Shown: positions 1-41,063 of the stretch, one piece after another | Layout: each line of letters opens with the position of its first letter | Position numbering within the stretch: position 1 is the stretch's first letter | NCBI GenBank assembly: GCA_002753505.1 | Contig: PEAG01000026.1 | Span: 1 to 41,063 of the forward strand | DNA from: Magnetococcales bacterium HCHbin5 | Lineage (GTDB): Bacteria; Pseudomonadota; Magnetococcia; Magnetococcales; Magnetaquicoccaceae | Length of the DNA: 41,063 nucleotides | Direction: 5' to 3' | Notes under the pieces: model-generated | Told to the model about the DNA's origin: nothing | What the model saw: the letters and a program-made list of their open reading frames with translations, nothing else | Databases searched by the model: none | Position numbers and translations under genes: made by a program

Positions 1-35
1 GTCGGGGCATGCGCCGGGCATGATCGGTCGCGGGG

Positions 36-161
36 ATGCCGTTGCGACTGCCGGGCGATGCCGTGGGTATGCCAGTCGAAAACGAAGGGTATGGGGTTTT
101 CCATCTCCGCACCGGTCGCGACGTGTTGCGTTATGTCGTCGTAGTGAAGAAAGGCATTTGA
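36..161 (+). CDS. possible small protein or gene tail (41 aa)
   Basis: A short frame opens with ATG at 36 and ends at TGA 159-161. The second half reads like real protein, with alternating hydrophobic residues and the ending LRYVVVVKKGI, whereas the other frames here are arginine- and cysteine-rich and look like noise. In the same frame a stop lies at 21-23, so if this is the end of a longer upstream gene that gene is interrupted there. No family is recognised. The purine-rich GCGGGG just before the ATG is a poor ribosome binding site. It could equally be chance. Confidence 0.22.
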   Translation: MPLRLPGDAVGMPVENEGYGVFHLRTGRDVLRYVVVVKKGI

Positions 162-290
162 AATACCAGAAAGACGCGCCACGGTGCGACCAGTGCGCAC
201 CGTTGGCATGATTTTCCGGTTCCTTCCTGGCCACAAAAAACTTGGGTCGTTCTGACCGCGCCGCCACGCTAGCGTCAGACTGAAAAACGG

Positions 291-517
291 GTACGCAGTA
301 CGCACCGGTACAAAGTACGCACCATATCAAGGACAAGCACCGGTAAACATTCAGAATATTCAGTGCGCATGCGGTATCCTGGTACGCACCCAGGTACGCA
401 CCTCTGCCAGCACCAAACGTAATTAATCGCAAAATTATCAATACTATGTGCATCTTTGCAGCATGCCTTCGAGTACGCACCCAGGTACGCACCCAGGTAC
501 GCGCCCAGGTACGCACT
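291..517. repeat. cluster of 12-bp repeats (GTACGCACCCAG) upstream of terS
   Basis: Four copies of GTACGCACC (one with G for A, one ending in T) start at 473, 485, 497 and 509, exactly 12 bp apart. Two more start at 382 and 394, again 12 bp apart. Further copies start at 291 (partial), 298 and 315. An inverted pair, GGTGCG at 183-188 and CGCACC at 196-201, uses the same core. The block ends about 27 bp before the terS start. Repeated sites before the first packaging gene could bind the small terminase subunit (pac/cos-like site) or a late-gene regulator. Both roles are inferred from position only. The rest of 162-543 shows no convincing gene. Confidence 0.8.
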
Positions 518-543
518 TTCAACACGATGACAGGAGACGAACG

Positions 544-1098
544 ATGGGAATCTCTATTCGCTCATATGCCCGCCAGAGAGACGTCACCGAAGGTGCTGTC
601 CGCAAGGCCGTCAAATCCGGGCGGATCCCTATCGAGGTGGATGGCACGATTGACCCTGCCAAAGCCAATGTCGCCTGGGAACGCAATACCAGCCCGGCGC
701 AGCAAAGGAAGCCAGAGCCAGTTCCGGTCAATCCCGCACCCGCTCCCACCCCGGCCAAGTCTGCACTCCCGCCAGTCCGTCAGTCTCCCCAGAGACCGAC
801 AGAACCGGAGCCAGGGCCAAGCGCGGCAGGGGCCCCCAACTACCAGATCAGCCGGGCCGTGCGGGAGACCTACAATGCCAAGCTCACCCGTCTGGACTAC
901 GAAGAGAGAACAGGCAAGTTGCTGAATGCCGAGGATGTTGCCAAGGATGCATTTGCCTTGGCCCGCCGGGTTCGTGACCGTCTGCTCAATATTCCCAGTC
1001 GCATGGCATCCGTATTGGCCTCGGAGACCGACAGCAAGATGATCGAGGCCATGCTGAGCCAGGAACTGCGCATTGCTCTGGAGGAGTTGTCGCAATGA
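544..1098 (+). CDS. small terminase subunit, Nu1-like
   Basis: This 184-aa protein is probably the DNA-recognition subunit of the packaging motor. It would bind the phage DNA at the packaging site and hand it to the large subunit. The N-terminus (about residues 5-40) reads as a winged-helix DNA-binding domain, with RQRDVTEGAVRKAVKSGRI followed by a wing-like turn, as in lambda Nu1. A proline-rich linker follows (about 55-95), then a helical charged C-terminal half typical of the oligomerisation and TerL-binding part. I chose the ATG at 544 because CAGGAGA precedes it; the frame stays open upstream to 448, through the repeat array. Its stop overlaps the next gene (ATGA). It lies 2.8 kb from terL, separated by a methyltransferase and two reverse-strand genes. 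Confidence 0.72.
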   Translation: MGISIRSYARQRDVTEGAVRKAVKSGRIPIEVDGTIDPAKANVAWERNTSPAQQRKPEPVPVNPAPAPTPAKSALPPVRQSPQRPTEPEPGPSAAGAPNYQISRAVRETYNAKLTRLDYEERTGKLLNAEDVAKDAFALARRVRDRLLNIPSRMASVLASETDSKMIEAMLSQELRIALEELSQ

Positions 1099-2450
1099 AA
1101 ATGATCCCCGCCATGGCCAGTGCCATTGAGGTTTGGCCCGTGGACCGTTTGATTCCGTATGCCGCCAATGCCCGCACCCATTCCGACGCCCAGGTGGACA
1201 AGGTGGCGGCTTCCATCAAGGAGTTTGGCTTCACCAGCCCCATCCTGGTGGACGGCAAAGACGGCATTATCGCCGGGCACTGCCGGTTGATGGCGGCCAG
1301 GAAACTGGGCCTGGAGCAGGTGCCGGTCATCATTCTTGACCATCTGAGCGACGCCCAGCGTCGTGCGTATATTCTCGCTGACAACCGGCTTGCACTTGAC
1401 AGCGGGTGGGACAACGACATTTTGGCCGCCGAGTTGGACCGTCTGCGTGAAGACGGCTATGACCTGGAGGTGATCGGTTTCTCCGACGAAGAGTTGGGTG
1501 GCCTGCTGGATGGCATGGAAGAGCAGGAAGAGAGCGGTGGCGACAATGCCGAGGAGAAAATTCCCCCACCGCCCGCCAACCCGGTCAGCCGTCCTGGGGA
1601 TCTTTGGGTGCTGGGAGAACACCGTCTGCTTTGCGGCGACAGCACCAAGGCTGAGGATGTTATCCGTCTGATGAATGGCGAACGGGCCATTCTGTTTGCA
1701 ACCGATCCGCCCTATCTGGTGGACTACACCGGCGGCAACCACCCGCCCTCCAAGGTCAACCCGGTCACCGGCAAAAGGCGTGGCGGTGGCAAAGACTGGA
1801 CCGACACCTACGGCAAAACCTGGGATGACGCAGACCAGGGGCCGGAGTTGTACCAGGGATACATGCGGCAGGCCATTGACCATGCCATCGATGACCATGC
1901 TGCCTGGTATTGCTGGCATGCCTCGAAACGGCAGGCCATGGTGGAGGCGGTCTGGGAAGAGATGGGTGCTTTCGTCCATCAGACGATCATCTGGAACAAG
2001 AACACCTCCATTCTCTCCCGGACCCACTACCTTTGGAAACATGAGCCCTGCTTTTTTGGCTGGATGCGTGGCAACCGTCCGCCGAGGTTGGAGGGGTCGG
2101 ACAACTGCACCACCGTCTGGGACTTGAAATCACTGGCCGGTGATGAACGTCCAGAACATCCCACACCCAAGCCGTTGGAGTGTTTCGGCATCCCCATGCG
2201 CCAGCATGTGGAAAAGGGTGGGTTGTGTTATGAGCCGTTCTCCGGTGGAGGCAGCCAGATCATGGCCGGGGAGGCCAATCATCGCCGGGTCTATGCCATG
2301 GAAATCAGCCCGGTCTATGTCGATGTGGCGGTGCAGCGGTTCATCCAGGCCACTGGGAAGATCGTCTACCTGGACGGATCCGGTGGTAAAACCTTTGCGG
2401 AGGTGGCCACCGAGCGGGGAATTGTGCTGGACGTTGTTGGTGACTCCTGA
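1095..2450 (+). CDS. ParB-like domain / DNA methyltransferase fusion
   Basis: A 451-aa two-domain protein. Residues 10-100 form a ParB/sulfiredoxin-like nuclease fold, with LIPYAANARTHS and GIIAGHCRLMAARKLG. Residues 165-440 form a DNA amino-methyltransferase (N6-adenine or N4-cytosine): the catalytic motif DPPY is at 204-207, HPTPKP at 355-360, and the SAM-binding motif FSGGGS at 382-387, after the catalytic motif. That order is the beta-class (permuted) arrangement. It probably methylates phage DNA, either against host restriction or to mark packaging sites. The ATG overlaps the terS stop by four bases, so the two are translationally coupled. Such ParB-methyltransferase fusions are common beside phage terminase genes. 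The target sequence cannot be read from the gene. Confidence 0.88.
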   Translation: MKMIPAMASAIEVWPVDRLIPYAANARTHSDAQVDKVAASIKEFGFTSPILVDGKDGIIAGHCRLMAARKLGLEQVPVIILDHLSDAQRRAYILADNRLALDSGWDNDILAAELDRLREDGYDLEVIGFSDEELGGLLDGMEEQEESGGDNAEEKIPPPPANPVSRPGDLWVLGEHRLLCGDSTKAEDVIRLMNGERAILFATDPPYLVDYTGGNHPPSKVNPVTGKRRGGGKDWTDTYGKTWDDADQGPELYQGYMRQAIDHAIDDHAAWYCWHASKRQAMVEAVWEEMGAFVHQTIIWNKNTSILSRTHYLWKHEPCFFGWMRGNRPPRLEGSDNCTTVWDLKSLAGDERPEHPTPKPLECFGIPMRQHVEKGGLCYEPFSGGGSQIMAGEANHRRVYAMEISPVYVDVAVQRFIQATGKIVYLDGSGGKTFAEVATERGIVLDVVGDS

Positions 2451-2542
2451 AGCGGCGTTATTTCTGCGCCCGTTTCGAGAATCCGCATCGGACCCCGGCC
2501 TCTGGCGGTGCGTTGGCAACCGCCAGGACCGTGGGCTGGTGG

Positions 2543-2824
2543 TTACCGGTTCAGCGAACGCAGCAAAGAGTAATAGGCCGCATCCCCTGCGGCCTTTCTG
2601 GCGGCTTTCGCCGCATCTTTCCACCCAAGCCGGTAGGCATCATGCATCGCGCACTGGATGCTCCATGTGGTGGTTTCGAAGCTTATGCCATCGTCGATTA
2701 CCGATCCCAGGTTGTTGAGACCAAGAACACGCTTGGCAATTTTCGTCAGCTTTTTGATCAGGTGAGGCATCAATCGTCCCCTGGTGTCTGTGTAATGCCT
2801 GGTTTGGTTCACTTCATCGTCCAT
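2543..2824 (-). CDS. hypothetical protein (93 aa)
   Basis: A reverse-strand 93-aa protein of unknown family. It is basic in the first half (LIKKLTKIAKRVLG) and helical in the second, ending in an alanine-rich stretch (DAAKAARKAAGDAAYYSLL). The start at 2824 is supported by CAGGAG about 7 bases upstream on the minus strand. It follows the DUF3489-like gene on the same strand with a 63-bp gap holding a 9-bp-stem hairpin, so the two may form a small operon opposed to the packaging genes. It converges on the methyltransferase gene, 92 bp away. No signal peptide or membrane segment is visible. Confidence 0.55.
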   Translation of the reverse strand: MDDEVNQTRHYTDTRGRLMPHLIKKLTKIAKRVLGLNNLGSVIDDGISFETTTWSIQCAMHDAYRLGWKDAAKAARKAAGDAAYYSLLRSLNR

Positions 2825-2847
2825 CGTCTGTGCTCCTGTGTTTCGTT

Positions 2848-2874
2848 GGCCGCCGGATTCTTATCCCGGCGGCC
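2848..2874 (-). other. 9-bp hairpin between the two reverse-strand genes
   Basis: GGCCGCCGG at 2848-2856 pairs perfectly with CCGGCGGCC at 2866-2874 around a 9-base loop. It sits between the DUF3489-like gene and the 93-aa gene. On the minus strand it is not followed by a T run, so it is more likely an mRNA processing or attenuation structure than a classical terminator. Confidence 0.4.
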
Positions 2875-2887
2875 TGTTTGGGCGTCA

Positions 2888-3781
2888 CTATTCGATCCGA
2901 TAGCTGCTGGGCGTCCCTGCATTGTGCGGCATGCGCACCACGTTCAAGCCCAATCTCTTCTTGAGGGCACCGGCCAAGACGCCCCTCGATGTGTTCGAGT
3001 TCCAGCCGGTCGTTTCGCTGATCTGCTCAATGGTGGCCCCCTCCGGACGCCGCAGCATGGCAATCACCTGCGCCTGCTTGCTGTTCTCCCGGGTGCGGCA
3101 GATAGTGGAGGGTTGCGGCTTTTTCTGCTTGGCCTCTACGTGACCCAGCATGTAGGCGTCCGTCAGGGCGTTCCTGATCCAGGGCCAGTTTTCGGGAGTC
3201 ACCAACTCCTCCGGCAGGTGCTTCCGTGCGATCCGCAAATAGTCCTCGTCAGCCTCCAGGAGGATGTTGGGGTTTCCAGCCTCTGCCAGATCCTGCTCTG
3301 CGGCGGCGACATCCGCTTCAAAGTCGGCATCTGCAGGCACTTCGTCGTCTTCCGTCCGGGGCAAGTCCGCCGGATCCATCGGGATGATGATCCCAATGGG
3401 AGGAGTGTCGTAGTCGTCCGGGCCGTCCGGCTCTTCGCAGGCGGCGGCCATCTCCTCGTGGTAGGCTGCATCCTCGGCAGGCATGTTGTCGTTCCATGCC
3501 TGCACGACGGCATCGTCGCTGAAGTCCGGTCCGGGACCGTGGGCAGGCGGTTCGTCTTCAATTTCCGCAGGGTGTTCCATGCCGATGGCAGTGTAGCCCG
3601 CTTTGGTGATGCGCCAGACGTCGGTTTCGATCTCTTCGATCAGACCCTGTTGGTGCAATGCCTTCATCACCTTTTTGGCAGCACCGCCCTTGACGTTGCC
3701 CGGCAGGGGGTGGATGGAACCGTTGGGGCGTTTAGCGGCGGCTTCCAGGGTGATTTGTTGGGTTTCAGTCAGGTTGCTCAT
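2888..3781 (-). CDS. DUF3489-like DNA-binding protein
   Basis: A 297-aa reverse-strand protein with two probable winged-helix ends and an acidic middle. The N-terminus (1-75, MSNLTETQQITLEAAAKRPNG onward) reads as a wHTH with a GGAAKKVMKALHQQGLIEE recognition region. Residues 80-180 are very acidic and proline-rich, probably flexible. The C-terminal 65 residues (SKQAQVIAMLRRPEGATIEQI, then TGWNSNTSRGVLAGALKKRLG) match the DUF3489 pattern. The ATG at 3781 has a good site (AAGGAG, 7 bases); the 23 in-frame codons upstream look non-coding. It probably regulates transcription or binds phage DNA, but its target is unknown. It reads away from terL, so the region between holds divergent start signals. 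Confidence 0.7.
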   Translation of the reverse strand: MSNLTETQQITLEAAAKRPNGSIHPLPGNVKGGAAKKVMKALHQQGLIEEIETDVWRITKAGYTAIGMEHPAEIEDEPPAHGPGPDFSDDAVVQAWNDNMPAEDAAYHEEMAAACEEPDGPDDYDTPPIGIIIPMDPADLPRTEDDEVPADADFEADVAAAEQDLAEAGNPNILLEADEDYLRIARKHLPEELVTPENWPWIRNALTDAYMLGHVEAKQKKPQPSTICRTRENSKQAQVIAMLRRPEGATIEQISETTGWNSNTSRGVLAGALKKRLGLNVVRMPHNAGTPSSYRIE

Positions 3782-3913
3782 CTTGGTGCTCCTTCTGGTT
3801 GGTTGTCTTCCTTGGACACCATGAAGCCATACACTGCCAGACACCATCAAGCATAATATGTTGTTTTTGAATCAATTTATAACCGTTTTCCCGGTCGAAA
3901 AAGGAACCATTCG
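3782..3913. promoter_or_regulatory. divergent intergenic region
   Basis: A 132-bp gap separates the reverse-strand DUF3489-like gene from terL. Its right half (about 3850-3885) is markedly AT-rich against GC-rich flanks and contains -10-like boxes (ATAATATG, TTATAAC). I cannot assign a clean -35/-10 pair. TerL has AAGGAA eight bases before its ATG. Promoters for both directions are expected here from gene orientation. Confidence 0.35.
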
Positions 3914-5839
3914 ATGCCTGGCAACACCCTGTCGCTTTCCTATAGTACCGCCTTCCAGCAGGGGTTGAAGCCGGATCCGTTGCTGACGGTCTCTGCCTGG
4001 GCGGACCAGTATCGAATGCTCTCTTCGGTGGCCTCCGGAGAGCCCGGCCTTTGGCGCACCAGCCGGACTCCGTACCTTCAGGAGATCATGGACTGCCTGT
4101 CGCCATCGTCGCCGGTGGAGCGGGTGGTGTTCATGAAAGGGGCGCAGTTGGGCGGGACCGAGGCGGGCCTCTGCTGGCTGGGATATGTCATCCATCAGGC
4201 TCCCGGTCCCATGTTGCTGGTGCAACCCACGGTGGAGACCGCCAAGCGGCATTCCAAGCAACGCATTGATCCGCTGATCGAGATCAGTGCCGTGTTGAAG
4301 GATCTGGTGAAGGATCCCCGATCCCGTGATTCTGGCAACACCATCCTGGGAAAGGAGTTCCCCGGTGGCGTTCTGATTTTGACCGGAGCCAACTCGGCGG
4401 TTGGACTGCGCTCCATGCCCATCCGCTACCTGTTCATGGATGAGATCGACGGCTATCCCGGTGATGCCGATGGCGAGGGGGATCCGGTGGCATTGGCCAC
4501 CCAACGCACGGTCACCTTCGCCAACCGCAAGATTCTGATGGTCTCGACCCCCACCATCAAGGGGTTCAGCCGGATTGAGGCGGCCTATCAGGAGAGCGAC
4601 CGGCGACGCTACTGGGTGCCCTGTCCAGCCTGCCAAGCCCTGCAGGTGCTGGAGTGGAAACAGATGCGTTGGCCCGAAGAAGATCGGGAGCAGGCTTTTT
4701 ACGAGTGCATTCATTGTGGCTTCCCCGTCCAGGACCATCAAAAAGGATGGATGCTGGCGCACGGTCAATGGATTGCGGAAAACCCGGGCGGCAGCAAAGT
4801 GGCGGGGTTTCATCTGTCCAGCCTCTATTCTCCGCATGGCTGGACCTCCTGGGGCGACATCGCCGTGGAGCATGGGCAGGTTTATCGTGATCCCCCCCGA
4901 CTGAAAGTTTGGGTCAACACCAAGCTAGGTGAAACCTGGGAGGAGAGTGCCGAGCAGCTGGATGGTGAGGGGCTGATGGCGCGGCGGGAGATGTTTGGCC
5001 CGCTGCTGCCACCCGGCATTGTCCTCCTCACCGCCGGTGTCGATGTCCAGGATGACCGCCTGGAGTTGGAAATCGTCGGCTGGGGCCGGGATGAAGAGTC
5101 CTGGTCGGTCGCCTACTGGGTATTGTGGGGCGATCCGGCCGGGCCTGCGGTTTGGCAGGATCTGGAAAACATCCTGTACCGTGCGTACCCCCATGCCAGG
5201 CAGGTGTCCGACCTCTACGTCCGGGCGGCTGCCATCGACACCGGTGGTCACCGCTCCATGGAGGCCTACACCTTTTGCCGCGCCCGGCAGGAACGGCGCA
5301 TCTGGGCCGTCAAGGGGCTGGGCGGCATGGGCAAACCCATCTGGCCGCGTCGTTCCAGCCGCAACAACAAGGGACGGGTGCCCCATTTCATGGTGGGTGT
5401 GGATGCGGCGAAAGAGTCCATCTATTCCCGCCTGCGCTTGAAGGAGCCGGGTCCAGGCTATTGCCATTTTCCCCTGGATCGGGATGCCGAGTGGTTCCGG
5501 CAGTTGACGGCGGAAAAGATCACCACCCGCTACAGCAAAGGCCGTCCCATCCGGGAGTGGGTCAAAAAGTCGCACGAACGCAACGAGGCGTTGGACTGCC
5601 GGGTTTATGCCATGGCGGCCCTGCACGGGCTGATGGGCATGGGGCTGCAGTTGAACAAGGAGGCCGACCAGCGTGAGCAGTATCCTCTGAAAGAGGGGGT
5701 GCCGTTGCCGGAGGTCGTTGTCGCCGCACCGAAGATCATCGAGCCGAAAAAGCCGAAGGTCATCGTTCCAAACAAACCTCGCAAGTCATCCTGGTTGGGA
5801 GACTTGCGTGAACGGTGGCAGGATGGGAGACGCAGATGA
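3914..5839 (+). CDS. large terminase subunit, GpA type
   Basis: The 641-aa ATP-driven packaging motor and nuclease, which cuts concatemeric phage DNA and pumps it through the portal into the prohead. The ATPase half carries a Walker-A-like loop MKGAQLGGTE at 74-83 and a Walker B LFMDEIDGYP at 173-182. A later ATSTPT-like coupling motif is seen as MVSTPTIKG. Cysteine pairs near residue 240 and 268 (CPACQ, CIHCG) are usual for the GpA family. The nuclease half begins around TAGVDVQDDRLELEIVGWG. The length is close to lambda gpA (641 aa). The C-terminal tail is lysine- and proline-rich. Its stop overlaps the next start (ATGA). Confidence 0.95.
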   Translation: MPGNTLSLSYSTAFQQGLKPDPLLTVSAWADQYRMLSSVASGEPGLWRTSRTPYLQEIMDCLSPSSPVERVVFMKGAQLGGTEAGLCWLGYVIHQAPGPMLLVQPTVETAKRHSKQRIDPLIEISAVLKDLVKDPRSRDSGNTILGKEFPGGVLILTGANSAVGLRSMPIRYLFMDEIDGYPGDADGEGDPVALATQRTVTFANRKILMVSTPTIKGFSRIEAAYQESDRRRYWVPCPACQALQVLEWKQMRWPEEDREQAFYECIHCGFPVQDHQKGWMLAHGQWIAENPGGSKVAGFHLSSLYSPHGWTSWGDIAVEHGQVYRDPPRLKVWVNTKLGETWEESAEQLDGEGLMARREMFGPLLPPGIVLLTAGVDVQDDRLELEIVGWGRDEESWSVAYWVLWGDPAGPAVWQDLENILYRAYPHARQVSDLYVRAAAIDTGGHRSMEAYTFCRARQERRIWAVKGLGGMGKPIWPRRSSRNNKGRVPHFMVGVDAAKESIYSRLRLKEPGPGYCHFPLDRDAEWFRQLTAEKITTRYSKGRPIREWVKKSHERNEALDCRVYAMAALHGLMGMGLQLNKEADQREQYPLKEGVPLPEVVVAAPKIIEPKKPKVIVPNKPRKSSWLGDLRERWQDGRRR

Positions 5840-6039
5840 GTTTCACTCAAGCGGAATTGGACGTGCTGAAAGAGGCTTATGCCGCCGGTGCCTTGCGCGT
5901 TACCCACGACGGCAAAACGGTGGAATACGGCTCCGAGTCGGATCTGCTGCGTCGCATTCGGACCATTGAAAGCGAACTGGCCGTGACTGCCGGAAAGTCG
6001 CGCTCTACCCGCACTCGTTTAGGTTTTTCCAGGGAGTAA
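5836..6039 (+). CDS. gpW-like head-tail joining protein
   Basis: A 67-aa protein in the lambda W position, between terL and portal. The sequence (MSFTQAELDVLKEAYAAGAL, then HDGKTVEYGSESDLLRRIRTIE) has the gpW pattern of helix, beta hairpin, helix, with a basic disordered tail. In lambda, gpW binds under the portal after DNA filling and prepares the head for the tail. The ATG at 5836 overlaps the terL stop and has GGGAGA upstream. A longer frame from 5815 is possible but has no better site. Confidence 0.82.
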   Translation: MSFTQAELDVLKEAYAAGALRVTHDGKTVEYGSESDLLRRIRTIESELAVTAGKSRSTRTRLGFSRE

Positions 6040-6043
6040 CGAC

Positions 6044-7510
6044 ATGGCGAGATGGTTGGATGGCCTGGTGGGATGGATCGCACCGGAGGCCGCGATGCGT
6101 CGTGCCCGCGCCAGGAACGTGCTGCAGGCCCTCCGTCGTGGTTACGACGGGGCCAAGACCGGACGGTTGACCAGTGGCTGGACGACGGCAGGCAGTGATG
6201 CCAACGCCGAGATTGCCATGGCCGCCGTCCGCTTGCGAGACCGGGCCAGAGACCTGGTGCGCAACAATCCGTATGCGGCGAAGGCCGTGATGACGCACTC
6301 CTCCAGCATGGTGGGTGCGGGCATCCGTCCCCGTCCCAAGGCGGCAACCCAGGCACTGGATGATCAGATCACCGATCTGTGGGATGCCTTCACGGAAAAC
6401 TGTGATGCCGATGGTCGCACGACGTTTTATGGCATCCAGACCTTGATGGCTCGCAGCATGGTCGAGAGCGGCGAATGCCTCCTGCACCTGATCAACCGGC
6501 CATCCTCGTTCGGTCTGCAGGTGCCGTTACAACTGCGGGTGCTGGAATGTGACCACCTGGACAGTACCGCCGACCGGGATCTGCCAAGTGGTGGTTTTAT
6601 CCAGCAAGGCATCGAGTTTGACGCATTCGGAGTACGGACAGCCTATTGGATCTATCCCCGCCACCCAGGCTCTGCCAGGCAGGGCATGGCCAAGAGTGTC
6701 CGCATCCCTGCCACAGACGTGTTGCATCTGTACGACCGTCTGCGCCCCGGCCAAAACCGGGGCGTCACCTGGTTCGCCCCCGCCCTGCTGCGCATGCGTG
6801 ACCTGGATGATTACGACATGTCCGAGCTGGTGCGGAAGAAAATGGAGGCCTGCTTTGTCGGATTCGTCACCAACGCGGAACCGCCCCCCAGCACGGGTGG
6901 TGAGGAGGAGCCCTTCAAGCAGGTGGAGGATCTGGTACCCGGCATGCTGGAATACCTGCCTCCAGGCCGGGACATCCGTTTCGGCCAACCAGCCTCCACG
7001 TCGGGGTATGCGGAATACGCCCAGTTGCACAACCACGCGGTGGCGGCTGGCCTGGGGCTGACCTATGAGCTGCTCACCGGCGACCTTTCCAAGGTCAACT
7101 ACTCTTCCATCCGGGCCGGATTGATCGAGTTCCGCCGCCGGGTGGATGCGACACAGCGGCATGTACTGATTCCGCAAATCTGCCAGCCGGTCTGGAACCG
7201 CTTTTTGTCCACCGCCCAGGCCGCCGGATTGATCGGCAACATTCCCATTCGGTTGCAATGGACACCACCCCGGTTTGAGGCCGTCGACCCGCAAAAGGAC
7301 ATCATGGCGGAAATTCTCGCCGTGCGTGCCGGGCTGATGTCACCGCAGACGGCGGTTTCCCGGCAGGGGTACGATCCTGACGTGGTGATGGCCGAGTTCA
7401 ACGAGATGTACCAGATTTGGGATCTCTACAAGATCATCGTCGATATCGATGCCCGCAAGACCACAAAAAACGGCCAACCCAAACCAACGGAGACAGCCAA
7501 TGCCGCATAA
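6044..7510 (+). CDS. phage portal protein, lambda gpB family
   Basis: A 488-aa portal protein, the dodecameric ring at the head vertex through which DNA enters and leaves. Recognisable portal features are the N-terminal ARDLVRNNPYAAKAV (about residues 67-81), the repeated hydrophobic segments of the stem/wing region with the RVLECDHLD segment, and LSKVNYSSIRAGLIEFRR in the C-terminal half, a strong signature of lambda-type portals. Length is normal for the family (about 480-530). The ATG has AGGGAG upstream and follows the gpW-like stop by 4 bases. The last codons overlap the protease/capsid start. Its identity is secure from sequence and from gene order. Confidence 0.94.
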   Translation: MARWLDGLVGWIAPEAAMRRARARNVLQALRRGYDGAKTGRLTSGWTTAGSDANAEIAMAAVRLRDRARDLVRNNPYAAKAVMTHSSSMVGAGIRPRPKAATQALDDQITDLWDAFTENCDADGRTTFYGIQTLMARSMVESGECLLHLINRPSSFGLQVPLQLRVLECDHLDSTADRDLPSGGFIQQGIEFDAFGVRTAYWIYPRHPGSARQGMAKSVRIPATDVLHLYDRLRPGQNRGVTWFAPALLRMRDLDDYDMSELVRKKMEACFVGFVTNAEPPPSTGGEEEPFKQVEDLVPGMLEYLPPGRDIRFGQPASTSGYAEYAQLHNHAVAAGLGLTYELLTGDLSKVNYSSIRAGLIEFRRRVDATQRHVLIPQICQPVWNRFLSTAQAAGLIGNIPIRLQWTPPRFEAVDPQKDIMAEILAVRAGLMSPQTAVSRQGYDPDVVMAEFNEMYQIWDLYKIIVDIDARKTTKNGQPKPTETANAA

Positions 7511-9548
7511 ACAGATCGATCTGCCGATGCAGGTCAGGTCGGCCAATTTTGTTCCAGGAACGGTGAACGGCGAGGAGCGCACCGTCGAGATGGTCTGGTC
7601 CACCGGAGCCTCTGTGCGCCGGACCGACTGGCGGACCGGCAAGCCGTATGACGAGACCCTCTCCGTCGATGCTGCGCATGTGGAGCTCTCCCGTTTGAAC
7701 AGCGGGGCACCCCTGTTGAACAGTCATGATGCCTCGTCCCTGGACAGCATCCTGGGAGTGGTGGAACGGGCCTGGATCGCCAATGGAGAGGGGCGCGCCG
7801 TGGTGCGCTTTTCCAGCCGGGACGGGGTTGCCGCCATCTTCAAGGATGTCCAGGAAGGCATCCTGCGCAACGTCTCGGTGGGCTACGTGGTGCGCCAATA
7901 TGAAGTCACCGAAGAGCGCGGCAAGGTTCCTCTCTGGCGGGCAGTGGATTGGATCCCCCTGGAGTTGTCCGCCGTGCCGATTGGTGCCGACCCTGGTGCA
8001 GGCTTCCGTTCCGACGAACCCACCAAACACCCCTGTCAACTGACCCAAATCAGAGGAGCTGATGAAATGCCCGAACCCGTAAAGACTGAAGTGGCGGCAG
8101 AGCCTGTCGCCGAAGTGGCCACCCGTCAAGCGACGGATGTGCCTGTGCTGGCCAAACCTCAGGAAGAGACGACGGTCCGATCCACCACCCCGGCCAAGCC
8201 CGTCGCCCCTCCTGCACCGACCCGTTCCACCAGCGCAGAGGAGGCCGAAATCATGACCCGGCAGGCGGTGGCCGCCGAGCGGCAACGGACGGTGGACATC
8301 TACGATGCCCAGGAGAAGTTGAAGGTGGACCGCAGCTTTGCTGACAGGCTGGTGAAAGAGGGTGTCGGTCTGGATGAAGCCCGCCGGAGCCTTATCGATG
8401 AGGCGGCCCGTCGTTCCAGCAGTGCTGGCGAGATCCGCAACCATGTGGTGATGACCGGTCAGGATGAGCGGACCTCTCGCAACGCGGCGGTGGAAAATGC
8501 CCTGCTGCATCGTTTCGACCCGACTGCGCACAAACTCTCCGATGCCGCTCGTGAATGGCGTGGCCTGACCCTGTTGGAGATGGCCCGCATGTTTGTGGAG
8601 AGCAGTGGTGGCGGGGTCCACACCACCCGGGGATTGACTCGGTACGAACTGGCCACCCGCGCTCTGCACACCGAGTCGGATTTCCCGAACATTCTGGCCA
8701 ATGTGGCCAACAAAACCCTGCGCACCGCCTACGAAGCCGCTCCACGCACCTTCCAGCCGTTTTGTCGGCAAGTGACTGCCAGCGACTTCAAGGCCATGTC
8801 CCGGGTGCAGTTGGGCGAGGCTCCGGCCCTGGACAAGGTCAACGAGGGTGGCGAATACAAACGGGGGCCGCTCGGCGAGGGCAAGGAATCCTACCGAGTG
8901 GAGACCTATGGCAAGATCATCTCCATCTCCCGGCAGGTGCTGGTCAACGATGACCTGAATGCCTTCACCCGCATCCCGCAGTTGTTCGGGGTGGCAGCGG
9001 CCAACCTGGAGAGCGACGTGGTGTGGGGCATTATCACCGCCAACCCGAACATGGGGGATGGCGTCGCCCTGTTCCATGCCAGTCACAAAAATCTGGCAGC
9101 GTCTGGTGCCGCCATTTCCGTTGCCACCCTGGGTGCTGCCCGCAAGAGTATGGGTACTCAGACCGGGGTGGATGGCCAGACTATCATCAATGTCCGCCCG
9201 GCCTTCATCATCGTTCCGGCGGCTTTGGAGGTGACTGCCGAGCAACTGCTGGCGGTGAACATGGTTCCGGCCAAATCCACCGATGTGGTGCCGCAGTCCC
9301 TGCGCACCCTGACGGTGATCGCCGAGCCGCGTCTGGATGCCGCCGTCAATGGCGACAAGGCGTGGTACATGTCGGCCAACCCGGGCCAGATTGACACCAT
9401 CGAATACGCCTATCTGGAGGGCCAGAACGGAGTCTATATCGAAACCCGCGTCGGCTTTGACGTGGACGGGGTGGAGATCAAGGCCCGGCTGGACTTTGGG
9501 GCCAAGGCCATCGACTGGCGTGGCCTGTTCAAAAATCCTGGTTTGTAA
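7500..9548 (+). CDS. prohead protease / major capsid fusion
   Basis: A 682-aa polyprotein that combines the capsid maturation protease with the shell protein. Residues 10-170 form an HK97/S78-type serine protease: the putative catalytic His is in PLLNSHD (about 76) and the Ser in RNVSVGY (about 126), followed by ELSAVPIGAD. A linker of about 170-260, rich in proline, threonine and alanine, then a coiled segment act as scaffold. From about residue 330 to the end is the capsid protein (ALLHRFDPTAHKLSDAA onward, with a late TLTVIAEPRLD segment). The ATG at 7500 has GGAG and overlaps the portal stop. Separate genes are the usual state; fused versions are known. The protease is expected to cut itself and the scaffold away after assembly. 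Confidence 0.93.
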   Translation: MPHKQIDLPMQVRSANFVPGTVNGEERTVEMVWSTGASVRRTDWRTGKPYDETLSVDAAHVELSRLNSGAPLLNSHDASSLDSILGVVERAWIANGEGRAVVRFSSRDGVAAIFKDVQEGILRNVSVGYVVRQYEVTEERGKVPLWRAVDWIPLELSAVPIGADPGAGFRSDEPTKHPCQLTQIRGADEMPEPVKTEVAAEPVAEVATRQATDVPVLAKPQEETTVRSTTPAKPVAPPAPTRSTSAEEAEIMTRQAVAAERQRTVDIYDAQEKLKVDRSFADRLVKEGVGLDEARRSLIDEAARRSSSAGEIRNHVVMTGQDERTSRNAAVENALLHRFDPTAHKLSDAAREWRGLTLLEMARMFVESSGGGVHTTRGLTRYELATRALHTESDFPNILANVANKTLRTAYEAAPRTFQPFCRQVTASDFKAMSRVQLGEAPALDKVNEGGEYKRGPLGEGKESYRVETYGKIISISRQVLVNDDLNAFTRIPQLFGVAAANLESDVVWGIITANPNMGDGVALFHASHKNLAASGAAISVATLGAARKSMGTQTGVDGQTIINVRPAFIIVPAALEVTAEQLLAVNMVPAKSTDVVPQSLRTLTVIAEPRLDAAVNGDKAWYMSANPGQIDTIEYAYLEGQNGVYIETRVGFDVDGVEIKARLDFGAKAIDWRGLFKNPGL

Positions 9549-9581
9549 ACTCCCAACCTGAACCAATAACGAGGAAAAATC

Positions 9582-9911
9582 ATGCGAAATTACATCCAAC
9601 CGGGCGACACCGTCACGGTAGTCGCCCCTGTGGCCGTGAACAGCGGTGACGGCCTGTTGGTCGGTACACTGTTCGGTGTAGCTCTCTCCACTGCCGCCAT
9701 CAGCACCAACGTGGAAATGATCACCGAAGGAGTGGTGGATCTGCCCAAGGCCGCCGTGGCCGTTACCCAGGGGGCCAAGGTTTACTGGGACAACACAGCC
9801 AAAAACGTCACCACGACCGCCACCAACAACACTCTGATTGGTTGCGCCATCCTGGCCGCTGCCGTTGGGGATGCCATTGTCCGGGTGCGGCTGAACGGGG
9901 TGGTGACGTGA
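9582..9911 (+). CDS. DUF2190 family head protein
   Basis: A 109-aa protein with the DUF2190 pattern: MRNYIQPGDTVTVVAPVAVN at the start, VEMITEGVVDLPKA in the middle, and KVYWDNTAKNVTT followed by LIGCAILAAAVGDAIVRVRL at the end. Members are small beta-barrel-like proteins next to capsid genes and are thought to be decoration or stabilising proteins on the shell. GAGGAAAA precedes the ATG. The gene lies 33 bp after the capsid gene and its stop overlaps the next start (GTGA), as expected in the head operon. Confidence 0.85.
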   Translation: MRNYIQPGDTVTVVAPVAVNSGDGLLVGTLFGVALSTAAISTNVEMITEGVVDLPKAAVAVTQGAKVYWDNTAKNVTTTATNNTLIGCAILAAAVGDAIVRVRLNGVVT

Positions 9912-10279
9912 ACAGGTGGGATAGCTTGTCAGGACTGGCGAACCGGTCGTGCCTAGCTACTTTCGGCACACCGGTCGCCTATCGTCCTGCCCTGCGCAAT
10001 CAGCCGAATCTGGCAGAGCAGTCATTTCCCATCACCGGCATTTTCACGGGAAAAAACCTCAACATCACCCTGATGGGTGCGGGTGCAAACGGCCTGGACG
10101 CCATTGTACCGCAACCCACCCTGGAAGTCCGCCTGTCGGATCTGGGTTTTCTTCCCATGACCGGTGACGAGGTGGCGGTGGATGGCCTCCTTTATCAGGT
10201 TGTGGAAGTCCAGCCTGATGGCAGGGGCATGGCACTATTGAGACTTGCCAGGCAGCCGGATCCATCCACAGGCCTGTGA
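9908..10279 (+). CDS. head-tail joining protein, FII-like
   Basis: A 123-aa beta-rich protein that I place with the lambda FII-like or other head-completion proteins. It has FPITGIFTGKNLNITLMG and a C-terminal GDEVAVDGLLYQVVEVQPDG strand pair. These proteins form the interface ring between the filled head and the tail. No good ATG exists at the N-terminus, so I chose the GTG at 9908, which overlaps the previous stop and keeps MNRWDSLSGLANRSCLATFG as the natural N-terminus. The ATG at 9842 would place 22 unlikely residues inside the previous gene. Function rests partly on gene order. Confidence 0.65.
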   Translation: MNRWDSLSGLANRSCLATFGTPVAYRPALRNQPNLAEQSFPITGIFTGKNLNITLMGAGANGLDAIVPQPTLEVRLSDLGFLPMTGDEVAVDGLLYQVVEVQPDGRGMALLRLARQPDPSTGL

Positions 10280-10311
10280 GCCCTTTCGCAACATCCACCA
10301 GGAGCATTCGC

Positions 10312-10683
10312 ATGTCCTTCAAAGCCAACCTGTCCCCTCTCTACCGGGGGGATACGCGGGAGTTTGCGTTCGAATTCACCGACAGTGCCGGAGAACCGGT
10401 CAACATCACCGGTCATGAGCTGTGGTTCACCATGAAGCAGAACATGAACGACGAGGACAGCGAGGCTGTATTCCAGAGAAAGATCGTTTTTCCGGACTGC
10501 CCGCAGTCGCTGCAGGGGGAAGCGGTGTTGACCCTCACATCGGCAGAGACGGATCTCTTTGTGCCGGGGGTCTACGTGTTCGACTTCCAGCGGGTGATCC
10601 CGGATAACCCGCCCGTGGTGAAGACGTTGATGTCCGGCAAGATCACCATCCTGCCGGATATCACCCGCAGCAACGGCTCTTGA
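10312..10683 (+). CDS. phage structural protein, Ig-like fold (123 aa)
   Basis: A 123-aa protein of beta strands and no helices of note. The pattern YRGDTREFAFEFTDSAGEPV followed by ITGHELWFTMKQ and GVYVFDFQRV is typical of immunoglobulin-like or BppU-N-like phage proteins, in which such domains sit on baseplates or fibres. AGGAG lies seven bases before the ATG at 10312; an alternative start at 10276 would only add 12 residues. Role unassigned; it lies between the head-tail joiner and fibre-like genes. Confidence 0.6.
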   Translation: MSFKANLSPLYRGDTREFAFEFTDSAGEPVNITGHELWFTMKQNMNDEDSEAVFQRKIVFPDCPQSLQGEAVLTLTSAETDLFVPGVYVFDFQRVIPDNPPVVKTLMSGKITILPDITRSNGS

Positions 10684-10694
10684 GGAGCAGTGCG

Positions 10695-11162
10695 ATGGAA
10701 CAACCGATTCGCGTTGCACTCATCCGGGAGTCCATCCGTGTGCCCCTCGTCGACGAACAGGTCAACATTGCCCTGCACGAGGAGCGATTCGACTTTTCGA
10801 CACCTCCCGTCCTGGCCACCTCCGGTTGGCCGTTTGGACTGAACCCTGTCCGGGTGGACGGTCTGCAGAAAGGAGTGGCAACGGTCGTCGATCATGTGGC
10901 CATGCCGTCGTTTTTCCGGGTGGTGCGCTGGATGTTGCTGCTCTCGGACGACAGCCACGATCTGGCGGTAACCAGCACCGTTCAATGTATGCGTCGTGGT
11001 GGCGACGTGTTGTTTACGGAGTTTGCCATCCTGGGTGATTACGGGACCATCCCGTATGAGCTGGATGTGGTAGCGGATGGCGACAAGGTAAAATTGGTCG
11101 TGACAAGCAGGTATGAGGGCGAACTCACGGCTAGAACAAGCAAAATTGGCATTTTCAACTGA
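10695..11162 (+). CDS. hypothetical phage protein (155 aa)
   Basis: A 155-aa protein with no recognised family. The second half is mainly beta strands (GVATVVDHVAMPSFFRVVRW, VQCMRRGGDVLFTEFAILG, YELDVVADGDKVKLVV), ending in a short hydrophilic tail, which fits a virion protein. The start at 10695 is supported by TGAGGAG; codons upstream to 10680 are not needed. Its start is 11 bp after the previous stop and the next gene follows after 29 bp, so it is part of the late operon. Confidence 0.55.
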   Translation: MEQPIRVALIRESIRVPLVDEQVNIALHEERFDFSTPPVLATSGWPFGLNPVRVDGLQKGVATVVDHVAMPSFFRVVRWMLLLSDDSHDLAVTSTVQCMRRGGDVLFTEFAILGDYGTIPYELDVVADGDKVKLVVTSRYEGELTARTSKIGIFN

Positions 11163-11191
11163 CGTTTCAACCATTCAAAGGAGTTGCAAAG

Positions 11192-12301
11192 ATGGGTTTG
11201 TCCATGTTCCAGATCAAAAAGGGTATCAATCTCGACGGCTTGGCCCAGGTGATGTCCGGGGCCGGTGTGCCGGGTGCGGCGGGGGATGCCTCGCTGGCTC
11301 CGGTCGGGTCTCTGTACCTGGACGTCACCAACGGCCAACTGTACGTCAAAAAGAGCAGCGGTGTCGGCACCGACAAATGGTTGCGCACCCAGAACAGCAG
11401 CGATATGGCGGCAGCACTGCAGGGTATCTCCTGGCGTGAACCGGCCAAGCTGCACGTCACCACCTCCTATGCCGATCTGGCGGCGGCCACAACGGCGATG
11501 AATACCGGTACGCTGGACGGCACTGCCGTTGTCGCCAATGACCGCATCCTATTCGAAAACATCACCGGAGTCAGCAAAAACATCTTTGTCGTCACCGGTA
11601 CCCCCGGTTCCGGTGCCACCCTGGTCGAGGATACGAACACGGCGACCAAGGGCGACACGGTGTATGTCTCGAGCGGGACCGATGCCGGGAAAACCTTCAA
11701 CTACAACGGCACCGTCTGGGTGCAGCAGGGGGCGGCATCGTCCACCGAGATTGGCTTCCTGAAGGCGTTTGTCGGCAAATCGGCAGACGGCAACGAGACT
11801 CCGGACTATGCCAGCAACAATGTCGTGACGGATGGTGACTCGCTGGAGGATGCCATCAGCGATCTGGATGCCAAGATCGGTCAGCTCTACGGGACGCCGA
11901 ACTTCATCTATGACAACACGGTGTCCGGCAACTTGGCCGTGTTGGACTCCCAGTTGGGGATGGCACGTACATTCGTCGAGCTGTTTGCAGGTGGCGGCAC
12001 GGAGACGGTGGTTGACTCCATGCGGGCCGAAGCGGGTGACTACTGCATCGCATTGGAGTGGAGTCTGGTGGTCAAACTCCAGTCGGATCCCTCCCGGTTG
12101 TGGGCGGCCAAGGTGTTTGCAGTCCAGAATGGCACGGCTGTCGACTTCAACATCGCGTCTATTCTCGGCCTTGGGACCGCGATTCCCGGCCTGGACGTCT
12201 CCGTCGACATCTCTGGCGGGAATGTCCGACTGTTGGTCAACTCCACCGATCCGGTCATTGCCTATGCCACCCGGTCGATGGTAGGCAACGTCAACACGTA
12301 A
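11192..12301 (+). CDS. putative tail/fibre structural protein (369 aa)
   Basis: A 369-aa protein made of low-complexity, glycine-, threonine- and aspartate-rich beta segments, the style of phage fibre or attachment proteins. Visible elements are APVGSLYLDVTNGQLYVKKS, a motif also present in the next gene in altered form (FPVGSVYFQTNGTVWKRK), then FNYNGTVWVQQGAAS, and a helical SLEDAISDLDAKIGQLYG segment likely to trimerise. The C-terminal third is a separate beta domain with TVVDSMRAEAGDYCIALEWS. CAAAGGAG precedes the ATG by about 6 bases. The exact part of the virion is not known. Confidence 0.6.
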   Translation: MGLSMFQIKKGINLDGLAQVMSGAGVPGAAGDASLAPVGSLYLDVTNGQLYVKKSSGVGTDKWLRTQNSSDMAAALQGISWREPAKLHVTTSYADLAAATTAMNTGTLDGTAVVANDRILFENITGVSKNIFVVTGTPGSGATLVEDTNTATKGDTVYVSSGTDAGKTFNYNGTVWVQQGAASSTEIGFLKAFVGKSADGNETPDYASNNVVTDGDSLEDAISDLDAKIGQLYGTPNFIYDNTVSGNLAVLDSQLGMARTFVELFAGGGTETVVDSMRAEAGDYCIALEWSLVVKLQSDPSRLWAAKVFAVQNGTAVDFNIASILGLGTAIPGLDVSVDISGGNVRLLVNSTDPVIAYATRSMVGNVNT

Positions 12302-12322
12302 GCAGCCCCAGGGAACAGGCCG

Positions 12323-13024
12323 ATGAACACGGATTTCAACCATGGCTATCGAGTGGAAACAGTTTCTCTCGGTGACAACGTCGGCCTGTTCTCTGGTGCC
12401 TTGTCGCCAGTGGCGATTGATACATCCACTTTTCCCGTTGGTTCGGTCTACTTCCAGACCAACGGGACGGTGTGGAAACGCAAAGGGGCCGGGCCATCAG
12501 ACTGGGTGCGCATGGTTGCGGAGGACTCTGCCCTGTTCACCGGGGCAGTCTCTTCTATTACCACCAGCAACCTGGATTTGAGTCGGGCGTTGGTCAGCGA
12601 TGCGGCTGGCAAGGTGGCCGCATCTGCGGTGACCAGCGCGGAATTGGGGTACGTGGCAGGTGTTACCTCTGGCATTCAGGTGCAGTTGAATGGCAAGGCG
12701 GTGAAGGAAATCATCCAGAACAGCCGTTCTGCCAACTATACCCTCGTTCTGACCGATGCAGGGAAACAGATCCTGCACCCTGCGGCGGATAATGCCGCTC
12801 GAACCTTCACCATTCCGGCCAACAGCAGCGTGGCTTTCCCAATCGGGACCACCCTTTGGTTTGTCAACGAGGCCAACTCCGTCACGATCGCCATCACGAC
12901 GGACACTCTGTCATTGGCGGGGACGAACAAGACCGGCAACCGCACCTTGGCGGCCAACGGGGTGGCGACGGCACTGAAGATCACCGCTACCAAGTGGATG
13001 ATCTTCGGGTATGGGTTGTCGTGA
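12323..13024 (+). CDS. fibre-like structural protein sharing modules with gene at 18626
   Basis: A 233-aa protein. It opens with a GSVYFQTNGTVWKRK motif, then carries SNLDLSRALVSDAAGKV followed by SAELGYVAGVTSGIQVQLNG. The same module appears twice in the fibre at 18626. The C-terminal 100 residues form a beta-rich domain (PAADNAARTFTIPANSSVAF, VNEANSVTIAITTDTLSLAG) of the kind seen at the tips of phage fibres. These features indicate a trimeric fibre or tail appendage. CAGGGAACAGG precedes the ATG. It is the last gene before the terminator at 13071 and the modification cassette. Confidence 0.6.
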   Translation: MNTDFNHGYRVETVSLGDNVGLFSGALSPVAIDTSTFPVGSVYFQTNGTVWKRKGAGPSDWVRMVAEDSALFTGAVSSITTSNLDLSRALVSDAAGKVAASAVTSAELGYVAGVTSGIQVQLNGKAVKEIIQNSRSANYTLVLTDAGKQILHPAADNAARTFTIPANSSVAFPIGTTLWFVNEANSVTIAITTDTLSLAGTNKTGNRTLAANGVATALKITATKWMIFGYGLS

Positions 13025-13070
13025 GATACCGACCCAATCCTTCCTGACGTCTGGTGTTTTGTAATCTTGA

Positions 13071-13096
13071 CCCCGCCTCGGCGGGGTTTTGTTTTT
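13071..13096 (+). terminator. Rho-independent terminator, left block of cassette
   Basis: CCCCGCC (13071-13077), two-base loop, GGCGGGG (13080-13086), then TTTTGTTTTT. A 7-bp perfect GC stem with a T run is a strong terminator. It ends 12 bp before the Mom-like gene, and a ribosome binding site (GGAGGG) follows directly. A near copy of the whole block lies at 17115-17147. Confidence 0.82.
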
Positions 13097-13108
13097 CTGG
13101 AGGGTGCC

Positions 13109-13573
13109 ATGCTCATCACCTATGAGTCCATTGACCTAGCAACAGCCAATGCCTGCCTGATCGCCTGGGAACATCGCATGGGGCCCCTGCGGCGTGGCAA
13201 CCAACGTGGCGTGCATCACGGGCTGTTCCACGACGGTCAACCCGTAGCGGTTACGATGACATCAACCCTCATCCGTGAGCGAGTTGGCGGTGTAGATGGG
13301 TTGGATAGGAACAATACGGTGGAACTCTCGCGGTTGTGCGCAGCACGACCGGGCCTATGCCGCGTTGCTCTGCGTTTGTGGCGGGAATTCGTTTTTCCCT
13401 TTTTGGACGGCGGCTATCTGTACGCCATCAGTTACCAGGATGCGGCACAGCACTCGGGCAACCTCTATCGGTTCGATGGCTGGCGGCGCGTTGGCTATTC
13501 CCACTCCGGGCGGGACACGAGATCCGGCAGACCCGGTCGGAACAAATATGTGTGGCTGTGGCAGCGACAGTAG
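13109..13573 (+). CDS. Mom-like GNAT transferase (DNA hypermodification)
   Basis: A 154-aa GNAT-fold protein resembling the Mom family of phage Mu, which modifies adenine in DNA to protect it from restriction. The strongest region is residues 103-130: YLYAISYQDAAQHSGNLY then DGWRRVGY, matching the Mom SYAD...HxGxxYxAxxW pattern. Upstream, ELSRLCAARPG at about 72-82 fits the ...EL.RLW... strand of the fold. The C-terminus is arginine-rich and aromatic (GRPGRNKYVWLWQ), suited to nucleic acid. I chose ATG 13109 because GGAGGG precedes it; the frame upstream runs through the terminator. It starts a three-gene unit with a radical SAM enzyme and a PP-loop enzyme. The substrate is not known. Confidence 0.72.
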   Translation: MLITYESIDLATANACLIAWEHRMGPLRRGNQRGVHHGLFHDGQPVAVTMTSTLIRERVGGVDGLDRNNTVELSRLCAARPGLCRVALRLWREFVFPFLDGGYLYAISYQDAAQHSGNLYRFDGWRRVGYSHSGRDTRSGRPGRNKYVWLWQRQ

Positions 13574-13879
13574 AGAGGGAACCCGATGATCATTCGACTG
13601 ACACAGCTCGATGGCAAGCTGCCGAATCTGGCCCTGATGCGACTGGCCAGTTATCACCGGCACCAGGGCGATGAGGTGGTCTTCACCCGGGAAGCGGCTC
13701 GCACCCTGTTTGAGCCTGCCTATGATCGTGTGTACGGATCGGTGATTTTCAACTCATCGGCCCATCTGGTGGAGCAGTTTCGTCGCCATTTCCCACAGGC
13801 CATCCTGGGGGGCACCGGTTCCGGGAATCTGCATACCGTTGAACAGGTGATCGGCCAGGAATGGGCACAGTTCGACTAT

Positions 13880-13896
13880 CCCGGATATTGCACGAA
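13880..13896 (+). repeat. left terminal inverted repeat of the IS element
   Basis: CCCGGATATTGCACGAA, identical to the reverse complement of the right end. The similarity continues imperfectly inward (TGGCGA some 5-6 bases further in both ends). Target duplication CTAT is at 13876-13879. Confidence 0.9.
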
Positions 13897-14048
13897 GGTC
13901 GTGGCGAGCTCCGGTTGAGAAATGTTGAGGGTGTGACATGCCGATTTTTCCAAAAATTTCCGCTTATGAAGCCAATTTTGCGGATTCAGGACACACCTCC
14001 CCCTTACCCCCATTATTTTTCCGGCACCGGGGACAGTGCCTGCCGTTC

Positions 14049-15359
14049 TTACCCTGTGCTGATCCGGAGGTAGACCTTTGCGAACAGATCTTGATAGGGA
14101 CAGGCACTGGAGAGAAGAAATCTGACCCGGCGGGTATTGCGCAGGACTATGGCACCGATCTTCAGCAACCGCAGACGGATCGTTGTGCATTGGGCGTGAG
14201 CCATCTCGGTGCCTGCCAACCCCAGGCGCCGAATCGCTTCGAGCAACATGTAGGCGAAGGTTGATAACAACAACCGAAACTGGTTGGGCCACCAGTTGTG
14301 GCAACTGGTCCGGTCGGCAAACAGTTGAAGTTGTTCCTTGATGCGGTTTTCCATCTCACCACGGGCACAATAGATACGGTCATACAGGATGCCGGCTTTT
14401 CCTTCCAGATTTGTCACCACAAAGCGGGGATTCTCACCTTTTTCCGAGTGTTCTGCACGGATGATGATCCGGCGTTCCCGTTTCCAGGAGGAGGCCGCAT
14501 AGTTGAGTTCGCCGAACAGACGCTGTTTCTCACCGGTGAGTTTAAATTCTTGTGCAGCCTGGCCGATCACATCGCACGAAAGCCTCTGCAAGCGGACGTT
14601 TCGGGCGATGCCGACGATGTAACCCACATCATTGCGTTCACACCATCCAAGCAACCAATGGCGGCAAAAGCCACTGTCCCCGCGAAAGATGATCCGCACC
14701 TGCGGCCACACATCCCGAAGCCGTCTCACCAGCCATTTCAGCATGGCTCCACTGTGTTTCATGGCGTCTATGTTGCTCGGGCGCAGATAGCTGACCAGAG
14801 GCTGATCCCCACAGAATACGTACAGGGGAAGAAAGCAGTAACTATCATAATATCCATGAAAAAATCGATATTCCTGTTTGCCATGAACTGGATCATCCGT
14901 GGCGTCGAAATCGAGAATCAACTCTTCTGGCGGTGTGGCATGGGAGGCAATAAACTGATCCACCATAATGTTGTGTAATGACCAGAAAATCTCCCGGTCC
15001 ATGGCATTCTCAAACCGGCACAGGGTTGAACTGCCCGCCAATACCTGCTCCCGATCGACACCTGTTTGAAAGCCAGGATCATAACGCAACATTTGGTGAT
15101 CGTTGAGATCCTCATATCCCAACGCCAACCCGAACAGACGCTGCCGCACAAGATCTATCGTGCTATGCGTCAATTTGTTCGGATCCCGTGAATCCTTCAG
15201 GCTCAGGGCAATCCGGGACGACAGCCCAAGGCGGCGATCCACTTGACGAAGAAGCAATATCCCGCCGTCGCTGGTTACGTCACCACCGCTGAATTCGGCT
15301 TCAACCTTGCGCCGTTTGCAGGCTGGAAATTCAAACAATCTTGGGGTACAATCTGTCAT
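14049..15359 (-). CDS. IS1380-family transposase
   Basis: A 436-aa DDE transposase with the IS4/IS1380 layout. The first catalytic Asp is in LDFDATDDPVHGKQEY (about residue 152), a signature of IS1380. The second Asp is in IIFRGDSGFCRHWLLGW (about 228). The Glu is in CARGEMENRIKEQLQLFADRTSC, the YREK-like Glu region. The N-terminus carries VTSDGGILLLRQVDRRLGLS, also family-typical. No frameshift or stop is present, so it should be active. It moves the element by cutting at the 17-bp ends and produces a 4-bp target duplication. Confidence 0.95.
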   Translation of the reverse strand: MTDCTPRLFEFPACKRRKVEAEFSGGDVTSDGGILLLRQVDRRLGLSSRIALSLKDSRDPNKLTHSTIDLVRQRLFGLALGYEDLNDHQMLRYDPGFQTGVDREQVLAGSSTLCRFENAMDREIFWSLHNIMVDQFIASHATPPEELILDFDATDDPVHGKQEYRFFHGYYDSYCFLPLYVFCGDQPLVSYLRPSNIDAMKHSGAMLKWLVRRLRDVWPQVRIIFRGDSGFCRHWLLGWCERNDVGYIVGIARNVRLQRLSCDVIGQAAQEFKLTGEKQRLFGELNYAASSWKRERRIIIRAEHSEKGENPRFVVTNLEGKAGILYDRIYCARGEMENRIKEQLQLFADRTSCHNWWPNQFRLLLSTFAYMLLEAIRRLGLAGTEMAHAQCTTIRLRLLKIGAIVLRNTRRVRFLLSSACPYQDLFAKVYLRISTG

Positions 15360-15430
15360 GGCGAAACTCCTCCTGGATCAATAGTGAACGAATTGATTTT
15401 ACAGGATTATAAGGAGTTTCGCCATTTTTA

Positions 15431-15447
15431 TTCGTGCAATATCCGGG
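15431..15447 (-). repeat. right terminal inverted repeat of the IS element
   Basis: TTCGTGCAATATCCGGG, the exact reverse complement of the left end. The second CTAT duplication follows at 15448-15451. A GTG inside it (15434) happens to be in frame with the right half of the radical SAM gene. Confidence 0.9.
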
Positions 15448-16142
15448 CTATAGCGATTACCCGGAGGTCAAGGAATCCATTGGCTTCACCCAGCGCGGAT
15501 GCCGGATGCGCTGCCGTTTTTGTGTTGTGCCTGAGCGGGAAGGCAAAGCACGGGCCACCCACACCATCCACCAAATCTGGCGAGGCCCTCCCCATCCACG
15601 CAAGGTCCATCTGCTCGACAATGACTTTTTTGGCCAACCTGAGTCGGCATGGCGGGCGCGCATAGGAGAGTTGCGAGAGGGCAGTTTCCGGGTCTGCTTT
15701 GGCCAAGGCATCAACGTGCGCTCCATTACGGATGAGCAAGCCGAGGCATTGGCCTCGGTCGAATATCGGGACACCAAATTTCAGCAACGGCGGCTCTATA
15801 CCGCCTGGGACAATCCAAGAGATGAGCAGCGATTCTTCATCGGAGTCAACACATTGGAGATGGCCGGAATCCCGCCCACACACCTGATGGCCTACATGCT
15901 GGTTGGCTTTGATCCAATGGAATCGTGGGACGGCATCCTGTCCCGGTTCAACAAAATGGTGGACCGGGGCATCAAGCCCTACCCGATGGTCTTCGATGCA
16001 GGGCGCAGGGACTTGAAGGCGTTCCAGAGATGGGTCGTCACGGGATTGTACCGGGCTTGTGCCTGGGAGGAATACCGGAGCAGCCAACAGAGTTCCGTCG
16101 TTCATTTGTCCAACAGCCGTTGGAAGAAAGAGGTATCAGCAG

Positions 16143-17165
16143 ATGGCAAGCCACTCGAAATCAGTGCTCACGGATGAGGAGCTGAAGGCCAGATATGCCT
16201 GGAGCCTGGACCGCAAGATTGAGGAGTCTTGTGACAGGATTGTGGACTGGCACTCCCGATTTGGCGGGCGGGTGTCCGTGTCCTTCTCCGGCGGGCTCGA
16301 CTCGACGGTGCTGTTGGATCTGGTACGGAACAAGTGCGGCTACCCGGATGTACCAGCAGTATTTTCCAACACCGGCTTGGAGTTTCCCGAAAACGTCCAT
16401 TTTGTCCGAAGCATCCCGAATGTCCATGAGATCCGACCCAGGCGGGGCTTTCGGCAAGTGATCGAGACCTTTGGCTATCCGGTGGTCAGCAAGCGCGTCT
16501 CCCAATATGTCGGCGAGGTACAACGCGCCCAGGGCGAGACGGCGACCAAACGGCTGCGCTTGACCGGGATGACTTCCCGTGGGACCAAGAGCCGCCTGGG
16601 AGAAATCCCGGATGTCTGGAAGCCGCTCGTCACTTGCGGCTTTCGGGTGTCGGACAAATGCTGCGATGTCCTCAAAAAAGAGCCTCTCGCCAGGGCCATG
16701 AAGCTGTTCGGTCCGCCGTTCGTCGGCACCCGGGCGGAAGAGTCCATGCAGCGGGAGCTTTCGTACAAACAGCATGGTTGCAACGCCTACCACATGCAGT
16801 CGCCCCGGTCGACACCGATTGCCTTTTGGACCGGCCAGGACATCCGGGAATACATCCAGCGAGAGTCGCTGCCGTACTCTCCCTTGTACGACATGGGCTA
16901 CGACCGCAGCGGCTGCATGTGGTGCCTGTTGGGTGCGCACCATGCCGATGACAACCGCTTCGAGCTGTTGGCCAAGACGCACCCAAGGGTGTACGCCTTC
17001 TGTCGGGACCGGCTCGGGCTGTTCGATGTGCTGCGTGTCGTGCAGACTTTGTGGAATGACCGGTATCGCAGGAAAAAGGTACCGCTACTTCCTTTACCCA
17101 GTCTGTTACCCACCAACCCCGCTCTGGCGGGGTTTCGTATTTCTGAGGGAGAGAAAGGGGGTTGA
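16143..17165 (+). CDS. PAPS-reductase-like PP-loop enzyme (DndC/CysH family)
   Basis: A 340-aa member of the adenine-nucleotide alpha-hydrolase group. The PP-loop SFSGGLDSTVLLDL is at 47-60, and TGLEFPENVHFV at 77-88 is the second nucleotide-site motif of the phosphoadenosine phosphosulfate reductase family. Cysteines in KCCDVLKKEPL and CMWCLLGAHH could carry sulfur or bind metal. Relatives activate a substrate by adenylation and often transfer sulfur (CysH, DndC, tRNA thiolases). Cellular target unknown. The ATG at 16143 has GAGG nearby and overlaps the radical SAM gene's end in another frame. The last ~16 codons run through a terminator-like hairpin. As third gene of the cassette, it may act with the Mom-like and radical SAM proteins. 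Confidence 0.8.
   Translation: MASHSKSVLTDEELKARYAWSLDRKIEESCDRIVDWHSRFGGRVSVSFSGGLDSTVLLDLVRNKCGYPDVPAVFSNTGLEFPENVHFVRSIPNVHEIRPRRGFRQVIETFGYPVVSKRVSQYVGEVQRAQGETATKRLRLTGMTSRGTKSRLGEIPDVWKPLVTCGFRVSDKCCDVLKKEPLARAMKLFGPPFVGTRAEESMQRELSYKQHGCNAYHMQSPRSTPIAFWTGQDIREYIQRESLPYSPLYDMGYDRSGCMWCLLGAHHADDNRFELLAKTHPRVYAFCRDRLGLFDVLRVVQTLWNDRYRRKKVPLLPLPSLLPTNPALAGFRISEGEKGG
17115..17134 (+). terminator. terminator-like hairpin, right block of cassette
   Basis: AACCCCGC (17115-17122), TCTG loop, GCGGGGTT (17127-17134), then TCGTATTT. It is nearly identical in order and spacing to the hairpin at 13071-13096, down to the following TTTCTG-AGGG. It lies inside the last codons of the PP-loop gene. The T run is weaker than in the left copy. 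Confidence 0.6.
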
Positions 17166-17166
17166 A

Positions 17167-17418
17167 ATGTCTCATCCACATCAGGTTGCACCGGCAATTG
17201 TCCAACAGAACACGGAAGGGCTGATCGTCAACTGTGCCTATGATGCTGACGGGTTGCGCTACCTGGGCTATGCGGCCCCGGGATCGTTGAATTCAGACCG
17301 CGTCTGGCAGATTCAGCGATTGGAGTACGCGGACGGCAAGGTCGTGGCCGTGCGGTTTGCGTCGAACGCCGAATTCTCCCAGGCATGGGAAAATCGTGAA
17401 GGTCTCGTCTACGCATGA
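17167..17418 (+). CDS. hypothetical phage protein (83 aa)
   Basis: An 83-aa protein with mixed strands and aromatic residues (APAIVQQNTEGLIVNCAYDAD, VWQIQRLEYADGKVVAVRFA). Unknown family, probably a small virion or assembly protein. The ATG at 17167 is preceded by AAAGGGGG and lies one base after the PP-loop gene stop. Its stop overlaps the next start (ATGA). It may have been the neighbour of the 12323 gene before the cassette came in. Confidence 0.6.
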   Translation: MSHPHQVAPAIVQQNTEGLIVNCAYDADGLRYLGYAAPGSLNSDRVWQIQRLEYADGKVVAVRFASNAEFSQAWENREGLVYA

Positions 17419-18032
17419 ACATCATCGACGCCATCATCAACGCCAGCATTGTCAAGAATGGCAATATCCTCTCCCTGGGCTCCGCATACCAGGGCGTTTG
17501 GACAACCGGTGTCACCTACCAGAAAGGGCAGATCGTTTCGGCCAATGGCAACCTGTTTGTCTGCCTGGACACCCATGCGGACCATCCCCCACCCGATACA
17601 GGCTTTTGGGATGACATCACCATGCGGGGTCCGACAGGGGCGACCGGCCCGCCCGGCAATCCGGGCTCTCCAGGTGGTTCCGGCAACCAGATTGTGGTGC
17701 GTGCCGGTCAGGTTCTGGGGAGCCATCGGGCCGTTTTGCTGGACAGCACTGGGTACGCAGTCTATGCCGACAGCAGTGATGTGCGCCATGCCGGTCGACT
17801 GTGCGGCATCACGGCCCATGCGGCCGTCGAGGATGAGTTTGTCACGGTTCATCTTGTCGGCGAGATGATCGATTCCTCCTGGGTATGGGATCTGTCCCGA
17901 CCCGTTTTTCTCGGCACCAATGGGCAGTTGACCCAGGTACCGCCCAGCACAGGTTTCATGCAGGTGATCGGGCAGCCGATCACGGCGCAATCCCTGTTTC
18001 TTCATCCCAAACCCTCCATCACACTCGCATAA
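17415..18032 (+). CDS. tail fibre protein with carbohydrate-binding-like and collagen-like parts
   Basis: A 205-aa probable receptor-side protein. Residues 25-55 (YQGVWTTGVTYQKGQIVSAN, LFVCLDTHADH) follow the pattern of chitin-binding/carbohydrate-binding modules often found on phage fibres. A short collagen-like stretch of Gly-X-Y triplets (GPTGATGPPGNPGSPGG, about 71-87) then suggests trimer formation. The C-terminal 115 residues are beta-rich (VVRAGQVLGSHRAVLLDSTG, VHLVGEMIDSSWVW). It starts by overlapping the previous stop and is followed by a 12-bp gap. Fibre location inferred. Confidence 0.68.
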   Translation: MNIIDAIINASIVKNGNILSLGSAYQGVWTTGVTYQKGQIVSANGNLFVCLDTHADHPPPDTGFWDDITMRGPTGATGPPGNPGSPGGSGNQIVVRAGQVLGSHRAVLLDSTGYAVYADSSDVRHAGRLCGITAHAAVEDEFVTVHLVGEMIDSSWVWDLSRPVFLGTNGQLTQVPPSTGFMQVIGQPITAQSLFLHPKPSITLA

Positions 18033-18044
18033 AGGAAACAACGC

Positions 18045-18566
18045 ATGGCCATTGATGCATTTCTTAAATTGGACCGAACCACGGGACTCTACGTGGAAAC
18101 CGCCCTGGTGGACAGTTCCGCCGGTGTTGCCAGTGCCGGCAAAGGGGTGGCCCTGGATGCCACAGGCCACGTGGCTCTCAACATTCTGCCCACCGGGGTG
18201 GGCCCGGAACTGGTCAATATCGTCGCATCAGAAAACCTGTCGGCCGGTGATTTCGTCAACATTCATGATGTGGCCGGGGTCTCGAAGGCCCGGAAGGCCG
18301 ATGCCACCAACGCCACCAAACCGGCCAACGGCTTTGTGAAAAGCAGTGCCACGACGGGTGCCAATGTGGATGTCTACCTGGACGGACTGAACGATGCGGT
18401 GACCGGCAAGACGGCCGGAACCCGCTATTTTCTCAGTGCCTCCACCCCCGGTGTAGCCACGGCCACCATTCCCAGCGCAAGCGGCAACCTCTGCCAATTC
18501 CTGGGTGTGGCCACCTCGGCCACGGGTATCGCCTTTCGCCCGTCGGACGGGGCTGTCTTGGCATAG
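18045..18566 (+). CDS. phage structural protein (173 aa), fibre-associated
   Basis: A 173-aa glycine-, alanine- and threonine-rich beta protein (VNIVASENLSAGDFVNIHDV, YFLSASTPGVATATIPSASG). The style is similar to the C-terminal half of the preceding gene (entry ...GQVLGSHRAVLLDS...), as both repeat a SAGD/LSA pattern seen in decoration and fibre proteins. AAAGGAAACAACGC precedes the ATG. A hairpin terminator follows its stop. Function unknown, virion component by context. Confidence 0.6.
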   Translation: MAIDAFLKLDRTTGLYVETALVDSSAGVASAGKGVALDATGHVALNILPTGVGPELVNIVASENLSAGDFVNIHDVAGVSKARKADATNATKPANGFVKSSATTGANVDVYLDGLNDAVTGKTAGTRYFLSASTPGVATATIPSASGNLCQFLGVATSATGIAFRPSDGAVLA

Positions 18567-18575
18567 TGGCCATTG

Positions 18576-18600
18576 CCCCCCGGTCGTGGTGACCGGGGGG
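18576..18600 (+). terminator. hairpin terminator before the propeller fibre gene
   Basis: CCCCCCGGTC (18576-18585), GTGGT loop, GACCGGGGGG (18591-18600): a perfect 10-bp stem, followed by CTCGTTT. The T run is short, so termination may be partial. It sits 26 bp before the start at 18626. Confidence 0.6.
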
Positions 18601-18625
18601 CTCGTTTACTGGATGGGGTGCAAAA

Positions 18626-20197
18626 ATGGCAACCAGAAAACCGCTTTTCATGGGAGCAGACGGTCGCCCGACAGAGTTGTCTGCGGTGGACAGCATTCCG
18701 CTCAGCAATGTTTCGGAGATGGGAGCCGCCTCCGTCACCGTGGCCGGAACCGCCGGGGCCGTGCCTGCGCCACCCATCGGTGGACAGGTGATGTTCATTC
18801 GGGGGGACAAACAGTGGGTGGTACCAGACCATGCCTTGCTGGGCAATCTGCAGGGTGGCTCCTCCGGGCAATATTACCACCTGAACTCAGCCTACAATAC
18901 CGCGCTGACTGGCTTGACCACCACGGAGTTGGGATACCTCTCCGGTGTCACCTCTGCCATCCAAACCCAACTGGGTGGCAAGCAGGCCACCATCACCGGA
19001 GCGGCCACCACCATCACCGGCAGCAACCTGACCGTGAGCAGGGCGTTGGTGAGCGATGGCTCTGGCAAGGTCTCTGTCGCATCCGTAACCAGCGCCGAGT
19101 TGGGGTACCTCTCCGGTGTCACCTCTGCCATCCAGTCGCAGATTACCGCCAAGATGGCCAATCCCATGACGACGGCGGGGGATCTCTTGTACGGAGGGGC
19201 CTCCGGAACACCCACCCGCCTGGCCAATGGCAGTGCCGGGCAGGTATTGCAATCCCAGGGCGGCACCTCGCCTCCTGTCTGGGCGACTCCGGGCAGTGTC
19301 GGGGAACCGGCCTGGACGAGCCGCACCGCAGCGGCCAACAACGTCTGGCAGTCGGTGGCCTATGGCAATGGCATGTTTGTCGCCGTGGCCAATTCCGGTT
19401 CCGGCAACCGGGTGATGAGTTCACCCGATGCCATCAACTGGACGACTCGCGTCAGTGCGGCCGACATCCAGTGGGTTGGCGTCACCTACGGCAACGGTCT
19501 GTTCGTGGCGGTATCTCAGACCGGCACCAATCGGGTGATGACCTCTCCCGATGGCATCACCTGGACGCAGCGCAGTACCAGTGGCCTCGATTTCCAGTGG
19601 CAGTCGGTCTGTTACGGGGCCGGAAAGTTTGTGGCCGTCTCCTTGAGCGGCACCAATCAGGTGATGACCTCTCCGGATGGCATTACCTGGACCGGGCAGA
19701 CAGCGGCGGCCGTGCGGGGTTGGAAGAGCGTTATCCATGTTCCGGCATTGGGCCTGTTCATCGCAGTGGCCATGTCTGGTACCGGCAACAGGGTGATGAC
19801 CTCGCCTGATGCCATCACCTGGACCCTGCGTGCCAGTGCCAACGATGCCCTCGGCTGGACCGGTGTGGCCTATGGCAACGGCATTCTGGTCGCAGTCACC
19901 CAGGACGGCACCACCCAGCAGGTGATGACCTCCCCGGATGGCATTACCTGGACGCTTCAGACCACCCCCTACACCAGCATGTTTTTCTCGGCGGTTGTCT
20001 ACGGGCAGGGGCTGTTCATGGCCATCTCAACCAACGGCAGCATTGGTGGGGCCATGACCTCCATCGATGGTGTTTCCTGGACCGCCAAGAGTTCGCCCAA
20101 CTCAACCATCTCGATCACGGGCATGGGCTATGCCAACGGGGTGTTTATCGCGCTGGGCAGCAATCTGGTGCTGACACGCGGCACCATCATTTTGTAG
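18626..20197 (+). CDS. tail fibre with seven-repeat beta-propeller-like end
   Basis: A 523-aa fibre protein. The N-terminal part (1-40, ATRKPLFMGADGRPTELSAV) anchors; residues 90-185 carry two copies of the GYLSGVTSAI module, of which the second is part of SRALVSDGSGKV...SAELGYLSGVTSAI. From about residue 238 to 523 there are seven repeats of about 40-45 residues, each with W-x-x-V-x-YGNG-x-FVAV and SPDGITWT. That count suggests a seven-bladed beta propeller, similar to YCF48- or sialidase-type repeats. It is likely to contact the host surface, possibly a glycan. Start ATG 18626 has only GGGGTG upstream. Enzymatic activity is not evident. Confidence 0.7.
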   Translation: MATRKPLFMGADGRPTELSAVDSIPLSNVSEMGAASVTVAGTAGAVPAPPIGGQVMFIRGDKQWVVPDHALLGNLQGGSSGQYYHLNSAYNTALTGLTTTELGYLSGVTSAIQTQLGGKQATITGAATTITGSNLTVSRALVSDGSGKVSVASVTSAELGYLSGVTSAIQSQITAKMANPMTTAGDLLYGGASGTPTRLANGSAGQVLQSQGGTSPPVWATPGSVGEPAWTSRTAAANNVWQSVAYGNGMFVAVANSGSGNRVMSSPDAINWTTRVSAADIQWVGVTYGNGLFVAVSQTGTNRVMTSPDGITWTQRSTSGLDFQWQSVCYGAGKFVAVSLSGTNQVMTSPDGITWTGQTAAAVRGWKSVIHVPALGLFIAVAMSGTGNRVMTSPDAITWTLRASANDALGWTGVAYGNGILVAVTQDGTTQQVMTSPDGITWTLQTTPYTSMFFSAVVYGQGLFMAISTNGSIGGAMTSIDGVSWTAKSSPNSTISITGMGYANGVFIALGSNLVLTRGTIIL

Positions 20198-20210
20198 AGG
20201 GGGACAGGAC

Positions 20211-20735
20211 ATGCTGCCGCACCGCTACTGGCGCGTTTACGTCACCAAATCCACCTTTGGTGCCACCATGCAGGTCTGCCTCTATGAGGTGGAGTTCAGA
20301 GGCACCATCGGTGGTCCCGACCAATGCGATGGCGGGGTGGCCTTGGCCTCCCACCGCAATGATTGGGCCTACCGGTTGTTCGACAACAATCCCAGCGAAT
20401 ACTGGATCAACGGCGGCCCCTCGGCAGACTCCTGGTTCCAGTATGACTTCGGAACAGGCCGTGCCGTCATCGTGGCAGAGATCAAGATGGTGTCACGGGG
20501 ATGGGAGGAGTCGCCAGAGGATTTTGTTCTGCAGTGGTCCGACGATGGCACTCACTTCACCACGGTGGCCTCCTGGTCTGGGATCAACGATTGGATCGGC
20601 GGCATAGAGAAACTGTTCGTCGTTCCGGACCCGCCACCCCCACCCACGCCACCGCCCACCGTAGCCCCATGGCAGTTTCGTTGTTCTGGGGGAAAGGTGT
20701 TGTGGCGGGGCAACCCGTTATCCAAGGGAGGATGA
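20211..20735 (+). CDS. discoidin-like adhesin domain protein (174 aa)
   Basis: A 174-aa protein whose first 140 residues form a discoidin/F5-8C-like beta domain: HRYWRVYVTKS, EVEFRGTIGGPDQC, FDNNPSEYWINGG, WFQYDFGTGRAV and FVLQWSDDGTHFTTVASWS. The same domain, with the same block order, is the N-terminus of the distal tail protein at 27652. A proline run (PDPPPPPTPPPT) links to a short tail. Such domains bind carbohydrates. GAGGGGG precedes the ATG. It may be an extra adhesin or an exchange partner for the distal tail gene. Confidence 0.68.
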   Translation: MLPHRYWRVYVTKSTFGATMQVCLYEVEFRGTIGGPDQCDGGVALASHRNDWAYRLFDNNPSEYWINGGPSADSWFQYDFGTGRAVIVAEIKMVSRGWEESPEDFVLQWSDDGTHFTTVASWSGINDWIGGIEKLFVVPDPPPPPTPPPTVAPWQFRCSGGKVLWRGNPLSKGG

Positions 20736-20738
20736 GCG

Positions 20739-21152
20739 ATGGATGACTATTTGGCAGCAGAGCCACTCATTGTGGCCCGACTCAAGGACCAACTCCTCAG
20801 CAATGTCACTGTCCAGTCCACCTGGGGGATGTCGAAACTTCAGGAGCATTTTGACACCCCACCGGCGGTACTGATCCTTCTGGAGGAGGATCGACCGGGA
20901 GAGATCAGCCTCTCTGGGACCGCACAGAAAATCGAGCAGGTCTGGACCTGCATCGTGGTGGTCAAGGATGCCGAAACCGAGGCCGGGCCGTTGATCAGCC
21001 AAGTTATCCAGGCTCTGAACGGTTGGCAACCGGAGGATACGGCCTTCTCACCATTCCGGCGCGTCAAATCCGGCTTCAGCCACGATTATTCGCCCAGTAC
21101 GACGTTTTATTTTCCGTTGACGTTCTCTACCTCATTTGTCTTCAACGTTTGA
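20739..21152 (+). CDS. tail terminator-like protein
   Basis: A 137-aa protein with the pattern of phage tail terminator (lambda gpU/Gp37-like): a helix with EPLIVARLKDQLLS, strands VQSTW, PPAVLILLEEDR, EQVWTCIVVVKDAE, then helix ISQVIQALNGWQP and strands to FYFPLTFSTSF. The tail terminator caps the finished tail tube and joins it to the head. It lies directly before the tail tube gene, the usual position. GGGAGGA precedes the ATG. Its start is 3 bp after the previous stop. Confidence 0.72.
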   Translation: MDDYLAAEPLIVARLKDQLLSNVTVQSTWGMSKLQEHFDTPPAVLILLEEDRPGEISLSGTAQKIEQVWTCIVVVKDAETEAGPLISQVIQALNGWQPEDTAFSPFRRVKSGFSHDYSPSTTFYFPLTFSTSFVFNV

Positions 21153-21164
21153 GAGGATCAAAAA

Positions 21165-22073
21165 ATGGCAACCAATCAGGTCGGTTATATCGGCTCCGGA
21201 CCGCTTTTTATCGGCAAACGGTCAGGCGGCAAGATGCGCTTTGTCGGGCAGGTGCCGGAGTTCAAGCTGGACATCACCGAGGAGACCAAGGAGCTGAAAG
21301 ACTACGTGAAGGGCAGCGGTCTGGCCGAGAGCGTCAGCTTCATCTCCAAGGTGGAGGCCTCCATCACCTTTGCCAGTGCCGACGTCCACAATCTCGTACT
21401 GGCGTTGCGTGGTGTCGAAGATGCCACCAGTGCCATTCCGGTGACCAGCGAGGCCCACACCGCCTATCCTGGCGGGTTGGTCGAGTTGCAGGGCGTCTCG
21501 CCGAAGAGTGTCTCGGTGAGCATTGCCCCGACGGCCCATGTGACCACCACGGCTTACACCGTTGGGCAAATCGTCAAACCCGCCACCGGTACCCACTTCT
21601 ACAAATGCAAGGTGGCCGGTACGTCAGGCGCGTCGGCACCCACCTGGAAAACCGACGGCACCGACACCACCGACGGTACCGTCACCTGGACGGACATGGG
21701 CACCATGGCCCTGACCGTCAGCGAGTATGAGATCAACTCGGCGGGGCTCTTCATTCCGGCTACTTCCACCAAAATTGACGAGACGGGCACTCCGGTCGAG
21801 GTCTCCTACACCACCTCGGCAGGCTACAACATCCAGGCCCTGGTCGGTGCCGGGGAGGAGTACCGGGTGGTCTTTGCCGGGAAAAACTTTGCCCGCAATG
21901 GCAAGGGGCTGAAAGTGGTGATGTACCGGGTGACCTTCTCTCCCACCAAGGAATTGGGCCTGATCAGCGATGAGTTTGCCAAGCTGACCCTGACGGCCAA
22001 GGTGTTGTCCGACGATACCAAGACCGGCACCGACATCAGTGCCTTCTGCGAAATCGACATGGAGGCGGTCTGA
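21165..22073 (+). CDS. major tail tube protein with inserted domain
   Basis: A 302-aa protein in the tail tube position. The core is a tube fold: KMRFVGQVPEFKLDITEETK and VEASITFASADVHNLVLAL at the front, EYRVVFAGKNFARNGKGLKV and ELGLISDEFAKLTLTAKVL at the end. In the middle, about residues 124-184, is an extra glycine/threonine-rich domain (YTVGQIVKPATGTHFYKCKV, SGASAPTWKTDGTD), like the carbohydrate-binding modules that decorate tubes. GAGAGGA precedes the ATG, and the stop overlaps the next ATG. Interior tube wall assignment comes from order and fold; the insert would face outward. Confidence 0.78.
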   Translation: MATNQVGYIGSGPLFIGKRSGGKMRFVGQVPEFKLDITEETKELKDYVKGSGLAESVSFISKVEASITFASADVHNLVLALRGVEDATSAIPVTSEAHTAYPGGLVELQGVSPKSVSVSIAPTAHVTTTAYTVGQIVKPATGTHFYKCKVAGTSGASAPTWKTDGTDTTDGTVTWTDMGTMALTVSEYEINSAGLFIPATSTKIDETGTPVEVSYTTSAGYNIQALVGAGEEYRVVFAGKNFARNGKGLKVVMYRVTFSPTKELGLISDEFAKLTLTAKVLSDDTKTGTDISAFCEIDMEAV

Positions 22074-22381
22074 TGAGCACCCCTCCACATGAAGGCGTCA
22101 CGGTCCATTTTGCCGGCAGTGACTGGGTGGTTCCGGCCTTGAGCCTGGGGCAACTCAAGCGGCTGATGCCCCACTTCCAGGCCCTGCAGGGCAGCAACTT
22201 TTCCATCGAGCAGATCGACAGCTCCCTCCAGGTGATCCATGCCGCTCTCTCCCGCAATTATCCCGCCCTCCAGTTGGAGGATGTCGAGGATCTGGTGGAT
22301 CTGGCCAGCATGCCCATCCTGATGGAGGCCATCATGCGGGCCTCCGGGCTGGTACGCCAGGGGGAAGCGATGGCGGGGTAG
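22073..22381 (+). CDS. tail assembly chaperone, lambda G-like
   Basis: A 102-aa protein, largely helical, with a short beta start (VTVHFAGSDWVVPALSLGQL) and helices LKRLMPHFQAL, IDSSLQVIHAALSRNYPALQ and MPILMEAIMRASGLVRQ. Position (tube, then here, then tape measure) and size fit lambda gpG-like chaperones that coat the tape measure while the tube is built. It ends GCG GGG TAG, immediately followed in the -1 frame by another open frame. GGAGG lies shortly before the ATG. Confidence 0.68.
   Translation: MSTPPHEGVTVHFAGSDWVVPALSLGQLKRLMPHFQALQGSNFSIEQIDSSLQVIHAALSRNYPALQLEDVEDLVDLASMPILMEAIMRASGLVRQGEAMAG
22373..22381 (+). promoter_or_regulatory. candidate -1 frameshift site before the chaperone stop
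   Basis: The last codons are GCG GGG TAG. Bases 22375-22378 are GGGG, so the glycine tRNA on GGG can slip back one base and still pair with GGG, then read GTA GAG GAA in the -1 frame. Five G at about 22359-22363 (CAG GGG GAA) is a second possible site. No start codon is available for the -1 frame nearby. Confidence 0.55.
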
Positions 22382-22548
22382 AGGAACTTCACTGGGACGA
22401 GATTTATGCCCACGTTATCGCCTCGACCGGCTGGACCTGGGAGTATATCGACGACTGTCTTACTCTGCCCCGCCTGATGGCTCTCAATCAGTATTGGGCC
22501 AAAAATCCGCCCGTCCACTGGCTGGTTGCCAGATACCTTGGACTCTGA
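22381..22548 (+). CDS. tail assembly chaperone extension, lambda T-like (-1 frame)
   Basis: A 55-codon frame too short to call on its own, but clearly protein-like: EELHWDEIYAHVIASTGWTW, then EYIDDCLTLPRLMALNQYW and a final PPVHWLVARYLGL. Its tryptophan-rich helical pattern (DELTLPRL...ALNxYW) is like the second half of GT chaperones. It has no own start, so the likely product is a G-T fusion made by -1 slippage at the end of the preceding gene, as in lambda gpG/gpGT. The fusion links the tube and tape measure. Confidence 0.72.
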   Translation, partial: EELHWDEIYAHVIASTGWTWEYIDDCLTLPRLMALNQYWAKNPPVHWLVARYLGL

Positions 22549-22566
22549 CCAACCCACAAAACATGG

Positions 22567-22911
22567 ATGAAAACAATGCGCGTCACAAAAACAGTCGACC
22601 TGGGAGCAGGCCGGACGGTGATCCTGCACGAGCTGCGCCCCAAGGATGTGTTGAAGTTCCTGCGCAGCATCTCCCAGGATCTGAAAAACACGGAGATGCT
22701 CACCCTGCTGACCGAAAGGCTCCCCCAACTGCTCATCCTGCTGGAGTGGGAAAACATTGTTCCGCCTGCGGGCGAAAACCTGGAAGATCTCTCGTTGTCC
22801 GAATGCGAGCAGGTGTGGACGGTGTTCCGGGAGATGCACCCCATGCTGTTTCTGGTGGCCGGGCAGATGCTCCAGACAGCACTGGTGGCCAGCCTGCAAC
22901 TGGGTAAATGA
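22567..22911 (+). CDS. tail assembly-associated protein (114 aa)
   Basis: A 114-aa, mainly helical protein (LHELRPKDVLKFLRSISQDL, EMLTLLTERLPQLLILLEW, VWTVFREMHPMLFLVAGQML). It sits between the chaperone and the tape measure and may be another chaperone. Hydrophobic residues near the C-terminus (MLFLVAGQMLQTALVASL) could pack on the tape measure or touch a membrane. I use the ATG at 22567; a second ATG at 22576 is equally possible, and neither has a good site. Its stop overlaps the tape measure start. Confidence 0.6.
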   Translation: MKTMRVTKTVDLGAGRTVILHELRPKDVLKFLRSISQDLKNTEMLTLLTERLPQLLILLEWENIVPPAGENLEDLSLSECEQVWTVFREMHPMLFLVAGQMLQTALVASLQLGK

Positions 22912-25900
22912 CCATGGCTAACAACACCCTGGAATTTTTCCTGCGGATGAATGTGGAGCAGTTCATCCGGGCCACGGCCCAGGTGCAGCAGGAGTTCAAC
23001 AAAACCCTCTCCGGCCTGACCGGTGCGGCCGCTGCCGAGGGGGCCAAGCTCTCCTCTGCCATGTCTGGACTGGCAGACATCGACCGCCTGAAGCAGGTGC
23101 GCCAGCAATTGGCGGACACCCATCAGTCGCTCCGCTCTGCCCAACTGGCCATGGCGGACTATGCCCGGCAGATCGCCGAGGCCAATGCGCCCCTGGAAAA
23201 ACTGAAGACGGATCTGGCCGGGGCTAAGGAATCCTTTGCCAAATTTGTCGAAGAGGAAAAGGTCTCGGCAGCGGCTACCGCACAGTTTCGTGAAAAAGTG
23301 CAGACACTGTCTGCAGAATTCCGGCAGGCAAGCAACCCGACCGCCGAGATGGCGCGGGAGTTGGCCACCGCCCGTACCGAATTGAAGCGCATGCAGGATG
23401 AATCCACCGGCCTCGGCACGGTGGTCAAGCGCACGATGGCAGACATTAATCGCCTGACTGCCGAGATCGAGAAGACCCCCGGTGCGACAGACAAGATGAC
23501 CAAGGGGTTCCAGTCTGCCCAGGCCGAAGTCACTCGTCTGGGGGATGGCCAACAAGCCGCCCGGTTGGCGGTACAGCAGGCGGCGGCAGGACTCTCTGCC
23601 GCTGGTATCAGTGTGCGCACCCTGTCGTCTGAAGAGGAACGCCTGCGCACCAACCTGCAACAGGCCAACGAGCGGTTGCAGGAGCATGCCCGCATCATGG
23701 GGCTGTTCGCCCAACTCGGGGTGCGTCCCGTTCGGGAGGTACAGGAGGAGATCCAGAAGCTGAAAAACGCCTATCAGCAGCTTGCTGCCCCCGGACAGGC
23801 CTCCAGTCGGGATCTGGCACGGGCCCACGAGCAACTCAAGGTGAAGACCTCCGAGCTGCAGAGAGAGATGTCCGGTACCGGCACATCCATGCACAGCGTA
23901 GCCACCGCAGCCGGGACGCTGCTCGCGGCCATGTACTCTTTGCAGCAGATGTCGAGCAGCACCCTGACCAAATTTGCTGAATTCGACACGGTGATGCGCC
24001 GGGTGGAGGTTGCCATGGAGACCTCCAGCGAACAGACCCAGGCCCTGCGCAGCTATGCCGAAGAGATGGGCAAAACCACCACCTTTTCGGCCAAGAGTGC
24101 GGCGGATGGGTTGTTGGTATTGGCCACCGCAGGCATGAAAGCGGACGACGCCATGCAGGCCCTGCCCACCGTGATGCACATGGCGACGGTGGCGGCTGGG
24201 GAACTGGGCAATGGCATCCCGGACATAAAACAGTCGGCAGACACCCTGCTGACCATCATGAACTCGTCCGGCTTCAAGACCAATAACCTGACCGCCATCA
24301 GCGATGTCATCGTTCAGACCGCCCAGTCTTCCATGACCACGGTGAATGCCGTCGGCGAGTCGTTGAAACGATCCGCCGCCACCGCCAAGTCAGCGGGCAT
24401 CGATTTTCTCGATTTGGCCGCGGTGATCGGAGTGATGGCCGATGGCGGCTATCGCGGCGAACGGGCGGGCACGGCGTTGGCCGCTTCTTTACAGAGGATG
24501 CTGAACCCTACCCGGCAGATGCAGGAGGTGATGGATCGGCTGGGGCTGGTGTTCCAGTCGAGTCCGGGCAAGTTGATCCCCCTGGTCGACATCTTCAAGC
24601 AGCTCGAAAAAGCCGGGGCCAACGCCACCGACATGTCCATCCTGTTCGGTATGCACCATAGCGATGCCATGAATGTGGTGCTGAACAAGGGGGTGCCCGT
24701 TATCCAGGCATTCAGAAAGGAGCTGCTTGCTTCCGGTGACTCCTCCCGCAAGGCCGCCGAGCATATCGAAGGCGGGCTTGGCGGTGCCATGGAGCGGCTT
24801 TCCGCCATCCTGGGGGTGCTCAGCCAGAAGGTGGGGGAGGATCTCGCGCCCAATGCCGAACGGACCAGCACCATCATCCACGGGTTGGTCCAGGCATTTC
24901 TCTCCCTGGATGATGAAACCCGCAAAAACATCGAAGGAGCTGGTCTGCTCATTGCCGCTTTTGCGGCCATGGTGTTGGGTGTCATCCCCCTGACCAGCGC
25001 ACTTTGGGGGCTGGCTGTGGCGGGAGAAGGAGCCACCGCCTCCGTGGTGCTTCTGAACCGGGCCGTCAAGACCAGCCTCATCGGGCTGGCGGTTTGGGGC
25101 GTTTATGAGGCCGGGAAGTACATTCACCTGTGGGGAGAGGAAGCCACCGAGACCGCCGGGAAGATGGACCATCTCACCGATGCGGTGAAACGGCAGGACG
25201 ATGCCCTGAAACAACAGGGGGAACGAGCCAAGCAGCAGGAAGCGGAAAAAGCCCGTCGCAAAGCCGAATTCGAGCGGCAGAAAAGCGTACTGAAGGCAAC
25301 CTTTCCCGAACTGGCCGGGGCCATCGGCGAACAGGAGCAGTCCAGCCAGCGCGCCTCGGAACGCAAAAAGAAGGCTGATGCCGAGGTGGCCGCGCTCCAA
25401 AGTCCCGCCAACCCGCCAGGGAAGCCCCATGTACCAGAGCCGGAGGACCACTTCCAGGAATTCAAGGCCGAACTGGACCGTCAGAAGGAGGCATCTGGCA
25501 ACTATTTCCGCGAGACCCTGCAGATGGAGGAGCAGTTCTGGCAGGCGAAGAGATCCATCGTCGGCCTGAGCGAGAAGGATCTGGCGCACATCGATCACGA
25601 GATCTACCAGATCCACAAGCAGCAGGCCCATGACAGCCTGAACGCCAGACTGGAAACCCTCCGCGAGGAGATGGACAAAACTCTGGAGGGAAGCCAGCAG
25701 CGCATCGACATTGCCAAAAAGGCCGCCAAGGAGATCGGCGACGCCTACGGCTATGAGTCCAAGGAGTTCATCCGCGCCCGTCGTGTCATCGAATCCGAGG
25801 AACGGGCCCACCGCGCCAAAATGAACGAGTTTGCCAGTCTGCAGATCGGCCTGGAAAAAGCCATCGCCGACAATCGCATTGCCGGGCAGCAGGAGTCCCT

Positions 25901-26885
25901 CCGTTTCAACCAGGAAATGGAGATCTCGTCGGTCCGGGAGGTGATGCAGACCAAACAGGCCCTGGAGGAGCAGAGTTTCCAGAACACGATGCGTGCCATG
26001 GAGGCTGAACTCGCCCTGAAACGGCAGGGCAGCACCGAACAGATCAAGCTGCAAAACGACATCAAACTGGCTGTCCTGGGTCACAATCTGGCCATCCAGA
26101 AGAGCAACAACGATCTGGCCATCCAGGCACACCATGATTTCCAGGCCATGATGGCTCCCGTCCAAACCGCCATCAGCAGCTCCCTGTCCGGTCTGGTGAC
26201 CCATCAGACCACCGTCCAGCAGGCCATGAATACCCTGCTCAAGGCCGAACTGGACCAATTTACCGGCTTCCTGGCCAAACGGTTCAGCCTGTGGGCAGAA
26301 AATCAGCTTGCGGAAACAGAACTGGGGAAGGCCTTCGGACTGGTGCGGATAGCGGACCAGACGACGGTCTCCAATGCCGTCAACATGGCCAAGGCCACCG
26401 AGGGCACCGTGGCCACCGCCACCGAGGAGGTCAAGGCCGGAGCCGCCGCCACCGGCCTGGGAGCCCAGGCAGCGGCCGATTCCGAATCCATCGGCATGGC
26501 CGCCTGGACCGGCATGGCCAACGCCTATGCCTCCATCGCGGCCATCCCAATGGTGGGGCCGTTCCTGGCACCCGCCATCGCGGCCGGTGTTTTCGCCTCC
26601 ATCATCGCCCTGGTCAAAAACCTGTTTTCCGCCGAGGGCGGGTTTGATATTCCCGCCGGGATCAACCCGGTGACCCAATTGCACGAACGGGAAATGGTGT
26701 TGCCCAGAGCGCAGGCCGATGCCGTGCGAGCGATGGCCGCCAACAGCACCGGCGGCGGCAACATCACCATCCACGTCAGTGCCCTTGATACCAAAGGCTT
26801 TGAATCCTGGCTGAACACCAACGCCCACACCCTGGCTCCAGCCCTGCGCAAGTTGGCCCGGAATGCCGTACCGGTAACGCGCTGA
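22908..26885 (+). CDS. tail tape measure protein
   Basis: The 1325-aa length ruler of the tail. The first 340 residues are coiled coil, rich in A, E, K and Q. From about 360 to 560 is the TP901-type tape measure domain (EFDTVMRRVEVAMETSSEQT, TTTFSAKSAADGLLVLATAG, QSADTLLTIMNSSGF). About 675-720 is a long hydrophobic stretch (LLIAAFAAMVLGVIPLTSAL), as expected for the part that enters the host membrane. More coiled coil (740-1090) and glycine/alanine-rich hydrophobic segments (AIAAGVFASIIALVKNLF) follow. Tail length would be about 200 nm at 0.15 nm per residue, a rough family-based estimate. The ATG overlaps the previous stop. Confidence 0.92.
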   Translation: MTMANNTLEFFLRMNVEQFIRATAQVQQEFNKTLSGLTGAAAAEGAKLSSAMSGLADIDRLKQVRQQLADTHQSLRSAQLAMADYARQIAEANAPLEKLKTDLAGAKESFAKFVEEEKVSAAATAQFREKVQTLSAEFRQASNPTAEMARELATARTELKRMQDESTGLGTVVKRTMADINRLTAEIEKTPGATDKMTKGFQSAQAEVTRLGDGQQAARLAVQQAAAGLSAAGISVRTLSSEEERLRTNLQQANERLQEHARIMGLFAQLGVRPVREVQEEIQKLKNAYQQLAAPGQASSRDLARAHEQLKVKTSELQREMSGTGTSMHSVATAAGTLLAAMYSLQQMSSSTLTKFAEFDTVMRRVEVAMETSSEQTQALRSYAEEMGKTTTFSAKSAADGLLVLATAGMKADDAMQALPTVMHMATVAAGELGNGIPDIKQSADTLLTIMNSSGFKTNNLTAISDVIVQTAQSSMTTVNAVGESLKRSAATAKSAGIDFLDLAAVIGVMADGGYRGERAGTALAASLQRMLNPTRQMQEVMDRLGLVFQSSPGKLIPLVDIFKQLEKAGANATDMSILFGMHHSDAMNVVLNKGVPVIQAFRKELLASGDSSRKAAEHIEGGLGGAMERLSAILGVLSQKVGEDLAPNAERTSTIIHGLVQAFLSLDDETRKNIEGAGLLIAAFAAMVLGVIPLTSALWGLAVAGEGATASVVLLNRAVKTSLIGLAVWGVYEAGKYIHLWGEEATETAGKMDHLTDAVKRQDDALKQQGERAKQQEAEKARRKAEFERQKSVLKATFPELAGAIGEQEQSSQRASERKKKADAEVAALQSPANPPGKPHVPEPEDHFQEFKAELDRQKEASGNYFRETLQMEEQFWQAKRSIVGLSEKDLAHIDHEIYQIHKQQAHDSLNARLETLREEMDKTLEGSQQRIDIAKKAAKEIGDAYGYESKEFIRARRVIESEERAHRAKMNEFASLQIGLEKAIADNRIAGQQESLRFNQEMEISSVREVMQTKQALEEQSFQNTMRAMEAELALKRQGSTEQIKLQNDIKLAVLGHNLAIQKSNNDLAIQAHHDFQAMMAPVQTAISSSLSGLVTHQTTVQQAMNTLLKAELDQFTGFLAKRFSLWAENQLAETELGKAFGLVRIADQTTVSNAVNMAKATEGTVATATEEVKAGAAATGLGAQAAADSESIGMAAWTGMANAYASIAAIPMVGPFLAPAIAAGVFASIIALVKNLFSAEGGFDIPAGINPVTQLHEREMVLPRAQADAVRAMAANSTGGGNITIHVSALDTKGFESWLNTNAHTLAPALRKLARNAVPVTR

Positions 26886-26911
26886 TCACCCTGTTTTTTG
26901 GAGAACCAACC

Positions 26912-27640
26912 ATGTCCATCGTCGCATCCGAACTCAAACTGTATGCCGCTGCCGTTGCCAACGACACCACCGCCAATGGCGGTGCCATCTCCAGCACGGA
27001 AATCGTCAGCGGCATCAAAAACAACATCTGGCCGGACGTCTCCCAGGCCGAACGCACGGCGGGTTCCATCAAATACCGAAAACTTTTCATCAAGGTGGTC
27101 AACGCCGCCAGTCTGGCCCTGACCAACGCCCGCATCTTTATCGAGACCCCCACACCGGGAGACGACGCCATCGTCCTGATGTCCGGTTCTCCAACCGATA
27201 CCCAGGCCGAGGCCGATGATTACACCCGCTTTTATGGGGCGGGCACCCTGGATGCCAACCTCAGTGCCGGGGCCTCCACCCTGGCAGTCAACGTCGAAAC
27301 CGGCAATGCCTCCACCGGAGCAAACATTTTCCGGGATGGGGATCTGATCCGCGTCTCTGACAAGGTAACGGTGGATGCCGTGTCCGGCAACACCGAGTTT
27401 GTGCGTCTGGCCAGCAGCAATGCCGTCTCCTGGACGGGCAACAAGGCAACGCTGACCCTGGCATCTGGTGTCACCCTGGCCAACGCCTATACCGCATCAA
27501 GCACCCGGGTGGCCTCCGTGTTGGAGGTGGCGAGCATTGCCGACTCGCAGGCCGTCTGGCAAAGGCGCACGGTGCCTGCCGGAGCTGCGTCCCTTTCTGG
27601 CGACAAGGTGATCATGGCCATCAGCGGTGAGTCCGCATAA
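26912..27640 (+). CDS. tail/baseplate structural protein (242 aa)
   Basis: A 242-aa beta-rich protein between the tape measure and the DUF2460 gene. It begins with short strands (SIVASELKLYAAAVANDTTA), then a beta sandwich-like first half (YRKLFIKVVNAASLALTNAR) and a second half of GAGTLDANLSAGASTLAVNV and DGDLIRVSDKVTVDAV. The ordinary gene order places a tail-tip protein here. GGAGA precedes the ATG by about 8 bases. No known family assigned. Confidence 0.6.
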   Translation: MSIVASELKLYAAAVANDTTANGGAISSTEIVSGIKNNIWPDVSQAERTAGSIKYRKLFIKVVNAASLALTNARIFIETPTPGDDAIVLMSGSPTDTQAEADDYTRFYGAGTLDANLSAGASTLAVNVETGNASTGANIFRDGDLIRVSDKVTVDAVSGNTEFVRLASSNAVSWTGNKATLTLASGVTLANAYTASSTRVASVLEVASIADSQAVWQRRTVPAGAASLSGDKVIMAISGESA

Positions 27641-27651
27641 AGGAGCAATCC

Positions 27652-28920
27652 ATGGCTCTCCATCGTTTCTGGCGCGTCTATATCACCGAGTCCAACTCCG
27701 GCGGCGACAACTTCATCCGGGGCTATGAGGCCGAGTTCCGGGGGAGTGTCGGCGGTGCCGATCAATGCAACGGCGGCACCGCATCGGCTTCCCATAACAA
27801 TTCCACCGCCTACAAGCTGTTCAACAACAATGGCGCGAGCGACTATTGGCTCAGCAGCGGACCATCGGCCCCCTGCTGGTTTCAGTATGATTTCGGTGCA
27901 GGCAATGCCGTCACCGTGGCCGAATGGGGCTTCACCCCCGGCAACTCCAGCCAGACTCCCAGGGCGTTCAGCCTGCAGTGGTCCGACGATGGCAGCAGCT
28001 TTACCACGCTCTCCTCGTGGTCGAACATCACCGACTGGATCGGCGGGGCGCAAAAGCTGTTTGCCATCGCTGCCCCATCCGCTGTTGTCAACCAGTGGGA
28101 GTGTCCGTATGCGCTCACACTCCCTGTCGGCCAGCAGTGGGAGGCAGGCTGGGATGTTGTCCAGAAACAGCAGGCCGACCGGCAATGGAGCCTGGAATAT
28201 GGCCAAACGATAGACCGGCAATGGGAGGCCCCCTGGCGACGGTGGGTGGAACAGGCGTGGGAATGCCCCATCAGCTACAGCCCATACGAGCCAAAGAGCC
28301 AGTTTGCCGTCTTCCCGTCTCTGCCTGGTTTGTCCTGGGAGTTGAAGAAGACACCGGAGTTCCGCACCTCCATTCAGACCGCCTCGTCCGGACGGGAACA
28401 GCGGGGTGCTTTCCGGGCCTATCCCGTCTGGCGGTTTACCCTGCTGTTCGACTGGTTGCGAGCAGGCAATCCCCGCTACGAGTATGAAACGCTGCAAGGC
28501 TTCATCCTGGGCCGGCGGGGCAGCTTCGGGTCGTTCCTGTTCCTCGATCCGACCGACTCGGTGTGTACCGACATGCCCTTTGGCGTCGGAGATGGCGAGC
28601 AGACCGCCTTCCAGTTGACCCGTGCCTTTGGTTTCTACGGCTCTTTCTCGTTCGTGGAACCAGTGGAGAACCTCAAGAGCCTGACCGCCATCCAGATGAA
28701 CGGCGCCACCCTTTCTGCACCAGGGGATTATGCCATTTCGGCCACCGGACTCGTGACCTTCACCGCTCCCCCCGCCGTTGGTGCGGTGCTCACCTGGGGC
28801 GGTGTTTTCTACTTTCGCTGCCGGTTTGGCGAGGACACGGCGGATTTTACCCGCACGCTGCCCAACCTCTGGGAGTTGCGGGAATTGACCTTCATTGGTG
28901 CGACGGGGAACAAGATATGA
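27652..28920 (+). CDS. distal tail protein, DUF2460 with N-terminal discoidin-like domain
   Basis: A 422-aa protein. Residues 1-140 are a discoidin-like domain (HRFWRVYITESN, AEFRGSVGGADQCNGG, FSLQWSDDGSSFTTLSSWS), the paralogue of the protein at 20211. Residues 150-210 hold tryptophan-rich repeats (NQWECPYAL, QQWEAGWDV, RQWEAPWR). Residues 215-422 are DUF2460 (TSIQTASSGREQRGAFRAYP, FLDPTDSVCTDMPFGVGDGE), the family of the gene transfer agent distal tail protein Orfg12. It forms the hub ring at the tube end. The added domain probably binds host sugars. AAGGAG precedes the ATG; the stop overlaps the DUF2163 start. Confidence 0.86.
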   Translation: MALHRFWRVYITESNSGGDNFIRGYEAEFRGSVGGADQCNGGTASASHNNSTAYKLFNNNGASDYWLSSGPSAPCWFQYDFGAGNAVTVAEWGFTPGNSSQTPRAFSLQWSDDGSSFTTLSSWSNITDWIGGAQKLFAIAAPSAVVNQWECPYALTLPVGQQWEAGWDVVQKQQADRQWSLEYGQTIDRQWEAPWRRWVEQAWECPISYSPYEPKSQFAVFPSLPGLSWELKKTPEFRTSIQTASSGREQRGAFRAYPVWRFTLLFDWLRAGNPRYEYETLQGFILGRRGSFGSFLFLDPTDSVCTDMPFGVGDGEQTAFQLTRAFGFYGSFSFVEPVENLKSLTAIQMNGATLSAPGDYAISATGLVTFTAPPAVGAVLTWGGVFYFRCRFGEDTADFTRTLPNLWELRELTFIGATGNKI

Positions 28921-29780
28921 AACATGCCAGCAATGAGTTGATCCAATATCTTCAATCAGAGCAGTCCTTTCTGATGGCCGACCTGTATGAGTTCCAGTTG
29001 GTGGACGGCACGGTTCTCCGGTACAGCACATTCGATGCGGATTTCCTCTGCGATGGCCGCCTTTACTCCTCCACCGGGCCCATCATTCGCCGTTCCCGCA
29101 CGCGCTGCGTCATCGGGGTCGAGGTGGACACCCTCAATCTGGATGTGGTACCCGGTCCGAACGATCTGCTGCTGGGCGCACCATGGCTCCAGGCCGCCGG
29201 AGTTGGTGCCCTGGACGGAGCCACCCTGGCACTCTATCGGGTTTTCCTGCAACCCGACCTGTCGGTGGTGGGTGGCATCACCCTGTTTGTCGGACAGGTG
29301 GCCGATATCCAGATTACCCGCACCCTGGCCAAGCTCACCGTGAACAGTGCGGTTCAGATGCTGAACGTCAAACTACCGCGTAATGTCTGGCAGCCCGGCT
29401 GTATCCATACCTTGTATAATGCAGACTGCGGCATCGACCGGGACGATCCTGGCATCGCCACCGAAACAACGGTTCAGTCCGGCAGCACCAGCACGGCACT
29501 GGCCAGCGGGTTGGCGTTGGTGGAGGCCCGATGGTTTGAGCAAGGGTATGTTCATTTCCTCAGTGGTGCGCTGACCGGCGTGCGGCGCACCATCAAATCC
29601 TGCTCCGGTGACGGTGTCTTCCAGTTGCTGCTGCCCCTGCCATCCATCCCGGCTGTCGGTGACACGTTCAATGCCTATCCCGGCTGCGACAAGACCCAGG
29701 CCACATGTACCAACAAGTTTCACAACGTGAGAAATTTTCGAGGGTTTCCCTATATCCCGGTTGCGGAGACGGCAATATGA
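28917..29780 (+). CDS. tail tip hub protein, DUF2163
   Basis: A 287-aa protein of the DUF2163 family, like gene transfer agent Orfg13. The front is beta-rich (YEFQLVDGTVLRYSTFDADF, LYSSTGPIIRRSRTRCVIGV). Four cysteines (about 162, 171, 257, 264) in QPGCIHTLYNADCG and YPGCDKTQATC lie as in the family, where they hold an iron-sulfur cluster at the tail tip. The C-terminus NVRNFRGFPYIP is also typical. It starts by overlapping the previous gene (ATGA). It carries DNA past the distal ring into the host periplasm together with the next two proteins. Confidence 0.88.
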   Translation: MKHASNELIQYLQSEQSFLMADLYEFQLVDGTVLRYSTFDADFLCDGRLYSSTGPIIRRSRTRCVIGVEVDTLNLDVVPGPNDLLLGAPWLQAAGVGALDGATLALYRVFLQPDLSVVGGITLFVGQVADIQITRTLAKLTVNSAVQMLNVKLPRNVWQPGCIHTLYNADCGIDRDDPGIATETTVQSGSTSTALASGLALVEARWFEQGYVHFLSGALTGVRRTIKSCSGDGVFQLLLPLPSIPAVGDTFNAYPGCDKTQATCTNKFHNVRNFRGFPYIPVAETAI

Positions 29781-30196
29781 ACGAGATCAGGCAGAAAGTC
29801 GTCCAGGTGGCTCTTGGTTGGCTGCTCACCCCATACCATCATCATGCGCGCATCAAAGGGGTTGGCGTGGATTGTGTGCAGTTCCTTGTCGCCGTTTTCG
29901 AGGAGTGTCAGCTTGCCTCTGCGGTGGCAGACGGCTATTCCCAGGACTGGCATCTGCACCGCAGCGAGGAGAAATATCTGGCGGGTATCCAGCAGTATGC
30001 CAGGCAGACGGACACCCCGGAACCGGGGGACATTGCGCTGTTTCGATTTGGCCGCTGCGTCTCTCATGCGGGCATTGTGCTACCCGAACCGCGCACCGTC
30101 ATCCATGCCTTTGCTGGTGTGGGTGTCATTCTCTCTTCCCTGGATGGCCAGGAACTGGGCGGCAGGCTTCACTCTTTCTGGAAGGTGGTACCATGA
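29777..30196 (+). CDS. NlpC/P60 tail peptidase
   Basis: A 139-aa cell-wall peptidase of the NlpC/P60 type, like gene transfer agent Orfg14. The Cys is in GVGVDCVQFLVAVF (C33), His in RCVSHAGIVLP (H97), with another His at 110 in TVIHAFAGVG as the likely third residue. It should cut peptidoglycan peptides as the tail penetrates. The ATG at 29777 overlaps the DUF2163 stop, so the upstream in-frame codons from 29705 are not used. Position third in the tip set matches the GTA order. Confidence 0.88.
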   Translation: MNEIRQKVVQVALGWLLTPYHHHARIKGVGVDCVQFLVAVFEECQLASAVADGYSQDWHLHRSEEKYLAGIQQYARQTDTPEPGDIALFRFGRCVSHAGIVLPEPRTVIHAFAGVGVILSSLDGQELGGRLHSFWKVVP

Positions 30197-32385
30197 GCGG
30201 CAAGGACGGAAAAGTCATCAACAATAGCGAACCCCGCGCCAACGGCGTCACCTTCCAGGGAAGCATCTATGGTGCCGCAATTCCAATTGTTTATGGCCGG
30301 GCCAGGGTGTCCGGGAATCTGCTCTGGTATGGGGATTTCAAAGCCATCGCGCATACCACCTCGCAGGATGTCGGTGGCAAAGGCGGTGGTGGAACCACCG
30401 TCGTCTCCACGACCTACACCTACACGGCTTCTTTCGTGTTTGGCATTTGCGAGGGGCCGATCACCGGCATCGATGGTATCTGGAGCAACCGCGATTATAA
30501 ACCGGATCCGGCCAACCTGTCGGAGGTTATCACCCCCTCGGCGGCCTGGAACGAGTCGCATCTGGTTTCCGGTTCGCATCAGGTGACGGTTGCCCACGGC
30601 ACGCAGTGGACCAGCCACATTTCCTGCGTGCTCATTGATGGAGATGTGTCGATACCCCTGACGAACGGCACCGACTTCACCGTCGTCGCGGGCACCTACT
30701 ATTTTGCCACCCAATATGCCAACGTCCAGGTGCAGATCAGCTACAATTACAATGCCATCAACAGCAGTTCCTCCGTGATGACGGTGTTCAATGGCGACTA
30801 TCTGCAAACTCCCTGGACGTATTTGACCAGCAAACACCCCGAGCAGGCCCTGCATTATCGCGGCACCGCCTACGCGGCGGCTCTGGACTGGCAGTTGGGC
30901 TCCGGCACGGCACTGCCGAACCTGAACTTTGATGTCATCGGCCAGCTTTCGTTCGACGCGGCCAACGGCTTCTTCGACGCGCACCCCAAGGATATCCTGC
31001 TCGACTTGCTGACCAACCCTCATTATGGCCTGGGTTTCCCCATGGCGAATATCGGCGATTGGACCCAATATTACCGGTACTGCACGGCCAACAGCCTCTT
31101 CCTGTCGCCAGTCTACTCGGCCCAGGAGGAAGCCAGTGCCATTCTCACGCGCCTGATGAAGCTGACAAACTCCGGTGTCTACTTCTCCGAAGGCACCCTG
31201 AAAATCACCCCCTTCGGCGATGCCGTCTTCACCGGCCACCAGACCACCTACACGCCTAACGTCACGCCCGTTTACGAGTTGACGGAGGATGACTTCATCG
31301 TCTCAGGCAGTGAGGATCCAGTGACCATCTCACGGCGGCCAGCGGTCGATGCCTACAACCACGTGAAGGTCGAATTCCTCAATGCCAGCAACCAGTTCAA
31401 CACCGAGGTGGCCGAGGCCAAGGATCTGGTCTCCATCGATCTCTTCGGCCTGCGAACGATGGACTCGATCAAAGCCCATGAGATCAAATCCCCTGTGGTG
31501 GCGAGATTCGTGGCGCAGAACATTCTCCAACGAATGCAATACGTGCGCAACAGCTACGTCTTCAAACTTGGCTGGAAACACTGTCTGCTGGAGCCAACCG
31601 ACATCGTCACCATCACGGATCCGGGCGCAGGGCTGGACAAAACCCCTGTCCGCATTCTGTCCATTGAGGAGGATGAAGAGGGTGTTCTGTCTATAGAAGC
31701 GGAAGACGCCCCCCAGGGGGTGTTCAACTCTGCCACCTACCCGCACCAGCCGGTTGGCGGTTACGTTCCGGCCTACAATCAACCCTCCGGCGCAATCAAC
31801 ACGCCGGTGTTGTTCGAAGCCCCCAGAGCACTGACCGCAACCGGGCATGAGATATGGGTGGCCGTGTCGGGTGGCGAGAATTACGGCGGCTGTCAGGTTT
31901 GGTTGTCGTCCGACGGCACAAATTATAAAAAGATCGGTGAGATCGTCTCCCCGGCCCGCCATGGTTTCTTGGCTGAGCAAATGCCATCCAGCACCGATCC
32001 AGACACCAGCAGCATATGCAAGGTGGATCTCTCCGAGTCGTCCGGTGCGCTGACCTCCGGCACCATCGCCGACGCAGACAATCGGGCCACCTTGGCATGG
32101 GTAGATGGGGAGTTTATCGCCTACTCCACCGCCACGCTGACGGGTATCTATAGATATACCCTGGGCGGCTATCTGCGGCGTGGCCTTTACCGCACCTTGA
32201 TCAAGGCACACCCCAGCCAGAGCCCGTTCGTCCGCTGTGATGGGGCGATCTTCCGGTATGCATACGATCCAGTACTGGTTGGGAAGACCATCTACATGAA
32301 ATTCCCGGCGTTCAACCAGTTCGGTGGCGGGGGGCAGTCGCTGGCGGATGCGGCAGAGTATGCGTTCAGAATTATGGGGAACTGA
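30193..32385 (+). CDS. tail tip protein, Phage-tail_3 / GTA Orfg15-like
   Basis: A 730-aa tip protein related to the gene transfer agent megatron and lambda gpJ-like tips. N-terminus VTFQGSIYGAAIPIVYGRAR and a glycine-rich GGKGGGGTTVVSTTYTYT loop are typical of gpJ-like starts. In the middle, DAHPKDILLDLLTNPHYGLG and EASAILTRLMKLTNSGVYFS are the Phage-tail_3 pattern. The C-terminal half is beta-rich with AVSGGENYGGCQVWLSSDG, a fibronectin-like element, and the final YDPVLVGKTIYMKFPAFNQF segment. It should close the tail and bind the receptor or open the tube. It is the last gene of the late operon. Confidence 0.86.
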   Translation: MSGKDGKVINNSEPRANGVTFQGSIYGAAIPIVYGRARVSGNLLWYGDFKAIAHTTSQDVGGKGGGGTTVVSTTYTYTASFVFGICEGPITGIDGIWSNRDYKPDPANLSEVITPSAAWNESHLVSGSHQVTVAHGTQWTSHISCVLIDGDVSIPLTNGTDFTVVAGTYYFATQYANVQVQISYNYNAINSSSSVMTVFNGDYLQTPWTYLTSKHPEQALHYRGTAYAAALDWQLGSGTALPNLNFDVIGQLSFDAANGFFDAHPKDILLDLLTNPHYGLGFPMANIGDWTQYYRYCTANSLFLSPVYSAQEEASAILTRLMKLTNSGVYFSEGTLKITPFGDAVFTGHQTTYTPNVTPVYELTEDDFIVSGSEDPVTISRRPAVDAYNHVKVEFLNASNQFNTEVAEAKDLVSIDLFGLRTMDSIKAHEIKSPVVARFVAQNILQRMQYVRNSYVFKLGWKHCLLEPTDIVTITDPGAGLDKTPVRILSIEEDEEGVLSIEAEDAPQGVFNSATYPHQPVGGYVPAYNQPSGAINTPVLFEAPRALTATGHEIWVAVSGGENYGGCQVWLSSDGTNYKKIGEIVSPARHGFLAEQMPSSTDPDTSSICKVDLSESSGALTSGTIADADNRATLAWVDGEFIAYSTATLTGIYRYTLGGYLRRGLYRTLIKAHPSQSPFVRCDGAIFRYAYDPVLVGKTIYMKFPAFNQFGGGGQSLADAAEYAFRIMGN

Positions 32386-32409
32386 CCGGAAATGTGTTGA
32401 ATAATGATG

Positions 32410-32449
32410 ACGCGCCGAACTCAACCCGTCGCTGGGGAATTCGGCGCGT
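32410..32449 (+). terminator. possible terminator at the end of the late operon
   Basis: ACGCGCCGAA (32410-32419) pairs perfectly with TTCGGCGCGT (32440-32449) across a 20-base loop. It lies 25 bp after the tail-tip stop. The following bases (TCTTCATC) are only partly T-rich, so termination would be weak or Rho-assisted. Confidence 0.4.
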
Positions 32450-33190
32450 TCTTCATCTGGCAGGCTCGCACAGGTTCGCCATGGTGTCCTACCGTTTCAT
32501 TGATCCGTCCCTCACAACGGCCTCTCCGAAATCTCCCCGTGGTTGCAGCCTGTCCGGGTCCAAGTCGCAGGGCTCAACCGAAAGGGAACGCTGCGAAAAT
32601 CCGCTTGCGTCCCGTCTACACCATTTTGGTGCGGAGGGAAAGTGTTTTTCATGGAAAATTAATGTGGAATCGTGTAGCCTGCCACTGGTGTCCGTTGCCT
32701 GTGTTGGATATGTGTTGCGTTGGTGTGCGGTTTTCCGACCCGATTCATACGACAGACGAAGCCAAAATTGCCGTTCTTGAACGGAGGGTGGAACGTTTCC
32801 AGGAACATTCCTGATGCATCTACACCATCTTGGATTGATATCAATATATGAGAAACAGAAGGTCGGTTCGAACGTCAGGTGTATTATCAACACATTAGTA
32901 TTTTGAGACCATTTCAATGTTCTATTTTGATTGTTTTTAACGCCTCAAGGAAGAAGCACTCATGCGCAGTGGGTGGTTAAAATATCTCGAATGGAATTAA
33001 CCATAAGGGCTGATGCAGTATTGAGTCCCCTGGAAAGAGTCTGTAATCTGTTGAATTCGTTGAACTTTGATTTTTCAACCAAAGCGGCATTTTAGTAATA
33101 ATTTCAATATGTTGTGCGAGTTTTCGTTGGTTCTTTTGTGTGGTGCTAAATATTGGGTCTTTTGTAGTTGATTTGCCGGAGATACAAAAA
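32450..33190. other. spacer between prophage and defence island
   Basis: About 740 bp with no convincing gene. One frame ending at 32814 closes with DEAKIAVLERRVERFQEHS, which looks protein-like and may be the tail of a decayed gene, but the rest of that frame does not. Imperfect repeats TCTACACCATTTTGG (about 32615) and TCTACACCATCTTGG (about 32819) differ by one base. CACCATTTTGGTG at 32619-32631 is a small palindrome. The sequence turns AT-rich from about 32820, marking the start of a different stretch of DNA. No tRNA or clear att site is visible. Confidence 0.5.
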
Positions 33191-34804
33191 ATGAACACAT
33201 TCTTTGATTCCCGCACTTCGTTTTCATTGCGAATGCCACGTCCGGTGCGCGAGCATGAAATACTCCGGGTTGTTGGAAATATCCAAGGCGATGACGCAAA
33301 ACAGACTGCCAAATCCGCACGGAAAGAAGTGCTATTATGGACGAAAAATCGTAGCGGTGGATCATTACCAAAGGAAGCATGGGAATACAAGGGGTTTGAA
33401 TATTTTTTTGGTGGACGGAACGTTGTTGGAGTGCGTATCAAGGAATCTCAAATCGATATTTGGTCAATTCGTGCAGATGAGCCGGACGACACAGTAGCTA
33501 AGCGTATCTGGACTACAGAGATTGTGATTGCCACGATCAATGGGCAACATCCTGTTTTTACAGTTCGTTCACTGGTCAGTACGCCTGAAGATGAGTTAAG
33601 AATAGAACCACACGTTCCGGGTGTTGTAAGGCAATTATCTGATAAGATAGGATTGTATCGTAATGGATATAAATTTCAATCTTTCCCTGTTATTGTTGAT
33701 TCACAAGAAAAATATGATTGGCTCGTATATGCACTGTTAGATCCAGCACGTACTGTGCCGATATTTGTTTTTACACTTCCAAAAGATATTGAGGTTGTTC
33801 AATCAAACAACACCAAGTCTCTTTGTAATGCTGTGTTGGGAATAGGTGTTGTTGTCGTTTGTTATCCTGACTATTGCTGGGAACTGACACGTCATCTCGG
33901 CCAGCAACGTTCAGTATTTAGTGGTGCTGCAAGAACTTATATGCCTGGATTTTCTGATGATTCCAATCCATATGATCATAGACTTTTTCTGGCAAGCCAG
34001 TTGTCGACACCAGAAGGTAACAGGCAGTGTTTCCAATGGATGCGCATTTTAGCAGCTAAAGACAGTATTCGTCGTACTAGGCTTGGTAATGAGTTGCTTA
34101 CCTTTTCTTCAATTCGTAATGCTTCACTACAATTCAGCCAAAAATCTCTGGAAAAATCAGGGGCTAGTGATCACGATAAGCTGCTTACAGCCTACAATCG
34201 AATAAAGGCATTGGAAGAGCGTGTTGCCCGGATTGAAAGTGAAAACGAATATTATGTAGATGAACACAACAAAGAGTATCTTCGAGCGCAAGATGCGGAA
34301 AGGTTGTATAATTTGTCGGCCTTCAGGATTCAGCAGCTTTTGGATCAGATAAAAGGGGCAGGAGTTAAGCCAGATAGCAATATCCCGTTTCCTGCTGGTT
34401 GGGATAAATTTGGTGATTGGTGCGACCAGTACCTTGCTGGTCGGTTGGTTCTTGCGTCGTCGGCTCGTCGTGCCGTTCAATCACCAGAGTATGAAGATAT
34501 CCAGCTTGCAGTTCGGTGTTTGTTTTGGCTTGCCAACGAGTGTCGTGAAAGCCTGTTGGGGCAATCTAATCTCCAACTTCGGGAAGCAATCATTGAGTCT
34601 GGTGTTCGAAATTCTCCATGTGGCGGTGATGAATATGAAGTAAGTTGGAATGGTCAGAAATATGTCGTCGGCTGGCATGTTAAAAATGGGGGAAACACCA
34701 GAGATCCTGCTCGTTGCTTGCGTATTTATTGGTTTTGGGAACCATCCAGTCAGCAAATTATTATTGTGGATATGCCAGCTCATAAGCGAACTGGGGCGAG
34801 TTGA
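33191..34804 (+). CDS. unknown accessory protein of defence operon (537 aa)
   Basis: A 537-aa protein of unknown function and the most AT-rich gene here. The first 230 residues are mixed beta strands (EYFFGGRNVVGVRIKESQID, WTTEIVIATINGQHPVF). About residues 240-270 contain GAARTYMPGF with NPYDHRLFLASQ close behind, a pattern I recall in hypothetical defence-linked proteins. Residues 330-388 form a coiled coil (NRIKALEERVARIESENEYY). The final ~100 residues are a compact domain ending RCLRIYWFWE...IIIVDMPAHK. ATG 33191 is preferred because CGGAGA is nearby; a GTG at 33140 would add 17 residues. It precedes the two large proteins by 36 bp, so co-transcription is likely. Confidence 0.72.
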   Translation: MNTFFDSRTSFSLRMPRPVREHEILRVVGNIQGDDAKQTAKSARKEVLLWTKNRSGGSLPKEAWEYKGFEYFFGGRNVVGVRIKESQIDIWSIRADEPDDTVAKRIWTTEIVIATINGQHPVFTVRSLVSTPEDELRIEPHVPGVVRQLSDKIGLYRNGYKFQSFPVIVDSQEKYDWLVYALLDPARTVPIFVFTLPKDIEVVQSNNTKSLCNAVLGIGVVVVCYPDYCWELTRHLGQQRSVFSGAARTYMPGFSDDSNPYDHRLFLASQLSTPEGNRQCFQWMRILAAKDSIRRTRLGNELLTFSSIRNASLQFSQKSLEKSGASDHDKLLTAYNRIKALEERVARIESENEYYVDEHNKEYLRAQDAERLYNLSAFRIQQLLDQIKGAGVKPDSNIPFPAGWDKFGDWCDQYLAGRLVLASSARRAVQSPEYEDIQLAVRCLFWLANECRESLLGQSNLQLREAIIESGVRNSPCGGDEYEVSWNGQKYVVGWHVKNGGNTRDPARCLRIYWFWEPSSQQIIIVDMPAHKRTGAS

Positions 34805-34840
34805 AATATCGATTGACATGTCTGTTCAATAGGGATTTTC

Positions 34841-37800
34841 ATGCAAAAAAAAATAATTTCTGATGCCGGTTTAGAAATACCTGACCACCGACCATTACAT
34901 GGTTATCCATGCTCTCTCGATACATTCACTGAGTTGCGTGAGGTGCTAGCCTCGTGTATTGCCGAAGGCCAACTAACCGATGCAATTGCAGCTAAGTTCG
35001 TTTTCTGGGCTGCTGAACATATCCGATCCAGGTTTAACGGTGGTCAGCTGACTTGGGCATTTGTCTTCGATGGACTTGGTTTCTTTGAAGACCGTACCTT
35101 GGGTGTGAAACTTGTAGAACAGGGACTGCTCTGGTGGAACCGAAAGGTGAGGATCTCGGAGGCCGGTCATCGCATGTTTCTGTACAGTCTGATGGCCGAG
35201 GGTGGACTTCCGCAGGCATTGCTGTCTCAGAAGGGGTTATACCGACGAGTTGTTATGGGACTTCTGGCCGAGATCGAGGCCGAAGGGGGGCGATCGGCGG
35301 CACATATAGCCGAACAGATCGCGTTTCGCTGGGCCATGGGGTTACCGCAAACCTTTCAGACAGAAGATTTCGTGCGTCTTCTGGCCGATCTTGTATTGTC
35401 TCTTTGCGACTTGCGTGCGGCCATACCTGTTGACCTGTCAAGTGATGAGATCGAGAACTGGCTCAACGTTCATCGGCCTGGGTGGCGGTCAGAGTTGCCT
35501 CTGCGCATGACGCCAGAGACTGCCGAAGCACTTATCCGGCCTGCTCTTCGGAGCGACCGCAATATGCATGCCGCTTCTGCATTCGGGCCATTGTCGGTTC
35601 GCGAGTTGTGGGTCGATGAATCGAAATGTTGGCACGGCTTCCTGCGCATGAATGACGATGGGTGGCTCCCTTCACAGCTTCTACCAGACGCCGGTAAGCT
35701 TTGGCTCCGGCTCCTGCCAGTGAGGGGAAACCAGAGGGAGTCGCTGAGCTACAGTGCCTCCCCCGATACTGGTGGTTGGCGACTCCACCGAATTGGAAGA
35801 ATGGGAGGATTGCAGATCCCTCTTGCACCGCAAGAGACATTCGCGCTTGCAGCGTTTGCCGATGGCCAAGCGAAGGGTGAGGTAGTGATTGATCCCGGTC
35901 TGCCAGCATCTGTTGAATCGCCAAGTTTCTGGAAGTCCCTTGATCCCGATGCTGGTTTTGCAGCTACACGACTTGTCTTGCATCCAGGGGCTGGACGTAC
36001 ACGAGCACTCCATCTGTGGATGCTGACAGCCGAGAACGTCACGCCAGATTTGGATGGAGGGCTTTCGATCCACGGGCCCGATATTGGGCCTGGCGGCTGG
36101 CTTTGGCGACTCACAGGTACTGGGCATCTTCATCTTGAAGGAGTACGTTTTCGGATAGAGACCGGTGCCGGGGAAGATATGGTGGATGCACGTCTTCATG
36201 GTTTTGGAGATCTTTTGGATGGTTGGCGGCATGCGTCGGGCGCACCTGTTCACCGTGGTGGGTTGGCTTTCTATGGTGAGATTGGCACCAGCGGGTTACG
36301 CTCCGTTCCAACCAATGAATTGCGTCGATGGCCAGGGCGCAATCTATGCAGCGAGATCGTGGAATGGGTGCGCTCAAATGAGATAATAGCGCGACTTCGC
36401 ATCTTTTGTCTTCCTGCGGCGGCGAGGATCGACCTGAGAGAAGAAATGCCAGGACGAGTTACGATGCTGGCCGACGGACTTGCATCAGGCTGGCATATGA
36501 CGTTGCGCGCCGGGGCGGTCGAAGTCCGGGGCGAAGTCATATCGGGAATGGCAGAGATATCGCTCGCTGTGGATGGGGTCGCGCCTGGCGTCGTGTCATT
36601 ACGGCTGTTTGATCCATCGGCGGGCAGGTCTGCAGAGGTTTATGCCCCATGGCCTTCGCGCAAGGGTATGATCCTTGACCCTGATGGCGTTAGGCTTTCC
36701 ACGAACCGGCCTATCGCAGCAGAAGAACTGCGTGGCTGGCGTGCAGTGGTGCCAACTGGAAACCGTGGTGACCTGCAACTAAAGCTGTTCAGGCATGCTG
36801 AAATTTGCTTACCTGTCGTAGGCGAGGTCTCACTGGCCGCCTATCTGCCCTTGATCGGGGCGATGCAGGCATTGGGTGGCCCCGATGCAGTTGTATACCT
36901 GAGTCTTGTCGTTGGTGGAGAAGAGGGCAGACGGCTGGAAATTCGTCGCTACCATGAGCAAACACGTGTTGAAAATGGGATCCTGCACAGGATTGGTGCG
37001 AAGACGCTGCCGATTGATCTCAATGCGGGGACCGTACATGCGCCCGATGGCAACTTATGGGTGCATGCGGTTGATCTGAGTGCGCCAGATAGAGTGGTGC
37101 AAAACGAGGATGCTCCTTCCCTGGACCTCCGTGTATTACTGGGGGATGAGGGAGGTCCCTGGTTGATCCAGTCGCGTCTCAATCGTCGTATCCAGCGGGC
37201 TGTGGTTTGGTCGGCAAGCCCATTGCCTCGTTCCTCCCGTGATGTTCGGATTGAAAAATACGCTGCAAAATGGCGAGAGCTTGTGTCTGCTCCAGAAGAT
37301 CCAGAATGGAACCTTCTGTTGCGTTTGATCACTGTCGTCTCCCAAGGCGGGGATGCAGGCGTGTTGGATCAGGTGCAAGCACTTGCCAAGGCTCCATCGG
37401 CTGCGGTGTCCCTGGCGTTGCGTGTGCCAATCGCGGCATTGCCTGAATATTTGGCATTGGACACGATTGCACCGATTTTCTGGCCCATCCTTCCTGTTGG
37501 TGCTTTTGTCGAAGCTGTCCGATCCGAACACTCTCGACAGATTGCACGGTTCTCGGCGATCCTTGACGAGCATGAGGCTGTTTCCGATGCAAATTCGGCA
37601 CTGATGCGTCGGATCGTTAAGATTCTGACGCTAAGGCCAGAACTTGGCGCGCATTTTGACCAAGCTCTTCTATCCGCAGGCCTGTCTCGTGTGACAGAGG
37701 TAGACAATGTTGCAAAATCACTCAATCCAGTTGAACGCTTACGGGATCTGGCGCAGGACGCTGCACGGCGATTCGACCAGCTACCGAATGGCATCAGTGT

Positions 37801-38023
37801 ATTAAAACCGTGCTGTCGACCACATTGGTTGTCCTTCAACTCATACGTTCAACCGCTTATCGACGCCCCCCTTATCGCTGCCGAAGTGGCCATTGGTCGC
37901 AGGATCGCACCGAGTGTGGTAGAAATGCTGACCCTCATCAACCTGCGGTTGCTGGATCCCGGCTACTTTGATTGTGCCCTTCCTGCCGCCTTGACCTTTT
38001 ACCTGACGGATCAGCACACATGA
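34841..38023 (+). CDS. large defence protein, STY4851/ECs_5259-like (possible DruH-like)
   Basis: A 1060-aa protein. The N-terminus (DHRPLHGYPCS at 15-25, FVFWAAEHIRSRFNGGQLTW at 53-72, LMAEGGLPQALL) follows the STY4851/ECs_5259 pattern as I remember it. The middle 250-750 is beta-rich, like carbohydrate or nucleic-acid-binding sandwiches, and the last 250 residues are helical. No nuclease or ATPase motif is visible. It is followed, with a 4-base overlap, by a DEAH helicase. A pair of such genes is the layout of Druantia type III (DruH-DruE), but that assignment is from memory and needs a search. AGGGA lies 7-8 bases before the ATG. Base composition is higher in GC than the preceding gene. 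Confidence 0.6.
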   Translation: MQKKIISDAGLEIPDHRPLHGYPCSLDTFTELREVLASCIAEGQLTDAIAAKFVFWAAEHIRSRFNGGQLTWAFVFDGLGFFEDRTLGVKLVEQGLLWWNRKVRISEAGHRMFLYSLMAEGGLPQALLSQKGLYRRVVMGLLAEIEAEGGRSAAHIAEQIAFRWAMGLPQTFQTEDFVRLLADLVLSLCDLRAAIPVDLSSDEIENWLNVHRPGWRSELPLRMTPETAEALIRPALRSDRNMHAASAFGPLSVRELWVDESKCWHGFLRMNDDGWLPSQLLPDAGKLWLRLLPVRGNQRESLSYSASPDTGGWRLHRIGRMGGLQIPLAPQETFALAAFADGQAKGEVVIDPGLPASVESPSFWKSLDPDAGFAATRLVLHPGAGRTRALHLWMLTAENVTPDLDGGLSIHGPDIGPGGWLWRLTGTGHLHLEGVRFRIETGAGEDMVDARLHGFGDLLDGWRHASGAPVHRGGLAFYGEIGTSGLRSVPTNELRRWPGRNLCSEIVEWVRSNEIIARLRIFCLPAAARIDLREEMPGRVTMLADGLASGWHMTLRAGAVEVRGEVISGMAEISLAVDGVAPGVVSLRLFDPSAGRSAEVYAPWPSRKGMILDPDGVRLSTNRPIAAEELRGWRAVVPTGNRGDLQLKLFRHAEICLPVVGEVSLAAYLPLIGAMQALGGPDAVVYLSLVVGGEEGRRLEIRRYHEQTRVENGILHRIGAKTLPIDLNAGTVHAPDGNLWVHAVDLSAPDRVVQNEDAPSLDLRVLLGDEGGPWLIQSRLNRRIQRAVVWSASPLPRSSRDVRIEKYAAKWRELVSAPEDPEWNLLLRLITVVSQGGDAGVLDQVQALAKAPSAAVSLALRVPIAALPEYLALDTIAPIFWPILPVGAFVEAVRSEHSRQIARFSAILDEHEAVSDANSALMRRIVKILTLRPELGAHFDQALLSAGLSRVTEVDNVAKSLNPVERLRDLAQDAARRFDQLPNGISVLKPCCRPHWLSFNSYVQPLIDAPLIAAEVAIGRRIAPSVVEMLTLINLRLLDPGYFDCALPAALTFYLTDQHT

Positions 38024-40986
38024 TTGCTTCGCGTCTTCAGGAAACCCTCAATCACCTCGCGTCAATAGCGGCATCATCTGTGGTATCGCGCGCGCGGGTT
38101 GCATCACCCGCCTTGAATGCGGTTCTTTTGCGGCGTTTATCCGCAGGATCGGGTGAGGCGGATGCGGTTATGGCCGATCCAGTGTTTGAGATTGCCCGCG
38201 CATGGAAGCTGGCCAACCGCAATCTCGGGGAACTGTCGGGCGGATTGTTACATCCCGATCTGGTTACAGCGATGAACAATGCCAAAGCCGAACGAATGCC
38301 GCTCGACCGTTACCCGTATTCACACCAGATCCAGGCATGGGAAGCAGCACAGGCGGGATTCTCCTGTCTGGTCAGTTCTGGAACAGGCTCAGGTAAGACC
38401 GAATGCTTCATGGTACCGGTACTGGATGATCTGCTGCGAGATTCGGCGAAGGGTAGGCTTTCTGGGGTGCGGGCGATTGTGATCTACCCCCTCAATGCCC
38501 TGATTGAAAGCCAACGAGAGCGACTTGCTGCTTGGACCGAGGCATTGAGCGGTCGGATCAGCTTTGCGCTTTACAACGGGTTGACACCCGAGACACCTCG
38601 CAAGATTGAAAAGGGTAGGCTTTCTGCCGCAGAAATAGGTGACCGTCAGACGATCCGTGATAACCCGCCTTCGATACTTGTGACGAATGTCACGATGTTG
38701 GAATATCTGCTTTTGCGAGCACAAGATCGATCACTTTTGGAACGGTCTCAGGGGCTTTTGCGCTGGATTATTCTGGATGAAGCGCACAGCTACATTGGTG
38801 CGCAGGCAGCGGAGATGGCACTTTTGCTCCGCCGTGTACGGGCCGCTTTTGGTGTTGCACCAGATCAAATGCGATTGATGGCAACCTCCGCTACAATCAG
38901 TGAGGGTGCTGACACTGAGGTCAAGCTGAAACGTTTTGTCGCCGATCTGGCAGGTCTGAGTGAAGAGCGCGTGGAGGTAATTGAGGGTCACCCGGTTGAG
39001 CCCGAACTGCCTGATCAAACGGCAGATATACCTATTGATATAGCTGCCATTGCTGGAGAAACCCCAGACGTCCTTTGGAATTGTCTGGCTTCCCATCCGC
39101 GGCTTCAGAAAATCAAACGGGCTATGACAGACAGAGGTATCAGGCTTTCACTGGCGGCTGAGATTCTCTTTGGCATGGAGGGTAAAGGCGGAAGGGTAGA
39201 AACGCAGTTAGTTTTGGATGCGGCGGCGCGTGCCCAGTGCCCTGCTACCCAGGCACGTTTCATGCCTTGGCGTGTACATCTGTTTCACCGAGCGCAAGGA
39301 GGAATCTGGGTTTGTATTGAGCCGGGTTGCGATCGCCGGGATGAGGAACTTGTCGTTGGAAATTCGGGTTGGGGCTTCGGTTCGGTTTGGATGACGCAAC
39401 GCGATCAATGTGTTTGTGGTGCTCCGGTATTCGAGCTTTTTGTCTGCAACGAATGCGGTGCACCTCATCTCATGGCAGGGCTCGTGGCTGGAGCTTCAGC
39501 GCGGCTCATACCGCTCAGAGAAGTCGAGGTAGACGATTTTGCGGTGGATTCCGAACCTGACCCGGAGACGGAAGAGTATGGTCCCTCAGCACGTGGCAAA
39601 GTGATACTTGCACCTGCACGAGGCGATACAACCGACCGGTTTATCAGGCTCTATGATGGGACAGTGTTTGACAATGCCCCGCCTGAGAGTGAGTCTTCAG
39701 CGCGTATCATACTGATCGAGGAAGAGTCTTCGCGGGACTGCTGTCCTGGGGCCGAGGATGCGCGACTTGTACCTCTGCGCTTCGGCCCCCCATTTTTTAT
39801 GGGAAATGCTGTGCCAGCCCTTGTCGAATCACTTGCCCCACCCCTCGATCAACCTGGATTGCCGATGGGTGGAAGACGCGCAATCACCTTCTCTGACAGT
39901 CGTCAAGGCACTGCACGACTGGCTGCCAAATTACAGCAAGAAGCAGAGCGGTGTATGACACGAGCCTTTCTCTATCACGTCGTACAGGAAGACCGGGGTC
40001 TGGATGGCGAAAAACGTGTCAAATTGGAGCGTAAGCTTAATCTGTTCCGTCAACAAGATCCCATTGAGTTTGCTGAAGATATCTTAAGTATTGAAGAACA
40101 GCTTGATGGGTCGGCAAAACCGGTCATGTGGAATGATCTCATAGACCGTTTTGCACAACAGGAACAATTGCGCGAATTTGCTACCGAGGTATGGCGCGGC
40201 CGTGTGCGCGGTGGAAGAGAGATGGCTGAGGAACCAAGGAAACTGGCTGAGATGTTTCTCTATCGCGAGTTGTTTCGTCGACCTAAGGTGCAGAACAACG
40301 CCGAGACAATGGGACTTCTGCGCCTATCCTTCCCCAAGCTCGAGGAAAAAGCACACGGCAGCCTGCCCCAGGCTCTGGCCGAGGCAGGGGTGGATAGAGA
40401 TGGCTGGATAGGACTTGTACTCGCGGCGGTGGACTTTGTTTTCCGGGACGTGTTCGCAACAGATGTCAAACCAGACTGGATGGTGAGATTTGTGAGTCCA
40501 AGGGGAGGGTGGCTCAAGTCGGTCTGTCGATTTGGGCTTGCTCCGCACGCCCGTCCGAGCGGGAGCAGACCATGGCCCGGTTCAGTACCACAATCCAAGC
40601 GTTCTTCCCGTTTGCACCGACTGGTCTACACCCTGATCCATGGCCATTGGGACAATCCCGTAGATCAGGATCGTGCGGGCGAAGTATTGTCCACAATTTG
40701 GTCACTCATTACTTCTACGGTTGCAAGGGACGTGGGTGGTGGTGCATTTCGGTTGGATTTTCAGAAAGCTGCCGTGGTACGGCTAGATCATGGATGGCTT
40801 TGTCCGGTTACCCGGCGAATTTTCGGATATTCTCCCTCAGGTCGGTCACCCTACGATCCGGGCCAACTACTCAAGCCGTATATTCTGCCTCGTCTACCGC
40901 ATGCCAATGCGGGCGGGCTCGATCCAGACGTGCGCGTTGAGATGTGTTGCCTCAGACGGAATGTAACGATTGCCTCGTTCGGGTAA
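38020..40986 (+). pseudogene. DEAH helicase (DruE/COG1205-like), truncated by an IS
   Basis: A 988-aa frame with a complete first helicase domain: YSHQIQAW at 100-107, Walker A SSGTGSGKT at 119-127, VIYPLNALIESQ at 154-165, DEAH at 253-256, ATSAT at 288-292. Cysteine pairs follow (C432/C437, C464/C466, C476/C479), probably zinc-binding. ITFSDSRQGTARLA near 620 marks the start of the second helicase domain. Motifs V and VI and the expected DUF1998-like end are missing. The last ~14 residues (CCLRRNVTIASFG) look like non-gene sequence from about 40945, where a transposase gene begins shortly afterwards. DruE-type proteins are about twice this length. It probably acted on invading DNA. Confidence 0.8.
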
Positions 40987-40998
40987 GCCGGATATAAT
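40970..40998 (+). promoter_or_regulatory. sigma-70-type promoter of the edge transposase
   Basis: TTGCCT at 40970-40975 and TATAAT at 40993-40998, spaced by exactly 17 bp. GGAGG follows at 41010-41014, eight bases before the ATG at 41023. It is the best promoter match in the window. Confidence 0.7.
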
Positions 40999-41022
40999 GG
41001 CCAACCAACGGAGGTATGCACC

Positions 41023-41063
41023 ATGTCAAAACAGGTCAGGAAATATCACTCCCCCCGGGAGAA
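41023..41063 (+). CDS. transposase N-terminus (partial)
   Basis: Only 13 residues are in the window (MSKQVRKYHSPRE). The basic start followed by a Y-(H)-S-P-R-E segment is the style of IS3- or IS66-type OrfA proteins, which open with a helix-turn-helix. The good ribosome binding site and promoter support a real start. The family cannot be fixed from 13 residues. Confidence 0.5.
   Translation, partial: MSKQVRKYHSPRE

Follow-up and report, generated by a model that had tools for sequence, protein, structure and literature searches.

The Mom protein of phage Mu is known as a solo enzyme, and its chemistry is unusual for a GNAT. It transfers an acyl group from CoA to the N6 of adenine (PMC7824862), which leaves a mark named ncm6A (PMC8281217). 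PAPS-reductase homologues have been noted in phosphorothioation and BREX, and DNA modification was independently suggested, from gene context, for the radical SAM module of Thermus phages Cumys/phiMa (PMC11437467). The locus described here resembles that module in being a phage radical SAM locus and differs from it in its partners, which are a Mom-like and a PP-loop enzyme rather than a DUF483 protein and another uncharacterised protein. Our literature search, which did not reach the principal publications about Mom or about predicted base-modification systems in phages, found no description of a Mom/PP-loop/radical SAM trio, so an earlier prediction is possible.

The window, i.e. the whole stretch of DNA analysed, is a 41,063-nt contig of Magnetococcales bacterium HCHbin5 (PEAG01000026.1) and was identified as a prophage, encoding terminase, portal, head, tape measure and tail proteins. 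An earlier note on this DNA had described three co-oriented genes among tail genes, and all three were recovered there: genes for a Mom-like, a radical SAM and a PP-loop protein form one block on the + strand (13109–17165) between two tail genes. Spacing within the block was operon-like, both in the window and in an intact relative, with a gap of 12 nt between the Mom-like and radical SAM genes and a PP-loop gene that starts before the radical SAM gene has ended. The block is bracketed by two 30-nt repeats on the + strand (direct repeat D18), each with a GC hairpin and 83% identical to each other. The left copy (13070–13099), directly 5′ of the Mom-like gene, consists of the hairpin followed by a T-rich tract and is terminator-like, and the right copy (17116–17145) lies within the 3′ end of the PP-loop gene. 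Elsewhere in the same prophage, a further modification gene encoding a ParB-domain/DNA methyltransferase fusion (1095–2450; phrog_498, E 7e-128) was found between the genes for the small and large terminase subunits. A 523-aa repeat protein, DUF6242-like and of beta-propeller type with a repeat spacing of about 126–132 nt, is encoded between tail genes at 18626–20197.

The first gene (ATG 13109 to stop 13573, + strand) is intact, encodes a 154-aa protein of the GNAT fold carrying SYQDAAQHSGNLY, and is a true, distant Mom. Its product matched the Mom-like family phrog_1384 (E 1e-6; Mu Mom itself, E 8e-84), and its AlphaFold2 model (pLDDT 88) displayed the GNAT order of strands and helices. A PDB-wide fold search with this model, the comparison the earlier note had proposed, ranked Mu Mom S124A first (8bv8_B, E 3.9e-7, TM 0.67), with ordinary GNATs close behind. 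Comparing the window Mom alignment with Mu Mom as a single sequence gave no signal, and profiles on both sides were needed: hhalign of the window Mom family (27 sequences) against 13 Mu-type Mom proteins returned a probability of 95.2% (E 2.8e-8, 130 columns) versus 0.2% for a reversed decoy. When phages were searched by tblastn, the window Mom likewise gave no match, although a search with Mu Mom matched 290 phages. In the profile alignment, Mu H58, R111, D149 and Y159 correspond to window H22, R75, D111 and Y120, within aligned motifs comprising a histidine, an ELxR arginine, an S-x-x-D aspartate and a G..Y tyrosine; H22, R75 and Y120 are invariant in the 27 window-type sequences. We take H58, Y59, R111, D149 and Y159 (241-aa numbering) to be active-site residues of Mu Mom, and S124 is named as a site in the PDB title of 8bv8. 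Alignment at the Mom residues, on which the earlier note had staked its reading, held for four positions; Mu Y59 is replaced by R23, and S124 falls in a gapped stretch. The two proteins share a GNAT fold, the aligned H/R/D/Y residues and a phage-borne gene, but the window protein is shorter (154 versus 241 aa), lacks the basic C-terminal part of Mu Mom and is only about 18% identical to it. The window locus also differs in having PP-loop and radical SAM partners and no com gene.

The third gene (ATG 16143 to stop 17165, + strand) is also intact and encodes a 340-aa PAPS-reductase-like PP-loop enzyme (PF01507, E 2.8e-26; phrog_424, E 2e-47). It carries the PP-loop SFSGGLDS (SGGLDS) and a CC...CxxC pattern, i.e. 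four cluster-like cysteines, the pattern of APS reductase and DndC; the second cysteine of the CC pair and both CxxC cysteines are invariant across 15 diverse relatives (alignment A4). Judged from its residues, the enzyme probably works like a CysH but is not a true PAPS/APS reductase: the PP-loop domain is present, but the C-terminal catalytic ECGxH segment is absent from both the translation and alignment A4, and genuine sulfate reduction was rejected on that account. The PP-loop SGGxDS is shared with phage PAPS-reductase-like proteins of phrog_424 and with DndC, SspD and BrxP (BrxP profile, E 5e-22), whereas the Dnd, Ssp and BREX partner genes are absent beside the window gene. Phosphorothioation of the Dnd/Ssp type was rejected, as the SspD match was weak (E 2.7e-5), the flanking genes were tail/structural genes and no DndD–DndE or SspB–SspC partners were found.

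The second gene, encoding the radical SAM protein, is split in the window by an insertion sequence. Its 5′ part (13586–13879, + strand) encodes the N-terminal Rossmann-like domain, with residues 1–102 being 91% identical to an intact copy on another contig of the same genome (C42), and its 3′ part (15448–16177, + strand; 88% identical to the same copy) carries the CX3CX2C motif (GCRMRCRFC). The intervening 1.57-kb element (13880–15447) is IS1380-like and no part of the cassette. It ends in 17-bp inverted repeats (CCCGGATATTGCACGAA), is flanked by the 4-bp target duplication CTAT (13876–13879 and 15448–15451) and encodes a transposase on the minus strand (14049–15359; DDE_Tnp_1_4, E 1e-162). 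No intact radical SAM ORF exists in the window, and only the Mom and PP-loop enzymes can still be produced whole from this copy; intact radical SAM genes were found in loci L009 and L042. The intact protein is a member of phrog_9298 (E 5e-43), sharing with that phage family its profile, the CX3CX2C motif and the N-terminal Rossmann-like domain, from which the window copy differs in being disrupted. Across an alignment of 35 relatives, the three cysteines of this motif (C115, C119 and C122) were the only invariant ones. NCBIfam and the PDB gave weak matches to MiaB-type enzymes, and the best viral fold match of the model (pLDDT 88, including the N-terminal Rossmann-like part) was a tRNA methylthiotransferase (E 4e-6). 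In the PDB, no fold matched this model below 1e-3, sequence searches with Mom and with radical SAM yielded no helpful match, and dPPR matches of alignment profile A5 were discarded as repeat artefacts. Taken together, the family readings of the earlier note were borne out for all three proteins, namely a Mom-like GNAT (fold and profile), a radical SAM protein (CX3CX2C) and a PAPS-reductase-like PP-loop enzyme (PF01507).

Related copies of the block displayed heterogeneity in gene content, including within the window's own genome. The sister prophage C42 (L009) has an intact radical SAM gene, a Mom gene reduced to its last few codons and an insertion sequence within the PP-loop gene. This second element (L009, 6622–8117) differs from that in the window and encodes a 422-aa transposase; two unrelated mobile elements have inserted into the cassette within this one genome. 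Another sister, C151 (L007), has the PP-loop gene alone, without Mom and radical SAM, and its 5′ neighbour is a 68-aa ORF. This ORF (8541–8747) has no family match and stands in place of Mom and radical SAM just 3′ of a hairpin of the same type. In a further copy (C141) the contig ends inside the PP-loop gene. In a second genome of the genus (G001:C146, present as L042 and L081) the whole trio is intact in the same slot, with Mom at 3335–3799, radical SAM at 3812–4831 and PP-loop at 4797–5819 of L081, and in a third (G002) the radical SAM and PP-loop copies run into contig ends. Since sister prophages of one genome have lost or disrupted different genes (C42, C151), the parts of the cassette are separable. 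The search for an adjacent trio with an intact radical SAM gene, suggested in the earlier note, was successful in L042/L081, though these belong to the same Magnetococcales phage lineage. Neither of the outcomes that the note had named as refuting its proposal was observed, as the genes do occur together elsewhere and the GNAT protein does align with Mom.

Purifying selection on the three genes is strong, and their coding is not due to chance. Mom was the most constrained (dN/dS 0.03–0.07 against relatives), followed by the PP-loop gene (0.07–0.09 against relatives) and the intact radical SAM copies (0.13–0.14), in comparison to 0.18 for a neighbouring tail gene. Because these values are well below 1, the genes are in use and not decaying, the recent insertions aside.

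We further investigated the occurrence of the three families in other phages. Both the PP-loop and the radical SAM family show wide diversity, and each scan retained its best 80 loci; for radical SAM, the collection came to 126 non-redundant loci (<80% identity), drawn from phages and from bacterial contigs belonging to many phyla. With the trio lineage excluded, PP-loop ORFs occurred at 0.038 per kb at distances of up to 1.5 kb from the radical SAM gene (13 ORFs) versus 0.0043 per kb at 1.5–8 kb (5 ORFs), an enrichment of about 9-fold (binomial P about 1e-5). These ORFs were all on the same strand, in both gene orders, and represented several PP-loop subfamilies. Such pairs were found next to DNA methyltransferase genes, in the orders PP-loop, radical SAM, C5 methyltransferase (L118); C5 methyltransferase, PP-loop, radical SAM (L029, Dulem virus 39); C5 methyltransferase, radical SAM, PP-loop, with a NADAR gene following at 9671–10228 (L064); and D12 methyltransferase, radical SAM, PP-loop (L338). 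Counted among the 25 commonest Pfam families listed, where one protein may score twice, DNA methyltransferase matches numbered 16 in the 150 genes adjoining radical SAM versus 4 in 150 farther genes (Fisher test, P = 0.009), and the neighbours of Mom had a similar DNA-methyltransferase flavour in the Pfam scan. ORFs of GCxxCYA type (DUF5131-like), possibly a second radical SAM type, were also seen near Mom or a radical SAM/PP-loop pair (L253, 9486–10667; L255, 9410–10387; L338, 6542–7576), and DUF5131 accounted for three Pfam matches among Mom neighbours.

Mom was likewise found beside both enzymes. Starting from the window-type PP-loop enzyme, a Mu-type Mom lay immediately upstream in four of the best 80 loci, two of these being closely related, and in single loci of the same set a Mom lay about 3 kb off or a radical SAM gene adjoined. 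Starting from Mu-type Mom, a PP-loop gene was directly downstream in 3/48 non-redundant loci, with none elsewhere within 5 kb. One such locus, from IMG/VR, has the order mom, mom, PP-loop, ParB with overlapping ends (L429, 2–3826). Tandem duplicates of Mu-type Mom followed by PP-loop and ParB-type genes were also observed in L417/L418. For window-type Mom, a PP-loop gene of another subfamily overlaps it in L255, and a radical SAM gene directly precedes it in L011; for Mu-type Mom, a radical SAM gene is found 1.8 kb upstream of a ParB–Mom pair (L440). A PP-loop gene also adjoins window-type Mom in a different phage region of the window's own genome (L041, contig C125, 1–6139), which carries a second Mom, 91% identical to that of the window. 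The order there is AAA/SMC, a 536-aa C5 cytosine methyltransferase, an 89-aa gene, a different PP-loop gene (PHROG 424, E 5e-69), Mom and a primase-like zinc-finger ORF in another frame. Each of the three pairs therefore recurs in unrelated phages. Outside one Magnetococcales phage lineage, the best 80 loci per scan contained pairs but not the whole trio, and searching phages at the DNA level with the flanking tail region gave no match. Around 90% of radical SAM loci had no PP-loop neighbour and most Mom loci had neither partner nearby. As most loci lack partners and the full trio is confined to one lineage, this is a modular association and not a fixed pathway.

Based on the recurrence of the pairs beside DNA methyltransferase and ParB genes, the Mom fold, the layout of the block and the selection acting on it, we propose, with a probability of about one half, that the block marks phage DNA, as a modular anti-restriction DNA-modification cassette in which the other two enzymes add to or alter the marks. 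The cassette would be a phage moron, an accessory block between tail genes flanked by terminator-like hairpins, that may shield phage DNA from host restriction enzymes. By analogy with Mu Mom, the Mom-family enzyme would be the base modifier, probably acting on the N6 of adenine via an acyl-CoA. That same DNA is the most likely substrate of the PP-loop and radical SAM enzymes, which may tailor the Mom group or set a second mark, the former through ATP activation with sulfur or nitrogen transfer and the latter through radical methylation or methylthio-type chemistry. We infer DNA as the substrate of the cassette, and likewise the order of its steps and its product. DNA modification, the role that the earlier note had assigned to the genes, is thus the most likely one given the pairwise association and the methyltransferase neighbours; its idea of one joint system of three was not supported, the trio having been found in a single lineage. 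Joint action is also counted against by the fact that Mom works alone in phage Mu, and a shared DNA-metabolism region can instead reflect the clustering of morons.

It is possible, at a lower level of confidence, that three independent accessory genes share one hairpin-bracketed slot, with only Mom modifying DNA (a Mu-like N6-adenine mark) and the PP-loop and radical SAM genes forming one or more separate modules with unrelated targets. Consistent with this, Mom stands alone in most loci, across head, replication and tail regions, different subsets were kept in the sister prophages, and Mom is by far the most constrained of the three. However, PP-loop genes of different subfamilies lie beside Mom in two separate Mom families, and Mom adjoins radical SAM in two other cases, with far fewer expected from chance placement. 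We consider it unlikely that the enzymes act in sequence on phage DNA. In such a scheme, the PP-loop enzyme would activate or thiolate the Mom group, the radical SAM protein would next methylate or methylthiolate it to give an undescribed hypermodified adenine, and phages carrying fewer of the genes would produce simpler intermediates. A longer three-enzyme pathway to a new, perhaps sulfur-bearing base, as the earlier note had suggested, was not upheld by a trio found in one lineage, a Mom that mostly stands alone, sister prophages with subsets and a broken radical SAM gene.

Modification of RNA is a still more doubtful role for the radical SAM and PP-loop enzymes, which would carry out a methylthio- or thio-type tRNA modification, tuning translation in the course of infection or evading tRNA-cutting defences, next to Mom as a separate DNA modifier. 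The methylthiotransferase fold match and weak MiaB-type matches of the radical SAM protein point this way, as does the occurrence of tRNA thiolases among PP-loop enzymes with cluster cysteines. However, methylthiotransferases carry a second cluster, whereas the radical SAM alignment retains only the three CX3CX2C cysteines, and the neighbouring genes encode DNA methyltransferases, ParB and SSB rather than tRNA or RNA-repair functions, save for two HAD_SAK_2 matches. Finally, a role in auxiliary metabolism (sulfate/PAPS reduction), or in modifying the adjoining tail proteins, as the profile names (PAPS_reduct; ‘moron, auxiliary metabolic gene’) and the placement among tail genes might suggest, is very improbable given the missing CysH segment, a GNAT fold nearer to Mom than to any protein acetyltransferase, and relatives of all three genes in the DNA-metabolism and head regions of other phages.

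That Mom lies next to a PP-loop Fe-S-type enzyme in unrelated phages, and in some cases next to a radical SAM protein, provides Mom with concrete partner genes. It also gives a testable function to phrog_424 and phrog_9298, two large phage families whose annotation goes no further than ‘PAPS reductase’ and ‘radical SAM’. Should the genes turn out to build upon each other, they would represent a novel way of making modified DNA bases and a novel chemistry against restriction.
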